A stretch of DNA of 64,000 nt from Leifsonia sp. C5G2 (GTDB lineage Bacteria; Actinomycetota; Actinomycetes; Actinomycetales; Microbacteriaceae): positions 1 through 64,000 of the forward strand of contig NZ_JABFMV010000014.1 in NCBI RefSeq assembly GCF_013359685.1. Reading direction: 5' to 3'. Below are positions 1 to 64,000 of this stretch, in pieces. The notes under the pieces were generated by a model. That model was not told where the DNA came from. It saw only the letters and a list, made by a program, of their open reading frames with translations, and made no database searches. The position numbers and the translations under genes are program-made. Every line of letters starts with the position of its first letter. The stretch's first letter is position 1.

Positions 1-21
1 GGCCCCGCCTCCACCGTCGCC

Positions 22-82
22 TCCGTTTCCGCCTCCGCCGCCCCGCCCCCGTCTCCATCTCCGCCTCCGCCTCCGCCTCCGT
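22..82. repeat. CCGCCT-type pyrimidine-rich microsatellite
   Basis: Low-complexity C/T-rich tract with near-perfect CCGCCT hexamer repetition, cleanest at 61-82. No convincing gene overlaps it on either strand. It runs directly into a palindromic repeat (family C, 81-153). Apart from these two elements I see nothing in bases 1-366. Confidence 0.7.
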
Positions 83-153
83 CGGAGATTCGAACGTGGG
101 CGGTCCGAATCTCCGACTGGAGTCGGCTACGCAGGAGAATCGAACGTTCGATC
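81..153. repeat. Family C intergenic palindrome, copy 1
   Basis: A perfect 12-bp inverted repeat (GTCGGAGATTCG at 81-92, CGAATCTCCGAC at 106-117) encloses a 13-nt loop. After a 16-nt gap comes GGAGAATCGAACGTTCG (134-150). The same layout, inverted, occurs at 29236-29308. The embedded palindrome ATCGAACGTTCGAT (139-152) also looks like a LacI-family operator, but its presence in another copy suggests it belongs to the repeat. Confidence 0.75.
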
Positions 154-366
154 GCTCACTTCGGAGGCGGCCCGGCGCCGCGCTCGCAGCGGCGAGTCGC
201 GCCTTGTCGTGGCCATTCGGCCCGGGCAGCCGCCACGACGCGCAACTCGGCGGCCGCGAGCGGGAGCGGGACGCGCCCCGGATGGGGAGGGCAGCGGGGC
301 GCCGCGACGCGCACTAGTGTGGATTCGCCGGGCGTCCGGCGCTCCGGCGCCCGTGGGAAGGGTGCC

Positions 367-1401
367 ATGATCGAGAACGAGGCGGACGGGGTTCCGCGGC
401 GCGCGACGCTGAAGGATGTCGCACTCGCCGCGGGGGTGTCGCAATCGACCACATCCCGTGCGCTGAGCGGCGAGGGATATGTCGCCGCCGGGGTCCGCGA
501 GCGGGTGCTCGCCGCCGCCGAGTCGCTCGGGTACGTCCCGCACGCGATGGCCCGCAGTCTCCGCAAGCAGGACAGCCGCACGATCGGCGTGCTCGTCTCC
601 GACCTCCGGAATGCCTTCTACGCCGATCTCGCCGCCGGCATCGCCGCCCGCGCCCGCCGCGAGGGCTACACCATGATGCTCGTCGACGACCAAGGGTCCA
701 CCGAGGCGGAGATGGATGCGGCGAAGGCTTTCGTCGCGACTCGCGTCGCGGGCGTGGTCGTCACCCCGCTGTCCGGCGACGTCACCGACTACCTCATGCG
801 CCAGCACATCCCTGTGATCGAGGCCGACCGGCAGTTCTCGGCGGGCAAGTGCGACGCGGTCATCATCGACAACGCGGGCGTGGCGCGTCGGATGACGGAT
901 CACCTCATCGACCTCGGTCACCGCCGCATCGCGCTGTTCATCGACGAGACGACCTGGACCACCGGCGGCGAGCGCGCCGCCGGCTACCGCAGCTCCCTGG
1001 AGGGCTCCGGCATCGCAGCGGACCCCTCCCTCGTCATCGCGGCGGGCTGGGATGCGGACGGTGCCCGCAAGTCCGCGATCGACATCCTGGCCCGACGCGA
1101 CCACCCGACCGCGATCTTCGCCGCCAACAACCTGCTGGCGGAGGGCGTCTGGCGGGCGACGAACGACCTGGGGCTGCGCATCCCCGAGGATGTCAGCGTC
1201 GTCTCGTTCGACGACTCCGAGTGGATGAGCATGGTCAGCCCCGGAATCACCGCCGTCGCCCAGGACGCCGTGTCGCTGGGTGAGACAGCCCTCGACCGCC
1301 TGTTGCGCCGGCTGAAGGATCCCGCGGCGGCGCCTGAGACGATCGTGCTGGAGGCGCAGGTGCTGCCCCGCGGGTCGACCGCGGCGCCGCGCGCGCTCTA
1401 G
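367..1401 (+). CDS. LacI-family transcriptional regulator
   Basis: Probable sugar-responsive repressor of the downstream kinase/GH4/oxidoreductase operon. The N-terminal helix-turn-helix is at residues 14-34 (TLKDVALAAGVSQSTTSRAL), followed by a hinge and a periplasmic-binding-protein-like sensor domain with typical segments (IGVLVSDLRNAFYADL, GHRRIALFID, VVSFDDSEW). Length is 344 aa, normal for the family. I chose ATG 367 because GGGAAGG lies just upstream and the protein then starts close to the HTH; an in-frame GTG at 319 would add 16 residues. The last codons and stop lie inside the first unit of a 35-bp tandem repeat. Ligand unknown. Confidence 0.9.
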   Translation: MIENEADGVPRRATLKDVALAAGVSQSTTSRALSGEGYVAAGVRERVLAAAESLGYVPHAMARSLRKQDSRTIGVLVSDLRNAFYADLAAGIAARARREGYTMMLVDDQGSTEAEMDAAKAFVATRVAGVVVTPLSGDVTDYLMRQHIPVIEADRQFSAGKCDAVIIDNAGVARRMTDHLIDLGHRRIALFIDETTWTTGGERAAGYRSSLEGSGIAADPSLVIAAGWDADGARKSAIDILARRDHPTAIFAANNLLAEGVWRATNDLGLRIPEDVSVVSFDDSEWMSMVSPGITAVAQDAVSLGETALDRLLRRLKDPAAAPETIVLEAQVLPRGSTAAPRAL

Positions 1402-1576
1402 CCGACGGGGCTGCCGCGGCGCCGGGCGCGCTTTAGCGGACGGATCGTCCGCGGCGCCGCGCGCCCTTCAGCCCACGGGTCGATCGCGGCGCCGCGCGCT
1501 CTAGCCGAGGGGTCGACCGCGGCGCCGCGCGCGCCTCAGCCGACGGTTCGACCGCGGCCGGGCGCGCTCTCGCCGA
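1371..1576. repeat. 35-bp tandem repeat array, six units
   Basis: Six head-to-tail degenerate units at 1371, 1406, 1441, 1476, 1509 and 1544, with lengths 35, 35, 35, 33, 35 and 33. The shared pattern is GGGTCGACCGCGGCGCCGCG followed by CGCNCTNTAGCCGA. Unit 1 contains the end of the LacI gene (GSTAAPRAL and the TAG stop); the rest fill the gap before the kinase gene. Each unit holds the self-complementary stretch CGCGGCGCCGCG. Confidence 0.85.
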
Positions 1577-1666
1577 CGCGCCAGGCCGTCGGCTGGGTCG
1601 GTGCTATCGCCGCCCGGACGGCCAGCCGACCACCCAGGGTGGAAACGATCCCATATTTGCGGCAGG

Positions 1667-2695
1667 ATGTCAGCGGCGAAAGGACCGACGCTGACCACCC
1701 CAACGCACGAACCCCGCGAATCCGGCCTGGCGGTCGCCATCGACGGCGGCAACTCCAAGACCGAGGTCGTCGTCCTGGGCCGTCGGCTCGGTGGCGGCCT
1801 GCAGGAGCTGGCGCGAGCGATCGGGCCGGGCAGCGGAGCCGGACCTCACGCCGTCGTCGCCGCGGTCACGACGGTCTTCAAGGAGCAGAGCATCCTTCCC
1901 AGCCGCGTCGTCCGCGTATCCTCCGCGGTCGCCGGCCTCGACCTCCCCGGCGACGAGGTCGGCCACCGGGATGCGCTCGCCCGGCTCTTCCCGAACGCGC
2001 GCATCGACGTCGCGGGCGACGCGGTGGCCGTACTGGACGCCGGGGCCGGCCTCGGCCACGCCCTCACGATCGTGAGCGGCGCCGGCCTGAACGCGGTCGC
2101 CCGCGGCCCGAACGGTCTCGCCACGGTCCCCGCGCTCGGCTGGGTGAGCGGCGACTGGGGCGGAGGCGACGAGCTCGGCCGGGAGGCCGTCCGCGCCGCC
2201 GCACGCGCCGAGGACGGCCGCGGGCCCGCGACCCGGCTTCGAGACCTCGTCCTCGCCGCAACGGACGCCCCCGACACGGTCGACCTCGCCCGCCGCATCC
2301 GAGACGGTGCCGTCTCCTCTCGCGAGGTCGGCACCCTCGCCGCGGTCGTCGCCCGGGCGGCGGCCGACGGCGACGCGGTCGCCCGCGATCTGGTCGCCCG
2401 AGCCGCGAGCGAGGCCGTCGGCATCGCGGGCGTCGTCGTCCGCGCAGCGTGGGGAGCAGGCGCCATGCCGCCCGCAAGTGCGACGGGCGTCGAGTGGGCC
2501 GCACCCGACGCGTCGGCAGCCTCCCCGATCCCACCCGGAACCCCCGCCGTCCTCGCCGGCGGCATGTTCGCCGACGATACCTTCCGCGCCCTGGTCTCCG
2601 ACGCCCTGCGCTCCCACGGCTTCGACCCCCGTCCGCTCGCGTTCCGCCCCGTCGACGGACTGGTTCGCGCGCTGCGCGAGGAGTCCGCATCCTGA
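1667..2695 (+). CDS. BadF/BadG-type sugar kinase (GlcNAc-kinase-like)
   Basis: ATPase of the BadF/BadG/BcrA superfamily, whose sugar-active members phosphorylate N-acetylglucosamine or related sugars. Visible motifs: phosphate-1 loop AIDGGNSKTEVVV (about residues 27-39), the second acidic segment DVAGDAVAVLDAGAG, and SGAGLNAVARG followed by GWVSGDWGGGDELG. Length 342 aa, normal. ATG 1667 is preferred; an in-frame upstream ATG at 1601 lies at the repeat array. CATATT at 1652-1657 could be a -10 element for an almost leaderless transcript (weak). First gene of an operon with a GH4 enzyme, so it probably makes a phosphosugar for that enzyme or recycles its product. Substrate not determinable. 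Confidence 0.8.
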   Translation: MSAAKGPTLTTPTHEPRESGLAVAIDGGNSKTEVVVLGRRLGGGLQELARAIGPGSGAGPHAVVAAVTTVFKEQSILPSRVVRVSSAVAGLDLPGDEVGHRDALARLFPNARIDVAGDAVAVLDAGAGLGHALTIVSGAGLNAVARGPNGLATVPALGWVSGDWGGGDELGREAVRAAARAEDGRGPATRLRDLVLAATDAPDTVDLARRIRDGAVSSREVGTLAAVVARAAADGDAVARDLVARAASEAVGIAGVVVRAAWGAGAMPPASATGVEWAAPDASAASPIPPGTPAVLAGGMFADDTFRALVSDALRSHGFDPRPLAFRPVDGLVRALREESAS

Positions 2696-2721
2696 TCCAC
2701 CCGTGAACGAAAGGTCCTGCC

Positions 2722-3993
2722 ATGAAGATCACCGTCATCGGCGCCGGCTCCACCTACACGCCCGAGCTCATCTCCGGCCTGTGGAACGAGCGCGAACGCC
2801 TCACCGTCGACGAGCTGTGGCTGATGGACTTGGACGGCCCGCGCCTGGAGATCGTCGGCGGCATGGTGCGCAGGATGCTGGCACGCCAGGGCGCCGATGT
2901 CCCGGTCACCCTCACCACCGACCGCACGGCGGCGATCGAGGGGTCGGACGCGGTCCTCATCCAGCTGCGCGTCGGCGGCCAGAAGGCACGGCTTCAGGAC
3001 GAACTGTTCCCGCTGGCCTGCGGCTGCGTCGGCCAGGAGACCACCGGGGCGGGCGGTCTCGCGAAGGGGCTGCGCACCGTCCCCGTGGTGCTGGACATCG
3101 CCCGGGAGGCGCGAGAGCGCGCCAACCCGGGGGCCTGGATCGTCGACTTCACCAACCCGGTCGGCATCAACACGCGGGCGCTGCTCGACGACGGGCACAA
3201 GGCGATCGGCCTGTGCAACTTCGCGATCGGCGTCCAGCGCTGGATCGCCCGGGAGCGCGGGGTGGAGCCGCACCGCGTCGAGGTGGACCCGGTCGGGCTC
3301 AACCACCTCTCCTGGGTGCGCCACATCCGCGTCGACGGCGTGGATGTGCTGCCCGGGATGATCGAGGAACGCGCCGACGACCTGGGCCGGCGGGGTGGCG
3401 TTCCGGCCGAGCTGATCCGCGACCTGGGCGTGCTGCCCTCCTACTACCTGAAGTACTACTACGCGCACGATGCGACGGTGGCGGAGCTGCGCGCCTCGAC
3501 CCCGCGCGCGACCGTCGTCGCCGATGTGGAGCGTGAGCTGCTCGCCCTCTACGCCGACCCGTCCGTCGACACGAAGCCGCCGCAGTTGGGGGCGCGCGGC
3601 GGCGCGTTCTACAGCGAGGCGGCGACCGCGTTGCTGGCGTCGCTCGTGGCGGGCACCGGCGACCACCACGTCGTCAATGTGCGCAACCGCGGGCTGATCC
3701 CCGGCCTCGCCGACGATGACGTGGTGGAGACCCTGTGCCGGGTGGATGCCTCCGGCGCCACCCCGCTGCCGCAGGAGCCCGTCGCGCCCGAACTGCTCGG
3801 GCTCATCCAGCACGTCAGCTCGTACGAGCGGCTGGCGGCGCGGGCCGCGGTGACCGGTGACCGGCGCCTGGTGCGGATGGCGCTGCTCGCGCATCCACTG
3901 GTCGGGCAGTGGGACCGCGTGACCGCCCTGGAGGAGGGCCTGTTCGCGACCGGCGGCGACCTGCTTCCGCAGTTCGCCGCGTCGACTCGATGA
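2722..3993 (+). CDS. GH4 family 6-phospho-glycosidase (6-phospho-beta-glucosidase-like)
   Basis: Hydrolyses a phosphorylated glycoside by the NAD+- and metal-dependent GH4 redox mechanism in the cytoplasm. The protein opens with the Rossmann motif ITVIGAGSTYTPELI, has FTNPVGINT (about residues 144-152), GLCNFAIG with the metal-binding Cys (about 160), and VGLNHLSW with the metal-binding His. Length 423 aa matches the family. A good ribosome site (GAACGAAAGG) precedes ATG 2722. It follows the kinase by 26 bp and overlaps the next gene by 4 bp (ATGA). No transporter gene is adjacent, so the substrate route is unclear. Specificity between beta-glucosides and other sugars is inferred only. Confidence 0.9.
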   Translation: MKITVIGAGSTYTPELISGLWNERERLTVDELWLMDLDGPRLEIVGGMVRRMLARQGADVPVTLTTDRTAAIEGSDAVLIQLRVGGQKARLQDELFPLACGCVGQETTGAGGLAKGLRTVPVVLDIAREARERANPGAWIVDFTNPVGINTRALLDDGHKAIGLCNFAIGVQRWIARERGVEPHRVEVDPVGLNHLSWVRHIRVDGVDVLPGMIEERADDLGRRGGVPAELIRDLGVLPSYYLKYYYAHDATVAELRASTPRATVVADVERELLALYADPSVDTKPPQLGARGGAFYSEAATALLASLVAGTGDHHVVNVRNRGLIPGLADDDVVETLCRVDASGATPLPQEPVAPELLGLIQHVSSYERLAARAAVTGDRRLVRMALLAHPLVGQWDRVTALEEGLFATGGDLLPQFAASTR

Positions 3994-5612
3994 CGCGCTC
4001 GGCCGAGGTCGTCGTCTACGGAGCGACGTCCGCAGGCGTGGCGGCGGCCGTCGCGGCGGCGCAGGCGGGCGCGTCGGCTCTGCTGGTGGAGCCGGGCAGG
4101 CACCTGGGCGGGATGACCTCGGGCGGCCTCGGCTACACCGACGTCGGCGACGTGCGCGCGCTGGGCGGTGCCGCCGCCCGCCTGCGTACCGACATCGCCG
4201 ACCATTACGGGGTCGCGCCCGGGCGGTACGCGGGACCCGAGCCGCACGTCGCGGAGGCGATCTTCCGCCGCTGGCTGGAGCAGGCGGGCGTCGAGGTGCT
4301 CTTCGAGGCGCCGCTGCTCGGCGTCGAGACGGCCGAGGGTCGCGACGGCCGCGAGCTCCGGGTCATGACGGTCGGCGCAGGCGAACGCATCGAGGGCGCC
4401 GTGTTCGTCGACGCGGGGTACGAAGGCGATCTGATGGCGGCCGCGGGGGTGCCGTACCGGGTCGGCCGCGAGGACCGCTCCCTGCACGGCGAGCGCTTCG
4501 CCGGGCGGCAGGAGCTGCTGCCCGGGATGCACAACATGCCGCCCTGGGTCTCGCCCTTCGCCGGCGACCCGACCGGGCGCACGGAAGGATCGATCCTCGC
4601 CCAGCTGCACGACCGTCCACTCGCCGCGCTCGGGGAGGGCGACGGCGGCGTGATGTCGTACGGCTTCCGGGTGTGCCTGACGACCGCGGCGGACCGCATC
4701 CCGTTCGACCGGCCGGACGACTACGACGAGGCGTACTGGGAGCTGGCGCGACGGTTGTTCGCGCGCGACCGGCGTGAGGGCGTCGAGCGGACCGCCGGGC
4801 GGATGCTCGGCCTCGAGCCGAACCTGCCGGGCGGGATGGCCGACGGCAACTCCCTCGGACCCGTCTCGCTCAGCGTGCTCGACGGCTCGGCGTGGGAGTA
4901 TCCGGACGCCGCGCCCGAGCGGCGCGAGCAGCTCCGTTGGCACCACATCGCTCACACCCGCGGCTTCCTGTACTTCCTCTCGCACGACCCGGCCGTGCCG
5001 GCGTCGATCCGCCGCGAGCTCTCCCGCTGGGGCCTGCCGCGCGGCGAGTTCGCCGACACCGGGCACCTGCCGCACCAGCTGTACGTGCGGGAGGCGCGGC
5101 GGATGGTGGGCGAACGTGTGCTGACCGAGCGCGACCTGCTCGCCGGCGCCCTTCCCGCGGATACGGTCGCGCTCGGGTCGTACCACATCGACATCCGCGA
5201 GGTGCAGCGGGTCTGGCGCTGGGTGTACGAGCACCCGGAGCCGATCGGCTCGGTGTTCACCGAGGGGTACCTGTCGGTCCCGGTGCCGGTCTACGGCATC
5301 CCGTACGCGTCGCTGCTGCCGAAGCGTGCGGCCGCGGCGAACCTGCTGGTGCCGGTGTGCCTGTCCGCCTCCGCGGTCGCGTTCGCCTCGGTGCGCATGG
5401 AACCGCAGTACATGATGCTCGGTCAGGCGGCGGGGACGGCTGCAGCGATGGCGGCGTCCGCCGGAGCGGCCGCGCATGACGTGCCGATCGACCGCCTGAC
5501 GGACGCGCTCCGGGCGGCAGGTCAGGTTCTGACGCCCGCACAACCACGGTCTGATACCGGTGTCAATCCCCCTGACACGAGAGGATTTCTGTGCAGCGAT
5601 CAGGCACTATGA
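3990..5612 (+). CDS. FAD-dependent oxidoreductase (FAD_oxidored/PF12831-like)
   Basis: Flavoprotein with an N-terminal dinucleotide-binding fold: VVVYGATSAGVAAAVAAAQAG (two segments of a GxGxxG-like loop), then LLVEPGRHLGGMTSGGLGYTD typical of the FAD_oxidored family. Later FVDAGYEGDLMAAAG and the C-terminal QYMMLGQAAGTAAAMA also fit. Length 540 aa. The start ATG 3990 overlaps the GH4 stop (ATGA), so the genes are translationally coupled. It may oxidise or dehydrate a sugar or aglycone released by its neighbours; this is inference from context. The end of the gene contains a LacI-operator-like sequence at 5551-5566. Confidence 0.8.
   Translation: MTRSAEVVVYGATSAGVAAAVAAAQAGASALLVEPGRHLGGMTSGGLGYTDVGDVRALGGAAARLRTDIADHYGVAPGRYAGPEPHVAEAIFRRWLEQAGVEVLFEAPLLGVETAEGRDGRELRVMTVGAGERIEGAVFVDAGYEGDLMAAAGVPYRVGREDRSLHGERFAGRQELLPGMHNMPPWVSPFAGDPTGRTEGSILAQLHDRPLAALGEGDGGVMSYGFRVCLTTAADRIPFDRPDDYDEAYWELARRLFARDRREGVERTAGRMLGLEPNLPGGMADGNSLGPVSLSVLDGSAWEYPDAAPERREQLRWHHIAHTRGFLYFLSHDPAVPASIRRELSRWGLPRGEFADTGHLPHQLYVREARRMVGERVLTERDLLAGALPADTVALGSYHIDIREVQRVWRWVYEHPEPIGSVFTEGYLSVPVPVYGIPYASLLPKRAAAANLLVPVCLSASAVAFASVRMEPQYMMLGQAAGTAAAMAASAGAAAHDVPIDRLTDALRAAGQVLTPAQPRSDTGVNPPDTRGFLCSDQAL
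5551..5566. promoter_or_regulatory. Possible LacI-type operator (weak third copy)
   Basis: CTGATACCGGTGTCAA matches the palindrome TTGATACCGGTATCAA found at 44022-44037 in 14 of 16 positions. It lies inside the 3' end of the FAD oxidoreductase gene, about 50 bp before the DUF7882-type gene. GTGTCA (5560-5565) also pairs with TGACAC (5573-5578) as a small hairpin. It may be chance. Confidence 0.35.
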
Positions 5613-5616
5613 GGGG

Positions 5617-5931
5617 ATGGGAAAACTCGTCTACGGGGCCGGTCAGGAGTACGACCTGGACGACCGCGTGCTCAGTCACGTCAAGCTGGCGATCGTCGCC
5701 AAGCTGCGACGGCATGAGAGTTTCCTGCTGAACTGGGATGTGCCGGTGGAGCAGGGCTCCGGCCGGGTGTCGCTCTGGATCAGCCGTGAGGTGCCGCTGT
5801 CGTTCCAGTTCAGCGGGAGCCGCCCGCCCGCGATCAACCCGCAGTGGCTCGAGGCGCTGATGCACACGTCGCAGCGAACCGGCGGCATGGTGATCATGCA
5901 GGAGGACGAGGTCGCGCGCCACCTGCCCTGA
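5617..5931 (+). CDS. DUF7882-type small protein
   Basis: Small soluble protein of 104 aa beginning MGKLVYGAGQEYDLDD, a pattern I recall from the DUF7882 family, which is common in Microbacteriaceae and often misnamed ATP-dependent DNA ligase. Visible features: conserved opening GAG, the segment HVKLAIVAKLRRHESFLLNWD, and a C-terminal region with SLWISREVPLSFQFSG. No catalytic residues or membrane segments recognised. I chose ATG 5617 by homology of the opening; GTG 5560 would add 19 residues but falls in a possible operator. The family usually stands alone; function unknown. Confidence 0.7.
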   Translation: MGKLVYGAGQEYDLDDRVLSHVKLAIVAKLRRHESFLLNWDVPVEQGSGRVSLWISREVPLSFQFSGSRPPAINPQWLEALMHTSQRTGGMVIMQEDEVARHLP

Positions 5932-6016
5932 CGGGCGGACCGCGCTGTTCGTCCGCACCTCTCCCACCGCTCGTCAAGCCCCTGCCTTCGGGGAGAAGCG
6001 GCTCTAGCTTGCTTCT

Positions 6017-6508
6017 ATGGGCGAGATGACAGCGACAGCAGTCCTGATGATGCTGCCGAGGCGTGCGCGCACACCCGTCGCCGTGCTGACCGATGGGCCG
6101 GTCCCGTCGTCGCTCCGGCTCGACGTCTTCGGCGGCCGCGAAGTGTTCGTGCGGATGCGCCGCGGACCGGGCGCGCACGGCGTCGCCGAACCGTACCGGG
6201 AGCAGCCGCGCGACGACTTCCCCGTGGAGTCCGACCCCGCCGTCGTGGTGGATCCCGCACGCTTCGAGCAGGCGCGGTTCGCCTGCTCGGCCTCGGTCTT
6301 CGGTGCGACCGACGTCGTCGTGTTCGTGCCGCTCGATGCGGGCGGCGCGCCGCCTGCCCGCGTGCGCGTGCCCATCCCCTCGCTCGACCGGCCCTCGTGG
6401 CACGAGTTCGAGCTCGTGTCGCGCACCCGCATGGAGTGCCGCTACCGCGTCGTGCAGCAGCACGACGCCGTCCCGACCGGAGGTTCCCGTGCTCTATCAG
6501 CTCTCTGA
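6017..6508 (+). CDS. Unknown protein A, paralogue of the protein at 6931-7587
   Basis: Unrecognised 163-aa protein. Its central part (about residues 45-140) resembles the protein encoded at 6931-7587: both have VAEPYRxxPRD / VPELYQxxPRD, a nearby DPARFE / TPARVD, then VPL followed by RVRVPIPSLDRPSWHEFEL / RMRIPIPSLERPAFVEFVL. The two therefore look like a duplication flanking the DUF6098 gene. No signal peptide or membrane helix. It overlaps the next gene by 20 bp, which suggests co-translation. Confidence 0.7.
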   Translation: MGEMTATAVLMMLPRRARTPVAVLTDGPVPSSLRLDVFGGREVFVRMRRGPGAHGVAEPYREQPRDDFPVESDPAVVVDPARFEQARFACSASVFGATDVVVFVPLDAGGAPPARVRVPIPSLDRPSWHEFELVSRTRMECRYRVVQQHDAVPTGGSRALSAL

Positions 6509-6938
6509 GGTCGAGCGGCTGCTCGACGACGGAACCGGGCTGTACGTCCGGTTCTCGGCCGGCTACTCCGCCGACGTGGAGGCCGGCTCGGTCGATGCCG
6601 AGAGCGGCCTGCCGCTGCCGGGGCTGGTGGCGCATCCGCTCGACCCGGAACCCTGGTGGACGCTTCCCCGCGCCGAGTGGATCGCCCGCCAGCTGACGCG
6701 CCTCCCCGCGCCGCGGCACGCGCCGGTGGACGGCGCACGACAGGAGCGGTTCGCGTGGCTCCTGCGCGGACGACGGGCAGGAACGGGCCCGGAGGGCGAG
6801 GCGCTGGTCGCCGACATCGAGGTGGTCGGTCGGCTCGCCGAGTGCCTCATCGAGCAGGCGGACCGGGTCTGGGGTGCGCGTTTCGACGCGGAGCTCGGCC
6901 GGCGGGAGGCGGAGCAGGTCGCGGTGGCGCATGCCTGA
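6489..6938 (+). CDS. DUF6098 family protein
   Basis: 149-aa protein starting with GTG 6489 inside the preceding gene. The pattern LYVRFSAGYSAD, then SGLPLPGLVAHPLDPEPWW and EWIARQLTRL, matches the DUF6098 family as I remember it: an actinobacterial family of unknown function, usually next to other hypothetical genes. The C-terminal half is helical (EALVADIEVVGRLAECLIEQADRVW). Overlaps both neighbours (20 bp and 8 bp). Role unknown. Confidence 0.75.
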   Translation: MLYQLSEVERLLDDGTGLYVRFSAGYSADVEAGSVDAESGLPLPGLVAHPLDPEPWWTLPRAEWIARQLTRLPAPRHAPVDGARQERFAWLLRGRRAGTGPEGEALVADIEVVGRLAECLIEQADRVWGARFDAELGRREAEQVAVAHA

Positions 6939-7587
6939 GCGGGTCGGCGTGGAGGGCGCGGCCCCGATCACCCGGGTGGACGCGACGGCCGTGCTGCAGC
7001 TCATCTCCGACGGGCCTTCGGGCGGGACCGCCATCGTGCTCCGCCGGCCGGAGGCGCCGCCGTTCGTCGTGATGGGCGACGACTCCGAGGAGGGCTTCTC
7101 GCGGCTGCGCCGCGGCGCGATCGCCTACGGGGTGCCGGAGCTGTATCAGGCGCTCCCCCGCGACATGATCCGCGAGGGCCACATCCTGCACGTCCGCGAG
7201 GATCACACGCCCGCCCGGGTGGACAAGGCCGGGTCGGTGTTCGGCCCGATGCCGGAGAAGCTGTGGGTGCCGCTGAACGACGAGGGGCGTCCGTTCGAGC
7301 GGATGCGCATCCCGATCCCGTCGCTCGAACGCCCGGCGTTCGTCGAGTTCGTGCTGGCGGGCGACGGCGACCTGCTCGACTACCGGCTGGACTGCGAGGC
7401 CCGGATGGGCGACGGCTACATCTGCCCGTACTGCGGCAAGCTGTGCCCGCAGAAGGAGCCGCACACCGCCGCGCACGGGGTCGCGGGCCACACGCACGCC
7501 GGGGTCGCCGCCGGGCAGGACCAGGAGCCGCCGCCGCTGACCGGCCCGCTGGAGCTCGGCCACCCGGGCTCCGGGTCGCACCTGTGA
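6931..7587 (+). CDS. Unknown protein B with C-terminal zinc ribbon
   Basis: 218-aa protein paralogous to the one at 6017-6508 over residues about 20-145. It differs by a C-terminal extension with CPYCGKLCPQKEPHTAAH, a CxxC...C...H...H cluster that probably binds zinc, followed by a His/Gly-rich tail. Starts at ATG 6931, overlapping the DUF6098 stop; its own stop overlaps the glycosyltransferase start (GTGA). The zinc-binding tail suggests nucleic-acid or protein contact, but function is unknown. Confidence 0.75.
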   Translation: MPERVGVEGAAPITRVDATAVLQLISDGPSGGTAIVLRRPEAPPFVVMGDDSEEGFSRLRRGAIAYGVPELYQALPRDMIREGHILHVREDHTPARVDKAGSVFGPMPEKLWVPLNDEGRPFERMRIPIPSLERPAFVEFVLAGDGDLLDYRLDCEARMGDGYICPYCGKLCPQKEPHTAAHGVAGHTHAGVAAGQDQEPPPLTGPLELGHPGSGSHL

Positions 7588-8549
7588 GTCGCGCCCTGCG
7601 GCTGCTGGTGTGGCAGGTCCACGGCGGCTGGATGGACGCGTTCGTGCGCGGGCGGCACACCTCCCTGCTGCCCGTCGACGCGAATGGCGACGGCGGGGTC
7701 GGTGCGCGCGACTGGCCCGCGAACGTGGTCGACGTGCCGGAGGGGCAGCTGGCGGAGACGCCGTTCGACGCGGTCGTGCTGCAGCGGCTGGAGGAGTTCG
7801 AGCTGGTCGAGCGGCTCACCGGCCGCCGCCCGGGCGTGGATGTGCCGGTGGTGTTCGTCGAGCACAACACGCCGCAGGAGGGGGTGCCTCAGTCGCGTCA
7901 TCCGCTCGCGGACCGGTCCGACGTGCTGATCGCGCACGTCACGCACTTCAACGCGCTGTTCTGGGACACCGGGTCGACGCGCACGCGCGTGATCGAGCAC
8001 GGTGTCATGGACTACGGCAACCGTTTCACGGGCGAGCTGCCGCGGGCGGCTGCGGTCATCAACGAGCCGGTCCGTCGTTGGCGGGTGACGGGATCGGACC
8101 TGCTCGGCGGGTTCGCCGCCGTCGCCCCGGTCGACGTGTTCGGGATGCAGGCGGACGGTCTCGCCCAGGCCCTCGGGGTCGGCCCGGACCGTGTCGCCGC
8201 CGCGGGCGACCTCGAGGCGCCGCGGCTGTTCACGGAGGTCGGCCGCCGCCGCGTGTACGTGCACCCCAACCGCTGGACGTCGCTCGGGCTGTCGCTGCTG
8301 GAGTCGATGACCGCGGGCATCCCGGTGGTGGCGCTGGACACGACGGACGCGCGGCGGGCCGTGGTGCCGGGCGTCGGGGCGATCTCGACGGACCTCGCCG
8401 AGCTCCACGACGCCGTGCGCGCCTTCGTGGACGATCCGTCCCGCGGCGCGGAGGCGGGAGCTCGCGGCCGGGAGTGGGCCCTCGAGCGCTTCGGCCTGGC
8501 ACGGTTCCAGTCCGACTGGGACGATCTCCTCGCCCACTGGGTCGCGTGA
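7584..8549 (+). CDS. Glycosyltransferase-like protein (GT4-type fold)
   Basis: 321-aa protein with a glycosyltransferase-B-like layout. N-terminal LRLLVWQVHGGWMDAFVRGRH, a middle VVFVEHNTPQEGVPQSRHPLADRSD, VTHFNALFWD, then VIEHGV. The C-terminal nucleotide-sugar half has VYVHPNRWTSLGLSLLESMTAGIPVVAL, equivalent to the Glu-x7-Glu region of GT4 enzymes. Start GTG 7584 overlaps the preceding stop. I remember this protein type annotated simply as glycosyltransferase in Streptomyces and relatives. Acceptor and donor unknown; likely cytoplasmic. Confidence 0.75.
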   Translation: MSRALRLLVWQVHGGWMDAFVRGRHTSLLPVDANGDGGVGARDWPANVVDVPEGQLAETPFDAVVLQRLEEFELVERLTGRRPGVDVPVVFVEHNTPQEGVPQSRHPLADRSDVLIAHVTHFNALFWDTGSTRTRVIEHGVMDYGNRFTGELPRAAAVINEPVRRWRVTGSDLLGGFAAVAPVDVFGMQADGLAQALGVGPDRVAAAGDLEAPRLFTEVGRRRVYVHPNRWTSLGLSLLESMTAGIPVVALDTTDARRAVVPGVGAISTDLAELHDAVRAFVDDPSRGAEAGARGREWALERFGLARFQSDWDDLLAHWVA

Positions 8550-8552
8550 CCG

Positions 8553-8619
8553 CGCCGCCATTCGTCACGAATGGGCGCTCTTCGTGACGAATGGGCGCGA
8601 TTCGTGACGAGTGGCGGCG
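8553..8619. repeat. Family B intergenic palindrome, copy 1
   Basis: Left arm 8553-8572 and right arm 8600-8619 pair over 20 positions with one G-T wobble. The loop contains the core GCGCTCTTCGTGACGAAT (8575-8592), which recurs exactly at 37108-37125 inside different arms. Lies between convergent genes, so a terminator role is possible, but there is no T-tract. Confidence 0.75.
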
Positions 8620-8627
8620 GGACGCGG

Positions 8628-9488
8628 TCAGTCGCGGGCGTCGCGGAGCGCGCGCTCGGCCTCGCGGACCGCGCGCTGCGCGTCGGTGAGGCGTGCCCGC
8701 AGCGACCGCTCCGCGGCCCGGGTCTCGGTGAGGTCGTCCACCACGCGCTGGAGCTTCCGCTGCAGGCGGTCGCGCTCGGCCTCGAGGTCGCCGCGGCGGT
8801 CGACGGTCTCGTCCAGTTCATCCTCCGTCGCCTCGGCGTCGGACCTTGCGCGCTCGAGATCCTTCTCGGCGGCGCGGAGGCGGCGCTGACGTTCCCGGCG
8901 CTCGCCCGGCGTCTCGGCCGGCTCCTCCGCCTCGGACCGCTCCTCCGCCTCAGACGCCTCCGCCCGCTCCGCCGTCGCTGCCTTCCTCCGTCGCGGGTTC
9001 GGCGCCGGGAAGTCCTCGACCTCGACCGGCAGCGCCACCGCGTCCGACACGTCCACCTGCTCCAGGCCGGTGGACTCGAGGGCGCGCACCAGCATCCCGC
9101 TCCGCACCGCGGCCGCGGCGGCCGGATCGATCACCGCCGCCTGCAGCGTCTCCTCCACCTCGCGCTGGACGGCCGGGCTGAGGTCGAGCCCGTCCGTGGC
9201 GCGCTGCAGCAGCCGCTGCCGCTCCTGGGTGAGCGCGCGGATCTCGGCGCGGTCCCGCGAGGCGAACGCGTCGCGCATCCGGGAGCCGATGTCGAGCACG
9301 TCGCCCACGAGGTCGGGATGCTCGCGCACCAGAGCGTTGATCGCCGCGGCGGACGCGGACGGCTTCCGGAGCGTCTTGATCTGCTTCGCCGTCGACCGGT
9401 CGGCCTCGGCGGCCGCAGCGTTGCGCTTCGCGATGAAGTCGGCGGGCGCCGCGGCGTACAGCTCGCCTGCGACGTCCCGGAGGTCCAT
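8628..9488 (-). CDS. Coiled-coil protein of unknown function
   Basis: 286-aa cytoplasmic protein. The N-terminal part (residues 1-165) is helical, beginning MDLRDVAGELYAAAPADFIAKRNAAA. A charged Ala/Glu/Arg linker follows (about 165-205), and then a long heptad-rich region (about 205-286: EKDLERARSDAEATEDELDE and onward) that should form a coiled coil. Similar proteins are widespread in actinobacteria with no known function. Shares its strand with the DUF7218-type gene upstream, 31 bp apart. Confidence 0.7.
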   Translation of the reverse strand: MDLRDVAGELYAAAPADFIAKRNAAAAEADRSTAKQIKTLRKPSASAAAINALVREHPDLVGDVLDIGSRMRDAFASRDRAEIRALTQERQRLLQRATDGLDLSPAVQREVEETLQAAVIDPAAAAAVRSGMLVRALESTGLEQVDVSDAVALPVEVEDFPAPNPRRRKAATAERAEASEAEERSEAEEPAETPGERRERQRRLRAAEKDLERARSDAEATEDELDETVDRRGDLEAERDRLQRKLQRVVDDLTETRAAERSLRARLTDAQRAVREAERALRDARD

Positions 9489-9519
9489 GCGGCGAGTGTA
9501 CGCGCGGCGCGGCGTCCGC

Positions 9520-9783
9520 TCAGTGGTTGCGGAGCTCCTTCACGAGCTCGCCCTTGTTCTTCTTGGAGTAGCCGGTGAGGCCCAGCTCCTTGGCGCGCTT
9601 CTTCAGCTCCGGCACGGTCCAGTCCTCGTACGAGCCCGAGTCGCCGCCCTTGCGGCCCACGGACGAGCGCCCGCGGGCCGCGGCGGCGTTGGAGATGCGA
9701 GCCGCCTTCTGCTTCGAGTCCCCCTCGTCGCGCAGCTTCTCGTAGAGCTCCCGGTCTTTCAGCTGCGGCTGTTTGCCTGGCAT
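9520..9783 (-). CDS. DUF7218/Rho_N (SAP-like) small basic protein
   Basis: 87-aa basic protein. The first half (KDRELYEKLRDEGDSKQKAARISNAAA) matches my memory of DUF7218; the second half (YEDWTVPELKKRAKELGLTGYSKKNKGELVKEL) is a Rho-termination-factor N-terminal/SAP-like helix-extended-loop-helix often linked to nucleic-acid binding. A second Rho_N-like tail occurs in the ChaB protein at 50777-51178. Probably a nucleoid or stress protein; inference. Confidence 0.8.
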   Translation of the reverse strand: MPGKQPQLKDRELYEKLRDEGDSKQKAARISNAAAARGRSSVGRKGGDSGSYEDWTVPELKKRAKELGLTGYSKKNKGELVKELRNH

Positions 9784-9846
9784 GTTCCGCTCCTTCCGTT
9801 GCTGGCAGGAACGGTACGCCGGAGGCTGCCCCGTGTCAGGCGGGTG

Positions 9847-10512
9847 TCAGGCCCGCGGCGCCTTCGACGCCCGGACCGCCGCGAAGTACTCGTTGGACGG
9901 GCGCAGCCAGATCAGCACGAGGGCCACCACCGTCGCGGCGAACTGCAGGAAGCCGACGCCGTATCCGGCGAGGACGTTGAGCAGCGACAGGGCGGTGAGC
10001 ACCGTCAGGACGATGCGGGCCCAGTTGGCGCCGCGGCGCATGAAGAAGGCGAACAGCACGAACACCACGGCCCAGAAGATCAGCGTGACCACCGTGAACC
10101 CCACGGCGAAGGCGATCGCGGCGTCGGCGAGCGACTGGATGTTCTGGCCGTTCGCCTGCGGGGAGTTGCGGATCTGCTCGAGGGCGGCGTCGCGCGTCGA
10201 TCCGATCGTGGCGATCGTGATGATGCCGCTCACGACGCTCAGCGCGGCGCCGACCACGTACAGCCAGAACGCGATGTTCACGGTACGGGGCGGCTCGCCG
10301 ACGGCCACGGGAGTCGCGGGGACGCCGGTCCCGGCAGCCGGGTAGTCGGGCGGCGGAGGAGCGGAGGGGAGCCCCTGGCCTGCGGCCGGGGCGGTCGGCT
10401 CCGGGGCGGCCGGCTCCGGTGCGATCGGCTCCGGTGCGGGCGGCGGGGTCGGCTCGCCTGCCCCCGCAGGTCCGGCGGGGCGCGGCGTGCTCTCGTCGTC
10501 TGGAGTCGTCAT
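9847..10512 (-). CDS. Four-helix membrane protein with proline-rich N-terminus
   Basis: 221-aa protein. The first about 70 residues are Pro/Ala/Glu rich and presumably cytoplasmic and disordered. Four hydrophobic segments follow: NIAFWLYVVGAALSVVSG, AFAVGFTVVTLIFWAVVFV, ARIVLTVLTALSLLNVL and FLQFAATVVALVLIWL. This resembles many unnamed actinobacterial membrane proteins. Function not recognised. Convergent with nothing close; read in the same direction as the Rieske oxidoreductase gene, 33 bp away. Confidence 0.7.
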   Translation of the reverse strand: MTTPDDESTPRPAGPAGAGEPTPPPAPEPIAPEPAAPEPTAPAAGQGLPSAPPPPDYPAAGTGVPATPVAVGEPPRTVNIAFWLYVVGAALSVVSGIITIATIGSTRDAALEQIRNSPQANGQNIQSLADAAIAFAVGFTVVTLIFWAVVFVLFAFFMRRGANWARIVLTVLTALSLLNVLAGYGVGFLQFAATVVALVLIWLRPSNEYFAAVRASKAPRA

Positions 10513-10545
10513 GCGGCGACCCTACTCCCGCCGGGAAGCCCCTGA

Positions 10546-12096
10546 CTAGGGTGCTGCGCCGTCGCGGGTGGACTCCTCCACGCGTGTGGAGGGCGCGGGC
10601 GCGAGGGGTTGCGTGGCCGGTCCTTCCAGCACGGACCCGTCCGCCGCGAAGCGCGAGCCGTGCAGCGGGCAGTCCCACGACAGCTCCGCATCGTTCCAGC
10701 GGACGACGCCTCCGAGGTGGGTGCAGACCGCGGTCAGCGCGCAGGTCGTGCCATCGACCGTGGAGACGCCGACGGGCGTCCTCCCCCGGCGACCCACCGT
10801 CCCCGTCCCCTCCGGGACCGGCTCGTCGCCGAGCTCCTTCGCGGTCTGCGCCGAGGCCCACTCGCTGATCGCGGCCTTGCCGACGCCGGCGTTCATGGCC
10901 ACCCCGGAGGCGATGTCCACCGGGCGCGTCACGCGGTGGTGCAGGACGCGCGACCACTCCAGCGTCTCACCGGTCAGGTCTGCCGTCAGGCTCAGGGCGG
11001 ACGCGATCGCGTTCGTCATCCCCCACTTGTCGTAGCCGGTGGCGAGGTAGACGCGGCCGCGGCCCCGCGGCAGCCAGCCGACGAAGGGCACGCGGTTCGC
11101 CGATCGGTAGTCCTGCGCGGCCCACCAGTGCGTCCGCTCGGCTCCGGGGAACATGCGCTCGGCCCAGGCCGTCAGATCCGCGAGCTGCTCCGCGGGCGAG
11201 TCGGCCCGGCCGACGGGATGCCCGTTCCCGCCGACCAGCAGCAGCTCGCTCCCGTCGGACGCCGTCGCGGTGCGCAGCGATCGGGCAGGCGAGTCGGCGG
11301 ACAGGTACATCGCGCGCGGGATGCCGCCGGGCACCCGGAAGGCCGTCACGTACGACCGTGTCGGCTCGACCTTCGCGAAGTAGAGGCCGCGGTCGAGGAT
11401 GGGTGTCCCGGTTGCCAGGACGACCTGCTCGGCACGCGACGTGCCGGAGGTGCTCGTGACGACGGCAGGTTTCGACGCCGACACGTCGGTCACGCGTTCG
11501 CCCTCCACGATCCGGCCGCCGAGCCGGCGGAGCTCCGCGGCGAGCGCGGCCAGGACACGCAGCGGATGCACCTGCGCCTGGCCCGCCAGGGTGAGCGCGC
11601 CCTCGACCTCGAAGGGAGGCTCGGCGGTGCGTTCCTGGGTCACGTCGAGGCCGGCCACGCGGGCGGCCGCGAGTTCCGCATCCAGCTTGTCGAGGCCGTC
11701 GAGGGTGGTCGCGTAGGTGACGGCTTCGCGCACGTCGAACGGCACGCGCTGCTCCTCCAGGAAATCGAGCAGCCAGCCCTGACCGGCGGCGTTGCCGTCG
11801 ACGTAGGCGCACAGCACCGACTCGGAGGCGTGCCGGCGGATCGACGAGAGCGTCGTGCCCTGCAGCAGGCTCACCTTGCCCGTGGTGTTGCCCGTGGTGA
11901 CGGCGCCGACCGTCCGCGCCTCCAGCACCAGCACGCGCATTCCCGAGCGCGCGAGCATGAGAGCGGTGGCGAGCCCGGTCAGGCCGGCGCCGACCACGAT
12001 CGTGTCGTACTGCCCGTCCCACTCGAAGGTGTCGGTGGCGATGGGCGGGGAGGTCTCGAGCCAGAGGGACGTCGTCGGCATGGGATGAGCATCCAC
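10546..12096 (-). CDS. FAD-dependent oxidoreductase fused to a Rieske [2Fe-2S] domain
   Basis: 516-aa two-domain redox enzyme. Residues about 30-390 form a DAO-type FAD domain: YDTIVVGAGLTGLATALMLA (GxGxxG) and TGNTTGKVSLLQGTT near the start. Residues about 420-510 form a Rieske domain with CTH, 15 residues, then CPLH (CTHLGG...CPLHGS), the cluster ligands. This matches actinobacterial FAD-dependent oxidoreductases with C-terminal Rieske domains; physiological substrate unknown. An alternative start ATG 12081 would remove five residues. Confidence 0.85.
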   Translation of the reverse strand: MDAHPMPTTSLWLETSPPIATDTFEWDGQYDTIVVGAGLTGLATALMLARSGMRVLVLEARTVGAVTTGNTTGKVSLLQGTTLSSIRRHASESVLCAYVDGNAAGQGWLLDFLEEQRVPFDVREAVTYATTLDGLDKLDAELAAARVAGLDVTQERTAEPPFEVEGALTLAGQAQVHPLRVLAALAAELRRLGGRIVEGERVTDVSASKPAVVTSTSGTSRAEQVVLATGTPILDRGLYFAKVEPTRSYVTAFRVPGGIPRAMYLSADSPARSLRTATASDGSELLLVGGNGHPVGRADSPAEQLADLTAWAERMFPGAERTHWWAAQDYRSANRVPFVGWLPRGRGRVYLATGYDKWGMTNAIASALSLTADLTGETLEWSRVLHHRVTRPVDIASGVAMNAGVGKAAISEWASAQTAKELGDEPVPEGTGTVGRRGRTPVGVSTVDGTTCALTAVCTHLGGVVRWNDAELSWDCPLHGSRFAADGSVLEGPATQPLAPAPSTRVEESTRDGAAP

Positions 12097-12136
12097 CCGC
12101 CGGGCCGCCGTGGGAAGCGGTTGACTTCAGGCCGGT

Positions 12137-12418
12137 TCAGGCCAGGGAGTCGAAGTCGAACCAGAAGGCGTCGTCGTCGTCCTCGCCGCTCGCCGCCCCC
12201 GAGGAGACCGGATCCCTCGGGATGGTGGCGGTCTCGATGCGGACACGGGTCTGGCTGGTGACGAAGATCTCGCTCGGCGGCCTGCTGGACTGCGAGATGG
12301 CGACGAAGTCGCCGTCGCTCCGGCTCGCCTCCACCACTGCGGCCTTGAGCTCCTCGACGGGCGCGCGATCGACGAAGGTGAATCTCAGGTCGTCGATGTA
12401 GACGTGGAACACCTGCAT
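12137..12418 (-). CDS. Hypothetical small acidic-tailed protein
   Basis: Unrecognised 93-aa protein starting MQVFHVYIDDLRFTFVDRAP. Alternating hydrophobic pattern suggests a small beta-alpha-beta fold; the C-terminus is strongly acidic (GEDDDDAFWFDFDS). No signal peptide or metal motif. On the same strand as the next hypothetical upstream (12504-12842), 85 bp away. Confidence 0.6.
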   Translation of the reverse strand: MQVFHVYIDDLRFTFVDRAPVEELKAAVVEASRSDGDFVAISQSSRPPSEIFVTSQTRVRIETATIPRDPVSSGAASGEDDDDAFWFDFDSLA

Positions 12419-12503
12419 TACCTCTCCCCGGTCGTCGCTTATCTTGGCTGATAGTACGCGGACTGACGGGTTGTTCCAGTGCAGCCGTGTATCCGGGCCG
12501 ATT

Positions 12504-12842
12504 TCAGAGCAGGTCGATGTCGAGGTCGGCGACGTCCTCCGTCCCGTTCTCGACGTAGGTCGCGCGGTGCGGCCCGAGGGCGGCGATGCGCTGCTCGAAC
12601 TCCGCGACGAACGGTTCGTCGCGCAGTTCGTCGCCTCCGAACGCCTCGTCCTCGGCCAGCATCTGACTGGCGGGACCGAGGAGCAAGAGGACCTCGCCCC
12701 TCGCTCCGCTGTCGACGACGGCGGGCGCGCGGACTTCGGCCGCAGCGTTGTTGTGCGCCAGCGCGGCGGCGAAGCGCACGAGGACGTCGGCGATCTCGTC
12801 TCCGGTCAGGAGGGAGCCGCTCGCATAGTGGATGCGCTTCAT
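12504..12842 (-). CDS. Hypothetical protein
   Basis: 112-aa protein beginning MKRIHYASGSLLTGDEIADVLVRFAAALA. I place the start at ATG 12842 because upstream in-frame sequence is Cys/Arg-rich and unlike a protein. Helical, acidic, no membrane segment. Contains DSGARGEVLLLLGPASQMLAE. Not recognised. Confidence 0.6.
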   Translation of the reverse strand: MKRIHYASGSLLTGDEIADVLVRFAAALAHNNAAAEVRAPAVVDSGARGEVLLLLGPASQMLAEDEAFGGDELRDEPFVAEFEQRIAALGPHRATYVENGTEDVADLDIDLL

Positions 12843-12931
12843 ACACAACCCATACGGGCACCTGGGCGTCTCGTCAAGGAGGGGAGCCCCTCCCTTGCAG
12901 ATCGCGGCGGCCGCGCGTTCACTTGCGCAGC

Positions 12932-13543
12932 ATGACCGATGACACCCGCCCACTCTCCGCACTCGCCCTCGTCTGCACGCTGAAGCCGTCGCCCGGCGAG
13001 TCCAGCAGCCAGCTGCTCGCCCGCCAGGTGCTCGACGAGCTCGCCACCCACGACGTCACCGGGACCGCCGTGCGGCTGGCCGACTACGACATCAAGCCCG
13101 GCGTCGAGCTCGACGAGGGCGACGGCGACCAGTGGCCGCACATCCGGGAGCAGATCATCGCGTCCGACATCCTGCTGATCGTCACCCCGACCTGGATGGG
13201 GCACCTCTCCTCCATCGCGCAGCGTGCGCTCGAACGCCTCGACGCCGAGTTGTCCGAGACGGATGAGAACGGCCGGCCGGTCGTCGAGGGCAAGGTCGGG
13301 ATCGTCGGGGTGGTCGGCAACGAGGACGGCGCGCACGCGATCATCGCCGACGTGTTCCAGGGCCTCAACGATGTCGGGTTCTCCATCCCTTCGCAGGGCG
13401 CCACCTACTGGAACGGCGAGGCGATGGGTTCCGTCGACTACAAGGACCTGGACGAGACGCCGGAGGCGACCGCGGGCACGACGGCCGTCGTGGCGAAGAA
13501 CGCGGCCCATCTCGCCCGGCTGCTCCGCGAGCGGCCGTACTGA
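12932..13543 (+). CDS. Flavodoxin-fold NAD(P)H-dependent oxidoreductase
   Basis: 203-aa protein of the NADPH-dependent FMN reductase/flavodoxin superfamily. The FMN phosphate loop is ALVCTLKPSPGESSSQLLA; then DILLIVTPTWMGHLSSIAQRALERLD supplies the flavin-binding PTWxGxxS motif; GIVGVVGNEDGAHAIIADVFQGL follows. Likely binds FMN and reduces quinones or similar acceptors in the cytoplasm. Divergent from the hypothetical gene at 12504-12842. Weak ribosome site. Confidence 0.85.
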   Translation: MTDDTRPLSALALVCTLKPSPGESSSQLLARQVLDELATHDVTGTAVRLADYDIKPGVELDEGDGDQWPHIREQIIASDILLIVTPTWMGHLSSIAQRALERLDAELSETDENGRPVVEGKVGIVGVVGNEDGAHAIIADVFQGLNDVGFSIPSQGATYWNGEAMGSVDYKDLDETPEATAGTTAVVAKNAAHLARLLRERPY

Positions 13544-13576
13544 GCCTCGCGGTCGCCCGCGGCTAGCATTGGCCGG

Positions 13577-14365
13577 GTGCCGACACCCGAGCCAGAGATC
13601 GTCGCGCGCCTGCGCGCGGCGGGATGCGTCTTCGCCGAGGACGAGGCGCGGCTGCTGACCGAGGCGGCGGCCTCGCCGGAGGAGCTGGAGGCGCTCGTCT
13701 CACGGCGCATCGCGGGGGAGCCGTTGGAGCCGCTGATCGGCTGGGTGGAGTTCTGCGGGATGCGCATCCACGTCGATCCCGGCGTCTTCGTCCCGCGCCG
13801 TCGCACCGAGCTGCTGGCCCTGCGTGCAGCGGCGCTCGCCGCGGACGCCGTGGTACGCGAGGGCGCCGCGACCGTCGTCGACCTGTGCTGCGGCGCCGGT
13901 GCGATCGGGGCGGTCGTCGCCGCGCGCGTCCCGGCGGCCGAGCTGTTCGCGGCGGACATCGACGCCGCCTCCGTGCGCTGCGCCCGGCGCAACCTGGAGC
14001 CCGCGCACGTCTTCGAGGGCGACCTGTTCTCTGCGCTGCCCCCGACGCTGCGCGGCCGGGTGGATGTGCTCGCCGTGAACGCACCGTACGTCCCGACCGA
14101 CGAGATCGCGCTCATGCCCCCGGAGGCGCGTGACCACGAGCCGGCCGTCGCGCTCGACGGCGGCGCCGACGGCCTCGAGTTGCACCGGCGGATCGCCGCG
14201 GAGGCGGCGGACTGGCTCTCCCCGCACGGCGCGCTCCTCATCGAGGCGAGTGCACGGCAGGCCCCCGCCTCCGCCGCCCTCTTCGCCGCCGCGGGCCTCA
14301 TCGCGCGCGTCCACTCCACCCCCTCCCGGGCCTCCACCCTCGTGCTGGCCCGCCTCCCGCGCTGA
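13577..14365 (+). CDS. PrmC/HemK-related protein N5-glutamine methyltransferase
   Basis: 262-aa SAM-dependent methyltransferase of the PrmC-related group (TIGR03704-like). Features in order: helical N-domain; FVPRRRTELLAL; SAM loop VVDLCCGAGAIGAVVA (about residues 95-110); acidic AADIDAASV; and the catalytic region NAPYVPTDEIALMPPEA. Canonical PrmC has NPPY; here it is NAPY. This group is thought to be a second actinobacterial PrmC-like enzyme whose target is not settled. GTG start, 34 bp after the flavodoxin gene. Confidence 0.85.
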   Translation: MPTPEPEIVARLRAAGCVFAEDEARLLTEAAASPEELEALVSRRIAGEPLEPLIGWVEFCGMRIHVDPGVFVPRRRTELLALRAAALAADAVVREGAATVVDLCCGAGAIGAVVAARVPAAELFAADIDAASVRCARRNLEPAHVFEGDLFSALPPTLRGRVDVLAVNAPYVPTDEIALMPPEARDHEPAVALDGGADGLELHRRIAAEAADWLSPHGALLIEASARQAPASAALFAAAGLIARVHSTPSRASTLVLARLPR

Positions 14366-14372
14366 CCCTCCA

Positions 14373-14438
14373 CCGTCGAGTCCGCGAAGACTGCACGGCC
14401 ACGCGGCGTGTCGCGTGCACTCTTCGCGGACTCGACGG
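14373..14438. repeat. Family A intergenic palindrome, copy 1
   Basis: Perfect 18-bp inverted repeat: CCGTCGAGTCCGCGAAGA (14373-14390) and its complement (14421-14438). One C-C mismatch follows, then a 6-bp inner stem TGCACG/CGTGCA. The loop carries the core GCGGCGTGTCGC (14403-14414). Sits between two plus-strand genes with no T-tract after it. Confidence 0.85.
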
Positions 14439-14458
14439 CGGGCGGAGGGAGGGCTACG

Positions 14459-15292
14459 GTGCGGAGTGTGAGCAGGGTCGGTGCGGTTGCGGGCTCGCGG
14501 GTGATGGCGCTCGACCGGGTGCGGCAGTCGCTTGTCATCGCGGGAGCGGTGGTCGCGCTGATCGGCGCGGTGGTGGGCTCCGGATTCGCGGGCGGGACGC
14601 CCATCCCGAAGGTGGCGGGCGGCGCCCTGAGCGCGGACGCGACACTTCTCGCGCCTGCCGGTCCGGCCTTCGCGATCTGGTCGGTGATCTACGCAGGCCT
14701 CGTCGCCTACGCGATCTGGCAGGCGCTGCCGTCGCAGGCCGCGCGGGAGCGGCAGCGTCGCGCGGGCTTCTGGGTGCTGGCGTCGCTGCTGCTGAACGCC
14801 GCGTGGATCCTCTCGGTGCAGGCGGGAGCGCTCGCCCTGTCGGTGATCGCGATCGTCGCACTCCTCGCCGTGCTGATCGTGGCGTTCGTCGTGCTCCGCC
14901 GGCACCCCGGCGACTCGGCCGCCGACGCTGTGCTGTTCGACGGCGTTGTCGGACTGTACCTCGGCTGGGTGATGATCGCCACGGTCGCGAACGTCACGTC
15001 GTGGCTGATGACACTCGGCTTCGACGGTCTCGGGCTCAGTCCGCATGCGTGGGCGATCGCGCTGCTCGGCGTCTTCGCGGCGATCGGATGCGCGCTCGCG
15101 ATCTGGGACGGCGGCCGCTTCGCCCCTGCCGTCGCGTCGGCGTGGGGACTGTCGTGGATCGGCGTCTCCCGGCTGACCGGCTCGCTCACGTCCGCGCCGG
15201 TGGCGGTCACCGCATTCGCCGCGGCGGCGCTGATCCTGCTGGTCGCGCTCGCCGTGCGCGTCTCCCGGCCCGGAGCCGGTCGACGACGCTAG
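14459..15292 (+). CDS. TspO/MBR-like tryptophan-rich membrane protein (long form)
   Basis: Polytopic membrane protein of about 277 aa with seven or eight hydrophobic segments. FAIWSVIYAGLVAYAIWQALPSQ and NAAWILSVQAG correspond to the conserved FxxxWxxxY and NxxW regions of TspO-like proteins, which bind porphyrins or isoprenoids. It is longer than the usual 150-160 aa TspO and fits the actinobacterial 260-aa type. Start is uncertain: GTG 14459 has GGAGGGAGGG at a good distance; GTG 14468 and ATG 14504 are alternatives. Its end overlaps the convergent TPR gene by 4 bp. Confidence 0.7.
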   Translation: MRSVSRVGAVAGSRVMALDRVRQSLVIAGAVVALIGAVVGSGFAGGTPIPKVAGGALSADATLLAPAGPAFAIWSVIYAGLVAYAIWQALPSQAARERQRRAGFWVLASLLLNAAWILSVQAGALALSVIAIVALLAVLIVAFVVLRRHPGDSAADAVLFDGVVGLYLGWVMIATVANVTSWLMTLGFDGLGLSPHAWAIALLGVFAAIGCALAIWDGGRFAPAVASAWGLSWIGVSRLTGSLTSAPVAVTAFAAAALILLVALAVRVSRPGAGRRR

Positions 15293-15804
15293 CGGGCCGC
15301 GTCGAGCGACCGCAGGTACTCGGCGTTGCCGCGGACCGCGGCCTGGTAGCGCTGCAGATCGGGCGTCCGGATGCCGTCGACCGCGACCTCCATCAGCTCC
15401 GCCACCGCCGCATCGCTGCGGCCGGCGGCGTGCAGGGACAGCGCGTGCCAGACGCGCACCGACTCCGACTCCGGGAACTGCTCCAGCGCCCGGTCGAGCG
15501 CGGCGAGCGACTCGTCGAAGCGGCCGAGGTTGCGCAGGGTGCTGCCGTACTGCAGCAGGCAGCGGCGGAGGGTGTCGCCGCTGAGCCCCGCGTCGAGGGC
15601 CCGCTCGTAGAACCCGGCGGCCGTGTCCTCCTCACCCGCGGTGTCGTACGCGCCGCCGACCTCGTAGAGCACGTCCGGGTCGTCCGGGTGCTCCGCGAGC
15701 ACCTCGCGGAGGGCGTCGATCGTCGGCTGCATGTCGTCGCGGTCCCGCGCCTCGAAGAGCTCGCGCAGGCGCTGCAGCAGGGCGGGGTCGGTGGTAAGCG
15801 GCAT
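15289..15804 (-). CDS. Tetratricopeptide-repeat protein
   Basis: 171-aa all-helical protein. Repeated units with TPR spacing are visible: DPDVLYEVGGAYDTAGEEDTAAGFYERAL, GSTLRNLGRFDESLAALDRALEQFP and ALSLHAAGRSDAAVAELMEVA. The composition matches the TPR_5-type single-protein family found in Gram-positives (MQPTIDALREVL opening). Probably a protein-protein adaptor in the cytoplasm. Convergent with the TspO-like gene. Confidence 0.85.
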   Translation of the reverse strand: MPLTTDPALLQRLRELFEARDRDDMQPTIDALREVLAEHPDDPDVLYEVGGAYDTAGEEDTAAGFYERALDAGLSGDTLRRCLLQYGSTLRNLGRFDESLAALDRALEQFPESESVRVWHALSLHAAGRSDAAVAELMEVAVDGIRTPDLQRYQAAVRGNAEYLRSLDAAR

Positions 15805-15887
15805 CCGATCACCCTACTTGCCGCCGAAGCTCCGACGTTCCTGGCCGCCCCTGTCGCGTCCGGCGCCTCGCGCGTACGGTGCACGCC

Positions 15888-16184
15888 ATGAAGATCATCA
15901 TCTTTGCCGCAGGGGTCGCCGTCGGTTTCGTCATCGGTTCGCGTGCAGGGCGTGGCGCGTACGAGGATCTGCGCACCAAGTGGCGCGGGTTCGCGGACTC
16001 CGACACCGTGCAGCACGTGAAGGGCGACGTGAAGGACTTCGCCGGACACGCCGCGTCCGACGTGGGCGACAAGGTCAGCGAGACCGTCAGCAAGGTGACC
16101 GAGAAGGCGTCGGCCAAGATCGACGAGGTCACCGGCAAGGGCGGGAGCGGGTCCGGCTCCTCCGCTCCGGCGTCGGCGTCCTGA
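15888..16184 (+). CDS. YtxH-like small membrane-anchored protein
   Basis: 98-aa protein with a single N-terminal membrane segment ending in a glycine/arginine motif (IIIFAAGVAVGFVIGSRAGRG), the signature of YtxH-type stress proteins. It is followed by an amphipathic helical region with Val/Lys/Asp repeats (VKGDVKDFAGHAASDVGDKV and similar) and a Gly/Ser tail. Start ATG 15888; GTG 15879 is possible. Confidence 0.75.
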   Translation: MKIIIFAAGVAVGFVIGSRAGRGAYEDLRTKWRGFADSDTVQHVKGDVKDFAGHAASDVGDKVSETVSKVTEKASAKIDEVTGKGGSGSGSSAPASAS

Positions 16185-16185
16185 G

Positions 16186-16719
16186 TCAGGCCCCCTCGGG
16201 CGGGTGGGCCAGGAGGTCCACCCGCTCGCCGAGGTACGCGCCGAACTCGCGCGCCGCGTCGTCGCCCGCCGCCGCGCTCCAGCGCACGAGCGCTCGCCCG
16301 TCGCGCACGAACAGCGGGCCGGCCGACGAGCGCAGCGCCTCGGCCTCCAGCTCGATCGGCCGCGCGGCGAAGTTCACCGTCTCGCCGTCGCGGAAGCCGC
16401 CGCGCTGGGCCGCGGCCCGCAGCGCGCGCCGCTCCTCCACCGACCGCGCCAGGCCTTGAGGGCGTCCGGGAGGCGTCGCCCGCACCAGCGAGCCGGTCGC
16501 CCGCAGCACGCCATCCTGGTCCAGCAGGAAGACGCCGAGCCGCCAGACACTGCCGATCCTCCGCAGCGCCGGCTCCCGCCGGATGAACATGACGCGGCGG
16601 GCCGGGACGAGCTCGGCCAAGGCCTCCTGCCGCGCCCCTGCAGCGGCCAGCGTGTCGACCGCATCCCTCACGACGGCGTGGATGTGCGCGATCGCGTCCT
16701 CGTCCGTCCCGTCGTCCAC
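16186..16719 (-). CDS. Hypothetical protein
   Basis: 177-aa cytoplasmic protein without a recognised motif. Contains RRVMFIRREPALRRIGSVWRLGVFLLD and FAARPIELEAEALRSSAGPLF; predicted alpha/beta. Its end abuts the YtxH-like gene. Another small unknown gene lies 9 bp beyond its start on the same strand, so both may be co-transcribed. Confidence 0.65.
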   Translation of the reverse strand: MDDGTDEDAIAHIHAVVRDAVDTLAAAGARQEALAELVPARRVMFIRREPALRRIGSVWRLGVFLLDQDGVLRATGSLVRATPPGRPQGLARSVEERRALRAAAQRGGFRDGETVNFAARPIELEAEALRSSAGPLFVRDGRALVRWSAAAGDDAAREFGAYLGERVDLLAHPPEGA

Positions 16720-16728
16720 GGGACGAGC

Positions 16729-17007
16729 CTACGAGGCGGTCGCGGTGCGGATGGAGAACGAGTTGTCGTCGGTGACCAGCAGCAGCTCGACGCCGTCCCG
16801 GTGGCGGAGGACCACCAGCGCGGAGCCGTCGGTCGAGGCGACACGCTCCACCTGGTTGAGGAAGATGCGGGCCATCTCGTCGCTGACCCGGAAGTCCCGG
16901 CCGAGGGCGTGCACGATGTACCCCGATACGATCGGCGGCGGGCGGCGGAGTCCCGTCTCGCGCGCGAAGTCCTCGACGGGGGTCTGAAAATCGGGCGTCA
17001 TGGTCAT
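16729..17007 (-). CDS. Hypothetical protein
   Basis: 92-aa protein, MTMTPDFQTPVEDFARETG. Contains YIVHALGRDFRVSDEMARIFLNQVERV and a beta-rich C-terminus (ALVVLRHRDGVELLLVTDDNSFSI). No known family recognised. Divergent from the aldo/keto reductase gene (76-bp gap) and likely co-transcribed with the following hypothetical gene. Confidence 0.6.
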   Translation of the reverse strand: MTMTPDFQTPVEDFARETGLRRPPPIVSGYIVHALGRDFRVSDEMARIFLNQVERVASTDGSALVVLRHRDGVELLLVTDDNSFSIRTATAS

Positions 17008-17082
17008 CGCGGGGCTCCTTCTCTAGCATCACGCACGTTAGTCGCGGAAATCCGCGCCGCCAGGGGGTTGACGGGGGGTTAG

Positions 17083-18021
17083 ATGGAAGGCATGAAGACC
17101 TTCACCTTCCCCCGCACCGACATCGAGGCGTCGAACATCGTCCTCGGCCTCATGCGCATCTCCGACCTCGGCGACGAGGAGATCCGTACCCTGGTCCGCA
17201 CCGCACGCGACTCCGGGATCACCATGTTCGACCACGCCGACATCTACGGCGCCGAGCGTCACGGCTGCGAGCGCCGCTTCGGCGACGCGGGCGCCGTGCC
17301 CGCGGCCGAGCGGGACCAGGTCGTCATCCAGTCGAAGGTGGGCATCCGCGAGGGCTACTTCGACTTCTCCCGCGAGCACATCCTGCACTCGGTCGACGAG
17401 TCGTTGCAGGCCCTCCGGACCGACTACCTCGACATCCTGCTGCTGCACCGCCCGGACACCCTGGTCGAGCCCGACGAGGTCGCCCTCGCCTTCGACGAGC
17501 TGCAGAGCGCGGGCAAGGTGCGCGCCTTCGGCGTCTCCAACCAGACCCCCGGTCAGATCGAGCTGCTGCAGCGGTCGCTGTCGCAGCCGCTCATCGCCAA
17601 CCAGGTGCAGCTGAGCATCACGCACGCGCCGGTCATCGCCCAGGGAGTCGCCGCCAACATGGCCGGCCTCGACCAGTCGATCGACCGCGACAACGGCATC
17701 CTCGACTACGCGCGCCTGCACGACATCGTGCTCCAGGCCTGGTCGCCGTTCCAGAAGGGCTTCTTCGACGGCGTCTTCCTCGGCGACCGCGAGAACTTCG
17801 CAGAGCTCAATGACGCGATCGACGAGCTGGCCGAGAAGTACGACGTCACCCCGACGGCCATCGCCGTCGCGTGGATCACCCGCCACCCCGCCGGGATGCA
17901 GGTGGTGCTGGGCACCACGAACGCCCAGCGGGTGCGCGACTCGGCGGCCGGCTCGGACATCCCGCTGACCCGGCAGGAGTGGTACCGCCTCTTCACGACG
18001 GCGGGCCACACGCTTCCGTAA
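17083..18021 (+). CDS. Aldo/keto reductase
   Basis: NADPH-dependent aldo/keto reductase (YdhF-like), 312 aa. Visible family residues: catalytic FDHADIYGAE (Asp and Tyr), VIQSKVGI (Lys), LLLHRPD (His), RAFGVSNQTPGQIELLQ, and C-terminal PAGMQVVLGTTNAQRV for cofactor binding. Acts on small carbonyls in the cytoplasm. Start ATG 17083 has GGGGGG upstream; ATG 17092 is an in-frame alternative. Confidence 0.9.
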   Translation: MEGMKTFTFPRTDIEASNIVLGLMRISDLGDEEIRTLVRTARDSGITMFDHADIYGAERHGCERRFGDAGAVPAAERDQVVIQSKVGIREGYFDFSREHILHSVDESLQALRTDYLDILLLHRPDTLVEPDEVALAFDELQSAGKVRAFGVSNQTPGQIELLQRSLSQPLIANQVQLSITHAPVIAQGVAANMAGLDQSIDRDNGILDYARLHDIVLQAWSPFQKGFFDGVFLGDRENFAELNDAIDELAEKYDVTPTAIAVAWITRHPAGMQVVLGTTNAQRVRDSAAGSDIPLTRQEWYRLFTTAGHTLP

Positions 18022-18040
18022 GGGCCGCGGGGGCGCGCGC

Positions 18041-18340
18041 TCAGCCGGCGTTCTGCTGGAGCCGGCCGATCTCGGCTCGAGCGGCCTGGACCAGCTCCTC
18101 GTTGGTGTGCGCGTGCCCCCACAGTCCCCAGCCGCCCGGTGCGGCCTCCGTCAGCAGCACCCAGGTGCGGTCGCCGAGCGACGCGTCCCCTGCGGCCTCG
18201 GCGACCAGCGCGGTGAGCCGCTCGACGACCGCGAGCTGCTTCTCCCGATCGAGACCGCCGGCGTTGGTGAGCACCCGTCCGCTCGACCTGGTGGGCGAGT
18301 CGCTGCTGCAGCGGGCCCGGGAGCTCGACGGGGCGGGCAC
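18041..18340 (-). pseudogene. Truncated tautomerase-family gene
   Basis: The C-terminal 75 or so residues look like the end of a tautomerase-superfamily protein: LDREKQLAVVERLTALVAEAAG, then RTWVLLTEAAPGGWGLWGHAHTNEELVQAARAEI. The first about 25 residues are Ser/Arg-rich, unlike a tautomerase start, and lack the N-terminal catalytic proline strand. Homology seems to stop near 18275. Beyond that, plus-strand sequence looks like the end of a different gene. I read it as a broken gene. Confidence 0.55.
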
Positions 18341-18517
18341 GCCGTCTTAGTGCCTTTAGGAGTCTTTACTTCGTTCACATAAAGCTGCCTAAAGCAACCG
18401 ATCACGCCCGACCACGGGTATGCGGCCTTCACCGTCCCCGACTTCGACAAGTTCATGTTGCGGGCCGTCCCAGAGCTCGTCGTCCCTGAGGTGCAGCGAA
18501 GAAGACGCAAGAGCTGA
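18276..18517 (+). pseudogene. Two C-terminal gene remnants around an AT-richer island
   Basis: Plus-strand 18276-18350 reads as a plausible protein end (LDLVGESLLQRARELDGAG, stop TAG 18348). After an AT-rich stretch (18351-18397, containing CTTTAGG at 18354 and its complement CCTAAAG at 18388), 18383-18517 reads as another protein end (PITPDHGYAAFTVPDFDKFM, VVPEVQRRRRKS, stop TGA 18515). Neither has a start or enough length to be complete. Together with the broken tautomerase gene this looks like a scar of insertion and deletion. Confidence 0.45.
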
Positions 18518-18585
18518 CGAGTAGAGCGAACACCGGCGCGGCGGGCGACTGGATGCGGCGGACCGGCTGGGTTACGGTCGGAGGC

Positions 18586-19791
18586 GTGGACGACGAACGG
18601 GTGTCGCTGCTCAGCCGTTCGGCGATGCGGCTCTGGCTCGTCCACGTCGCCACGGTCCGCTCCCGGCTGGTGCGGCCCCTCGACGGGCGGCAGGCCTACG
18701 TCGCCGGGCGGAGACCGCTCCGCGTGCTGCTGGTGGGCTCCGGTCCCGTCATGGGCTGGGGCGTCGGCAGCTACGACCTTGCCCTTCCCGGCGCGATGGC
18801 GCGGGCGCTCGCCGCATCGACGGGGCGCGGAGCCGTGGTGGATGTCGTGCCGCATCCCTCGGCCGGTGTCCGGCGGCTGCGGCGCCTGGTCCACGCGGCC
18901 GAGCCGGGACGCTACGACGCGGTCGTGCTCAGCGGCGCGGTCGCCGATGCGGTGCGCATGGCGGAGCCGAAGGGCTGGCGGACCCGGCTGCACGCGTTGC
19001 TCGCGCAGACGGTCTCGGCGGGAACACGCACCGTGGTGTGGCTCGGCGCGCAGCCGATCCGCTCCATCCCCTCGTTCGACTCGAGGCCTGGGCAGGCCGC
19101 TCAGGATCATGCGGAGCGGCTGAACGGCATCGCACGGGAGGTCTGCGGCGAGGCGGGCGCGGTGTTCGTCCCGCTGTCCGGTCCGCCGCCCGGTGCAGCC
19201 GGCCGCCACCGCACGCCGAGCGACTACCTGCACTGGGCGCGGGAGATCGTGGATGCGCTCATCCCCGCCCTGCAGGAGCGGGTCGCGCCGAACCCGGCCG
19301 CGAGCGAAGGGTCCGACCGTGCCCAGGCGATCGCCCGCCTCAAGCTCGGCAGCCGGGGCGGCGACGCGCGACTCGACGGCATCGTCGGCACGGCGAAGCG
19401 CACCCTCGGGACCGAGATCGCGATGTTCACCGTGCTCGACGATGTGAAGGCGTGGCCGCTCGCCTCGGCGGGTGCGGTGCTCGATGAGATCCCGATCGAG
19501 CAGTCGGCGTGCATCCACACCATCCGGACGCCCGACGGGATGGTCGTGCCGAACGCCATCGAGGATCCGCGCTTCGCCGGCAGCGCGCTGGTCGCCGGCC
19601 CGGCCGGCCTCCGCTACTACGCGGGCTACCCGGTGGAGGCGCCGGACGGCACCCGGATCGGCGCCATCTGCGTCTTCGGCCGCACTCCACGCGAGCGCGC
19701 CGACGGCGAGGCCGACCTCGACGTGCTGCGCGAGCTCGCGCTGCTCGCCCAGCGGGAGCTGTGGCGGTTCGCACCCGCCGCGGACGACTGA
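18586..19791 (+). CDS. SGNH-hydrolase-like domain fused to a GAF domain
   Basis: About 401 aa. Residues about 35-235 resemble an SGNH/GDSL-type fold: VLLVGSGPVMGWGVGSYD, then YDAVVLSGAVADAV, and RTVVWLGAQPIRSIPSF, with SDYLHWAREIVDALIP at the end where the catalytic DxxH normally lies. Residues about 250-400 form a GAF domain (LDGIVGTAKRTLGTEIAMFTVLDD, YYAGYPVEAPDGTRIGAICVFG). The canonical GDSL serine block is altered (GSGPVMGWG), so catalysis is doubtful. Start uncertain: ATG 18553 or GTG 18586. Confidence 0.7.
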   Translation: MDDERVSLLSRSAMRLWLVHVATVRSRLVRPLDGRQAYVAGRRPLRVLLVGSGPVMGWGVGSYDLALPGAMARALAASTGRGAVVDVVPHPSAGVRRLRRLVHAAEPGRYDAVVLSGAVADAVRMAEPKGWRTRLHALLAQTVSAGTRTVVWLGAQPIRSIPSFDSRPGQAAQDHAERLNGIAREVCGEAGAVFVPLSGPPPGAAGRHRTPSDYLHWAREIVDALIPALQERVAPNPAASEGSDRAQAIARLKLGSRGGDARLDGIVGTAKRTLGTEIAMFTVLDDVKAWPLASAGAVLDEIPIEQSACIHTIRTPDGMVVPNAIEDPRFAGSALVAGPAGLRYYAGYPVEAPDGTRIGAICVFGRTPRERADGEADLDVLRELALLAQRELWRFAPAADD

Positions 19792-19795
19792 CGCG

Positions 19796-20719
19796 TCAGC
19801 TCCCCAGCGCGGTGAGCAGGCGGCCGAGCGAGCCGCCGAGACCCCAGCGCTCGGACAGGGCTTCGAGCGCGGCGCGCTGCTCGCCGGTCGGCACGGGGAG
19901 GGCCGCGTCGACCTCGGGAAGCGGGAGGTCGCGGACCACCTCGACGACGCGCGGAGCGACTGCCAGGTAGTCGGTCGCCGCCGCGAACCGAGCGCGCGCC
20001 GCCGGCTTCATGCCGCTCCCGGAATCCTCCGCCGCGGCGACGATCCCCGCGAGGTCGCCGTATTCGGCCAGCAGCGCCGCTGCCGTCTTCTCGCCGATGC
20101 CCGCCACGCCAGGCAGCCCGTCGGACGTGTCGCCCCGCATCGCCGCGAAATCGGCGTACTGGTCGGCTCGGACGCCGTACTTGCGCTCCAGGGACTCGCT
20201 CGTCACCACCTCGAGGTTGCTCATGCCGCGGGCGGTATACACGATACGAACGTCGCGCTCGTCGTCCGCCAGCTGGAACAGATCCCGGTCTCCGGTGACG
20301 ACGTCGACCGCGTGCGGGGTGACGGTGGCGAGGGTCCCGATCACGTCGTCGGCCTCGTGCTCGGCGGCTCCGACGACGGCGATTCCAACCGCGTCGAGCA
20401 CCTCGCGGATGATCGGCACCTGGGCGACCAGCGCCTCCGGAGTCTCCTCCACGTCCACCCCGCCCGGCACGAGCGTCGCGACGCGGTGCGCCTTGTAGCT
20501 CGGGATGAGCTCGACCCGCCAGGCCGGGCGCCAGTCGTCGTCCCAGCAGGCGACGAGCCGCTCGGGCCGATAGTCGGTGACCAGCTTGGCGATGATGTCG
20601 AGGAACCCGCGGACCGCGTTCACCGGGGTCCCGTCCGGCGCCTTCACCGTGTCGGGCACGCCGTAGAACGCGCGGAAGTAGAGGGAGGCGCTGTCGAGCA
20701 GCATCGTTCTGCCGGTCAC
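19796..20719 (-). CDS. 5'-3' exonuclease / flap endonuclease-like
   Basis: 307-aa nuclease homologous to the N-terminal domain of DNA polymerase I. Acidic metal-site clusters: MLLDSASLYFRAFYG, ACWDDDWRPAWR, SYKAHR, EADDVIGTLA and VVTGDRDLFQLAD, followed by the helix-3-turn-helix DNA-binding segment GDTSDGLPGVAGIGEKTAAALL. Removes RNA primers or flaps in replication and repair. Stand-alone form common in actinobacteria. The end lies 4 bp from the convergent GAF gene. Confidence 0.92.
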   Translation of the reverse strand: MTGRTMLLDSASLYFRAFYGVPDTVKAPDGTPVNAVRGFLDIIAKLVTDYRPERLVACWDDDWRPAWRVELIPSYKAHRVATLVPGGVDVEETPEALVAQVPIIREVLDAVGIAVVGAAEHEADDVIGTLATVTPHAVDVVTGDRDLFQLADDERDVRIVYTARGMSNLEVVTSESLERKYGVRADQYADFAAMRGDTSDGLPGVAGIGEKTAAALLAEYGDLAGIVAAAEDSGSGMKPAARARFAAATDYLAVAPRVVEVVRDLPLPEVDAALPVPTGEQRAALEALSERWGLGGSLGRLLTALGS

Positions 20720-20795
20720 GCACCCGATCCTGCCACGTCAGGGGGGAGGCCGGAATGCTTCCTGCCGGGGACCGCAGGGCGCTAGGGTCTGCTGC

Positions 20796-21245
20796 ATGGC
20801 CGGAACCGTCGTCGTCGAGCGCACCGCCCGCATCCGGGCCACCCCGGAGCAGCTGGTGCCCCTCATCTCGCGCCTGCCCGAGTGGACGCAGTGGTCGCCG
20901 TGGGAGGACCTCGACCCCGACCTGCGCCGTGAGTACAGCGGCGAACCGGGCGAGGTCGGCTCCGCCTACACCTGGTCGGGAAACCGCAAGGCCGGCGCGG
21001 GCGAGATGCGGATCACCGCGGTCGACCCGGACGGCGTCGGCATCCACCTCGACTTCACCAGGCCTTTCCGCTCGTCGAACGAGCTGCGGTTCGTGCTCGA
21101 GCCGGAGGGGGACTCGACCCGTGTCACCTGGAGGATGGAGACCCCTCAGAAGCTGTACACGCGGTTCGTCAACCTGGACAAGCTGATCGGCGGCGACTTC
21201 GAGAAGGGCCTGCGCAAGCTGACCCAGGTCGTCGAGGCGCCGTGA
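20796..21245 (+). CDS. SRPBCC (START-like) family protein
   Basis: 149-aa polyketide-cyclase/dehydrase-like fold. Typical pattern: VVVERTARIRATPEQLVPLISRLPEWTQWSPWE at the start, then EMRITAVDPDGVGIHLDF, RFVLEPEGDSTRVTWRM, and a long C-terminal helix ending GDFEKGLRKL. Such proteins bind small hydrophobic ligands; no particular ligand is suggested. Followed at 16 bp by a NUDIX gene on the same strand. Confidence 0.85.
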   Translation: MAGTVVVERTARIRATPEQLVPLISRLPEWTQWSPWEDLDPDLRREYSGEPGEVGSAYTWSGNRKAGAGEMRITAVDPDGVGIHLDFTRPFRSSNELRFVLEPEGDSTRVTWRMETPQKLYTRFVNLDKLIGGDFEKGLRKLTQVVEAP

Positions 21246-21261
21246 CCGCTAGCGTGGACGG

Positions 21262-21666
21262 GTGACAGCCGCCCCCATCGTCGTCTCCGCCGTCGCCGTG
21301 GTGCGCGACCGCACGGTGCTCATGGTCACCGCGCGCGACCGCGACGTCTACTACATGCCGGGCGGCAAGGTGGATGCGGGCGAGACCGCCGCGCAGGCAG
21401 CCGCGCGCGAGGCGTTCGAGGAGGTCTCGCTGCAGCTCGACCCGGACGGCCTGGAGGAGCTCTTCGAGGTGCGGACGCAGGCGCACGGCGAGCCGGAGGG
21501 GCGTCAGGTGCACATGCGCGTGTTCCGGGCGCGGACCGCAGACGACCCGGTGCCGTCGGCGGAGGTCGGCGCGGTGCACTGGACGACGAGCGCCGACGCG
21601 GACCGCTGCCCGCCCGCTGGCACGGAGGTGCTCCGCAGGCTGGTCGACCTCGGCCTGATCGACTGA
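21262..21666 (+). CDS. NUDIX hydrolase
   Basis: 134-aa nucleoside-diphosphate-X hydrolase. The NUDIX box is GGKVDAGETAAQAAAREAFEEVSL (about residues 34-56, reading GxxxxGE...REAFEEVSL), where the usual Gly after EEx is Ser. The rest of the fold (VAVVRDRTVLMVTARDRDVYYMPGG) is typical of house-cleaning or ADP-ribose-like NUDIX proteins. GTG start with the coding region beginning TAAPIVVSA. Substrate unknown. Confidence 0.85.
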   Translation: MTAAPIVVSAVAVVRDRTVLMVTARDRDVYYMPGGKVDAGETAAQAAAREAFEEVSLQLDPDGLEELFEVRTQAHGEPEGRQVHMRVFRARTADDPVPSAEVGAVHWTTSADADRCPPAGTEVLRRLVDLGLID

Positions 21667-21741
21667 CCGACCAGGCCGCCGGGCGCCGCGCCTCCCGCAT
21701 GAGGGCTGGCGCGCGTGGCCCAGCGGGACCAGTGTGGTGTC

Positions 21742-22962
21742 ATGGCGCACACCCATGAGTTCCGCTTCTCGGGAAACGACGACTTCGACTTCGAGATCCG
21801 CACGACGATAGGCCAGGCGTTCAGCGGCGCGGCCGACATCGGCGAGGTGCTCGCCGCCGTCCAGGGCGTCGGCGACAACGACTACGACGGCTGGTTCCGC
21901 GCCTGGCTGGGCCTCGGCGATCGCATCGCGGCGCAGGCGGACGCCTCGGCGAGGGCCGGGCACTCTGTCAGCGCGGCGAGCGCGTACCTGCGGGCGGCCT
22001 CCTACTACGCGACCGCGGTGAACGCCGTGGCCTCGCTGGCGAGCGAGGACGAGCTGCTGCCGACCTTCCGCAAGCACCGGGCTGCGTGGGACGCCTGGGT
22101 GGACGCGGTCGACCTCGACATCGCCAGCGTCGCCATCCCGTACCAGGACACCATGTTGCCCGGTTACCTCTTCCGTTCGCCGGGAGTCGCAGCGGAGGCC
22201 GCGTCCCGGCCGCTGCTCGTCGTCGTGAACGGCAGCGACGGCGCGCTCACCAGCCTGTGGTCCTCCGCCGTCTCCGGCGCCCTCCGGCGCGGTTACGACG
22301 CCCTGGTCTTCGACGGGCCCGGGCAGCAGTCGATGCTGTTCGAGCGCGGCGTCCCCTTCCGGCCCGACTGGGAGGCCGTGCTCACGCCGGTGCTCGACTT
22401 CGCGCTCGCGCAGCCGAGGGTGGACGCGGACCGCGTCGCGCTCTACGGCATCAGCCAGGCGGGCTACTGGGTGCCACGGGCTCTCGCCTTCGAGCACCGC
22501 TTCGCCGCCGCGGTCGCCGACCCGGGCGTCGTCGACGTCTCCACCTCCTGGACGGACCACCTGCCCGGCAACATGCGGAAGCTGCTCGACGAGGGCGACG
22601 ACGCGAAGTTCGACCGCGACATGGAGCTGGGCATGAAGTTCTCGCACGAGCTCGCGAACACCTGGCGGTTCCGGGCGAGGCCGTACGGCACGACCGGCTA
22701 CGCCGAGACCCTCAGGGCCGTGCTGCAGTACTCGGTCGAGCAGGTGGCCGGACGGATAACGACGCCACTGCTGATCACCGACCCGGAGCACGAGCAGTTC
22801 TGGCCGGGCCAGTCGGAGCGGCTCGCCGCACTCACGCCGTCCGTCTCCACGCTCGTCCGCTTCACCGAGGCCGAGGGCGCCGACTTCCACGTCCAGCCGC
22901 TCGCCCGCGCGCTGACCGAGCAGCGGATGTTCGACTGGCTGGACGAGCGCCTCGGCCGCTGA
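21742..22962 (+). CDS. Alpha/beta hydrolase (FrsA / pseudooxynicotine-hydrolase-like)
   Basis: 406-aa two-domain hydrolase. Residues 1-110 form a helical cap-like domain (YLRAASYYATAVNAVAS); residues about 140-400 form the alpha/beta fold. Catalytic triad candidates: Ser in GISQAGYW, Asp in LLITDPEHEQFW, His in GADFHVQPLAR. The layout fits FrsA-like/DUF1100 hydrolases that cleave C-C or ester bonds. Start ATG 21742; an in-frame ATG at 21715 would add nine residues. Substrate unknown. Confidence 0.85.
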   Translation: MAHTHEFRFSGNDDFDFEIRTTIGQAFSGAADIGEVLAAVQGVGDNDYDGWFRAWLGLGDRIAAQADASARAGHSVSAASAYLRAASYYATAVNAVASLASEDELLPTFRKHRAAWDAWVDAVDLDIASVAIPYQDTMLPGYLFRSPGVAAEAASRPLLVVVNGSDGALTSLWSSAVSGALRRGYDALVFDGPGQQSMLFERGVPFRPDWEAVLTPVLDFALAQPRVDADRVALYGISQAGYWVPRALAFEHRFAAAVADPGVVDVSTSWTDHLPGNMRKLLDEGDDAKFDRDMELGMKFSHELANTWRFRARPYGTTGYAETLRAVLQYSVEQVAGRITTPLLITDPEHEQFWPGQSERLAALTPSVSTLVRFTEAEGADFHVQPLARALTEQRMFDWLDERLGR

Positions 22963-23011
22963 CCCGCGGAGGGCCGTTGCCGATGTCGGCGGCCTGCGGT
23001 TGGATGCTGCC

Positions 23012-23119
23012 ATGCGGATCCGACGCGAGATGGTCGTCTTCGACACCGCCGACATCGAGGGCGAGGTCCACGCGGACCCGTCCGGGCATCCGTTCTGTCT
23101 CTGCTGGGAGTCCGCATGA
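23012..23119 (+). pseudogene. Internally deleted VOC (glyoxalase-like) gene remnant
   Basis: A 35-codon open frame reads MRIRREMVVFDTADIEGEVHAD... and ends PSGHPFCLCWESA. The first part is the usual beginning of Glyoxalase_6-type VOC proteins (MVVFDTADL) and the last part their usual end (ADPxGHPFCLCW). About 80-90 central residues are missing, joined in frame. The stop overlaps the next gene's start (ATGA). Probably a deletion remnant kept open by chance. Confidence 0.6.
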
Positions 23120-23967
23120 TCGATACGCCCACGCTCGCCGTCACCGGGGTCACCGGCGCGGTCGGCCGGCTGACGGCCGACCTGCTCGCCGACGCGGGCG
23201 TCCCATTCCGGATGCTGGCGCGGTCGCCGGAGCGCGCCCCGCGCTACCCCGGCACCTCCGTCGCGGCGGCCACGTACAGCGACCGGGAGGCGGTGCTGAC
23301 CGCGCTGGACGGCGTCGAGACCCTGTTCATGGTCTCCGCCGCGGAGAACGCCGAGCGGCTGGGGGAGCACCTCGCGTTCGTCGACGCGGCCGCTGACGCG
23401 GGGGTCGGCCACATCGTCTACACGTCCTTCTTCGGGGCGGCGCCGGATGCGACCTTCACGCTCGCACGCGACCACTACGCGACCGAGCAGCGCATCCTGG
23501 CCTCGGGGATGCGGCACACCTTCCTGCGCGACAACCTCTACCTCGACTTCGCCGAGCACCTCGTGGGCGACGACGGCGTCATCCGCGGCCCGGCCGGCAG
23601 CGGGCGCGCCGCGATGGTCGCCCGCGCGGACGTGGCCCGCGTCGCCGCTGCCGTGCTGCAGCATCCGGAGGGACACGTCGACGTGACCTACGACCTCACC
23701 GGTCCGGAGGAGCTCACGCTGGCCGAGGTCGCGGAGAAGCTCTCGCGCCATTCCGGCAGGCCGGTCTCCTTCCACGACGAGACGATCCCCGAGGCGTACG
23801 CCTCGCGTGCCAAGTGGCACGCGCCCGACTGGCAGAACGACGCCTGGGTCTCGACCTACACCGCGATCGCCGCGGGCGAGCTGTCGGGCGTGACGGACGA
23901 CGTGCAGCGCGTGACCGGCCGCCGGCCCCTCTCGCTCGACGAACTCCTCACCGACGCTTTGCTCTGA
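23116..23967 (+). CDS. NmrA-like NAD(P)-binding oxidoreductase (QorB-like)
   Basis: 283-aa atypical short-chain dehydrogenase of the NmrA/QorB group. Rossmann loop LAVTGVTGAVGRLTADLL, then HIVYTSFFGAAPDATFTLARDHYATEQ and HTFLRDNLYLDF. These enzymes act as quinone reductases or NADP sensors. ATG 23116 overlaps the stop of the VOC remnant, which suggests that the intact VOC gene was once its operon partner. Cytoplasmic. Confidence 0.85.
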   Translation: MIDTPTLAVTGVTGAVGRLTADLLADAGVPFRMLARSPERAPRYPGTSVAAATYSDREAVLTALDGVETLFMVSAAENAERLGEHLAFVDAAADAGVGHIVYTSFFGAAPDATFTLARDHYATEQRILASGMRHTFLRDNLYLDFAEHLVGDDGVIRGPAGSGRAAMVARADVARVAAAVLQHPEGHVDVTYDLTGPEELTLAEVAEKLSRHSGRPVSFHDETIPEAYASRAKWHAPDWQNDAWVSTYTAIAAGELSGVTDDVQRVTGRRPLSLDELLTDALL

Positions 23968-24079
23968 CCCGCGGCGCCGTCAGGGGCACCTGCCCTCGCG
24001 TCATGAACCCAGCTCGTCGACGTCTTCCTAGGTATGCGATGTCCTATCGCGGCTTCGATACCAGAGGGGAAGAACTCCG

Positions 24080-24553
24080 ATGCCCGCAGCAACCGCTCCG
24101 TTCCGTGTCCGGCGCATCGGCTGGCCGGTCGCGGTCGCGGTCATCGCCTGTGGCCTGGTCGGGAGCAGCGCAGGAGCCACTCCGCAACCATCGCCCACGG
24201 CGCTCCCCGCGCCCGTCGTGTGCCAGCACTTGAAGTCGTCCCTGACGAACATCCACGCCATGCAGTCGATGCTCTCGGCGGAGACCTACTCATCGGTCGT
24301 CAGCTGGGCCGGCGGCCCCAAGCGCACCGGCGCGCTGCTCCACTCGCTGTCGCGCGACGGGCACCTGGACAGCGTTGGAGCGAGGGAGACTCTGGGAAAG
24401 GTGGCGGAACCGCTGCTGGCGGCGTATGCGAACCGTGCGGAGACACCATCCGACACCGACGTCGCGTCTCTGAGCGATGCGCTCGGTAGGGCCGAATCCC
24501 AGATCGAGGCGGGTCTCGCCGAGCACTGCTCTGCCATCGATCGCGGGGAGTGA
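24080..24553 (+). CDS. Secreted protein of unknown function
   Basis: 157-aa protein with a Sec-type signal peptide (RRIGWPVAVAVIACGLVGSSAGA, cleavage near residue 33) and a small helical mature domain with two cysteines (VVCQHL and EHCSAID) that could form a disulfide. Not recognised. Followed by a strong inverted repeat that ends the transcript before the convergent phospholipase gene. Confidence 0.7.
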   Translation: MPAATAPFRVRRIGWPVAVAVIACGLVGSSAGATPQPSPTALPAPVVCQHLKSSLTNIHAMQSMLSAETYSSVVSWAGGPKRTGALLHSLSRDGHLDSVGARETLGKVAEPLLAAYANRAETPSDTDVASLSDALGRAESQIEAGLAEHCSAIDRGE

Positions 24554-24566
24554 CCCGCGGCGCGCT

Positions 24567-24597
24567 GAGGGGCGGCCCGCATGGCGGACCGCCCCTC
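24567..24597. terminator. Bidirectional terminator-like hairpin between convergent genes
   Basis: GAGGGGCGG (24567-24575) pairs with CCGCCCCTC (24589-24597). A single C-A mismatch and a 4-bp inner stem CCGC/GCGG follow, with a 3-nt loop. It lies between the convergent secreted-protein and phospholipase genes. Only a short T-run (TTT at 24601) follows on the plus strand. Confidence 0.6.
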
Positions 24598-24616
24598 GCG
24601 TTTCGTGCTCAGCCGT

Positions 24617-26305
24617 TCAGGGCTGGGCGTCCCAGCCGCCGCGCGGCGGCGCCGGCCAGTGGGGGCGCGTCGGGACGACCGACGTCACGGCGCCGCTCGC
24701 CGGGTCGAGCAGCACCTGGCGCTGCTGCGGGTGCCACCAGTCGAACAGCCCGCCGAGCGAGCCGGAGCGCGTGTCGAACGAGGCGTCGCCGATCCGGCCG
24801 GTGCGCCAGTTGCCCTCGATGAAGCGGAGGATGCTGGCCTGGTCGGTCGGGGTGTGGTCCACGCGGTTCTGCGCGGCCCACGGCGAGACCACGAGCAGCG
24901 GGAGGCGCTGGCTCGGGCCGCAGCGGTCGGCATAGCCGCCCGCTACGCGCTTCACGCTGGTGCACACGGTGGAGTCGACGGCCGCGTCGTTCGAGCCGTT
25001 GGTGACCTTCGGCGCGACGTGGTCGTACCAGCCGTCCGAGTCGTCGTAGGCCACGACCACGGCGGTGCTCGACCAGCTGTCCGACTTCTGGATGGCGTTG
25101 ATCTCGTTGACGACGAACTTCTGCTCGTCGATCGGGTCGGAGTAGCCGGCGTGGCCGTCCTGAGCCTCCGGTGCCTTCAGGAACGACACTGCGGGGAGGT
25201 CGTTCCCCTTCAGCGCCGCGTCGAAGGAGGTCAGGTCGTACTGGTGGTTGGCCTGGTCCGTGTGGCCGATCGCCTTCACCGACGTCGGGGGCAGGTGGTG
25301 CGGGTTCGACGTCGACTTGTAGTACTGGAACGGCGAGTGGTGCGGCGAGTAGTCCTTCGGCGTGGCGCCCGCGATGTTGGCGGTGGTGGCGTCGCACTTG
25401 GCGTACGAGCCGGCCTGGCCGTTCCACGCCGTGGTCGGCGTGAAGCCGCCCTGGAACCAGCCCCAGGTGACGCCGCGGGCGTTGAGCAGGTCGCCGACGT
25501 TGCGGCCCGACATCCCGACCACGGGCGAGGAGGCCGTGTGGTCGTTGTCGGAGCAGTCGTCGTAGGCCGGGTCGGGGTCGCCGATCACCGTGCCGACGCC
25601 CTTCGCGTCCGCCGACTGGACGGCCGTGGAGGTGGTCAGCACCGCTCCTGTCTTCGGGTCGTAGGCGGTGCCGCCGTGCGTCTGCCCGGAGATCAGGTTG
25701 AGGGCGCCGGGCGTCGACGGGCCGAAGGTGGTGTCCCAGCTGTTGTCGCTCATGGCGTAGTTCTGGGCGTAGTTCCAGAGCCCGGTGACCGTGTTGCCGT
25801 CGTAGTAGTCCATGACGAGGCCCGGAGCCGCGTAGGCGCCGGTGCAGGTGTCGCTCTCGGTCTTCTGGACGAAGAGGTCCATCTTGCCGGCGTCGACCGC
25901 GGCCTGCTCTGCGGCGTAGCTGTGGTTCTGGTCGCACGTCACGGCCTGCGCGGGGGTGAGCCGCTTCGGCGCGTACAGGTTGGGGTTCTTGGTGAGGGTG
26001 CCGGAGGTCGTCAGCGTGTCGGCCCGCGGTGTGCCCTTGGCCGCGGTGAACGGCGTGCCGTCGGTGTTCGCCGCGTTCGGGTAGGTGCCGAAGTAGTGGT
26101 CGAACGAGACGTTCTCGCCGAAGATGACGACGAGGTGCTTGATCGGGGTGGCGGTCTGGTCGGAGTGGTCGGCGTGCGAGCCGCCGGCGGTGGCCGACGC
26201 GGGCGCGCCGGCGAGGATCCCGGCGCCGGCGAGGGCGGCCGCGCCGGCGAGCGCGACCCCCGCGAGGGCGATCGGGGAGCGGCGCAGACGGGAGGGTCTG
26301 AACAC
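24617..26305 (-). CDS. Secreted phospholipase C / acid phosphatase-type phosphoesterase (PF04185)
   Basis: 562-aa secreted phosphoesterase family enzyme. N-terminal signal peptide rich in Ala/Gly (SPIALAGVALAGAAALAGAG). Catalytic-region motifs: HLVVIFGENVSFDHYFGTYPN at the start of the mature domain, then AYDDSDGWYDHVAPKV, RLPLLVVSPWA and DQASILRFIEGNW, typical of bacterial phospholipase C and AcpA. GTG 26305 is preferred because AAGGAAGAAGGA lies just upstream; ATG 26326 and ATG 26344 are in-frame alternatives. It is 59 bp after efeB on the same strand and may share its transcript. Substrate (phospholipid or phosphate ester) uncertain. Confidence 0.88.
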   Translation of the reverse strand: MFRPSRLRRSPIALAGVALAGAAALAGAGILAGAPASATAGGSHADHSDQTATPIKHLVVIFGENVSFDHYFGTYPNAANTDGTPFTAAKGTPRADTLTTSGTLTKNPNLYAPKRLTPAQAVTCDQNHSYAAEQAAVDAGKMDLFVQKTESDTCTGAYAAPGLVMDYYDGNTVTGLWNYAQNYAMSDNSWDTTFGPSTPGALNLISGQTHGGTAYDPKTGAVLTTSTAVQSADAKGVGTVIGDPDPAYDDCSDNDHTASSPVVGMSGRNVGDLLNARGVTWGWFQGGFTPTTAWNGQAGSYAKCDATTANIAGATPKDYSPHHSPFQYYKSTSNPHHLPPTSVKAIGHTDQANHQYDLTSFDAALKGNDLPAVSFLKAPEAQDGHAGYSDPIDEQKFVVNEINAIQKSDSWSSTAVVVAYDDSDGWYDHVAPKVTNGSNDAAVDSTVCTSVKRVAGGYADRCGPSQRLPLLVVSPWAAQNRVDHTPTDQASILRFIEGNWRTGRIGDASFDTRSGSLGGLFDWWHPQQRQVLLDPASGAVTSVVPTRPHWPAPPRGGWDAQP

Positions 26306-26364
26306 GATTCCTTCTTCCTTTTTCATCGAGCCCGGCACGGTCATGACGGGCGGCCTCGGGCTGG

Positions 26365-27588
26365 TCAGGCGAGCATCGTGCGCCCGAGCCAGTCGGAGGA
26401 GTCGCGAGCTCCGGGGAGCGCGAAGTAGTACCCGCCGCCGAACGGCTGGAGGTAGTCGGTCAGGGGTTCGCCGGCCAGCCGCTTCTGCACCGTGGCGAAC
26501 TGGCGGTCGAGGTCCTGGTTGAACGCCACGAACACCAGGCCCATGTCGAGGTTGCCGTTCGCGTCGAGGCCGCCGTCGTAGTTGTAGCCCCGGCGAAGCA
26601 TCCGCTGGTCGTCGGTGTCGCGGGTGCGCGGGTTCGCGAGCCGCATGTGCGCGTCCAGCTGGATCACGTCTCCGGTCGGATCGTTCTCGTAGTGCGGGTC
26701 GTCGTGCTCGGCCGAGGCGGTGAGTGGCGCGCCGGTGTCGCGGCGGCGGCCGATCATGCTCTCCTGCTCGTGCAGGTTCACCCGGTCCCAGAACTCCACC
26801 AGCATCCGGATGACGCGCACGACGTGGTAGCTGCCGCCGGCCACCCAGGCCGGCTCCTGTCCTCCGCCCTTCACCCACACCAGGCGCGACATCAGGGAGG
26901 CGTCGGCGGTGTCGGGGTTGCCCGTGCCGTCCTTGAACCCCATCAGGTTGCGCGGGGTGCCGCTCGGCCGCGGCGGCGAGACGAAGCCGTCCTGCCGCCA
27001 GCGCACCTGCATCGCGCCGCGCGTCGCCCGCGCGATCTCGCGCACGGCGTGGGTGACCGTGTCGCGGTGGGCCGCGCACACCTGCAGCAGAAGGTCGCCG
27101 TCGCAGACCTCGCGGCGGAGGGAGTCGTCCGGGAACTCGTCCATCGTGCGCAGCCGCGCGGGCTTGCGCGGCGTGAGCCCGAACCGGTCGTCGAAGAGGG
27201 AGGCGCCGACCGAGAGGGTCACCGTGAGGTCGTCCGGGACGACGTCGGGCCCGAGCACGCCGGAGTCGCGCGGCGGCGCGGTGAGGCCCGGGTCGGGCGG
27301 GGTGCCGCCCGTGGTGAGGAAGCGGGCGCGCTCGGTCACCGTCTTCAGCAGGTCGGCGAGCTCGGCACGGGATGCCGCGGTGACGTCCAGTCCGAGGAAG
27401 GACGCGGCGGGCTGCTGCGGCGTGAGGATGCCCTGCTGGTGCGCGCCGTGGAAGGGCGACGCGGCGGATGCCGGCACGGCGGCGGTGGAGCGGCCGGTGG
27501 TGGCGGATGCGGCGACGCCCGCGAGACCGGCGCTCGCCGCGGTCGCGGCCGACGCGGACAGGAACCCCCGGCGGTCGATGGTGGTCAT
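26365..27588 (-). CDS. efeB: DyP-type peroxidase EfeB (Tat-exported)
   Basis: 407-aa heme peroxidase/deferrochelatase of the EfeUOB iron-uptake system. A twin-arginine signal ([17 protein letters not shown]) directs folded export. Family signatures: [12 protein letters not shown] (GxxDG, catalytic Asp) and the proximal heme His in [12 protein letters not shown]-terminal [21 protein letters not shown] is typical. The start overlaps the efeO stop by 4 bp (ATGA). EfeB oxidises ferrous iron or removes iron from heme at the cell surface; the exact reaction in this organism is inferred. Confidence 0.93.
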
Positions 27589-28769
27589 GACTCCCTCCTC
27601 GGGTCGCAGATCGCGGCGACCGGCGCCAGCAGCTCTGCGGCGCGGTCGAGCGCCGCGTCGATCCGCTCCCGGCCGGGGCGGCCGACGGCGTCGAGCGGTG
27701 TCCAGGTGCCGTCCGCGCCGCGCTGCGCCTCCACGACCCGGTGCGCGTCGGCGAGGGCCTGCCGCGTCTCTGCCAGCCGGTCGTACCGCGAGGCCAGGAT
27801 GTCGTGGAGCGGCGCGAGGGCGGCCTCCGCGCCGCTCAGCTCCGCATCCGCCGTGGCGAGCGAGGTGTGCGACCCGGCGTCGTCCGCTCCGGTGAGGGTG
27901 CGCTGGATGGCGTCCTCCACGATCTCGTGCGCGCGCAGGGCGACCTCGCCGGGGTCGAGCTGCGCCCCCGCGAACTGCGTCTGCAGCCGGTCGACGAGTG
28001 CGACGAGCGTCTGGGCGGAGGCGGCGACGGCGCTCGCGGGCGCTCCCTGCCAGAGCTGCGCCTCCACCAGGTGGAAGCCGGTCGGGTCACCGCGCGGCAG
28101 GCCGTCGAGCTGCTCGCCGACCTCGCCGAAGGCGTCGTAGGCGCCGCCGAGCGTCTGGTACGTGGAGTGGGCGGTCAGCCAGTCGCGTCTCGCGGCCGGT
28201 AAGTCGCCCTCCTCTGCGTCGGCTGCGACGGCCGCGACCTGGGCGCGCAGCACCGGGATCCGGGAGCCGACCCAGTCGCTGTAGGCCTTCGTCACCGGTA
28301 TCAGGTCGTTGCGCGTGACCGGCACGACGCCCGGGGTCAGCTGCGATCCCGGCGGAGCCTTGCCGACCGTCACGGCCGGACCGTGCACCGGGTCCATGTC
28401 GGCCGGCAGGCACACGACGCGGTAGCGTCCCGCCGCCAGGGCGACCCGGACCGTGGCGTGCGCGCCGGCGCCGAGGTTCTCCAGGTCGAGGTAGACGCGC
28501 TTGCTGTCGACGGCCTGCAGGTAGACCTCGATCCCGGCGACGGTCGTGTTGGTGACGGTCAGCGTCTGCTCGCCGCCCGGGACCTTCCCGGCGTGCCCGT
28601 CGCCACCCCACCCGCGGCCGCAGTCGTCCATCCCGGCCGTCACCTGGAACGCGGTCGGCGCCGCCGAGCCGGTCGCGGCCGGCCGCAGGGCGATCGCGAG
28701 CGCCGTCGCGACCACGACGAGCGCGCCGACCACCGCGAGGATCGCGGTCAGCCGGGCGCGGGCGGACAT
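27585..28769 (-). CDS. efeO: EfeO iron-binding lipoprotein-like component
   Basis: 394-aa protein with an N-terminal membrane anchor ([20 protein letters not shown]), a cupredoxin-like domain (about residues 40-125), and an M75/imelysin-type domain (about 140-390) containing [10 protein letters not shown], the HxxE motif used for metal binding. This is the periplasmic/extracytoplasmic EfeO component of ferrous iron uptake. No efeU permease gene is adjacent in this window, although EfeU is normally the membrane partner. Confidence 0.92.
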
Positions 28770-28889
28770 CGGCGGAAGGCCTCCAGGGGGATGGGGTGGG
28801 CCGGTCGTCCCGGCGTCAGCGATCCTAGGAGCGGCCGGAGCGCCAGGATCCGGCCTTCATTCGGAGTTCACCGGACCGTCACCCTCCCG

Positions 28890-28903
28890 CCCCCGTGCGG
28901 GGG
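28890..28903. other. Short GC hairpin in the gap upstream of efeO
   Basis: CCCCCGTGCGGGGG is a self-complementary 6-bp stem with a 2-nt loop, lying between the divergent efeO and zinc-ribbon genes (gap 28770-29000). Nothing else is recognised in this gap. Confidence 0.4.
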
Positions 28904-29000
28904 ACAAGGCCTCGGCGTGCCGTTCGTGCCGCGAACAAGGCCGTCGCGACTCCCAGCGAGAAGGGCGCATGATGTTCAGAACGGCTGGGGGAAGGTGCGC

Positions 29001-29225
29001 ATGCGTGAGGCGAGCTGTCCGCAGTGCCGAGGTGCGGCGCGTCTGGTCAGCAACCCCTACTACGGTGCCGGGCTCGCGGTGCACCGCGACCTGCTCGTCT
29101 GCCAGGAGTGCGGCTACTCCGGCTTCGCGGAGAACGACACGGAACCCGCGGAGGACGACGCCGTGACCGTGCCCGAGAGCGTGCTGCGGCGGATGCTGCG
29201 GGCCCTGCGTGGGGGCGGGCTTTAG
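29001..29225 (+). CDS. Small zinc-ribbon protein
   Basis: 74-aa protein with two cysteine pairs, CPQC (residues 6-9) and CQEC (about 36-39), forming a probable treble zinc ribbon. An acidic linker and a short helix (VLRRMLRALRG) follow. ATG 29001 has GGGGGAAGG at a suitable distance. Family not named; proteins of this sort are common near transcription and translation genes but the role here is unknown. Confidence 0.65.
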   Translation: MREASCPQCRGAARLVSNPYYGAGLAVHRDLLVCQECGYSGFAENDTEPAEDDAVTVPESVLRRMLRALRGGGL

Positions 29226-29235
29226 CTACATCAGC

Positions 29236-29308
29236 GCTCGAACGTTCGTATCTCCGTCTGGGCGGCCCAACGTCGGAGATTCGAACGAATCGTGGCCGAA
29301 TCTCCGAC
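29236..29308. repeat. Family C intergenic palindrome, copy 2 (inverted)
   Basis: GTCGGAGATTCG (29272-29283) and CGAATCTCCGAC (29297-29308) enclose 13 nt, exactly as at 81-117. On the left, 16 nt away, CGAACGTTCGTATCTCC (29239-29255) is the inverted counterpart of the flank in copy 1. So the whole 70-bp element is repeated in the opposite orientation. Confidence 0.8.
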
Positions 29309-29344
29309 CGAATCGGCAGGGGGAGGACCACGCGGCGGCGGGCT

Positions 29345-29992
29345 CTAGCGGATCCGCACCCGGCCCTGCAGCCACATCCTGGCGGCCGTGACGCGAGGGT
29401 TCGCCTGCTCGTCCGCGTCCACGCCGAGGGCGGTGTACAGGCGCGCCAGCATCGTCTCGACCGCACGGACGCTCGTGCCGCGCTCCGCCGCGATCCTGCG
29501 GGTGGAGGCGCCGGAGGCGACCAGCCGGAGCACCTCGGCCTGCGCCCGTGTCACCGTGCGCACGTCGCCCTCCGGCTCGTCGGTGTGGTGCTCGCCGCCC
29601 ACGATGGCGGCGTCGACCGCCGCGACGAGGACGTCCACATCCTTCACCTGCGACTTCACCAGGTAGACGACGTTGGGCGGGAGCGCGTCGTCGCCGACCG
29701 CGAGCTCGGGCGAGAGATGCGAGGTGAGCACGACCAGTCCGACCCACGGCAGCTCCCGGTGGACGCGCCAGAGCAGCTCGGCGCCGGAGCCGCCCCCGCC
29801 GAAGTCCAGGTCCGTCACGACTGCGTTGGGCTCGACCTCGGCGATCGTGTCCCACGCGTCCTCGGCGCTGGTGGCCTGGGCCGCCTCGATGCCGGTGGAG
29901 CGCAGGGCGGACGCCACCATGGACGCGGTGAACACGTCGTCGTCGGCGACCACGGTGCGAAGGGTCCGCGTTCGCGCGGAAGTGTCGGTCAT
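29345..29992 (-). CDS. Response regulator with LuxR-type HTH
   Basis: 215-aa two-domain regulator. Receiver-like domain (residues about 12-130): VVADDDVFTASMVASAL, AVVTDLDFGGGGSGAELLWRV with the probable phospho-acceptor Asp in TDLD, and VVLTSH. The C-terminal LuxR-type HTH (about 143-205) contains RAQAEVLRLVASGASTRRIAAERGTSVRAVETML. Divergent from the PAS histidine kinase, whose start is 237 bp away, so the two are a candidate pair. The receiver Lys near VYLVKSQ is present. Confidence 0.85.
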   Translation of the reverse strand: MTDTSARTRTLRTVVADDDVFTASMVASALRSTGIEAAQATSAEDAWDTIAEVEPNAVVTDLDFGGGGSGAELLWRVHRELPWVGLVVLTSHLSPELAVGDDALPPNVVYLVKSQVKDVDVLVAAVDAAIVGGEHHTDEPEGDVRTVTRAQAEVLRLVASGASTRRIAAERGTSVRAVETMLARLYTALGVDADEQANPRVTAARMWLQGRVRIR

Positions 29993-30184
29993 CGTGCTCC
30001 TGCCCTATTCATGACGCGATCGCAGGGGCGTCGCGGGCTCCGGTCGGGGAGCCGCTCGTCATTCCAGTATCCGTGGCCGCCTCTCGCCGGACCGGCCGCG
30101 ACGGCACGGCGCGCGTTCGCTGCGCGAACATCCCGACGGGGTCGACCCTGACCATGCGGCACAGTGTAAACCTCCCGGTGCGCC

Positions 30185-30190
30185 TACAAT
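30185..30190 (+). promoter_or_regulatory. Candidate -10 element for the hybrid kinase
   Basis: TACAAT, 39 bp before the kinase ATG, is a good actinobacterial -10 hexamer. A -35 match upstream is poor (GTGTAA at 30164, 15-bp spacer), so this is tentative. Confidence 0.3.
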
Positions 30191-30229
30191 CCCCCTCATG
30201 CCCCAGCCGACCCGCCTGCCCGACCGGCC

Positions 30230-33208
30230 ATGACGACGCCGTCCGAGGCGCTGCGCCTGAACGGGCTCGACGCGCTGTTCCACGGTCACCCCGACGGCGT
30301 GTGCGTCGTCGATCCCTCCGGTCGCTTCCTCGAATCCAACCGGGCGATGGTCGCGCTCATCGGCTACTCGGCCGAGCAGCTCACGGGGATGGAGTTCAGC
30401 CGCCTGCTGCATCCCGACTCGGTCGACTACACCATGGCGCAGTTCCGCGAGGCGCTCGCCGGTCGCAACCGCCGCTACGTGACCAGGATCGTCACACCGG
30501 ATGACGTCGTGCGGCTGCTCGACGTGACGATCATCCCGTTGCGCGGCGAGGACGGCGAGGTGGCTGCGGTGCTGGCGATCGCGCGCGACATCGGGGACGT
30601 GGAGCGCGCCGCCACCGCGGCCGCGGGCAACGAGGCGCTGGTGCGCATGGCCGCCAGGATGGCCGGCTTCGCAGGCTGGGTCGTCGACATCCCGACCGGG
30701 CGGATCGAGTGGAGCGAGGACCTGTACCGGCTGCTCGGGATGGAGCCGGGCCGCGTGCCGAGCGACGCCGAGTCGCTCGCCCTGTTCGAGCCGGACGACA
30801 GGAAGGCCGTGCGGGAGGCGTTCCAGCGCAGCGTGCTCGACGGCGTCCCCCTCGACGTGCGGGCGACCATGGTCGACGCCGCGGGGCGCCGCATCCACGC
30901 GCACCTGGTCGGCGAGACCGAGCGGGACGAGAACGGCGACGTGGTGCGCCTGCACGGCGCGTTCCACGACGTGACCGCGCTGGTGCAGCACCGGGAGGAG
31001 CAGCGCGCGATGGCGCGCCTGCTACGGAGCTCGCTCGACCAGGTGCACGACGCGATCGGCTTCGTCGACCGCAGCTGGCGCTTCACCTTCGCGAACTCCT
31101 GGGCTCTCCGGCTGGCGGGCCTCGACGAGTCGAGGCTGCGCGAGAAGACGATCTGGGAGCACTTCCCCACCGCGCTCGGCAGCCCGTTCGAACGCCTCTA
31201 CCGCGACGCCATGGAGCGCGGCCGCAACGGAAGCGCCCGCGCCTTCTCGCCGGAATGGGGCCGCTGGTTCGAGGTCGACGTGCACCCGACGGAGGAGGGC
31301 ATCGCGATCATGGTGCGCGACGTGACCGAGGACCAGGAGGCCCGCACGAAGCTCGACCAGTACACCCGGCGGGTGGAGGCGCAGGCCGCCCTTCTCGACG
31401 CCGCGCGCGACGCCATCCTGGTGCGCGATCTCGACGGGGTCATCCGCTACTGGAACCGCGGAGCGGAGGCGACCTACGGCTTCGCCGCCGCCGAGGCGGT
31501 CGGCCGGTCCGTCCGAGACCTGCTCTACGACGAGCCGGAGCAGTTCGACCGGGCGATGGAGGCCCTGCTGCGGGACGGGTTCTGGGTCGGCGAGCTGCGG
31601 CAGCGGCGGGCGGACGGGTCCGTCCTGATCGCCGACTGCCGCTGGCAGCTGACCCGCGGCGAGGACGGCCAGGTGAGCGTCTTCGCCGTCAACTCCGACA
31701 TCACCGAGCACCGCAGGCAGGAGGAGCAGCGCATCCGGGCGCAGCGGATGGAGAGCCTCGGCACGCTCGCCGGGGGCATCGCGCACGACCTCAACAACGT
31801 GCTCACGCCCATCCTGATGGCGGTGCAGCACCTGCGCGACGACGAACCGGACCCGCGCAGGCGCGCGACGCTGGACGCTGTCGAGTCGGCGGCGGAGCGC
31901 GGGGCGGGCATGATCCGTCAGGTGCTGTCGTTCGCGCGCGGAGCGGAGGTGCGGCACTCCGCCGTCGACCTCGCCGGCCTGCTGCGCGAGGTGGGCCGGT
32001 TCTGCGGCGAGACGCTCCCGCGGTCGATCGAGTTGGTCGTGGACACGCCGACCTGCCTCCCCGCGGTGTCGGGCGACGAGACGGAGCTCTTCCAGGTGCT
32101 GGTGAACCTGGCGACCAACGCACGCGACGCGATGCCGGACGGAGGGAGGCTGCTGATCGCGGCCGCCGCCGGCGAGGGGACGGTGCGCGTCGAGGTGCGC
32201 GACACCGGGGCCGGGATGGACGCTGCGACGGCCGGCCGCATCCTGGAGCCGTTCTTCACCACCAAGGAGACCGGTACGGGGCTCGGGCTCGCGACCTCCG
32301 CCGCGATCGTGAAGGCGCACGGCGGGGAGCTGAGGGTCGACACCGCGCCCGGCGGGGGGACGGCCGTCTCGTTCGTGCTGCCGGCGATCGAGGAGGTCGC
32401 GCCGCCTGCAGCGCCGGCGCCGGGCCCGACGACGGGTCCGTCCGGCATCGTGCCGCGGCCCGGGGCCGGCCGGCGCGTGCTCGTGGTGGACGACGAGCCC
32501 GCGATCGGCGAGCTGGTGCGGCAGACCCTCGACAGGAACGGCTTCGTCACCGAGGTCGCCCAGGGCAGGGATGCGCTCGACCTGATCGCGAGCGGGCGCC
32601 GCTTCGACGCCGTGCTCACGGACGTGATGATGCCGGGGGTGTCCGGGGATGCGATCGCGCGCGTGCTGGCGGCGGAGCATCCGGAGACCGCCGTCGTGCT
32701 GATGAGCGGGATGCTGCCGGGCCCGGGGACGCGCGAGGCGGTCGCGCGCGACGGCGCCCTGTTCCTGGCGAAGCCGTTCACGCCGGCGGCGCTGCTGGCG
32801 ACCCTGGAGGCCGCGTTCGCCGGTCGCGGGACGGACGGGTCCGTCTCCGCGGCGGACGCGACCGCGGACCCGGAACCGCTGCTCGAGGAGGTGATCGCCC
32901 CGGCCCTGCGGGAGGCGGCGGCTTCCCTGTCGGCCCATCCTCCGGCACCCGCGGAGACCGCACGGCTGGCCGAGATGCTGTCCGCCGCGGCGGAGCGCGC
33001 CCAGCGCGCGCTGGGCGACCGGGCGGCCGACCCGCGCGCCCACCGGATCGTCGGTGCGGCGGCCTCCGGGGCGATGGCTCTGACGCTCGGCGCGGGGACG
33101 GTACCGGTCGCGGACATCGTCCAGCGGCTGGAGGAGGGCCTCGGGCTCATGGCGGCGGGGTCCTGGCCACCCGAAGACCAGGACCCCGCCGATGAGGTGC
33201 CGCGCTGA
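30230..33208 (+). CDS. Multi-PAS hybrid histidine kinase with receiver domain
   Basis: 992-aa soluble sensor kinase; no membrane segments. Layout: PAS 1 (about 13-130, GHPDGVCVVDPSGRFLESN), PAS 2 (about 140-260), PAS 3 (about 265-370, AIGFVDRSWRFTFANSW), PAS 4 (about 385-500, AILVRDLDGVIRYWNRGAEATYGF), then HisKA with His519 in GTLAGGIAHDLNNVLTPI, HATPase (about 600-720, VLVNLATNARDAM and GTGLGLATSAAIVKAHGG), and a C-terminal receiver with Asp798 in LTDVMMPG. The last about 120 residues are helical and unassigned. Probably senses redox, light or small ligands in the cytoplasm. Output partner may be the divergent LuxR regulator. Confidence 0.9.
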   Translation: MTTPSEALRLNGLDALFHGHPDGVCVVDPSGRFLESNRAMVALIGYSAEQLTGMEFSRLLHPDSVDYTMAQFREALAGRNRRYVTRIVTPDDVVRLLDVTIIPLRGEDGEVAAVLAIARDIGDVERAATAAAGNEALVRMAARMAGFAGWVVDIPTGRIEWSEDLYRLLGMEPGRVPSDAESLALFEPDDRKAVREAFQRSVLDGVPLDVRATMVDAAGRRIHAHLVGETERDENGDVVRLHGAFHDVTALVQHREEQRAMARLLRSSLDQVHDAIGFVDRSWRFTFANSWALRLAGLDESRLREKTIWEHFPTALGSPFERLYRDAMERGRNGSARAFSPEWGRWFEVDVHPTEEGIAIMVRDVTEDQEARTKLDQYTRRVEAQAALLDAARDAILVRDLDGVIRYWNRGAEATYGFAAAEAVGRSVRDLLYDEPEQFDRAMEALLRDGFWVGELRQRRADGSVLIADCRWQLTRGEDGQVSVFAVNSDITEHRRQEEQRIRAQRMESLGTLAGGIAHDLNNVLTPILMAVQHLRDDEPDPRRRATLDAVESAAERGAGMIRQVLSFARGAEVRHSAVDLAGLLREVGRFCGETLPRSIELVVDTPTCLPAVSGDETELFQVLVNLATNARDAMPDGGRLLIAAAAGEGTVRVEVRDTGAGMDAATAGRILEPFFTTKETGTGLGLATSAAIVKAHGGELRVDTAPGGGTAVSFVLPAIEEVAPPAAPAPGPTTGPSGIVPRPGAGRRVLVVDDEPAIGELVRQTLDRNGFVTEVAQGRDALDLIASGRRFDAVLTDVMMPGVSGDAIARVLAAEHPETAVVLMSGMLPGPGTREAVARDGALFLAKPFTPAALLATLEAAFAGRGTDGSVSAADATADPEPLLEEVIAPALREAAASLSAHPPAPAETARLAEMLSAAAERAQRALGDRAADPRAHRIVGAAASGAMALTLGAGTVPVADIVQRLEEGLGLMAAGSWPPEDQDPADEVPR

Positions 33209-33276
33209 CGCTGCCGTGGACCGGGGGGACGGGGCGGCGTCTGACGCGCGACCGTCCGATCATCCAAGGAGCGGCT

Positions 33277-33672
33277 ATGCGACTGCAATGGGCCGCGCGT
33301 GCCCGTGTGCGTTCCGCGAACAAATTGGGTCATGACGAGAGCGCTCTCTTGTGTGAGGATTCGGACATGAAGGAATCTCACACTGTCGAGCTGACGGAGC
33401 CGGCCTCCGTTCATGGTCCGGGCCGTGCCCCGGCTGGGATGCCCCTCACGATCCGTCTCGGGGAGCGCGAGTACGCGGCCCTGGTACGCATCGCCCGCGC
33501 GCGGGAGACGACCGCCGCCGCGCTGATCGAGCAGCTGGTCCTGCATGCGCTCGCCAAGACGGAGGTGCCGCCGCCGGCGGACTCGCACCCGGCGCGCCGG
33601 CACACCACCTACGAAGAGGCGACCGCCGGCTTCCGTCGGGACACCGCCGTGCGGACGGCGCCGGACATGTAG
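33277..33672 (+). CDS. Ribbon-helix-helix-like small protein
   Basis: 131 aa. The core LTIRLGEREYAALVRIARARETTAAALIEQLVLHAL has the strand-helix-helix pattern of ribbon-helix-helix DNA-binding proteins (such as antitoxins); no toxin gene is next to it. Two in-frame starts have good ribosome sites: ATG 33277 (AAGGAG, 5-nt spacing) and ATG 33367 (GAGGA, 7-nt spacing). The shorter form has 101 aa. A LacI-type palindrome (33337-33348) lies between them, so the true start may be the second. Confidence 0.6.
   Translation: MRLQWAARARVRSANKLGHDESALLCEDSDMKESHTVELTEPASVHGPGRAPAGMPLTIRLGEREYAALVRIARARETTAAALIEQLVLHALAKTEVPPPADSHPARRHTTYEEATAGFRRDTAVRTAPDM
33337..33348. promoter_or_regulatory. LacI-type operator palindrome GAGAGCGCTCTC
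   Basis: GAGAGCGCTCTC is a perfect palindrome of the kind bound by actinobacterial LacI proteins (CebR-type sites have GGGAGCGCTCCC). It lies 19 bp before the second possible start (33367) of the ribbon-helix-helix-like gene and inside the longer reading frame. No sugar genes are next to it. Confidence 0.45.
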
Positions 33673-33732
33673 CTCCGATCGTTGCGCGCTCGCCAGTGTC
33701 ACCATTCTCACAGCGGGCGTACAGTCCAGGGC

Positions 33733-34182
33733 GTGATCTACCGAAGACTCACGGCGGCGGCGGTGGGCGCGCTCCTCGTCGGCGTCCTCGCGGGATGCTC
33801 CGCCGACGACTCGGCACGGAGTGCGCTCTCGCAATCGGCGGGCACGGCGGCCTCCTCCGCTCGGGCGGCGGGGCTGGTGCTCGGTCTCGACGAGGCCGAC
33901 CGGGCGCTGCCGACCGTCATGGATACCGGCCTCACCGACGCCGCCGATCGCCTGGCGACCGAGGCGAAGGCCGTCGCCACGATGACCGCGATCGGGGGCA
34001 TCGGCGCGAGCCGCGACCGCATCCTCGCCGACATCCGCTCCGCCCAGGACCAGGTCGCGTCCGCCCAGCGCGCCTCCGCCGCCGGACACGACTCCGGGGA
34101 CGCCCTCGACCGGGAGCGCCGTGCGCTCGACCGCCTGGCCCAGCAGCTGGACGCCGCCTCCAAGCGTCTGGAGCGCGGATGA
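33733..34182 (+). CDS. Small lipoprotein
   Basis: 149-aa lipoprotein: Arg-rich n-region, hydrophobic stretch and lipobox VLAGC near residues 19-23 (GTG start 33733). The mature part is helical (SRDRILADIRSAQDQVASAQRAS and a C-terminal coiled-coil-like DRERRALDRLAQQLDAASKRLERG). It overlaps the NRAMP-related gene by 4 bp (ATGA), so it is the first gene of that operon. A possible leaderless promoter has TACAGT at 33720. Function unknown; perhaps an accessory of the transporter. Confidence 0.75.
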   Translation: MIYRRLTAAAVGALLVGVLAGCSADDSARSALSQSAGTAASSARAAGLVLGLDEADRALPTVMDTGLTDAADRLATEAKAVATMTAIGGIGASRDRILADIRSAQDQVASAQRASAAGHDSGDALDRERRALDRLAQQLDAASKRLERG

Positions 34183-35411
34183 AGGGCCTGTTCGCCGTCG
34201 CCCTCGGCGTGCTCACCGCCATCGGCGGCTTCGTCGACATTGGAGACCTCGTCACCAGCAGCGTGGTGGGTTCGCGATTCGGGCTGACGCTGGCCTGGGT
34301 GCTCGTGCTCGGGACCGTCGGCATCTGCCTCTTCGCGCAGATGTCCGGCCGGGTGGCCGCGGTGAGCGGGCGCGCGACGTTCGAGATCATCCGCGAGCGG
34401 CTCGGCGCACGGCTGGCGGTCGCGAACCTGTCGGCGTCGTTCCTCATCAACCTGCTGACCCTCACCGCGGAGATCGGCGGCATCGCACTGGCGATGCAGC
34501 TGGCCTCGAGCATCGAACCGGCGCTCTGGTTCCCGGTCGCCGCCTTCGCCGTGTGGATCGTCGTCTGGCGGGTGAAGTTCTCGATCATGGAGAACGTCAC
34601 CGGCCTCCTCGGGCTCGCCCTGGTCGTGTTCGCCGTCGCGGTGTTCTTCCTGCATCCCGACTGGTCGGCACTGGGCTCGCAACTGCTGCAGCAGCCCTCC
34701 CCGCACACCGACGAGTCGCCCGCGACCTACTGGTACTACGCCGTCGCCCTGTTCGGTGCAGCGATGACCCCGTACGAGGTGTTCTTCTTCTCCTCCGGCG
34801 CGATCGAGGAGAAATGGAAGGCGAAGGATCTCGCCGAGTCGCGCGTCAACGTCCTGGTGGGGTTCCCGCTCGGCGCGGTGCTGTCGCTCTCGATCGCGGC
34901 GTGCGCCGCCATCGTGCTGCTGCCGAAGGGCATTGCGGTGACCTCGCTGTTCGAGACCGCGCTGCCGATCGCCCAGGCGTTCGGCAAGATCGGCTTGATC
35001 ATCGCGATCCTCGGCTTCGTCGCCGCGACCTTCGGCGCCTCGCTGGAGGTGACCCTCTCGAGCGGCTACACCCTCGCGCAGTTCTTCGGCTGGCCGTGGG
35101 GCAAGTTCCGGCGCCCGGCGAGCGCATCCCGGTTCCACGCCGCGATGATCCTGTCGCTCGTCGTGGCGCTCGGGATCCTCTTCACCGGGGTCGACCCTGT
35201 GCAGGTGACGGAGATCTCGGTGGTCTTCTCGGCCATCGCCCTGCCGCTGACGTACCTGCCCATCCTGATCGTGGCGAACGACCCGAAGTACATGGGGGAC
35301 CGGGTCAACGGCAGGGTCACCAACGCCTTCGGGCTGCTGTTCCTCGCCATCATCCTGGTGGCCTCGATCGCCGCCATCCCCCTCATGATCGTGACGGGAG
35401 CCGGAGCATGA
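34179..35411 (+). CDS. NRAMP-related divalent metal transporter with altered metal motif
   Basis: 410-aa polytopic membrane protein with about 11 hydrophobic segments. It aligns with the NRAMP/SLC11 fold: TM1 motif in VLTAIGGFVDIGDLVTSS (normally DPGN, here DIGD, residues 20-23), and TM6 motif in GAAMTPYEVFFFSSG (normally MPH, here MTPYE). These replacements put it in the divergent NRAMP-related group whose substrate need not be Mn or Fe; magnesium-transporting members lack canonical residues too. Followed without a gap by PRC-barrel-like genes, which is unusual for classic NRAMP genes. Substrate undetermined. Confidence 0.8.
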   Translation: MKGLFAVALGVLTAIGGFVDIGDLVTSSVVGSRFGLTLAWVLVLGTVGICLFAQMSGRVAAVSGRATFEIIRERLGARLAVANLSASFLINLLTLTAEIGGIALAMQLASSIEPALWFPVAAFAVWIVVWRVKFSIMENVTGLLGLALVVFAVAVFFLHPDWSALGSQLLQQPSPHTDESPATYWYYAVALFGAAMTPYEVFFFSSGAIEEKWKAKDLAESRVNVLVGFPLGAVLSLSIAACAAIVLLPKGIAVTSLFETALPIAQAFGKIGLIIAILGFVAATFGASLEVTLSSGYTLAQFFGWPWGKFRRPASASRFHAAMILSLVVALGILFTGVDPVQVTEISVVFSAIALPLTYLPILIVANDPKYMGDRVNGRVTNAFGLLFLAIILVASIAAIPLMIVTGAGA

Positions 35412-35812
35412 ACGACCGGGCACGCCTGCCCATGCCGCCCGCCGTCGCAGGGCGCGTCCTCGACGCGGGGCTCGAGCTCCTCGACCGGCAGATCCTCGAC
35501 CCCGGTGGCGTCCCCGTCAGCACGGTCGACGACCTCGAGCTGACAACGCCCGGCGACCTCGTGCACCTCGACCCGGAGAACCCGCCGGTGGTGCAGGCGC
35601 TGCTGACCGGTCCCATCCTGATGACCAGGATCTTCGGCGGCCGGCTGCCGGACTCGCGGTTCCTGCGCATCCCGTGGAAGGTCGTCGCCGACGTCGAGAC
35701 CGTGGTGAAGGTGGGCGTCGCCGCCGACACGCTCGACGCCAGCTGGACGGAGCGATGGGTGCGCGACCACGTCATCGCCCGCATCCCGGGAGGCCGCCAT
35801 GATCCTGAGTGA
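35408..35812 (+). CDS. PRC-barrel-like protein 1
   Basis: 134-aa protein: LLDRQILDPGGVPVSTVDDLELTTPGD has the small beta-barrel pattern of PRC-barrel domains, followed by RFLRIPWKVVADVETVVKVGVAADTL and WVRDHVIARIPGG. Cytoplasmic. Overlaps the transporter gene (ATGA at 35408) and the next gene by 14 bp, so the three are one translation-coupled unit. May sense or tether the transporter; inference. Confidence 0.65.
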   Translation: MNDRARLPMPPAVAGRVLDAGLELLDRQILDPGGVPVSTVDDLELTTPGDLVHLDPENPPVVQALLTGPILMTRIFGGRLPDSRFLRIPWKVVADVETVVKVGVAADTLDASWTERWVRDHVIARIPGGRHDPE

Positions 35813-36140
35813 CCTGCTCGGCAGCCCCGTGCTGACCTCCGACGGCGAGAGCCTCGGGGTAGTCGTGGACGCGCGCCTGGCGCTGGACGGGCCCCCCGAC
35901 GGGATGCTCTCCGCGGCGCGCCTGTTCGGCCTGGTGGTCAGCCCGCACTCGCACAGCTCCTTCGCCGGGTACGAGCGGACGGACGTGGATGCGCCCGCGC
36001 TGATCGCGCGCTTCCTGCGCTGGCGGGAGCGCGGCTCCGTGCTCGTGCTCTGGGCCGATCTCGCCTCGCTCACCGGAGACGTCGTGCGGCTGCGGCCCGG
36101 CGCAACGCTCTACTCCCCGCGTTTGCAGGAGCAGCGGTGA
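35799..36140 (+). CDS. PRC-barrel-like protein 2
   Basis: 113-aa protein: LGSPVLTSDGESLGVVVDARL is a PRC-barrel N-terminal pattern, then RLFGLVVSPHSHSSFAGYERTD and a C-terminal beta region SLTGDVVRLRPGATLY. Overlaps the preceding gene by 14 bp and the glycosyltransferase start by 4 bp (GTGA). Together with the preceding gene it resembles the PRC-barrel partners of MgtE/NRAMP-like transporters. Confidence 0.7.
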   Translation: MILSDLLGSPVLTSDGESLGVVVDARLALDGPPDGMLSAARLFGLVVSPHSHSSFAGYERTDVDAPALIARFLRWRERGSVLVLWADLASLTGDVVRLRPGATLYSPRLQEQR

Positions 36141-37090
36141 CGGTCGACGCCGAGTACGTCCTGCCGCTGCGCTGGGCCGAGGACTCCGGGCTGGACGAGC
36201 TCGTCGCCTACCTGACCGGCCTGCGCGAGCTGGTCGACGTGACGGTGGTCGACGGCTCCGGCCCGGAGCGGTTCGCGGCGCACGCGAGCGCCTTCCCGGC
36301 CGGCGTCCGGCACCTGCCGGTCGAGCCGTGGCCCGGGCGGAATGGGAAGGTGGCGGGCGTCATGACCGGCCTGCGCACGGCGCGGCACGACCGCGTCGTG
36401 CTGGCCGACGACGACGTGCGCTACGACGAGGGCGCGCTGCGGGCGGTCGTCGGGATGCTCGACTCGGCCGACCTCGTGCGCCCGCAGAACCTGTTCGTCC
36501 CGGCGCCGTGGCACGCGCGCTGGGACACCGGCCGCAGCCTCCTGAACCGCGCGCTCGGGCACGACTATCCCGGGACGCTCGCCGTGCGGCGCCGCATCGT
36601 GATCGCCGCGGGCGGCTACGACGGCGACGTGCTCTTCGAGAACCTGGAGCTCATCCGCACGGTGCGGGCGGCGGGCGGCCGGGTGGTCGCGGCGGAGCGC
36701 ATGGGCGTCGCCCGGCGTCCGCCCGCGGTGCGGCACTTCCTGCGGCAGCGGGTGCGGCAGGCGTACGACGACCTCGCGCAGCCCATGCGGCTCGTCGCGG
36801 AGCTCGCCGTGCTGCCGCTCGCGATCGTCGCGCTGCGGCGTCCGGCGCGGCTGCTGCTCGCGGCGGCGGGCGTCGTGGCGCTCGCCGAGGCGGGCCGCAG
36901 GCGCGCGGGAGGCCGGCGGCTGTTCCCCGCCACAGCCGCGCTCTGGGCTCCTTTCTGGCTTGCCGAGCGCGCGGTCTGCGTGTGGCTCGCCCTCGGCGCC
37001 CGGGCCCGGGGCGGCGTCCGCTACTCCGACGGCCGCCTCCGCCGCGCCGCCACCCCGCTCCGCACCCTCCGCCGCCGCCTCGCGGGGTGA
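36137..37090 (+). CDS. Glycosyltransferase family 2-like membrane protein
   Basis: 317-aa GT-A-fold transferase. DVTVVDGSGPE (nucleotide-binding), PWPGRNGKVAGVMTGLRTA, VVLADDDVRYDEGALR with the DxD-like metal motif, GGYDGDVLFENLELIRTVR. About residues 200-300 carry two hydrophobic segments (VLPLAIVALRRPARLLLAAAGVVAL and ATAALWAPFWLAERAVCVWLALG). Probably glycosylates a membrane or cell-wall component. The start GTG 36137 overlaps the preceding stop, though its function differs from the transporter unit. Confidence 0.8.
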   Translation: MTVDAEYVLPLRWAEDSGLDELVAYLTGLRELVDVTVVDGSGPERFAAHASAFPAGVRHLPVEPWPGRNGKVAGVMTGLRTARHDRVVLADDDVRYDEGALRAVVGMLDSADLVRPQNLFVPAPWHARWDTGRSLLNRALGHDYPGTLAVRRRIVIAAGGYDGDVLFENLELIRTVRAAGGRVVAAERMGVARRPPAVRHFLRQRVRQAYDDLAQPMRLVAELAVLPLAIVALRRPARLLLAAAGVVALAEAGRRRAGGRRLFPATAALWAPFWLAERAVCVWLALGARARGGVRYSDGRLRRAATPLRTLRRRLAG

Positions 37091-37092
37091 CC

Positions 37093-37145
37093 ATTCGTGC
37101 CGAATAAGCGCTCTTCGTGACGAATCGCGGCGATTCGGCACGAAT
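37093..37145. repeat. Family B intergenic palindrome, copy 2
   Basis: ATTCGTGCCGAAT (37093-37105) and ATTCGGCACGAAT (37133-37145) pair perfectly over 13 bp. The loop contains GCGCTCTTCGTGACGAAT (37108-37125), identical to the core in copy 1 at 8575-8592, while the arms differ. Lies between two plus-strand genes. Confidence 0.8.
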
Positions 37146-37199
37146 CGCCGCGGCTGGCAACCGCTTGACCAGCGCGGGAGCCGCCGGTTCTGTCGGGGT

Positions 37200-38237
37200 A
37201 TGACACCACGCATCACCCCGCGGGGGCCGGTGAGCGAGGCGCTCCTCGACGCGCTGCAGACCGACCCCGCCATCCCGTCGGACGACGTCGTCCGTTTCAC
37301 CGACCGAACGGCCGAGGCGCTCGCCGCCGCGCCCGACCTCCTCGCCGACGAGGACCTGCAGCTGACCCTGTTCGTCCTGTACGGACTCCACTACGGCGAC
37401 ACCGTCGAGGCCGACGACGAGTGGGAGTGGCATCCCGAGCTGCTGCGCGCCCGCCGGTCCATCGAGCGGGAGTACGAGCGCCAGCTCCGCGAGCGCGTGC
37501 CCGTCGGCGACCTGCCCCGGCCAAACGCGGACGCGGTCGCCGCGCACCTGTTCGAGCTCACTGCCGAGGACGCCGGACCCAGCCTCTCCCGCTTCCTCGC
37601 CAAGAAGGCGACGGAGGAGCAGGCGGTCGAGTTCGTCATCCACCGCTCCATCTACACGCGCAAGGAGGCGGACCCGCACTCCTGGGCCATCCCGCGGCTG
37701 ACCGGCCGGGCGAAGGCAGCCCTGGTCGAGGTGCAGGCCGACGAGTACGGCGGCGGCCGGCCCGAGCGCATCCACGCCGAGATCTTCGGGCAGACCATGC
37801 GCAACCTCGGTCTCGACGACACCTACGGCGCCTACATCGACCGCGTCCCGGCCAGCACTCTGGCGTCGTTCACGATGATGTCGATGTTCGGCCTCAACCG
37901 CAGCCTGCGCGGCGCGATCACCGGGCACCTCGCCGCCTTCGAGATGACCTCGTCCATCCCGAACCGGTTCTACGGCAACGGCTTCCGGAGGCTCGGGCAC
38001 GACGACTCGGTGACCTGGTATTACGACGAGCACGTGGAGGCGGACGCCGTCCACGAGCAGATCGCCGGCCGCGACCTCGCCGGCGGGCTCGCGGAGCAGC
38101 ATCCCGAGTTCCTGCCCGACATCGTCTTCGGCGCGGCCGCCTGCCTGTACGTCGACGGCCTGGCCGGGCAGCGCATGTTGGAGGCCTTCGAGGCGGGCCG
38201 CAGCTCGCTGCGCGAGCCGGTGGCGGTGGCGGCATGA
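37200..38237 (+). CDS. Heme-oxygenase-like diiron oxidase family protein
   Basis: 345-aa all-helical protein of the iron-containing redox enzyme (HDO) superfamily. Candidate iron ligands: Glu/His in RIHAEIFGQTM and the late EHVEADAVHEQI (two Glu/His pairs) typical of the family; the earlier helix EDAGPSLSRFLAKKATEEQAVEFVIH adds one. Members oxidise amino acids, lipids or peptides with O2. It is followed directly by a CDGSH [2Fe-2S] gene (4-bp overlap), a neighbour pair I have seen repeatedly in actinobacteria. Substrate unknown. Confidence 0.8.
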   Translation: MTPRITPRGPVSEALLDALQTDPAIPSDDVVRFTDRTAEALAAAPDLLADEDLQLTLFVLYGLHYGDTVEADDEWEWHPELLRARRSIEREYERQLRERVPVGDLPRPNADAVAAHLFELTAEDAGPSLSRFLAKKATEEQAVEFVIHRSIYTRKEADPHSWAIPRLTGRAKAALVEVQADEYGGGRPERIHAEIFGQTMRNLGLDDTYGAYIDRVPASTLASFTMMSMFGLNRSLRGAITGHLAAFEMTSSIPNRFYGNGFRRLGHDDSVTWYYDEHVEADAVHEQIAGRDLAGGLAEQHPEFLPDIVFGAAACLYVDGLAGQRMLEAFEAGRSSLREPVAVAA

Positions 38238-38440
38238 GCGGCCACGAGGAGGAGCCGGTCATCGTCGCCTGCCCTGACGGCCCACTGCTGGTGCGAGGCC
38301 ACATCGACCTGACCACTCCCGACGGGACCCCGATCGAGCAGCACCGCCGCACCGTTGCGCTCTGCCGCTGCGGCGTCTCGACCATCAAGCCGTTCTGCGA
38401 CGGCAGCCACAAGGCCGTGCACTTCCGCACCGACACCTGA
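38234..38440 (+). CDS. CDGSH iron-sulfur domain protein
   Basis: 68-aa soluble [2Fe-2S] protein with the mitoNEET-type motif CRCGVSTIKPFCDGSH (C-x-C-x9-C-x3-H region). Likely an electron or cluster carrier. The start ATG 38234 overlaps the stop of the diiron oxidase gene, so they are co-translated; this favours a role as redox partner of that enzyme (inference). Confidence 0.9.
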   Translation: MSGHEEEPVIVACPDGPLLVRGHIDLTTPDGTPIEQHRRTVALCRCGVSTIKPFCDGSHKAVHFRTDT

Positions 38441-38475
38441 CCGGAGTCAACCACCGAAGAAAGGAGGGAGCCGGT

Positions 38476-38595
38476 ATGTCCGACCCCCAGAACACCGAGA
38501 ACGACCGCCATGATGAGAACACGGAGGCGGAGCAGCAGATCGTCGACAAGCCGTCGCAGGCAGAAGGCGACGAGGGCGACAGCGACGCCGGCTGA
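38476..38595 (+). CDS. Small acidic 39-residue protein
   Basis: An open frame of 39 codons, MSDPQNTENDRHDENTEAEQ... ending EGDEGDSDAG, preceded by a strong ribosome site (AAAGGAGGGAG, 38462-38470). Very acidic and hydrophilic, no hydrophobic segment, probably disordered. It sits between the CDGSH gene and the CinA gene on the same strand. The strong ribosome site and intact frame support a real gene; function unknown. Confidence 0.7.
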   Translation: MSDPQNTENDRHDENTEAEQQIVDKPSQAEGDEGDSDAG

Positions 38596-38604
38596 GGAGA
38601 CCGA

Positions 38605-39084
38605 ATGACGACGGAGAGCATCACGGAACTCGGCGAGCGCATCGCCGACCTCGCGGCTTCCGCCGGCATGACCGTCGCCGTGGCGGAGTCGCTCACCAGC
38701 GGCGCCATCGCCTCGGCCCTCGGCGCGTCCCCGCAGGCGGGCGACTGGTTCGCCGGCGGGGTCGTCGCCTACTCCGAGCACGTCAAGTTCGACGTGCTCG
38801 GGGTCACGCCCGGCCCGGTCATCACCGCGCGGTGCGCCGAGCAGATGGCGGCGGGCGCCGGGAGGCTGCTCAGCGCGGACGTGGTCGCCGCGGTCACCGG
38901 CGCGGGCGGCCCGGGCGATCAGGAGGGCAGGCCCGAGGGCACGGTCTTCCTCGCGCACGGCCGACCGGGTGCGCTGACCGTGGACGAGCACCACTTCGAC
39001 GGCGACCCGGGGGAGGTCGTGCACGCGACGGTGGATGCCGCCCTCGCGGCCCTCGCCCGCGACCTGGAGGAGGCGAGGCGGTGA
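38605..39084 (+). CDS. CinA-family nicotinamide-nucleotide amidohydrolase
   Basis: 159-aa single-domain C-terminal CinA/PncC protein that deamidates NMN to NaMN in pyridine-nucleotide recycling. Family signature: GMTVAVAESLTSGAIASALGA (active-site Ser/Thr region), WFAGGVVAYSEHVKFDVLGV, and AAVTGAGGPGDQEGRPEGTVFLA. Starts 9 bp after the acidic protein's stop and overlaps the DUF6328 gene by 4 bp (GTGA). Confidence 0.9.
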   Translation: MTTESITELGERIADLAASAGMTVAVAESLTSGAIASALGASPQAGDWFAGGVVAYSEHVKFDVLGVTPGPVITARCAEQMAAGAGRLLSADVVAAVTGAGGPGDQEGRPEGTVFLAHGRPGALTVDEHHFDGDPGEVVHATVDAALAALARDLEEARR

Positions 39085-39587
39085 CGGAAGGGGTCGACGC
39101 GGCCCCGGGCGACGGCCGCAACGAGACGGCCGAGCAGCGTGCGGACCGCAACTGGAACGAGCTGCTCCAGGAGTTCCGCGTCTTCCAGACCGGGACGCAG
39201 ATCCTCGCCGCGTTCCTGCTGACGCTGCCGTTCCAGCAGCGCTTCACCAAGCTGCCACCCTTCGACGTCGGCGTCTACCTCGTGCTCGTCTTCCTCGCGG
39301 TCGTGATCACCCTGCTGGCGCTCGCGCCGGTCAGCCTCCACCGGCTCCTGTTCCGGCAGCGGGCGAAGGCCGAGCTCGTGGGACTCGGGAGCAAGCTCCT
39401 CATCGTCTGCCTGGCGGCCGCCTCCCTGCTGTTCACCGGCATCGTGCTCTTCATCGTCGACTTCCTGCTCGCACCGCCCGCCGGGATGATCGCCGCGGGC
39501 TGCGTCTTCCTGCTGCTCCTGGTGATCTGGGCGGTGCTGCCGCTGGTCGTGCGGGAGCGGGCACGGCGGCGGCACGCACGCCAATAG
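39081..39587 (+). CDS. DUF6328 family membrane protein
   Basis: 168 aa with four hydrophobic segments: LAAFLLTLPFQ (after ELLQEFRVFQTGTQI), YLVLVFLAVVITLLALAPVSL, LLIVCLAAASLLFTGIVLFIVDF and GCVFLLLLVIWAVLPLVV. The opening ELLQEFRVFQTGTQILAAF matches DUF6328 as I remember it. GTG start overlapping the CinA stop. Function unknown. Confidence 0.8.
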   Translation: MTEGVDAAPGDGRNETAEQRADRNWNELLQEFRVFQTGTQILAAFLLTLPFQQRFTKLPPFDVGVYLVLVFLAVVITLLALAPVSLHRLLFRQRAKAELVGLGSKLLIVCLAAASLLFTGIVLFIVDFLLAPPAGMIAAGCVFLLLLVIWAVLPLVVRERARRRHARQ

Positions 39588-39607
39588 GCCCGCGTCGGGG
39601 ATCCGGC

Positions 39608-39665
39608 CGAATCCCGTCCGAATCTCCGACGGGCGGCAGCCCGGCAGGAGATTCGAACGGATTCG
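39608..39665. repeat. Family C intergenic palindrome, copy 3 (diverged)
   Basis: CGAATCTCCGAC (39619-39630) pairs with GGAGATTCGAACG (39647-39659) in its first nine positions. The outer CGAATCC (39608-39614) and GGATTCG (39659-39665) extend the stem. Same sequence words as copies 1, 2 and 4 but with the arms swapped in order. Between convergent genes. Confidence 0.65.
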
Positions 39666-39687
39666 ATCCGACGGAAGCGGCCCGACG

Positions 39688-40584
39688 CTACGGCGTCGGC
39701 ATGCCTCCGGTGACGGCCAGCGTCTCGCCGAGCACGTAGCTCGACTCCGGCGACGCCAGGAACACGTACGCCGGCGCCAGCTCGGCCGGCTGGCCGGGGC
39801 GTCCGAGCGGGGTCTGCTGGCCGAACTCGGGGATCGCCTCCGGCGGCTGTCCCTTGCTCACCTGCAGCGGCGTCCAGATCGGCCCGGGCGCGACCGCGTT
39901 CACGCGGATGCCCTTGGGCGCGAGCTGCTGGGCGAGCGCCTTCGTGAAGGCGTTGATGGCCGCCTTCGTCGTGGCGTACTCGACCAGGGTCTCGCTCGGC
40001 TGGTACGCCTGGATCGAGGTCGTGTTGATGATGGCCGCGCCCGCCGGGAGGTGCGGGAGCGCCGCCCGGGTCAGCCAGAACATCCCGTAGATGTTCGTCT
40101 TCATCGTGTGGTCGAACTGCTCGTCCGGGATGTCGATGAGGCTCACGGTCGCGATCTGCTTACCGGCGTTGTTCACGAGGATGTCGATGCCGCCGAGCTC
40201 GTCGAGCGCCCGCTTCACGACCTCGTCGCTGAACGCGCGTTCCTTGAGGTCGCCGGGGATGGTCACGGCGGTGCGTCCGGCGTCGCGGATCAGGCCGGCG
40301 ATGCGCTGGGCGTCCTCCTCCTCTTCCGGCAGGTAGACGATGGCGACGTCGGCGCCCTCGCGGGCGAAGGCGATCGCAGTGGCTCCACCGATCCCGGAGT
40401 CGCCGCCGGTGACGACGGCCTTCCGGCCGGTCAGGCGGCCGGAGCCGACATAGCTGTCCTCACCGAGGTCAGCGCGGGGCTGGAGGTCGCTCTCGAGGCC
40501 CGGCTCCGGCACCTGCGTCTCGTCGGGCGAGATGACCGGGTACCGCTCTACAGGGGTGTCGAAGGTGTACTGGTTCTCTGGCAT
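39688..40584 (-). CDS. Short-chain dehydrogenase (general stress SDR)
   Basis: 298-aa SDR. An N-terminal about 48-residue extension (PVISPDETQVPEPGLESDL) precedes the Rossmann motif AVVTGGDSGIGGATAIA. Catalytic set: LVNNAG, Ser in INTTSIQAYQ, Tyr in EYATTKAAINAF. The C-terminus (SPESSYVLGETLAVTGG) is typical of glucose-dehydrogenase-like and YghA-type stress enzymes. Start ATG 40584. Divergent from the SIS-domain gene; the palindrome at 40674-40739 lies in their shared upstream region. Confidence 0.9.
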   Translation of the reverse strand: MPENQYTFDTPVERYPVISPDETQVPEPGLESDLQPRADLGEDSYVGSGRLTGRKAVVTGGDSGIGGATAIAFAREGADVAIVYLPEEEEDAQRIAGLIRDAGRTAVTIPGDLKERAFSDEVVKRALDELGGIDILVNNAGKQIATVSLIDIPDEQFDHTMKTNIYGMFWLTRAALPHLPAGAAIINTTSIQAYQPSETLVEYATTKAAINAFTKALAQQLAPKGIRVNAVAPGPIWTPLQVSKGQPPEAIPEFGQQTPLGRPGQPAELAPAYVFLASPESSYVLGETLAVTGGMPTP

Positions 40585-40673
40585 ACCCGACACGCAACCA
40601 CTCCGCGCGCGCCCGTCCAGGGGGCTGCATCCCCACCCATCCCGGGGTAAGCCCCCTTCACCCTCCCCCTTGG

Positions 40674-40739
40674 CCGCTGAGGTTCTCGCAGATGCGGTCG
40701 ACACGCCGTGAGCGTGCGCAACTGCGAGAACCTCAGCGG
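40674..40739. repeat. Family A intergenic palindrome, copy 2 (reverse orientation)
   Basis: Perfect 18-bp inverted repeat: CCGCTGAGGTTCTCGCAG (40674-40691) and its complement (40722-40739). An A-A mismatch and a 4-bp inner stem TGCG/CGCA follow. The core CGACACGCCGT (40699-40709) reads ACGGCGTGTCG on the minus strand, so this copy is flipped relative to copies 1, 3 and 4. It lies between two divergent genes, which argues against a terminator. Confidence 0.85.
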
Positions 40740-40816
40740 GGAGAGGCCCGGGAGAGGGAGGGGAAGGGTAGGGGGATGTTGCGGAAGGGGCTGCGCTGTG
40801 CCAGCATTGAGACGAA

Positions 40817-40832
40817 TTGATACCGGTACCAA
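40817..40832. promoter_or_regulatory. LacI-type operator upstream of the SIS gene
   Basis: TTGATACCGGTACCAA differs by one base from the perfect palindrome at 44022-44037. It lies 24 bp before ATG 40857 and is probably bound by the LacI protein encoded at 42821-43921. A weak promoter (TTGCGG at 40779, 17-bp spacer, CAGCAT at 40802) would place it downstream of the transcription start, blocking elongation or initiation. Confidence 0.7.
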
Positions 40833-40856
40833 AAACGGATCGGTGGAGGGAGACAC

Positions 40857-41858
40857 ATGCTGGGCTTCAACGAAGAGGAATTCCTGGAGCAGGTGCGCAG
40901 CACCGTCGCGCTGCGGTCGCAGATCGAGGAGCTGGCCGAGCGCGTCAGCGCCGGGCGCTGGAAGAACATCTACTTCATCGGCGCGGGCGGCACCTACGCC
41001 GCCGCGCTGCCGTACGAGCGCTTCTTCCAGACGCGCTCCGCCTTCCCGGTGCGCGCCGTCATCGGCAAGGAGTTCGTCCTCGCCCCCGACCCCCAGTTCG
41101 GCCCCGACTCGGTGGCGATCTTCGCCTCCGTCTCCGGCACGACCGAGGACATCCTCGACTGCGTCGAGTTCGCACGTGAGAAGGGCGCCCTCACGGTGGG
41201 CTTCACCGGCCAGGCCGACAGCCCGATCGCCACCGCCGTCGACGAGGTGCTGCTCTCCGCCCCCAAGGCGTGGCCGTTCGACGTGCAGTTCCTCACCTTC
41301 GGCGCCAAGCTCCTGTCCCTGCGCGGCGAGTTCGACGGCTACGACCGCCTGGTCAAGGATCTCGAGGCCATCCCGGACGCGCTGATCGCCGTCACGAAGC
41401 AGGCCGACCCGATCGGTCAGGCGTTCGCCGAGAAGCACGCGGACACCGACTACCACTTCCTGACCGGATCCGGCCAGCTGTGGGGCTTCACCTACCTGTA
41501 CTCGATGTGCATCCTCGAGGAGATGCAGTGGCTCACGACCACGCGCGTCCACGCCGCCGAGTTCTTCCACGGCTCGCTCGAGCTCATCGAGAAGGACACC
41601 AGCATCCTGGTGTTCGCCGGCGAGGACGAGACGCGTCCGCTCACCGACCGCGTCATCGCGTTCGCCAAGGAGTACAGCGACGACGTCACCGTCATCGACA
41701 CCAAGGACTACGAGCTGCCGGGTGTGAGCGACGAGTTCCGCGGCCTCCTGGCGCCGATCGTGGCCGACGCGGTCGTCGACCGCTTCAGCAAACACCTCGC
41801 CCAGGTGCGCGACCACTCCCTCGACCTGCGCCGGTACTACCGCGTCGTGGCGTACTGA
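40857..41858 (+). CDS. SIS-domain sugar deglycase/isomerase (FrlB-like)
   Basis: 333-aa double-SIS protein of the FrlB/GlmS isomerase group. First SIS: NIYFIGAGGTYAAALPYERF and VAIFASVSGTTEDILDCVEFA. Second: YHFLTGSGQLWGFTYLYSMCILEEMQWL with the active-site HAAEFFHG. In enteric bacteria such proteins split fructoselysine-6-phosphate to glucose-6-phosphate and lysine; with a PfkB kinase next to it the same pathway is likely here (inferred). Ribosome site GGAGGGAG. Preceded by a LacI-type operator (40817-40832). Confidence 0.8.
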   Translation: MLGFNEEEFLEQVRSTVALRSQIEELAERVSAGRWKNIYFIGAGGTYAAALPYERFFQTRSAFPVRAVIGKEFVLAPDPQFGPDSVAIFASVSGTTEDILDCVEFAREKGALTVGFTGQADSPIATAVDEVLLSAPKAWPFDVQFLTFGAKLLSLRGEFDGYDRLVKDLEAIPDALIAVTKQADPIGQAFAEKHADTDYHFLTGSGQLWGFTYLYSMCILEEMQWLTTTRVHAAEFFHGSLELIEKDTSILVFAGEDETRPLTDRVIAFAKEYSDDVTVIDTKDYELPGVSDEFRGLLAPIVADAVVDRFSKHLAQVRDHSLDLRRYYRVVAY

Positions 41859-41865
41859 GGCGCCG

Positions 41866-42786
41866 ATGAGCACGGTGCGCGTCCTCGGTCTCGGGGACAA
41901 CATCGTCGACCGGTTCGTCGACCGCGGCGTCGAGTATCCGGGGGGGAACGCCGTGAACGTCGCGGTGTTCGCCCGGCAGCTCGGCGCCGAGGCGTCCTAC
42001 CTGGGGGTCTTCGGCGACGATGAGCAGGGGCGCTTCGTGCGGCAGGCCATCGAGGACTGCGGGGTCGACACCTCGCGGTCCTCGGTGCGCCCGGGACCGA
42101 ACGGCGTCACCGAGATCGAGACGGTCGACGGGGAGCGACGGTTCCTCGGGTGGAACCAGGGCGGCGTCACGATCAGCGATCCGGTCCGGATCGGCGAGGA
42201 CGACAAGCGCTACATCGCCGGCTTCTCGCTGGTGCATTCCAGTGCTTACTCGGGCGTCATCCCGGAGCTGCCCAAGCTGGCGGCGACGCGGACGCTCCGG
42301 TCGTACGACTTCTCGTCCGAGCCCGAGTTCCGCACGCCTGAGTACCTGGACGCGGTGGGCCCGTGGGTCGACCTCGCCCTGGTCTCGCTCGGGTCGATGT
42401 CGCGCACGGACACGTGGGCCGAACTGCGCAGGATCGCGTCGCACGGGCCGTCGCTCGTGCTGGGGACCCAGGGGGACGACGGCGCGGTCCTGTTCGACGG
42501 CGACGCGTTCTACTACTCCGACGCGGCGCCGGTGCCGGGTCCTCTGGTCGACACGATGGGCTGCGGCGACGCCTACGTGAGCGCGTTCGTGGTTGAATTG
42601 CTGCGGTCCGGCTGGCGCAGGAACGCGCGGCCCGGCGGCGCGGCGCTGCATCGGTCGATGCGCCGGGCGGCGCAGTTCGCCGCGCGGCAGTGCACGGTCG
42701 AGGGCGCGTTCGGTCACGGGCGCGTGCTCGACGAGGCCGCGCGGGTGCCCTCGCTCCCGCCGGTCGCGGCGGGCGAAGCGGGCTAG
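41866..42786 (+). CDS. PfkB-family carbohydrate kinase (FrlD-like)
   Basis: 306-aa ribokinase-fold kinase. GLGDNIVDRF and GGNAVNVAVFARQLGAEASYLG are the substrate-side signature; DTMGCGDAYVSAFV carries the catalytic GxGD Asp (about residue 231). Probably phosphorylates a fructosamine or related sugar at C6 for the adjacent deglycase. The C-terminal part after GCGDA is Arg/Gly-rich but within family length. Begins 8 bp after the SIS gene's stop. Confidence 0.82.
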   Translation: MSTVRVLGLGDNIVDRFVDRGVEYPGGNAVNVAVFARQLGAEASYLGVFGDDEQGRFVRQAIEDCGVDTSRSSVRPGPNGVTEIETVDGERRFLGWNQGGVTISDPVRIGEDDKRYIAGFSLVHSSAYSGVIPELPKLAATRTLRSYDFSSEPEFRTPEYLDAVGPWVDLALVSLGSMSRTDTWAELRRIASHGPSLVLGTQGDDGAVLFDGDAFYYSDAAPVPGPLVDTMGCGDAYVSAFVVELLRSGWRRNARPGGAALHRSMRRAAQFAARQCTVEGAFGHGRVLDEAARVPSLPPVAAGEAG

Positions 42787-42820
42787 GGCGGCGGCCGCCC
42801 CGGACCAGGAAGGGGTGGCG

Positions 42821-43921
42821 ATGTCCACGGAGCGGGACCACCGCACTCCCTCGCCGACGATCTCCGAGGTGGCCGCGGCCGCCGGGGTCGGACGCGCCAC
42901 CGTCGCCCGCACCCTCGGCGGCTACGGCTCGGTGAGCCCGAAGACGCGGGACCGCATCCTGGCCGTCGCCAAAGAGCTCGGCTACCGGCCGAACACGATC
43001 GCGCGCAGCATGACGACGGGGGAGACCCGGACGCTCGGCGTCGTGCTCGCCGACGTCGGGAATCCGTTCTTCGCCGGCGTGCTCCGCGGGATCAGCGACG
43101 CGGCGCGCAAGGCCGACTACGACGTCCTCGTGCTGAGCACCGACGAGGACCTGCAGCTGGAGGCCGCGGCCATCGACGTGCTCGTCGACAAGCAGGTCGA
43201 CGGCATCGCGCTCGCGCCGGCCGCCGGGCGCAGCGCCCAGCTCCCCCACCTCGACATCGTGCACAAGCGCGAGATCCCGCTCGTCCTCCTCGACCGCCTG
43301 GTGGACACGGTGGATGCGGACGCCGTCGTCATCAACAACCGCGAAGCCTCCCGCCAGGCCGTCACCTCGCTGATCGAGCAGGGACACCGGAGGATCGCGT
43401 TCGTGTGGGGTCCGGTCACGACCGAGCCGGCCGCCGACGCGGACGACCTGCGCCGGATCATCGACCACGCCCTCTGGTCCGACGGCGAGCGCCTGCTCGG
43501 GTACCTGGACGCGCTGGAGCTCGCCGGCATCCCGTTCGACACCTCGCTCGTGACCCACGTGCTGAAGAACGAGTCGCAGGCGACGAGGGCGGTGCTCGGG
43601 ATGCTGTCGCTCTCCGACCCGCCGACCGCGATCTTCGCCACCGAGACGGATGCGCTCACCGGCTCGCTGCGCGCCCTGCGGCAGCGCGGGCTGCGCTGCC
43701 CGGAGGACGTGTCCCTCATCGGATTCGACGACAGCTCCTGGGCGAGCGTGATGACGCCCCCGATGTCGGTGGTCGCCCAGCCGATGCACCAGCTGGGCGA
43801 GCTGACCGCGGAGTGCCTGTTGGCCCGGGTCGCGGGCAGCGACGCGCCCGTCGCCACCCACGTGCTGGAGGCCGACTTCGTCGAGCGCGCCTCCGTCGCA
43901 CCGCCGCCCGCGCGCGCCTGA
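42821..43921 (+). CDS. LacI-family regulator of the fructosamine-like cluster
   Basis: 366-aa repressor. HTH near the N-terminus (TISEVAAAAGVGRATVARTLGG), hinge with RPNTIARSMTTG, and a sugar-binding domain (LGVVLADVGNPFFAGV, LSTDEDLQLEAAAID, GHRRIAFVWGP, SLIGFDDSSWA). AGGAAGGGG precedes ATG 42821. It lies inside the set it probably controls; the palindromes at 40817 and 44022 are its likely operators because both precede genes of the set. Inducer presumably the sugar or its phosphate. Confidence 0.88.
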   Translation: MSTERDHRTPSPTISEVAAAAGVGRATVARTLGGYGSVSPKTRDRILAVAKELGYRPNTIARSMTTGETRTLGVVLADVGNPFFAGVLRGISDAARKADYDVLVLSTDEDLQLEAAAIDVLVDKQVDGIALAPAAGRSAQLPHLDIVHKREIPLVLLDRLVDTVDADAVVINNREASRQAVTSLIEQGHRRIAFVWGPVTTEPAADADDLRRIIDHALWSDGERLLGYLDALELAGIPFDTSLVTHVLKNESQATRAVLGMLSLSDPPTAIFATETDALTGSLRALRQRGLRCPEDVSLIGFDDSSWASVMTPPMSVVAQPMHQLGELTAECLLARVAGSDAPVATHVLEADFVERASVAPPPARA

Positions 43922-43938
43922 CCCCTGCGCCACTCCCG

Positions 43939-43973
43939 CATTCGCCACGAACGGCCGCGGTTCGTGACGAATG
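43939..43973. repeat. Family B-like short palindrome, copy 3
   Basis: CATTCGCCACGAAC (43939-43952) pairs with GTTCGTGACGAATG (43960-43973), one mismatch, 7-nt loop. The words match family B but the long core is missing. It follows the LacI gene and could be its terminator. Confidence 0.6.
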
Positions 43974-44021
43974 GATGACGGGCTCGGCAGATAGGCACGC
44001 GATGACTTCGTTTGGGCGCAG

Positions 44022-44050
44022 TTGATACCGGTATCAATATCCCGTATAGT
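44022..44050 (+). promoter_or_regulatory. Promoter with LacI operator over its -35 element
   Basis: TTGATA (44022-44027), a 17-bp spacer, and TATAGT (44045-44050) form a near-consensus vegetative promoter. The perfect palindrome TTGATACCGGTATCAA (44022-44037) covers the -35 and most of the spacer, so a bound repressor would exclude RNA polymerase. The start of the ABC transporter operon (44138) follows after a GC-rich hairpin. Confidence 0.8.
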
Positions 44051-44059
44051 CATCGCAAT

Positions 44060-44078
44060 CGGTCGCGCAGCGCGACCG
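44060..44078. other. 5' UTR hairpin before the sugar-binding protein gene
   Basis: CGGTCGCG (44060-44067) and CGCGACCG (44071-44078) form an 8-bp stem with a 3-nt loop between the promoter and the gene. It may stabilise the mRNA 5' end or influence expression; no riboswitch family is recognised. Confidence 0.45.
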
Positions 44079-44137
44079 TGAGGCGATCCAAGGACGGGTC
44101 AGCGGACACCCCGACCGCACGACCCGCATGACGGGAG

Positions 44138-45460
44138 ATGAGCGTGAAGAAGACCAGAACCATCACGGTGGCGGCGGCGGGCGTCCTGGCGCTCGCGCTC
44201 AGCGCGTGCTCGGGAGGCGGCAGCGGCGCCGCCGACATCACGGCCAAGCCGGACTACTCCGGAAGCATCAGCATCCTCACCGCCGCAGCGGGCGACCCCC
44301 TCGGCTCGTACTTCGAGGACCTGGTGAAGGACTACAAGAAGCTCCACCCGGATGTGAAGATCACCCTCGCGCAGGAGACCGACGACAACGCGATCAAGGA
44401 CAAGGAGAAGGTCCTGATCGGCTCCCAGTCGCTGCCCGACATCTACTTCAGCTACGCGGGCAACTGGGGCGAGAACTTCGCCGCGAACGGCCTGGCCGTC
44501 GACCTCAGCTCGGTCATCGCCCCCGGCACGAAGTGGGGCGACACCTTCGGCGAGGGATCGCTGAACGCCTTCAAGTACGACGGCAAGTACTACGGGATCC
44601 CGCAGTACGTCGACGGCAAGTTCATGGGCTACAACAAGAAGGTCTTCGCAGACCTCGGCCTCGACGTCCCGGCCTCGTTCGACGAGCTCATCTCCGACTG
44701 CTCGACGATCAAGGCCGCCGGCTACGTCCCCATCGCCTTCGGCAACAAGGACGGCTGGCCCGGCCTGCACTATCTCGGCCAGCTCTTCGCCTACGACGTG
44801 CCGCAGAAGGTCCGGGATGCGGACCTGCTGCCGAAGACCGCGAAGTACACCGACCCGGGCTACCTGGAGGGCATGAAGCAGTTCCAGCAGCTCGTCACCG
44901 AGTGCACCGGCGACGGCGGGAACTCGAACGGCGTCACCTACACCACCGCCCAGCAGCAGCAGGCGGCGGGCAAGGCGGCCATGTACTACCAGGAGCTGAT
45001 CGAGTTCGACTCGGTCAACACCAAGGACAGCCAGCTCGCCAAGGACGGCTTCGGCATCTTCCCGCTCCCCGCCCCGGCGGACGCGAAGGGCGACCCGTCT
45101 GCGCTCGAGGCCGCGCCCGAGGGCTACATGATCAACAAGAAGAGCAAGAACGCCGCGCTCGCCCTCGACTTCATGAAGTTCGTCATGAACGAGAAGAACG
45201 CGACGACCCTCTCCTCCCCGCCCTACGGCCAGCCGAGCGCCGTGAAGGATGTGGTCACCGACCAGATCGCCACGCCCGCCGTCGCGGAGGGCACGAAGCT
45301 CGTGAACGACGCGAAGTCGACCGTGGTCTGGCTGGACATGGCGAACGTGCCGTCCGTCGGCGACGCGTGGGTCTCGGTCTCCGAGGGCCTCGTCTCCGGC
45401 AGCCTCACGCCCGAGGCCGCCCTGAAGGCCGTGCGACAGGCGTCCGAGAAGGCGAAATGA
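44138..45460 (+). CDS. ABC transporter sugar-binding lipoprotein
   Basis: 440-aa extracellular solute-binding protein of cluster 1. Signal peptide with lipobox LALSACS (Cys near residue 23), then ISILTAAAGDPLGSYFEDLVKDYKK and typical SBP blocks (IPQYVDGKFMGYNKKVFADLGLDVP, GYMINKKSKNAALALDFMKFVM). Delivers an oligosaccharide or fructosamine-like compound to the two permeases encoded next. No ATPase gene is in the operon, so it probably shares a general MsiK-type ATPase. Confidence 0.92.
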   Translation: MSVKKTRTITVAAAGVLALALSACSGGGSGAADITAKPDYSGSISILTAAAGDPLGSYFEDLVKDYKKLHPDVKITLAQETDDNAIKDKEKVLIGSQSLPDIYFSYAGNWGENFAANGLAVDLSSVIAPGTKWGDTFGEGSLNAFKYDGKYYGIPQYVDGKFMGYNKKVFADLGLDVPASFDELISDCSTIKAAGYVPIAFGNKDGWPGLHYLGQLFAYDVPQKVRDADLLPKTAKYTDPGYLEGMKQFQQLVTECTGDGGNSNGVTYTTAQQQQAAGKAAMYYQELIEFDSVNTKDSQLAKDGFGIFPLPAPADAKGDPSALEAAPEGYMINKKSKNAALALDFMKFVMNEKNATTLSSPPYGQPSAVKDVVTDQIATPAVAEGTKLVNDAKSTVVWLDMANVPSVGDAWVSVSEGLVSGSLTPEAALKAVRQASEKAK

Positions 45461-46452
45461 CGACCACCCAGGCGCCTCAGGCCCCCGTGGGGCCGCGCCC
45501 CGTCCCCGTCTCGGGACCGGGTCGCGGCCGCACGGCCCCGGCGCCCGGCGCCGGGGCCGCCAAGGCCGGCAGGGGACCGGCCGGCTGGCGCGGGCTGATC
45601 TGGCTCATCCCGGCGCTGGCCGTGCTGGCGGTCTTCGTCTACTGGCCGCTGCTGCAGAACGTCGTCTTCAGCTTCCTGAAGTGGAACATCTACAGCGGCG
45701 AGCAGACCTTCGTCGGCGTGGACAACTACGCCGACCTCGCGCAGGACCCGGTGTTCTGGCGGGCGCTCGGCAACAACACCTGGTACGCGGCGCTGTCCAT
45801 CGTCTTCCAGGTGTTCGGCGCTCTCGTTCTGGCGGCGATCGTGGAGAGCGTGCGCAGCGACCGCTGGCGCAAGGCGTTTCGGGCGATCTACTTCATCCCG
45901 TCGGCGATCTCGCTGACCGTGGCCGGCCTCCTGTTCTACTTCATCTACCAGCCGCAGACCGGCCTGCTGAACGTCTTCCTCGACAACCTCGGCCTCGGCC
46001 AGTTCTCGCAGGCGTGGCTCGGCCACGAGGGCACCGCGATCTTCGCCATCATCGCGATGAGCCAGTGGCAGGGGTTCGGCTACAGCGTCCTGCTGTTCTC
46101 GGTGGCGCTGCAGCGCATCCCGCGGGAGCTGTACGAGGCGGCCGACCTCGACGGCGTCGGACCGGTCCGCCGGTTCTTCCAGGTCTCGCTGCCGCTGGTG
46201 CGCGAGATGACCGGGCTGATGATGATCGTCACGATCTCGGGCGCGTTCCAGGTCTTCAATGAGGTCATGGTCATGACCAGCGGTGGCCCGAACAACTCCA
46301 GCCAGGTGCTCGGTACGTGGCTGTACCACGCCGGATTCGTCACCAACGACTTCGGCTCCGCCGCCGCGATCGGCGTCGCCATCTTCGTCGTCACCCTGCT
46401 GCTGGCCGCAGCCCAGCTGGCCTACTCGCGCAAGAGGAGAGTGGAATGGTAG
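45457..46452 (+). CDS. ABC transporter permease 1 (MalF/UgpA type)
   Basis: 331-aa inner-membrane permease with six transmembrane segments after a Pro/Gly-rich N-terminal extension of about 40 residues. The EAA loop is EAADLDGVGPVRRFFQVSLP. Other typical blocks: LIWLIPALAVLAVFVYWPLLQNV and IYFIPSAISLTVAGLLFYFIYQP. Pairs with the following permease and the preceding binding protein. ATG 45457 overlaps the SBP stop. Confidence 0.92.
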   Translation: MTTTQAPQAPVGPRPVPVSGPGRGRTAPAPGAGAAKAGRGPAGWRGLIWLIPALAVLAVFVYWPLLQNVVFSFLKWNIYSGEQTFVGVDNYADLAQDPVFWRALGNNTWYAALSIVFQVFGALVLAAIVESVRSDRWRKAFRAIYFIPSAISLTVAGLLFYFIYQPQTGLLNVFLDNLGLGQFSQAWLGHEGTAIFAIIAMSQWQGFGYSVLLFSVALQRIPRELYEAADLDGVGPVRRFFQVSLPLVREMTGLMMIVTISGAFQVFNEVMVMTSGGPNNSSQVLGTWLYHAGFVTNDFGSAAAIGVAIFVVTLLLAAAQLAYSRKRRVEW

Positions 46453-47282
46453 CCCTCGCCCGTCTCGGCCGCGGCGTCCGCGTCGTCCTGGTGTGGGCGC
46501 TGCTCGTCGCCCTGGCCGTCGTGGTCCTGTACCCGCTGCTGTGGATGGTGACCAACGCCCTGAAGACGAACGCCGAGCTGTTCGGCAACCCGTTCGCCCT
46601 CCCGGCGCAGTGGCTCTGGCAGAACTTCGCCAAGGCGTGGACGCAGGGCGTCGGCGACTTCGTCTTCACGAGCGTCTCGCTGACCGTGCTCGCGACACTC
46701 ATCACCGAGCTGATCAGCGCCTGGGCGGCCTACGGGCTGACGCGGGTGAACATCCCGCTGAACCGCACCTTCACCGTGATCGTGCTCGCCGGGCTGATGC
46801 TGGCGCCGACCGTCGCGCTCATCCCGCTGGTGAAGCTGTTCCAGGCGTGGGGGCTCTACGACACGTTCTTCGGGCTGCTGATCCTGTACACGGCGTTCCG
46901 CATCCCGTTCACCGTTTTCCTGATGCGCGCGTACATGCTCGACCTGCCGCGGGAGGTGGATGAGGCCGCCTCGATCGACGGTGCGTCGCGTGCGGCCACG
47001 TTCTGGCGCATCATCCTGCCGATGAGCATGCCGATCGTCGCGACGACGATCGTGCTCAACGTGCTGCAGAACTGGAACGAGTACCTGTTCGCGATGATCT
47101 TCACCAGCGGGACCGGGGTCGAGACGCTGCCGGTCGGGCTCGCCGACATGATGTCGAAGAACGGGACGCAGTACCCGGTGGTATTCGCGGGGATGGTGAT
47201 GGCCGCCCTCCCGATGGTGATCCTGTTCTTCGTCTGCCAGCGCTACTTCGTGCGCGGTCTCGCCGGCGGCGTGGGCAAGTAG
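46446..47282 (+). CDS. ABC transporter permease 2 (MalG/UgpE type)
   Basis: 278-aa permease with six membrane segments and the EAA loop EVDEAASIDGASRAATFWRIILP. VVVLYPLLWMVTNALKTNAELF is the usual N-terminal block. Overlaps the first permease gene by 7 bp. Last gene of the importer unit. Confidence 0.92.
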   Translation: MVALARLGRGVRVVLVWALLVALAVVVLYPLLWMVTNALKTNAELFGNPFALPAQWLWQNFAKAWTQGVGDFVFTSVSLTVLATLITELISAWAAYGLTRVNIPLNRTFTVIVLAGLMLAPTVALIPLVKLFQAWGLYDTFFGLLILYTAFRIPFTVFLMRAYMLDLPREVDEAASIDGASRAATFWRIILPMSMPIVATTIVLNVLQNWNEYLFAMIFTSGTGVETLPVGLADMMSKNGTQYPVVFAGMVMAALPMVILFFVCQRYFVRGLAGGVGK

Positions 47283-47284
47283 GG

Positions 47285-48439
47285 GTGCGGACGTACCTGG
47301 AGCTCGTCCGCGTCCCCGGCGTCCTGCGGGTCACGGTCTCGCAGCTGGTGGCGCGCTTCCCGCTCGGGATGCTGTCGCTGGCCGTGCTGCTGCACGTCCG
47401 GCAGGCGACCGGGTCGTATGCGCTCGCCGGTCTCGTCGTGGCGTGCGTGAGCGTCGGCGAGGCGGTCGCGATACCGTTGGTGAGCCGGTCGGTCGGGGTG
47501 TTCGGCATCCGTCCCCCCGTGCTGGCCGCGGCGGCACTGAACGCGGCCGGGATGCTGCTGCTCGCCTTCGGGCCGCCGCATCCCGTGCTCGTGGTGCTGC
47601 TCGGGGCGGTGATCGGTGCGTCGGTCCCTCCGCTCATGCCCGTCGTGCGCGCGCTGTATCCGCGGCTCGTGCCGCGCCGGGCCGTGCCCGCGCTGTTCGC
47701 GCTGGACACGTCGGCGCAGGAGCTTATCTGGATCACCGGGCCGGTCGCCGCCACGCTGCTGAGCGGTGCGGTGTCGACGCGTGCACCCTTGGTGCTGGCG
47801 GCGGCGGTGACGCTCGGCGGCACCCTATGGTTCCTGCTGACGCCGCACATCGCCGGGGTGCGGCTGCCGCGCAGCGAGTCGCGGCCCGGGACGGTGCTCC
47901 TCGCGCGGGCCGTGCGGCTGGCGGCGGCCGCGAGCTTCGCGCTGATCGCCTCGTTCGGCGCCCTGGAGCTGGCACTGATCGCGCGCTTCGACGGAGACAG
48001 CGTGCTGGCCGGCGTCGCGATCGCGGTGTCGAGCCTCGGGTCGCTCATCGGCGGCGTCGCGTTCGGGCATCGCCGGATCGGGCCGCGCGGGCTCGCCGCG
48101 ATCCTCGGCGGCGTCGCCGTCGCGACGGCGGCGGCGGGCGTCGTGCCGGGAATCCCGCTGCTCTACGTCTTGCTCTTCCTCTCGGGCCTCGGCTTCGCCC
48201 CGTCGCTCGCCGCCCTGTACGCGATGGTGTCGGAGGCCCTGCCCGAGTCGGCGACGCCGGAGGCGTTCGGCTGGCTCAACACCGCCGGCCTGATCGGAGC
48301 GGCGACCGGCACCGCGGTGGCCGGCCTGCTCGGCGACGCGGTCGGCACCGCCGGCCCGTTCGTCGCGGCCGCGGCCGCCTCCATCCTCGCTGCGGCCCTC
48401 CCGCTCGCCCCCGGACTGCGCCCGCCTCCCGCACCCTGA
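47285..48439 (+). CDS. Major facilitator superfamily transporter
   Basis: 384-aa protein with about 12 hydrophobic segments and no large extracytoplasmic domain. Opening TYLELVRVPGVLRVTVSQLVARFPLGMLSLAVLL is typical of MFS permeases of the drug or sugar efflux type in actinobacteria. GTG start 2 bp after the permease stop, so co-transcribed with the importer. Substrate unknown. Confidence 0.8.
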   Translation: MRTYLELVRVPGVLRVTVSQLVARFPLGMLSLAVLLHVRQATGSYALAGLVVACVSVGEAVAIPLVSRSVGVFGIRPPVLAAAALNAAGMLLLAFGPPHPVLVVLLGAVIGASVPPLMPVVRALYPRLVPRRAVPALFALDTSAQELIWITGPVAATLLSGAVSTRAPLVLAAAVTLGGTLWFLLTPHIAGVRLPRSESRPGTVLLARAVRLAAAASFALIASFGALELALIARFDGDSVLAGVAIAVSSLGSLIGGVAFGHRRIGPRGLAAILGGVAVATAAAGVVPGIPLLYVLLFLSGLGFAPSLAALYAMVSEALPESATPEAFGWLNTAGLIGAATGTAVAGLLGDAVGTAGPFVAAAAASILAAALPLAPGLRPPPAP

Positions 48440-48463
48440 CCGCAACGCCATCCATGGCGGCAC

Positions 48464-48521
48464 CTGGTTGACGCAACACGCCGTGGCCGCGCCGCCGGGG
48501 ACGGCGTGTCGCGTCAACCAG
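48464..48521. repeat. Family A intergenic palindrome, copy 3
   Basis: CTGGTTGACGC (48464-48474) pairs perfectly with GCGTCAACCAG (48511-48521). An A-C mismatch and a 9-bp inner stem ACACGCCGT/ACGGCGTGT follow. The core ACGGCGTGTCGC (48501-48512) partly forms that inner stem. Lies between convergent genes. Confidence 0.8.
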
Positions 48522-48566
48522 CCGGGGTGATGCGGCGGACGAGGGGCAGCGACGCGCGGCGCAGCG

Positions 48567-49520
48567 TCACGCCTCGGCGGGCACCTTCGGCTGGCCGCGC
48601 GCGATCGCCCAGCGGATGGCCGTGACAGCTGCGGCGATGAGAAACGCGAGGACGGTCGGCGCGACGCCGGGGACGAGAGCTCGCGGGAAGATCTGGACGG
48701 CGGCATCCGCCATCTCCCGGAGGTCGCCGTCGAGCACGCGCATGCCCAGCGCATACGAGGAGGCCGTGAACACCGCGGGGGCGACGAACAGCGCAAGCAA
48801 TCCGGCCACCCAGACGCCGAGCCGCCGCACCGGGACGACGCCGCACCAGCCCAGGGCGGCGCCCACGATCACGGCGGGCAGCCAGCGGTACAGTTCGCCG
48901 ACGACGAGCGGCGGCCCGGTCGGGCCGCTGACGAAGACGACGGTCACCAGCAGCCACGACGCGAACGGGACGGCGGCGAGGGCCAGGCCGAGAGCCGCCG
49001 GCGCGACCGAGCGACGCGAGATCAGCCAGAACAGCGCCTGAGCCAGAGCCACGGACACGATGGTCCCTCCGAGCATCCCCGCGAAGTACAGCAGCGCCCG
49101 CGAGTCGGCGTCGCGCGCCACGATGCCCAGCCCGTCGGCGACGACCACGAAGGCCTGGATGGTCGCGACTGCCTGCACCGTCAGGATGCCGACCGCCGTC
49201 GCCCAGTCCGTCGTCGGGAACCGGCGCCGCAGCAACCGGGCCACCGACCCGGCGAGGACGCCGCCGATGAGCAGCATCACCAGGATGCGGGTCGAGTAGT
49301 ACTGGCTGATCGGCAGCAGGGCGACCGGCATGGAGTCGGGAAGGACGTCGCGGCGCCAGAGGTTCTGCAGCGGGAGCCGGGCCCCCGTCATCAGCCAGGG
49401 CACGAGCCCGACCAGCGCGGAGGCGGCGCCGAGCGCGAGCCCTCCCCCGATCGTCGAAGCGCGCCCCACTCGGGGCGGCGCAGCACCTTCCGTCGTCGTC
49501 CCCTCGATGCGTTCGTCCAC
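48567..49520 (-). CDS. Polytopic membrane protein of unknown function
   Basis: 317 aa with about seven hydrophobic segments (GGGLALGAASALVGLVPWLM, STRILVMLLIGGVLAGSVA, WATAVGILTVQAVATIQAFVVV and further). GTG 49520 is preceded by AGAGGGGG. No known family recognised. It lies 98 bp after the end of the AraC-type regulator gene on the same strand. Confidence 0.65.
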   Translation of the reverse strand: MDERIEGTTTEGAAPPRVGRASTIGGGLALGAASALVGLVPWLMTGARLPLQNLWRRDVLPDSMPVALLPISQYYSTRILVMLLIGGVLAGSVARLLRRRFPTTDWATAVGILTVQAVATIQAFVVVADGLGIVARDADSRALLYFAGMLGGTIVSVALAQALFWLISRRSVAPAALGLALAAVPFASWLLVTVVFVSGPTGPPLVVGELYRWLPAVIVGAALGWCGVVPVRRLGVWVAGLLALFVAPAVFTASSYALGMRVLDGDLREMADAAVQIFPRALVPGVAPTVLAFLIAAAVTAIRWAIARGQPKVPAEA

Positions 49521-49618
49521 AGTTCCCCCTCTGTGCTTCCCGGTCGACCCTATCGCGGTGTCGGGCAGCTGCCGCAGCCCGCGAGCAGACGACCGGCGAG
49601 CGGAGAGGGCAGGGCTGG

Positions 49619-50557
49619 TCAGCGCAGGAGCGCCGAACCGGGGGCCTCGCCGTACTCGCTGCGGTAGCGGCGGGAGAACCGCTCGACGTCCGGGAACCCC
49701 CAGCGCGCAGCCAGCTCCACCAGGTCGGTGGCGGGGTCGGAGGCGGCGATCTCGTCGTGGGCCGCCGACAGCCGCACCCGCTGCAGGTAGCCGCGAGCGC
49801 TGGTGGATGCGTGGGTGCGGAATGCGGCATCCAGCTGCGCCATCGTCGCCCCGGCGGCCTCTGCGACGTCGAGCACTGTGATCGGCAACGAGGCGTGGTC
49901 CTCGATGAACCGCACGCCGCGCCGGAATCGCGACAGCTGACCGGCGGGGGTGACGTTCTTCTCCCGTGGGTCGGTGCTCAGCGGGAAGCACTTCAGGGCC
50001 GCGAGCGCCAGAGTGTGGAACAGGCTCGCCCGCACGAGCGGGTGGCGGAAGGTGCCCGCGTCCATGTATTCGGCCGCGACCGTCGCGGCCGTGAGCATGT
50101 ACTCCGAGTGCGACGGGCCGAGCGTGCTGGCCGAGTCGAAGACGACCTCGAGGTGCTCGTCGCCGAAGGTCGTGCGTGCCACATCCCGGAGCGTCGCGGG
50201 CGAGAGGTAGACGTTGACGATGTCGCTCCCCTCCGCCTCGCACATGAAGTCGTGGCCGGGCCGGATGAGGAAGGGCGCGCGCGTGGCGCTGGCGCGAGTC
50301 CCGTCGATCTCCCAGCGGTAGGCGCCGTCGGTGACGCTGACGATGCAGAAGTCCTCGAACTCTCCGGAGGTCTCCCACTCGCCGCCGATCGTGTAGCGGG
50401 CGACCGAGAACGACGGGTCGACGATCTGGTCGACCTCGAACGAGAACCCCGCGTCGGGCTCGGATGCGAACGCGAAGCGTCCGCCGGACGCGGCGAGGAG
50501 CGCGTCCGCCTCGGCCGGGTCGGAGGTCGAGCTCCGCAGCCGGGTCAGCTCGGACAT
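49619..50557 (-). CDS. AraC-family transcriptional regulator
   Basis: 312-aa activator-type regulator. Residues about 40-190 form an AraC-binding-like cupin sensor (FSFEVDQIVDPSFSVARYTI, GAYRWEIDGTRAS, FLIRPGHDFMCEAEGSDIVNVYLS). Residues about 215-310 carry the double HTH: ITVLDVAEAAGATMAQLDAAFRTH and WGFPDVERFSRRYRSEYGEAPG. MSELTRLRSS at ATG 50557 is preferred over an in-frame ATG nine bp upstream. Target genes unknown. Confidence 0.88.
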   Translation of the reverse strand: MSELTRLRSSTSDPAEADALLAASGGRFAFASEPDAGFSFEVDQIVDPSFSVARYTIGGEWETSGEFEDFCIVSVTDGAYRWEIDGTRASATRAPFLIRPGHDFMCEAEGSDIVNVYLSPATLRDVARTTFGDEHLEVVFDSASTLGPSHSEYMLTAATVAAEYMDAGTFRHPLVRASLFHTLALAALKCFPLSTDPREKNVTPAGQLSRFRRGVRFIEDHASLPITVLDVAEAAGATMAQLDAAFRTHASTSARGYLQRVRLSAAHDEIAASDPATDLVELAARWGFPDVERFSRRYRSEYGEAPGSALLR

Positions 50558-50600
50558 GCGGCACACGGTACGCCCGTCCGCGCGGGAGCGGGAGAGCCGC

Positions 50601-50774
50601 TCACTCGGTGTGGCCGAGCACCCCCACCGGGATGCCGAACGAGAGCGCGATGCAGACGATCCCGCCGAAGAACACGACGCCCTCCCAGGCGGGGAGGGTC
50701 GGGGCCAGACCGAACAGGAACAGCCCGAGCAGGAACAGGATGAAGCATCCGATGAATGCGAGAACGTCGCCCAT
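50601..50774 (-). CDS. Small two-helix membrane protein (57 aa)
   Basis: A 57-codon open frame, MGDVLAFIGCFILFLLGLFLFG..., with two hydrophobic helices separated by APTLPAWEG and ending PVGVLGHTE. It follows the ChaB gene by 2 bp on the same strand and precedes the AraC gene. Hydrophobic design and close spacing support a real gene. No family recognised. Confidence 0.7.
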   Translation of the reverse strand: MGDVLAFIGCFILFLLGLFLFGLAPTLPAWEGVVFFGGIVCIALSFGIPVGVLGHTE

Positions 50775-50776
50775 GG

Positions 50777-51178
50777 TCAGCCCTTCTTCCGCGATGCGGC
50801 GGTCTCCCGCCGGTTGGCCTTCTTGATCTCGTCGACCAACTCGTCCTTCGTCATCCTGGTACGGCCCGGGATGTCGAGCCGCTTGGCGATGTCGAGCAGG
50901 TGCGCCTTGGAGGCGTTGGCGTCGACGCCCTCCTCGGTGGGGGCGACCGTGTCGCGGCCGCCCGCCGCCTTGCGGTCGGACGGCCCGTTCTCGGCCTTCC
51001 GCTCCCAGTGGTCGCCGACCTTCTCGTACTCGTTCTTGAGCGCGGCGAACGCCGTCCGGTGCGCGCGCTCACCCTCCCCGTACTCCTTCACGGCGGAGTC
51101 GTGCGCCTTCGACCAGAGGGCCTGGGCGTGCTTCTCCGAGCGCTCGAGGGTGGAGGGCAGCTCCTCGGATGTCGGCAT
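50777..51178 (-). CDS. ChaB-like protein with C-terminal Rho_N domain
   Basis: 133-aa basic protein. First half MPTSEELPSTLERSEKHAQALWSKAHDSAVKEYGEGERAHRTAFAALK is ChaB-like (cation/stress-related, binds ChaA in enterics). The C-terminus (HLLDIAKRLDIPGRTRMTKDELVDEIKKAN) is a Rho-N/SAP-like segment. ATG 51178 chosen; an in-frame ATG at 51202 overlaps the likely ribosome site AAGGAG. Probably associated with nucleic acid under stress. Confidence 0.85.
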   Translation of the reverse strand: MPTSEELPSTLERSEKHAQALWSKAHDSAVKEYGEGERAHRTAFAALKNEYEKVGDHWERKAENGPSDRKAAGGRDTVAPTEEGVDANASKAHLLDIAKRLDIPGRTRMTKDELVDEIKKANRRETAASRKKG

Positions 51179-51257
51179 GATCCTGTCGTACTCCTTCCGC
51201 ATCGGGTGGGGCTAGTGCTACCCGTCCACAGCTACCCCGGTCGCGCGAGTTTTCAAC

Positions 51258-51296
51258 CGTCGGAGATTCGACGGCGAGACGGCCGGATCTCCGACG
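51258..51296. repeat. Family C intergenic palindrome, copy 4
   Basis: CGTCGGAGATTCG (51258-51270) and CGGATCTCCGACG (51284-51296) form a stem with one wobble and a 13-nt loop, as in copies 1 and 2. The flank CTGCCCAGACGGA (51302-51314) also matches the flank of copy 2. Lies between the divergent ChaB and hydrolase genes. Confidence 0.75.
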
Positions 51297-51376
51297 TCAG
51301 GCTGCCCAGACGGACAAGTGACGGGTCCTCACCGCGGTTGGCCGGTCGTCGCGCGGGCCGCGGGTAGCGTGGAGGG

Positions 51377-52132
51377 GTGACCGACCGCCGTGAGACCGTG
51401 CCCCCGCCGCGAGCAGTCGTCACGGTCGACACTGGCACCGACTCCGCTCCCGACCGCCCGACGTTCGTGCTGGTGCACGGGATCGGGGTCAGCTCGCGGT
51501 ACTTCGAGCGGCTCGTCCCGGCGCTCGCCGAGGAGGGGCGGGTCGTCGCGGTCGACCTGCCCGGCTTCGGGCGCGCGAAGCCCGAACGGCCGCCGCATCC
51601 GCTCGGCATCGACGACTTCGCAGCGTCCGTCGCGGTCGAGCTCGACCGGCTCGGCGTCGCGGACGCCGTCATCGTCGGGCATTCGATGGGCACCCAGGTC
51701 GCCGTGTCGCTTGCGCGCAGCCGTCCCGGCCTGGTCCGGGCGCTCGCGCTGCTCGGCCCCGTGATGGCGCCGGAGGACCGCAAACCGCTGCGGGCGGGCA
51801 CCCTCCTCGGTCTCGACATCTTCCGCGAGGACGCGCGCGGCAACCGCATCGTGATCGGCGACTACCTGCACTGCGGCGTCGCCTGGTACCTCGCTACGCT
51901 GCCGGCCATGCTGGAGTACCGCATCGAGGAGGAGGTGGAGCGCATCGACGTGCCCGTCATCGTGCTGCGGGGAGGCCGCGACCCGATCGCCCGCGACGAC
52001 TGGGTCGCCCGCCTGGCGGAGCGCACCGGCGGCGCCGCCACGCGCATCCCCAGCGTCGCGCACCTCGTCATGCACGGGGCGCCGTGGCGCACGGCCGCAC
52101 TGATCGCCGACACCGCGCGCGTGCGGCCATGA
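51377..52132 (+). CDS. Alpha/beta hydrolase
   Basis: 251-aa hydrolase. Oxyanion motif VLVHGIGVSSRYF, nucleophile Ser in VIVGHSMGTQVA, Asp in VLRGGRDPIAR, His in SVAHLVMHGAP: a full triad. GTG start. Overlaps the next, lipase-like gene by 4 bp (ATGA). Substrate unknown. Confidence 0.88.
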   Translation: MTDRRETVPPPRAVVTVDTGTDSAPDRPTFVLVHGIGVSSRYFERLVPALAEEGRVVAVDLPGFGRAKPERPPHPLGIDDFAASVAVELDRLGVADAVIVGHSMGTQVAVSLARSRPGLVRALALLGPVMAPEDRKPLRAGTLLGLDIFREDARGNRIVIGDYLHCGVAWYLATLPAMLEYRIEEEVERIDVPVIVLRGGRDPIARDDWVARLAERTGGAATRIPSVAHLVMHGAPWRTAALIADTARVRP

Positions 52133-52815
52133 GGCGCACGCTGCTCCGCCGCGCCGGCGTCGTCCTGCTCGACTACCTGTACGCCGGCCGCCACCAGCTC
52201 CGGGCCGCGTTCGACCGGACCACACCGGACGCCCTCATCGCCGGCGACGGAACCCGCGCGCCGGTCGTGCTGCTGCCCGGCATCTTCGAGACCTGGCGGT
52301 TCCTGCGTCCACTCGCCGAGCACATCCACGCGGCCGGCCATCCGGTGCACGTCGTGACCGCGCTCGAGGACAACCGCATGTCCGTCGCGCAGGCCGCCGA
52401 CCTCGTCCGTGCGCACCTCGAGCAGCACGACCTCACCGACGTCGTCGTCGTCGCCCACAGCAAGGGCGGCCTGGTCGCCAAGTACGTGATGGGGATGCCG
52501 GACTCCGGCGCGCGCATCAGCAGCGCCGTCACCGTCGCAACGCCGTACGCGGGGTCCGCCCTCGCCGCACTCATCCCCGTCCCGAGCGTGCGCGCCCTCC
52601 TCCCGAGCTCACCGGGCATCCTCCGGCTCGCCGTCAGCCGGGCCGTCAACGCGCGGATCGTCTCCGTCTGGGGCTGGTTCGACCCGCACGTGCCCGGCGG
52701 CAGCCGTCTGGACGGCGCGCGGAACATCGAGCTGGATGTGGGCGGCCACTTCCGCATCCTGGCCCGCCCCGAGCTCCTCGCGATCGTGGACGAGGTGCTC
52801 GCCCCCGCCGGCTGA
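52129..52815 (+). CDS. Lipase/esterase-like alpha/beta hydrolase
   Basis: 228-aa triacylglycerol-lipase-like protein. VVLLPGIFETWRFLRPLAEHIHAAG opens the fold, VVVVAHSKGGLVAKYVMG has the nucleophile Ser in AHSKGG, and VGGHFRIL supplies a candidate His. Related to EstA/LipA-type short lipases. Translationally coupled to the preceding hydrolase gene. The N-terminus (RRTLLRRAGVVLLDYLYAG) is not a clear signal peptide. Confidence 0.8.
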   Translation: MRRTLLRRAGVVLLDYLYAGRHQLRAAFDRTTPDALIAGDGTRAPVVLLPGIFETWRFLRPLAEHIHAAGHPVHVVTALEDNRMSVAQAADLVRAHLEQHDLTDVVVVAHSKGGLVAKYVMGMPDSGARISSAVTVATPYAGSALAALIPVPSVRALLPSSPGILRLAVSRAVNARIVSVWGWFDPHVPGGSRLDGARNIELDVGGHFRILARPELLAIVDEVLAPAG

Positions 52816-52874
52816 CCCCTGTCGCGCACCCGCGCGGCGGCGCTACCCTTCCCCCAGGACCGGGGGAGGCATCC

Positions 52875-53249
52875 ATGCAGCAGCATCGCCGAATCGGCCG
52901 CGCGGTCGCGGCGCTCGCCGTCGTCCTGCTGCTCGCCGGCTGCGCGGGCACCCCGAGCGGCGCGAAGGTCGTCGGGATGTGGGGCTCCACGGCGTCGGGC
53001 CAGCCGAACCTGAACATCGAGAACGACGGAACGTTCTCCGGCAGCGACGGCTGCAATCGCCTCAGCGGGAAGGGCCAGATCGACGGCGACGAGATCACCT
53101 TCGGGCCCATCGCCTCCACGATGATGGCGTGCGAGGGCGTCGACGAGTGGCTGGGCAAGGCCGCGACCGGCAACGTGTCGGGCGACACGATGACCGTGCT
53201 CGACGACAGCGGCAAGACCATCGGCACGCTCCCGCGCTCGGGCTCCTGA
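52875..53249 (+). CDS. META/HslJ-domain lipoprotein
   Basis: 124-aa lipoprotein with lipobox VLLLAGCAG (Cys about residue 23). The META domain is visible as WGSTASGQPNLNIENDGTFSGSDGCNRLSGKG and ending STMMACEGVDEWL, with its two Cys. META/HslJ proteins are associated with stress and motility; function uncertain. Stands between the lipase and glutamate decarboxylase genes. Confidence 0.85.
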   Translation: MQQHRRIGRAVAALAVVLLLAGCAGTPSGAKVVGMWGSTASGQPNLNIENDGTFSGSDGCNRLSGKGQIDGDEITFGPIASTMMACEGVDEWLGKAATGNVSGDTMTVLDDSGKTIGTLPRSGS

Positions 53250-53381
53250 CCTCGTCCGCGGCTGCCGGGGTGCCGGCGCCGCCAGGAAGTGTCTAGCCAC
53301 GCCCGCCGCCACCGGCCTACCGTGAGCCTGCCCCGGCCCGCCAGGGATGGCCCGCCGTCGGGCGAGAAGCGAACATCCACT

Positions 53382-53399
53382 GCGCGAGCGCGCTCGCGC
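53382..53399. promoter_or_regulatory. 18-bp perfect palindrome upstream of gadB
   Basis: GCGCGAGCGCGCTCGCGC is self-complementary and lies 20 bp before the gadB start, next to its ribosome site GAGGAG (53404-53409). It may be a repressor operator or an mRNA hairpin that limits access to the ribosome site. The 5' gap 53250-53381 shows nothing else. Confidence 0.5.
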
Positions 53400-53418
53400 C
53401 GTACGAGGAGCGAACCGT

Positions 53419-54849
53419 ATGACCATTGCAGAGGAGCGCGCGGCCGCCGCCGCCCACGGGCCGACCACCGCCTACACCGGCATCAACGACCGGACCCAGC
53501 TGAACCCCATCTTCGCCCGCCCGGGGGAGAGCACCGACCTGCCGGTGGACCGCATCCCCGACAACGAGTCGCTGCCCGAGACCGCCTACCAGATCGTGCA
53601 CGACGAGTCGATGCTCGACGGCAACGCGCGCCTCAACCTGGCCACCTTCGTCGGCACCTGGATGGACGACCACGCTGCCCGGCTCTACGCCGAGTCCGCC
53701 GACAAGAACATGATCGACAAGGACGAGTACCCGCAGACCGCCGCGATCGAGACGCGCTGCTGGAAGATCGTCGCCGGTCTCTGGAACGCACCCGACCCCG
53801 AGAAGGCCATCGGCACCTCGACCGTCGGGTCGTCGGAGGCGTGCATGCTCGGCGGCCTCGCCCTCAAACGCCGCTGGCAGCTCGCCCGCAAGGCAGCGGG
53901 CAAGCCGACCGACAAGCCGAACCTCGTGCTCTCCAGCGCCGTGCAGGTGTGCTGGGAGAAGTTCTGCAACTACTGGGACGTCGAGCCGCGCTACGTGCCG
54001 ATCACGGACGAGCACAAGGTGCTCGACGGCTACGAGCTGGATAAGTACGTCGACGAGAACACGATCGGGGTCGTCGCCATCATGGGCGTCACCTACACCG
54101 GGATGTACGAGCCGGTCGCCGAGATCTCGAAGGCGCTCGACCGCATCCAGGAGCAGACCGGACTCGACGTCAAGATCCACGTCGACGGCGCCTCCGGCGG
54201 CATGATCGCGCCGTTCCTGCAGCCCGACCTGGTCTGGGACTTCCGCGTGCCGCGCGTCGTCTCGATCAGCACCTCCGCCCACAAGTACGGCCTGGTCTAC
54301 CCGGGCCTCGGCTGGGTGGTCTGGCGCACCGCCTCCGACCTGCCGGCCGACCTCGTGTTCGACGTCACCTACCTCGGCGGCCACATGCCCACCTTCGCCC
54401 TCAATTTCTCGCGGCCGGGCGCCCAGGTGCTGCTGCAGTACTACCTGTTCCTGCGGCTCGGCTTCGACGGCTACTACCGGGTGCAGAAGGCGTCGCAGGA
54501 TGTGGCCCTCTACCTCTCGGGGGAGATCGCCAAGATGCCGGCCTTCGAGCTGTGGAACGACGGCTCCGACATCCCGGTGTTCGCGTGGCAGCTGAAGAAG
54601 GGCCACACCGACAAGTGGAACCTGTACCACCTGTCGGAGCGGCTGCGGCTGAAGGGGTGGCTCATCCCGGCCTACCCCATGCCCGACAACCTGACCGACC
54701 TCACCGTGCAGCGCATCGTCGTGCGCAACGGGCTCAGCCACAACCTGGCCGAGTCGCTCGTCCTCGACATCCAGGAGGCCGTCGAATATCTGGACGCCCT
54801 TGAGAGCCCCATGCCGACCGAGGGCCAGGTGCATTCGTTCACCCACTGA
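53419..54849 (+). CDS. gadB: Glutamate decarboxylase
   Basis: 476-aa PLP enzyme converting glutamate to GABA and CO2, consuming a proton. Lys289 in ISTSAHKYGLVYPG is the PLP Schiff-base residue; TSTVGSSEACMLGGLALKRRW and HVDGASGGMIAPF are conserved PLP-site blocks. Start ATG 53419 has GAGGAG at a 9-nt distance. The adjacent antiporter gene completes the standard acid-resistance pair. The C-terminus (VHSFTH) matches GadB proteins, in which it closes the active site at neutral pH. Confidence 0.95.
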   Translation: MTIAEERAAAAAHGPTTAYTGINDRTQLNPIFARPGESTDLPVDRIPDNESLPETAYQIVHDESMLDGNARLNLATFVGTWMDDHAARLYAESADKNMIDKDEYPQTAAIETRCWKIVAGLWNAPDPEKAIGTSTVGSSEACMLGGLALKRRWQLARKAAGKPTDKPNLVLSSAVQVCWEKFCNYWDVEPRYVPITDEHKVLDGYELDKYVDENTIGVVAIMGVTYTGMYEPVAEISKALDRIQEQTGLDVKIHVDGASGGMIAPFLQPDLVWDFRVPRVVSISTSAHKYGLVYPGLGWVVWRTASDLPADLVFDVTYLGGHMPTFALNFSRPGAQVLLQYYLFLRLGFDGYYRVQKASQDVALYLSGEIAKMPAFELWNDGSDIPVFAWQLKKGHTDKWNLYHLSERLRLKGWLIPAYPMPDNLTDLTVQRIVVRNGLSHNLAESLVLDIQEAVEYLDALESPMPTEGQVHSFTH

Positions 54850-54913
54850 TCGCGCACACCGACCCGGCGCCCGAGCCCGAGTACGACCGACCGAGTACCC
54901 AGCGGAGGACACC

Positions 54914-56491
54914 ATGACCGCAACACGCGAGCCCGGCAAGACCGCGGCCCAGCACACCAGAGCCGACGGAACGCCGGCCCCGTCTCCCGACCACGTCAAG
55001 CCGCACCCGTTCGCATCGGTGCCGCACAAGCCGGCCATCGGCGCGCCGGGGACGACCGCGACGAAATTCATGTCGCTCACCCAGCTGGCGATGCTGACCG
55101 TCGTCGCTGTGGCATCGCTCCGCAGCCTCCCGGCCATGGCCGGCTACGGGCTCGGCTCGATCACACTGTTCATCATCCCCGCGATCTTCTTCTTGATCCC
55201 GGTGGCCCTGGTTGCCGCCGAGCTCGCGACGGGCTGGAAGGGCGGCGTGTTCACCTGGGTCAGGATGGCGTTCGGCGAGCGCTGGGGGTTCCAGGCGATC
55301 TGGCTGCAGTGGGTGCAGAACGTGGTCTGGTACCCGACGCAGATCGCGTTCATCGCCGCGTCGCTGGCGTTCGTGTTCCTCGACCCGAACCTGGCGAACT
55401 CCGGCTTCTACACCGCGATCGTGATCCTGGTCATCTACTGGTTCTCGACGTTCATCACGCTGCGCGGCGGCAACCTGTTCGCCAAGGTCGGGTCGTGGTC
55501 GGGGCTCGCCGGCACGATCTTCCCCGGCGTGCTGCTGATCCTGTTCGGGGCCATCTGGCTCGGCACAGGGCATACCAGCGAGACGCCGCTGACGGCGTCG
55601 GCGGTCATCCCGCCGTTCACCGGGATCGCGTCGATCGTGCTCATCGTGTCGAACGTGCTCGCCTACGCGGGCATGGAGGTGAACGCGGTCCACGCGAACG
55701 ACCTGAAGAACCCCGGCAAGGGCTACCCGAAGACGGTGCTCATCTCGTCGATCCTCATCCTCGGCATCTTCATCTTCCCGACCATCGCGATCGCGGTGGC
55801 GGTGCCGTCGTCGGAGCTCGGCCTGACCACCGGCATCAACCTGGCGTTCAAGACGTTCTTCGACGCGTGGGGGATGGACTGGGCGACCCCGGTGATCTCG
55901 CTGCTGATCGCGCTCGGCGCCTTCGCCTCCGTCGTGACGTGGATCGCGGGGCCGTCCCGGGGTCTGCTCGCGGCGGCGCGCTCGGGCTACCTGCCGGCGT
56001 TCCTGCAGCGCAGGAACAAGGCGGGCGTGCAGGTCGGCATCCTGAGCGTGCAGGGGATCGTGGTGACGCTGCTCGCGTCGCTGTTCATCTTCGTGCCCAA
56101 CATCAACACGGCGTTCATCCTGCTGGTCGACATGGCCGCGGCGCTGTACCTGATCATGTACATGATGATGTTCGCGGCGGCGATCCGCCTGCGCCGCACG
56201 CACCCGCAGGTGAAGCGCACCTACCGCACGCCGGCGATGGGCCTGATCGCGACGATCGGCTTCGTCGCCTGCCTCGCGGCCTTCCTGCTCGGCTTCGTGC
56301 CGCCGGCGGGCTTCGCGCAGGGGGCTCCGGGATGGGCGTACCCGGCCCTGGTGGGGGTGGTCGTGATCCTGCTGGGCGTCCCGCCGCTCATCTTCTACGC
56401 GGCGAGACGCCCCGGCTGGGACCAGCGGACGCCTGAGGAGAAGGCGACCTTCGACGACGTCCTCGTGAACCCCCCGGACAAGCCCGAGTAG
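54914..56491 (+). CDS. gadC: Glutamate/GABA antiporter-like APC permease
   Basis: 525-aa amino-acid/polyamine/organocation permease with about 12 membrane segments after a 50-residue hydrophilic N-terminus. FMSLTQLAMLTVVAVASLRSLPAMAGYGLGS is the GadC-type TM1 region (cf. LRSLP of E. coli GadC). Exchanges extracellular glutamate for GABA. Last residues (DDVLVNPPDKPE) are hydrophilic but short, so the regulatory C-plug of E. coli GadC is not evident. Starts 64 bp after gadB. Confidence 0.88.
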   Translation: MTATREPGKTAAQHTRADGTPAPSPDHVKPHPFASVPHKPAIGAPGTTATKFMSLTQLAMLTVVAVASLRSLPAMAGYGLGSITLFIIPAIFFLIPVALVAAELATGWKGGVFTWVRMAFGERWGFQAIWLQWVQNVVWYPTQIAFIAASLAFVFLDPNLANSGFYTAIVILVIYWFSTFITLRGGNLFAKVGSWSGLAGTIFPGVLLILFGAIWLGTGHTSETPLTASAVIPPFTGIASIVLIVSNVLAYAGMEVNAVHANDLKNPGKGYPKTVLISSILILGIFIFPTIAIAVAVPSSELGLTTGINLAFKTFFDAWGMDWATPVISLLIALGAFASVVTWIAGPSRGLLAAARSGYLPAFLQRRNKAGVQVGILSVQGIVVTLLASLFIFVPNINTAFILLVDMAAALYLIMYMMMFAAAIRLRRTHPQVKRTYRTPAMGLIATIGFVACLAAFLLGFVPPAGFAQGAPGWAYPALVGVVVILLGVPPLIFYAARRPGWDQRTPEEKATFDDVLVNPPDKPE

Positions 56492-56495
56492 ACAA

Positions 56496-56561
56496 CCGTC
56501 AGCTCCTGAGTTGTTCGTCCTTTCGCGCGGCGTGTCGCTCGAAGAACTCAGGAGCTGACGG
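56496..56561. repeat. Family A intergenic palindrome, copy 4
   Basis: CCGTCAGCTCCTGAGTT (56496-56512) pairs perfectly with its complement (56545-56561). A G-G mismatch and a 4-bp inner stem TTCG/CGAA follow. The loop holds GCGGCGTGTCGC (56527-56538), identical to copy 1 although the arms are unrelated. It follows the gadC stop and may also end that transcript. Confidence 0.85.
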
Positions 56562-56583
56562 CTTGGGAGCGCGGAGTCCCCGG

Positions 56584-57489
56584 TCAGGCGGCGGCGCGGG
56601 CGAAGTAGTGTCCGGCGGCCAGGTCCTCGAGGAGGGTCGGGCCGGTGGGCCGCCAGTCGTACCGCGCCTGGGTGAGGGTGCTGGAGGCGGGGATGTCGAG
56701 CGAGAAGAACCGGCCGATCCAGCCGAAGTGCGCCTCGACGTCCTCCGGTGCGATGGATGCGACGGGCACGCCCGCGCCCCGGCCGATGGCTCCGGCGATG
56801 TCGCGGGCCGCGATACCTTCCTCGCCCACGGCGTGAACGACGTTCGCGACGCCCGGGTTCTCGAGGGCCTGCGCCACCAGGCGCCCGGCGTCGGAGCGGT
56901 GGACGGCCGCCCACCGGTTGGCGCCGTCGCCCACGTACCCGGCGACGCCGGTGCGCCGTGCCGCCTCGACCAGCACGGCCGTGAAGCCGTGGTCGCCGTC
57001 CCCGTGCACCGTCGGGGCGAACCGCAGGGCGACCGGCTGGATGCCGCGCTCGGCGAACCCGAGCGCCAGCGCCTCGGCGCCGCCGCGGGGAGCGTCGGGG
57101 CCGGTGAAGGGCGAGGCGTCCTCCTCCGTCGCCGGGCGATCCGGCGCGACCATCGCGATGCCGGAGGCGAACAGCAGCGCCTTGCCCGTGCCGGCGAGCG
57201 CGTCGCCGAAGGTCTCCATGACGGCACGCTCGGTGCGTCCGGAGGCGGCGTAGTCGCTGAAGTCGTGCTTGAAGCCGAGGTGGATGACGGCGTCCGCGGA
57301 CTCCGCGGCGGTCCTCAGCGTGCCGAGGTCGTCGAGGCTGCCGGGGATGGCGGCGACTCCTGCGGCGCGCAAGCGTGCGGCGGAGTCCTCCGAGCGGGCG
57401 ATTCCGCTCACCTCGTGCCCGGCCGCGAGCAGTTCGGGTACGACGGCCGAGCCGATCCATCCCGAAGCCCCCGTCATGAAGACGCGCAT
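56584..57489 (-). CDS. NAD-dependent epimerase/dehydratase-like SDR
   Basis: 301-aa extended SDR. RVFMTGASGWIGSAVVPELLAAGHEVSG is the Rossmann start. Candidate active-site Ser/Tyr regions lie near AVMETFGDALAGTGKALLFASG. Resembles NAD(P)-dependent oxidoreductases found beside TetR regulators. Divergent from the TetR gene, which probably controls it through the direct repeats at 57522-57570. Confidence 0.82.
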   Translation of the reverse strand: MRVFMTGASGWIGSAVVPELLAAGHEVSGIARSEDSAARLRAAGVAAIPGSLDDLGTLRTAAESADAVIHLGFKHDFSDYAASGRTERAVMETFGDALAGTGKALLFASGIAMVAPDRPATEEDASPFTGPDAPRGGAEALALGFAERGIQPVALRFAPTVHGDGDHGFTAVLVEAARRTGVAGYVGDGANRWAAVHRSDAGRLVAQALENPGVANVVHAVGEEGIAARDIAGAIGRGAGVPVASIAPEDVEAHFGWIGRFFSLDIPASSTLTQARYDWRPTGPTLLEDLAAGHYFARAAA

Positions 57490-57521
57490 GGCGTTCTCCT
57501 TTCCGTGTCGACATCCGGATG

Positions 57522-57570
57522 ATGTCAGAAACTGTCGTCAGCCTAGCACTCATGTCAGTTGCTGTCATCA
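57522..57570. promoter_or_regulatory. Two 19-bp direct repeats, 30 bp apart (TetR operators)
   Basis: ATGTCAGAAACTGTCGTCA (57522-57540) and ATGTCAGTTGCTGTCATCA (57552-57570) match at 15 of 19 positions, exactly 30 bp (about three helix turns) apart. They lie in the 94-bp gap between the divergent SDR and TetR genes, the expected place for autoregulatory operators. Confidence 0.75.
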
Positions 57571-57583
57571 CTATGATTCTCGT

Positions 57584-58147
57584 ATGGGACGTTGGGAGCC
57601 GGACGCGCGCGGGCGCATGGCGCAGGCCGCGCTCGAGCTGTATCTCGACCCCGGCTACGAGCAGACGACCGTCGCCGACATCGCCGAGCGCGCCGGTGTG
57701 ACCGAGCGCACGTTTTTCCGTCACTTCGCCGACAAGCGCGAGGTGCTGTTCTCGGGCTCCGAGCAGTTCCAGCAGGTCGTGCTGGCGGCGATCGCCGCCG
57801 CACCGGAGAGCACCTCGCCGCTCGACGCCGCCGCTGCGGGCCTGGATGCGGCGGCCACGGCGCTGCAGAACCAGCCCGACCCGACGTTCCCGCGCCGCCG
57901 CGCCGCCGTGATCGCGGCGAACCCCAGCCTCCAGGAGCGCGAGCTGCTCAAGATGGCCACGCTCGCGACCGCCTCCGCGCAGGCGCTGGTCGCCCGCGGC
58001 GTGGAGCCCGGCGAGGCCGCGATCGCCGCTGAGGCCGCCGGCGCCGCCTTCCGGCTGGCCTTCGAGCGCTGGACCGGCTCCGACGAGCCGCTCGATCTAC
58101 GCGCCCTGCTGGCGGACGGGATCGCCCGCTTCCGCGCCCTCGCCTGA
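57584..58147 (+). CDS. TetR-family regulator
   Basis: 187-aa repressor with N-terminal HTH (TTVADIAERAGVTERTFFRHFADKREVL) and a helical ligand-binding domain. ATG 57584. Divergent from the SDR gene and probably binding the direct repeats at 57522-57570 between them. Ligand unknown. Confidence 0.9.
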   Translation: MGRWEPDARGRMAQAALELYLDPGYEQTTVADIAERAGVTERTFFRHFADKREVLFSGSEQFQQVVLAAIAAAPESTSPLDAAAAGLDAAATALQNQPDPTFPRRRAAVIAANPSLQERELLKMATLATASAQALVARGVEPGEAAIAAEAAGAAFRLAFERWTGSDEPLDLRALLADGIARFRALA

Positions 58148-58255
58148 CCCGCCGTACGCATCTGGGTCGTTCGTCCCACTGTGCCCACAACTGGGGCGCG
58201 GCTTCCTGTATGCAAATACATCGACCTGCCGCTAGAAAGGACAGAACGACCGTTT

Positions 58256-58331
58256 CACCTGCCCGATACAGGTGAGCCGCTTTCCGAGAGCGACAGGCCG
58301 TTACCACCCGAATTGTGCCCTTGGGGGACAC
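58256..58331 (+). promoter_or_regulatory. Structured 5' leader of the surface protein gene
   Basis: CACCTG (58256-58261) and CAGGTG (58269-58274) form a hairpin. Just before the start codon, GTGCCC (58315-58320) can pair with GGGACAC (58325-58331, one bulge), which would hide the ribosome site. No known riboswitch is recognised; the rest of 58148-58255 shows nothing clear. Confidence 0.4.
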
Positions 58332-61300
58332 GTGCTTACCCGACGCCTCTTGGCGCGCGCCCGAACGCGCCTCGCTGCCCGAAAGTCCACCACTCTCCGT
58401 GCCTCCGCGGCCGTCGCCACCGGCGTCGTGCTCGCGCTGGTCGGCTCCCTCGCCATCGGCGTGCCGGCCGCCAGCGCGGACGACCTCGGCTCCGGTGTGC
58501 TCAACCTGTCGAAGACGTCCGACGTCAGCGACATCGCGCCGGGGCAGCAGTTCCTCTACACGATCAACTACGGGTGCTCCTCCACCACCACCGGGTGCGT
58601 GAACGCCGCCATCACCGACCCGGTCCCCGCGCCGCTCGTCGTCGTGGGCCAACCCAACGTCGTCGGCGCGGGCAGCGTCACCGCGACGGTGACGGGCAAC
58701 ACCGTGAAGGTGGCGTTCCAGGATTCCGTCCCCAACACCACCCCCGCGAGCACGGGCCTCGCCGCCGGGACGACCGGAAGCGTCCAGGTGCAGGTGAAGC
58801 TGCCGGACACCGTCGCCAAGTCGTTCGACGGTCAGACGCTGACCAACACGGCGACCTTCGCGGCGACCAACGCGACGACGGTCACCGCCTCGCACGGGGT
58901 CGTCGTCCATGTCCCAGATGTGATCTCCGCCACCGTCGGCAAGACCTGGACCCCGTCGGCGACGCAGTTCAAGCCGGGCGAGAGCTCGACGGCGACGCTG
59001 CAGGTGAGCAACACGTCCAACATCCCCGCCTCCACGCTCACGATCGCCGAGCCGGCCGACCCGGCGGCGGCGGGCGCGACCTTCCGCTTCTACGACCTCA
59101 CCGGCTTCGGCGCGGTCACCTTCCCTGCCGGCGCGGACACCGTCCAGGTCTCGGCGCTGACCTCCGCCGGATGGTCCGACGGCCCCGCCGGCTCCGTCCC
59201 CGTGCTCCCCTCGAATGTGGTCGCCGGTGACGTGACGGGTCTCCGTTTCGCCTTCAGCTCCAGCACGGGTACGACGATCGCCGCGGGAGGCGCGGCCGGA
59301 TCCGTCGCGATCTCGCTGGCCCAGCGCGCGACCGACCGCATCGACGGCTCCAGCATCGCCGCGGGCGGGACCCGCACCAACGTGGCCGGGGGCTCCGTGA
59401 CCACCGCGGGTGGCACCGCCCAGGCGACGCCCGCCACCGCGCAGCAGACCATCGCGCCGCTGACGGTCACGGTCTCGGCCGACAAGTCGTTCAGCGTCCC
59501 GCAGCTGCCCGCCGGCCAGACGACGCGCGCATCCCTCACGGCGAGGAACACCTCCACCGGAGCGCTCGACACCCTGACGGTGCGGGAGCCGGGCTCCGGC
59601 TCGTTCTTCTCGGACAAGATCCTCTTCGGCGGGTTCGCCGGCTCCTCCGCGTGGCCGCAGGGCGCCACCGCGGGCCAGGTCACCTGGTTCGTCGACTCCG
59701 GCGCCGCGCCCGCCGACTCCGCGTTCGACACCGCGTCCGGCCTCCCGTCGGTGCCGACGCTCGCCTCCGGGCAGCACATCACCGGGTTCCAGGTCACCTA
59801 CACCGGATCGATCGCCACCGGTGCGTCGGCCGTCATCCCGTTCGATGTGAAGACCACGCTCGACGCCGGCCCAACAGCCTCCGGTTTCACCACCTACTCG
59901 AACACCGTCGCCGTGACCGGCACCAACGCCGCGGGCACCGCCTCCGACACCGCCGGTGCCGACCTCGAGGTCTACTTCCCCGAGGTGATCGTCGGGCTGA
60001 AGAAGACCGTCTCGCCCGCCGCGCCTGCCGTGATCCTGCCCGGAGGCTCCAGCCTCGTGCAGCTGTCGGCGCAGACCCCGGCGGGCACCAGCTCCGTGCG
60101 TCCCGACTCCATCGTGATCACCGAGCCGCAGGATGCGTCGTCCGCCTACTGGAACGCGTTCGACGCGACCGCGATCGCGCCCACCTCTGTTCCCGAGGGC
60201 TCGACGTTGACCGTCGAGTACACGACGGACGGCACCACCTGGTCCACCCTCGAGACCGTCGACGCCACCGCCAAGGCCGTGATCTACTCGCGCGTGCTCG
60301 ACACCAAGCTGCCCGCGGGGACCACCCACACCGACGTCCGGGGGCTCCGCTTCACGTTCGCCGACGCCGGCGGGTTCGGTCAGGCGACCAACGTGAAGCC
60401 CGCGATCACCTTCGTCGCCCGCGGCACGCTGCGCGATCAGTCCGGTCCGACCAACCCGGGAACCTACCCGGCGGCCACCGCCTACCAGAACTGCGCGGTC
60501 ACGACCGCAGAGGGCACGGTCAACGGCGGCCAGGTCATCACGAGCGCGCCGGCGACCGACTGCGGCACCGTCAGCATCCAGGCCACCACCGGCGGCCCCG
60601 GCGACGGCGGCGTCGCCGCGAGCAAGAAGTGGGACCAGGCAGGCGCGGTGCTGCAGGCGCAGTCCCGCACGACGACCGGCGCCACGCTCGGCTGGGGCAC
60701 CCAGGTCACGGGCATGCGGACGATGACCGTGCAGGATGCGGCGACGCCGTCGCCCGTCTCCGGCAGCGTTTTCCAGGCCTTCGACCTGGTGCGCATCGAC
60801 GCCATCACGCCGACGCAGACCAGCGGGGCCACCTACGACCCCCTCATCCGGTGGGATGCGGTGACCCGCGTCGAGCTGTTCGACGGGGCCTCGTGGAACG
60901 ACATCACCACGAAGGCGTGCTCCACGACAGGATCCTGTGACGGCCGCTTCGCCGGCTACACGCTCAGCACGGCCGAGAAGGCGTCGACGCAGGGCGTGCG
61001 GCTGACCTTCGCCGAGAGCCCGAACCGTCAGGCGGCCATCGACGCCTCCGCCGACCCCACCGCCCCGGCGGTCGGCTCCGGCGTCGCGAGCGCCTCCCTC
61101 GGCGCCTTCCCGGGCGCCGACCAGAACGCGCGGACGATCCACCTCGACCTCCAGCTGCGCAACAGCGTGCGCGGGAGCACCACGAACGACTGGGTGACCG
61201 GGACGCGCACCTACAACATGGGCACGCCGGGAGCGGTCGACAACCAGGTTGCCGTCACCGGCAACCCTGCGGCCGGCGGCAGCTTCACCCGGTTGGCGGA

Positions 61301-64000
61301 CGACCACACGCTCATCGTCGACCCGACGCTGACGACGAAGGTCACCAAGACCGCCTCGCCGACGACGATGGTGATCCCGCAGCCCGACGTGCCGGACGCC
61401 AGCTACCCGACCACGGTCTACACCGAGACGATCAAGAACACCTCGGCCACCAACACCTGGCAGCTGCGGCTCAACGACCCGATCGCCTGCTCCAACGCCA
61501 ACACCGCGGACCCGTGCGACTTCGGCGCCTACGACCCGGCGTCGAACCCGTTCGAGCGGCTGAACCTGACCTCGATCGCCATCAACACGACCCAGGCGTC
61601 CGGTGTCCGGGCCGCCGAGAGCTCGGTCTCCCTCCTGCACCGCGCCGCGGACGGCACGCTCACCGTTCAGACCGTCACGCTCGCGCAGGCCGCAGGGATG
61701 ACCCCGGCGTCGCTCGCCGACGTCGTCGGCGTCAGCGCGATGTTCCGCGGCTCCGACGCGCAGGGCAGCGTGGGCACCGGCGGCACCATCGCCCCCGGGC
61801 AGCAGGTCACCGTCACAATGAACGCGCAGCTGCGGTCGACCGGCCGCACCAGCGGCGCGGCGCCGGTCCCCGGCACCGTCACGAACACGGCGACCGGAAC
61901 CCTCCACGACAACGTCTACCCGACGGCCGTGGCCGAGGACACCACCAGCGCGTCCGTCACGCTGGCCAACGGCAACCTGCAGGTGACCACCGCGAAGACG
62001 TTCAACCCGACGAGCACCCTGCAGGCGGCGCCGAAGGACCCGATCCAGGTCGCACTGCAGGCCCGCTCCGCCGGCACGCTCGCCCCGAAGGTCCTGGTGA
62101 TCGAGGACTCGGCCACCACCTTCTGGAACGCGTTCACGCTGAAGTCTTTCACCCAGCCGACGCCCCCGACGGGCGCCGACCGCGTCCAGGTCGACGCGCG
62201 CACCGGCCTCGGCGCCCTGGCGGCGTGGACGACGGGCACGCCGACGACCATGACCGCGGCCGCACTGCCGACCGGGATCGCGGCGGCCGACGTCACCGGC
62301 CTGCGCTTCACCTTCACCAAGGCAGACGGCACGGCGTTCGCCGCCAGCGCCAGCGGCAACAACGTCACGCTCAACGTGTCGCTGCGGCCGACCCTGCGCG
62401 ACGGCTCCGGCCCGGTGACCTCGACGATCGTCGCCTCGCCCATGCCGGGGGAGACGGCGGCCGGCACCATCACGGACGCCGTGACCGCCGACGCGTCGTA
62501 CAACACCGTCAAGGCGACGCAGGCCCGCGCCACCGCCGCCTTCACCGTCCTGCCGGGAACGGCGACGCTGGCGGTCGAGAAGACCAGCCCGGGTCAGGCC
62601 GCGTCCGGTCGTGAGGTGAACTGGACGCTCCGCTTCAAGAACACCGGCACCGGCATCCTCCCGAACCCGGTCGTCACCGACACCCTCCCGTCGAACGGCT
62701 CGCTGCTGTTCGTGCCGACCAACGTGCCCTCGTACAGCACGTCGACCGGCGGGACGCTGCCCGTCGACCCGGCGGCGGTGACGCGCAGCTTCGACGCGGC
62801 CTCCGGCACGATCCGCTTCACCTGGCCGGCGGGCTCCGCGCTCGCACCGGGCGAGACCTACAGCATCACCCTGGCGCTGCAGATCAAGCCGGGACTCGCG
62901 CCCTCGACCACGGCGGTCAACACGTTCGGCGTGAAGACCGACCGCACCCTCGACTCCGGAGGCTGCACCGCGCTCAACCCCGGCAACGGCCGCGCCGTCT
63001 CCCTGACGGCGGGCGTCTGCTCCACCAGCAACGTGGTGACCACCCTCTCGCAGGGCTCGTTCACGGCCTCCAAGGGCGTGCGGTCGGACACCGGCGAGGC
63101 GCAGAACGTCGCCAACGCCTCCGTGCCCTGCACGGCGGACGCCGACGGCTACTACCGCTACCCGTGCGCGGCCGCCAGCGGCATCGGCCACACGGACACC
63201 TGGAAGCTCGAGATGATCAACGGCGGCAACGTCGCCGCGACGGCGCTCACCGCCGTGGACGTCTTCCCGCGCAACGGCGACGTCGGCGTGGTCGACCCGT
63301 CGTCCCGCGGGTCGGTGTACGCGCCGCGGTTCAACGGCGACATCGCCTACCTCCCGTCCGCCGAGGTCGCGGGATCGGCGCTCGCCTGGTTCGTCACGAC
63401 CTCCGCCACGCCGTGCGTGAAGGAGATCACCCCGGGCGGCACCTGCCCCGGCGGCTCGTGGAGCCCGGCGTCGGCGGTCGGATCGACCATCGCCGCGGCC
63501 GACGTTACCGCGGTGAAGCTGGTCTTCGACTTCAGCAAGGCACCGGGCGGCGTCCTCCCGGCGGGCGCCTCCGTCAAGGTGACCTACAGCACCACGAACA
63601 TCCCGACCACGACGACGGGCGACGGCCGGGCGCCGGTCAGCGCACCCGTCACCGGGGTGCGCGCCTGGAACTCGTTCGGCTTCTACCCGACCTACGCATC
63701 CGGGTCGCAGCCGGCAGGTCCGCAGGAGCCGATCAAGGCGGGAGTGATCCTCACCGGCGGTCCGCTGCAGGTCACCAAGACCGTGACCGGGCCGGCGCAG
63801 CAGTTCGCCCCGTCGAGCTTCGTCGCCGACGTCTCGTGCACCATCGACGGCGTCGCGGTCGACCTCGGCAACCAGAAGTCCGTGACCCTGTCGGCCGCGG
63901 GTGGCTACACCGCCCGGATCGACGGCATCCCGACGGGCGCGGTCTGCGAGACGACCGAGCACGGCGCCACGGGCTCCTACGGCGAGTCGTCGCGGACGGT
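58332..64000 (+). CDS. Giant secreted surface protein, DUF11/DUF5979-type repeats (3' end outside window)
   Basis: Open frame of 1889 codons running off the window end. GTG 58332 has GGGGGA upstream. An Arg-rich N-terminus and hydrophobic stretch end at PAASA (residue 49), a likely signal cleavage site, so the mature chain starts DDLGSGVLNLSKTSD. The exported part is Thr/Ala/Gly-rich beta-sandwich repeats, each beginning near a Lys-Thr/Ser step: VGKTWTP (about 58933), SADKSFSV (59483), GLKKTVSP (60000), TTAKTFNP (61990), VEKTSPG (62575), VTKTVTGP (63775). Such DUF11-like modules may form Lys-Asn isopeptide bonds. The last visible module (FAPSSFVADVSCTIDG) resembles DUF5979. A C-terminal sorting signal is expected beyond the window. 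Probably cell-wall anchored adhesin-like. Confidence 0.85.
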   Translation, partial: MLTRRLLARARTRLAARKSTTLRASAAVATGVVLALVGSLAIGVPAASADDLGSGVLNLSKTSDVSDIAPGQQFLYTINYGCSSTTTGCVNAAITDPVPAPLVVVGQPNVVGAGSVTATVTGNTVKVAFQDSVPNTTPASTGLAAGTTGSVQVQVKLPDTVAKSFDGQTLTNTATFAATNATTVTASHGVVVHVPDVISATVGKTWTPSATQFKPGESSTATLQVSNTSNIPASTLTIAEPADPAAAGATFRFYDLTGFGAVTFPAGADTVQVSALTSAGWSDGPAGSVPVLPSNVVAGDVTGLRFAFSSSTGTTIAAGGAAGSVAISLAQRATDRIDGSSIAAGGTRTNVAGGSVTTAGGTAQATPATAQQTIAPLTVTVSADKSFSVPQLPAGQTTRASLTARNTSTGALDTLTVREPGSGSFFSDKILFGGFAGSSAWPQGATAGQVTWFVDSGAAPADSAFDTASGLPSVPTLASGQHITGFQVTYTGSIATGASAVIPFDVKTTLDAGPTASGFTTYSNTVAVTGTNAAGTASDTAGADLEVYFPEVIVGLKKTVSPAAPAVILPGGSSLVQLSAQTPAGTSSVRPDSIVITEPQDASSAYWNAFDATAIAPTSVPEGSTLTVEYTTDGTTWSTLETVDATAKAVIYSRVLDTKLPAGTTHTDVRGLRFTFADAGGFGQATNVKPAITFVARGTLRDQSGPTNPGTYPAATAYQNCAVTTAEGTVNGGQVITSAPATDCGTVSIQATTGGPGDGGVAASKKWDQAGAVLQAQSRTTTGATLGWGTQVTGMRTMTVQDAATPSPVSGSVFQAFDLVRIDAITPTQTSGATYDPLIRWDAVTRVELFDGASWNDITTKACSTTGSCDGRFAGYTLSTAEKASTQGVRLTFAESPNRQAAIDASADPTAPAVGSGVASASLGAFPGADQNARTIHLDLQLRNSVRGSTTNDWVTGTRTYNMGTPGAVDNQVAVTGNPAAGGSFTRLADDHTLIVDPTLTTKVTKTASPTTMVIPQPDVPDASYPTTVYTETIKNTSATNTWQLRLNDPIACSNANTADPCDFGAYDPASNPFERLNLTSIAINTTQASGVRAAESSVSLLHRAADGTLTVQTVTLAQAAGMTPASLADVVGVSAMFRGSDAQGSVGTGGTIAPGQQVTVTMNAQLRSTGRTSGAAPVPGTVTNTATGTLHDNVYPTAVAEDTTSASVTLANGNLQVTTAKTFNPTSTLQAAPKDPIQVALQARSAGTLAPKVLVIEDSATTFWNAFTLKSFTQPTPPTGADRVQVDARTGLGALAAWTTGTPTTMTAAALPTGIAAADVTGLRFTFTKADGTAFAASASGNNVTLNVSLRPTLRDGSGPVTSTIVASPMPGETAAGTITDAVTADASYNTVKATQARATAAFTVLPGTATLAVEKTSPGQAASGREVNWTLRFKNTGTGILPNPVVTDTLPSNGSLLFVPTNVPSYSTSTGGTLPVDPAAVTRSFDAASGTIRFTWPAGSALAPGETYSITLALQIKPGLAPSTTAVNTFGVKTDRTLDSGGCTALNPGNGRAVSLTAGVCSTSNVVTTLSQGSFTASKGVRSDTGEAQNVANASVPCTADADGYYRYPCAAASGIGHTDTWKLEMINGGNVAATALTAVDVFPRNGDVGVVDPSSRGSVYAPRFNGDIAYLPSAEVAGSALAWFVTTSATPCVKEITPGGTCPGGSWSPASAVGSTIAAADVTAVKLVFDFSKAPGGVLPAGASVKVTYSTTNIPTTTTGDGRAPVSAPVTGVRAWNSFGFYPTYASGSQPAGPQEPIKAGVILTGGPLQVTKTVTGPAQQFAPSSFVADVSCTIDGVAVDLGNQKSVTLSAAGGYTARIDGIPTGAVCETTEHGATGSYGESSRT

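Follow-up and report, generated by a model that had tools for sequence, protein, structure and literature searches.

Intergenic hairpins of Leifsonia and related actinobacteria share a constant core and carry family- and lineage-specific arms

Why should four intergenic palindromes in one stretch of a Leifsonia genome share a ten-base core (CGGCGTGTCG) when their arms look unrelated to one another? The window, by which we mean the whole 64,000-nucleotide stretch that was analysed, holds one member each of four arm families that recur across the genome, and it is this sampling that made the arms look unrelated. The four palindromes belong to a large class of hairpins that keep one core while each family and lineage has arms of its own.

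Four palindromes and the arm families they sample

All four palindromes are present, with the core of element 2 on the minus strand (S1 to S4b denote the arm families given below):

Element 1, 14373..14438, plus strand: family S2; arms 14373-14397 and 14414-14438 (25 bases each), spacer 14398-14403, core 14404-14413.
Element 2, 40674..40739, minus strand: family S3; arms 40674-40696 and 40717-40739, core 40699-40708 on the minus strand.
Element 3, 48464..48521, unstranded: family S4b; half-sites 48474-48483 (minus strand; the plus strand reads CAACACGCCG) and 48502-48511 (plus strand, CGGCGTGTCG), an 18-base middle between the half-sites, outer arms CTGGTTGACG/CGTCAACCAG.
Element 4, 56496..56561, plus strand: family S1; arms 56496-56517 and 56540-56561, core 56528-56537.

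Folding elements 1-4 returns outer stems of 18, 18, 11 and 17 bp, each followed by one mismatch and an inner stem, as the sequence-only reading had described (z-scores of -8.05, -8.65, -4.91 and -7.77). Scanning the 64 kb for hairpins yields six strong ones, these four among them, against 0, 0, 0, 0 and 1 in five first-order Markov shuffles. The core is tied to the palindromes, with all four exact copies of CGGCGTGTCG in the window lying inside elements 1-4; matches with up to one mismatch show no excess (28 versus a chance mean of 38). The idea of a single design for all four gives way at element 3, which has its core in the stem, opposite CAACACGCCG 18 bases off. A single mismatched pair is likewise a property of the four window elements and not of the class: among the 76 elements whose loop contains the core, mismatches number from 0 to 6 (13, 12, 17, 20, 6, 3 and 5 elements, respectively).

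The genome of the window (G000) contains 153 exact copies of the core, compared with 27 of a reversed control. We read 98 of the 153 sites one by one, and 70 carry one of five recurring arm types:

S1, CCRTCAGCTCCTGAGTTSTTCGA: 25 sites, including element 4.
S2, CCGTCGAGTCCGCGAAGACTGCACG: 10 sites, including element 1.
S3, CGCTGAGGTGCTCGCAGTTGC: 11 sites, including element 2.
S4a, ATCCATGGGACGC: 12 sites, counted per half-site.
S4b, CCTGGTTGACGC: 12 sites, counted per half-site, including element 3.

Two of these arm-type labels fall inside genes, with poor hairpins, and are probably chance. Arms that recur as families within one genome are not unrelated between copies, and simple duplication, which had been thought incapable of producing the elements, can therefore explain most of them. 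The same reading had staked its constant-core model on two points, that equal arms should not turn up at different loci and that the core should not be common outside palindromes. On the former it did not hold, as arms do recur at other loci; on the latter it stood, core sites outside hairpins being near background (28 of the 98 are without an arm label, 16 of them in called genes).

Families S1-S3 have a single core in a loop of limited length (16-23 bases), placed beside the 3' arm after 6-10 variable bases (76 elements from two species). S1 and S2 arms also occur around coreless loops. GACTGCGG and AACGTCTGCGG are the basis of another hairpin family, found at G000 C1:70470 and C22:105981 and at their orthologues in a related genome, G024. 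Of the 100 G000 core sites listed, six are about 110 bases or less from the end of a contig (C10, C15, C17, C18 and C24); hairpins of this kind thus probably break assemblies and are undercounted.

Distribution across genera and position relative to genes

Searching named genomes with the S1 pattern finds only Leifsonia virtsii, at nine places. The abundance of the 11-mer CGGCGTGTCGC across 28 genomes of the genus ranges from background level up to 97 copies, and in 199 genomes of the family several genera lie far above a reversed control (for example, 90+104 versus 18+8) while many others do not. Across 248 genomes of the order, 19 have the inverted core pair, CGACACGCCG-N16-20-CGGCGTGTCG, and these belong to 11 of 86 genera and to seven families (the control hits one genome); with a relaxed pattern the pair is present in 17 of the 28 genus genomes (control 0). 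When sequence was fetched without a spacing filter, allowing 5-40 bases, 55 of 57 pairs still had a half-site spacing of 16-20. Each copy is a long hairpin whose ten-base core is either single in the loop (S1-S3) or an inverted pair (S4 and other genera).

The outer arms of the paired-core elements vary by lineage and recur inside a genome. One genome (G123) has GGATCAGGACG and GCGGATCCGC, another genus has GAATTCAGG, and all 11 elements of G402 and G230 have a CGCTGTGGGTGCA arm, with up to two differences on the left arm. The middle between the half-sites is unlike in all 20 copies from distant genomes; in G432, two copies have a common middle. A constant core with changeable arms, as first proposed, is therefore correct between genera and families but not among copies of one genome, where arm families recur.

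Several loci show other arrangements. Locus L349 (G167, another genus) has S1-like arms, AACTCAGGAG and CTCCGGAGTT, but a paired core and the opposite arm polarity. Hairpin arrays with GGAGGACATCC arms and interspersed GACACGCCG cores lie at L142 2960-3800 and L139 2970-3310 (G006 and G007). From C1:3912001 onward in G021 (L164, about 584-1260), five S3-like cored elements form a tandem array with a period of about 160-165 bases.

Most elements lie at the ends of genes, and gaps between convergent genes are strongly over-represented among their sites. Genes were called with our own codon-usage script, not taken from annotation. In the window, elements 1 and 4 start 7 and 4 bases past a stop codon, respectively; elements 3 and 4 are flanked by convergent genes, element 1 by co-oriented genes and element 2 by divergent genes. 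Several stems extend to both stop regions. The 70 labelled G000 sites comprise 34 convergent, 22 co-oriented (core on the gene strand in 12, opposite in 10) and 5 divergent settings, 5 that are unclear (sequence ends) and 4 in called genes. Across two species, the 76 S1-S3 elements divide into 43 convergent, 15 + 7 co-oriented, 4 divergent, 6 in called genes and 1 unclear. The convergent share, 43 of 69 elements with orthologues in the two species counted twice, compares with 62 of 389 gaps of at least 60 bases (p about 1e-14). In distant genomes, 20 elements give 10 convergent, 4 divergent and 4 co-oriented settings, and 2 in called genes.

Turnover of sites and maintenance of stem and core

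To follow individual sites, we set 427 kb of G000 beside the orthologous 416 kb of the sister species G024; intergenic hairpins of every kind number 42 in the former and 43 in the latter. Of these, 29 in G000 were assigned to S1-S4, partly by eye, and site states were counted by eye. At the G024 site, 13 of the 29 have the same family, 5 have another family and 6 have no hairpin (one with a remnant); a further 2 lie across long gaps and 3 align only partly. The swaps from G000 to G024 run from S1 to S2 twice, from S1 to S4 once and from S3 to a form B (GAGTTGCACGTCGTGGCGGCTAT, whose arms resemble those of S3) twice; at least a third S3/B pair is seen in the reverse comparison, among the output listed. 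Loci C1:1754 and C1:20341 were classed by eye in this comparison as S1 and S3. Flanks at the compared sites are mostly 90-97% identical, and about 95% identical around empty or swapped sites. By eye, the six empty sites have imprecise junctions, and no target duplication was noticed.

Across the compared sequence, five S3 copies and one degenerate B occur in G000, whereas G024 has eight B and no S3; these true copies were picked by eye from 34 S3 and 32 B matches, the rest being chance. The change thus looks concerted within species. The window elements illustrate the range of outcomes: element 1 has a G024 orthologue with a compensated stem change; the element 2 site is occupied by a coreless B form in G024, by a third arm version with core in G021 and G019, and by another sequence in G009; element 3 has a relative with an altered core at the orthologous place in G024; and the element 4 site in G024 has no hairpin. 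Correction of arms and replacement of families could both be explained by template switching between arms.

Other hairpins also lie in the window. At 8553-8619, between convergent genes, is a coreless hairpin on ATTCGTSACGAAT, whose G024 site is nearly clean and empty; this motif occurs in tandem copies in G022 (L179). At 190-252 is a degenerate B-form hairpin, the sole B copy seen in the 427 kb of G000. A 14-bp hairpin at 33153-33191 is inside a called coding region, and a hairpin is also present at the orthologous positions of G024, G021, G019 and G010.

Stems and core are maintained through this turnover. Thirty orthologous hairpin pairs (629 stem pairs), a set that includes other hairpin kinds, contain five double changes that keep Watson-Crick pairing, where independence predicts 0.36; core-family elements account for three of the five, element 1 included. 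The left arm of S1 fits its own right arm better than those of other copies (0 of 5,000 permutations), and the same test is not significant for S2 (277/5,000) or S3 (1,477/5,000); shared ancestry inflates tests of this kind. In six orthologous core elements drawn from the contiguous comparison, 3 of 60 core bases have changed compared with 8 of 36 bases of the six-base spacer (p 0.018). In the paired-core elements (95 copies), the two ends of the middle show more pairing than chance predicts at depths 3, 4 and 7 and weakly so at depths 1 and 2, but not at 5 or 6.

Folding of a transcribed strand would predict tolerance of G-U pairs on it. Over the 76 elements, G-T and A-C mismatches number 43 and 37 (21 and 23 in convergent settings), without asymmetry, and so give no overall sign of a single RNA strand. 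A strand asymmetry seen with fixed-length arms (G-T 26 versus A-C 7 for S1 and S2 together; 6 versus 8 for S3) was withdrawn after this consensus-free count. Co-oriented settings show a bias with the gene strand, 20 versus 7 (p 0.019), or 17 versus 7 (p 0.064) minus one orthologue, which is a hint only, the split by context having been chosen after the data were seen. No U-run follows the stems at the flanks of the four window elements, our terminator pattern scan is blind to these elements (it admits loops of 3-8 only), and Rfam gives no match at gathering score within the window.

Known repeat systems and competing explanations

Several known systems resemble these hairpins in part. REPINs and BIMEs with RAYT enzymes are paired inverted units, lineage-specific in sequence and dispersed within a genome. 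Our elements have all three properties in common with them, but their conserved part is a core near the loop, not an end tag, and the Y1_Tnp gene is absent (28 + 9 genomes). MITEs are small, non-coding, bounded by inverted repeats and present or absent between relatives, again as here; unlike in MITEs, the middle is not common to copies, no target duplication was noticed by eye, and no parent insertion sequence was found in the two gene-bearing intervals between nearby elements that we read. Intrinsic terminators place a stable hairpin close past a stop codon, a feature held in common, whereas the elements have a large loop, form repeated families and have no U-run.

The closest published comparison is with tagged REPs. 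As described by Di Nocera et al. (PMC3733652), GTAG- and CGTC-tagged REPs lie near the 3' ends of convergent or co-oriented genes, in several families per genome, with stems of 5-13 bp (GTAG) and 8-9 bp (CGTC); the CGTC type has no known transposase and its copying is left open. A word search of that paper finds no naming of Actinobacteria, Leifsonia or Clavibacter. Short dispersed palindromes in families, 3'-end placement and turnover are common to both, and on this account the CGTC type is equally without a transposase. The differences are stems of roughly 15-35 bp, loops of 16-23 bases with a conserved core, a RAYT domain that was not found, and the absence, by eye in aligned elements, of an unpaired GTAG or CGTC end tag; CGTC does occur inside S1 and S2 arms, but paired, and the S3 and S4 arm ends are without it. 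The elements are thus REP-like in position and turnover, yet not members of the tagged superfamilies. A survey of stem-loop families in 40 bacterial genomes (PMC2267715) likewise describes systematic stem-loop repeats; its available passages list Corynebacterium and Mycobacterium and do not name Leifsonia, Clavibacter or Streptomyces. Among the listed papers on REP and other palindromic repeats in Microbacteriaceae and relatives, judged by title and the start of the abstract and including few subscription papers, no description of these elements was found. As plain strings, CGGCGTGTCG and CGACACGCCG turn up in 13 and 19 published papers, respectively; where passages with CGGCGTGTCG were checked it belongs to primers, the other papers being judged by title.

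How do copies spread? One proposal had been that the arms derive from a host target, copied by a process akin to that of REPs or retrons. We find nothing in its favour: the arms are themselves repeats shared among copies, and the enzyme search, made for the RAYT-type domain Y1_Tnp (PF01797), is empty in all 28 genus genomes and in nine core-rich relatives (control genomes positive 5/14). The companion proposal, a structured RNA class whose stem is free to change, fits better given the compensatory changes and gene-end placement, although these do not prove action as RNA. A DUF222 nuclease (PF02720), tried as a driver, is present in 1 of the 28 genus genomes and was rejected. Plasmids give no match to elements 1, 2 or 4, phage records none to element 4 (the sole element searched there), and one viral contig carries an exact paired core.

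One rival reading is that of miniature transposons with the arms as terminal repeats, moved by RAYT or another standard transposase. Dispersal, variable abundance, empty sites and tandem arrays are what such transposons would leave, but with Y1_Tnp at 0/28 and 0/9, DUF222 at 1/28, ordinary-looking genes in two intervals between nearby elements (by eye, with no domain search) and no target duplication noticed by eye, we consider them very improbable. A different kind of explanation makes the hairpin a by-product of symmetry, the elements being double-stranded DNA sites for a dimeric protein, such as a supercoiling or nucleoid factor at convergent gene ends, an idea already put forward for some REPs. 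Half-sites at a fixed spacing of 16-20, around a middle different in all 20 copies, fit this, as do convergent placement and a core better kept than its spacer; arms that stay complementary within a copy, needless for a double-stranded site, the single core of S1-S3 and loop ends that pair beyond chance at several depths make it improbable. The elements might instead be host-owned bidirectional terminators or insulators and no mobile element at all: selection would maintain a hairpin where convergent genes meet, and now and then gene conversion or a template switch from arm to arm would pass family sequences on. Placement just past stop codons and between convergent genes, stems that reach both stop regions, compensated stems and the lack of a transposase in the RAYT and DUF222 searches all agree with this. 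Set against them are empty sites and family swaps between species within flanks that are about 95% identical, tandem arrays, the missing U-run and the 5 of 70 labelled sites between divergent genes, and we judge it rather unlikely.

The reading that we favour, with moderate conviction, makes the elements an untagged class of REP-like palindromes, dispersed outside genes in Microbacteriaceae and some other families of the order, that would act as RNA and spread without RAYT. Under it, each hairpin would work as RNA at the 3' end of one flanking transcript or of both, either like a terminator or by protecting the end; a conserved trans-acting factor may make its constant contact with the core, the arms mainly having to pair; and copies would spread and replace each other by a route other than RAYT transposition. 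Against an RNA and copying reading stand the copying enzyme that was not found, the absent U-run, the balance of G-T and A-C, the own-arm test that falls short of significance for S2 and S3, and the divergent setting of some elements, element 2 among them. More tentative is the broader proposal that these are order-wide mobile hairpins without RAYT, the core, single or as an inverted pair 16-20 bases apart, being the fixed recognition site of a conserved factor and the arms exchangeable modules, with whole families taking each other's place at set chromosomal sites in sister species.

For the biology of these bacteria, the four palindromes open onto a large actinobacterial class, in which the RAYT domain was not found, where the core is constant, stems differ by lineage and families swap at one site. 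In these genomes, a hairpin may look conserved without having a function specific to its locus. The natural separation of core and stem offers material for asking what part of a repeat is recognised and how repeats spread.
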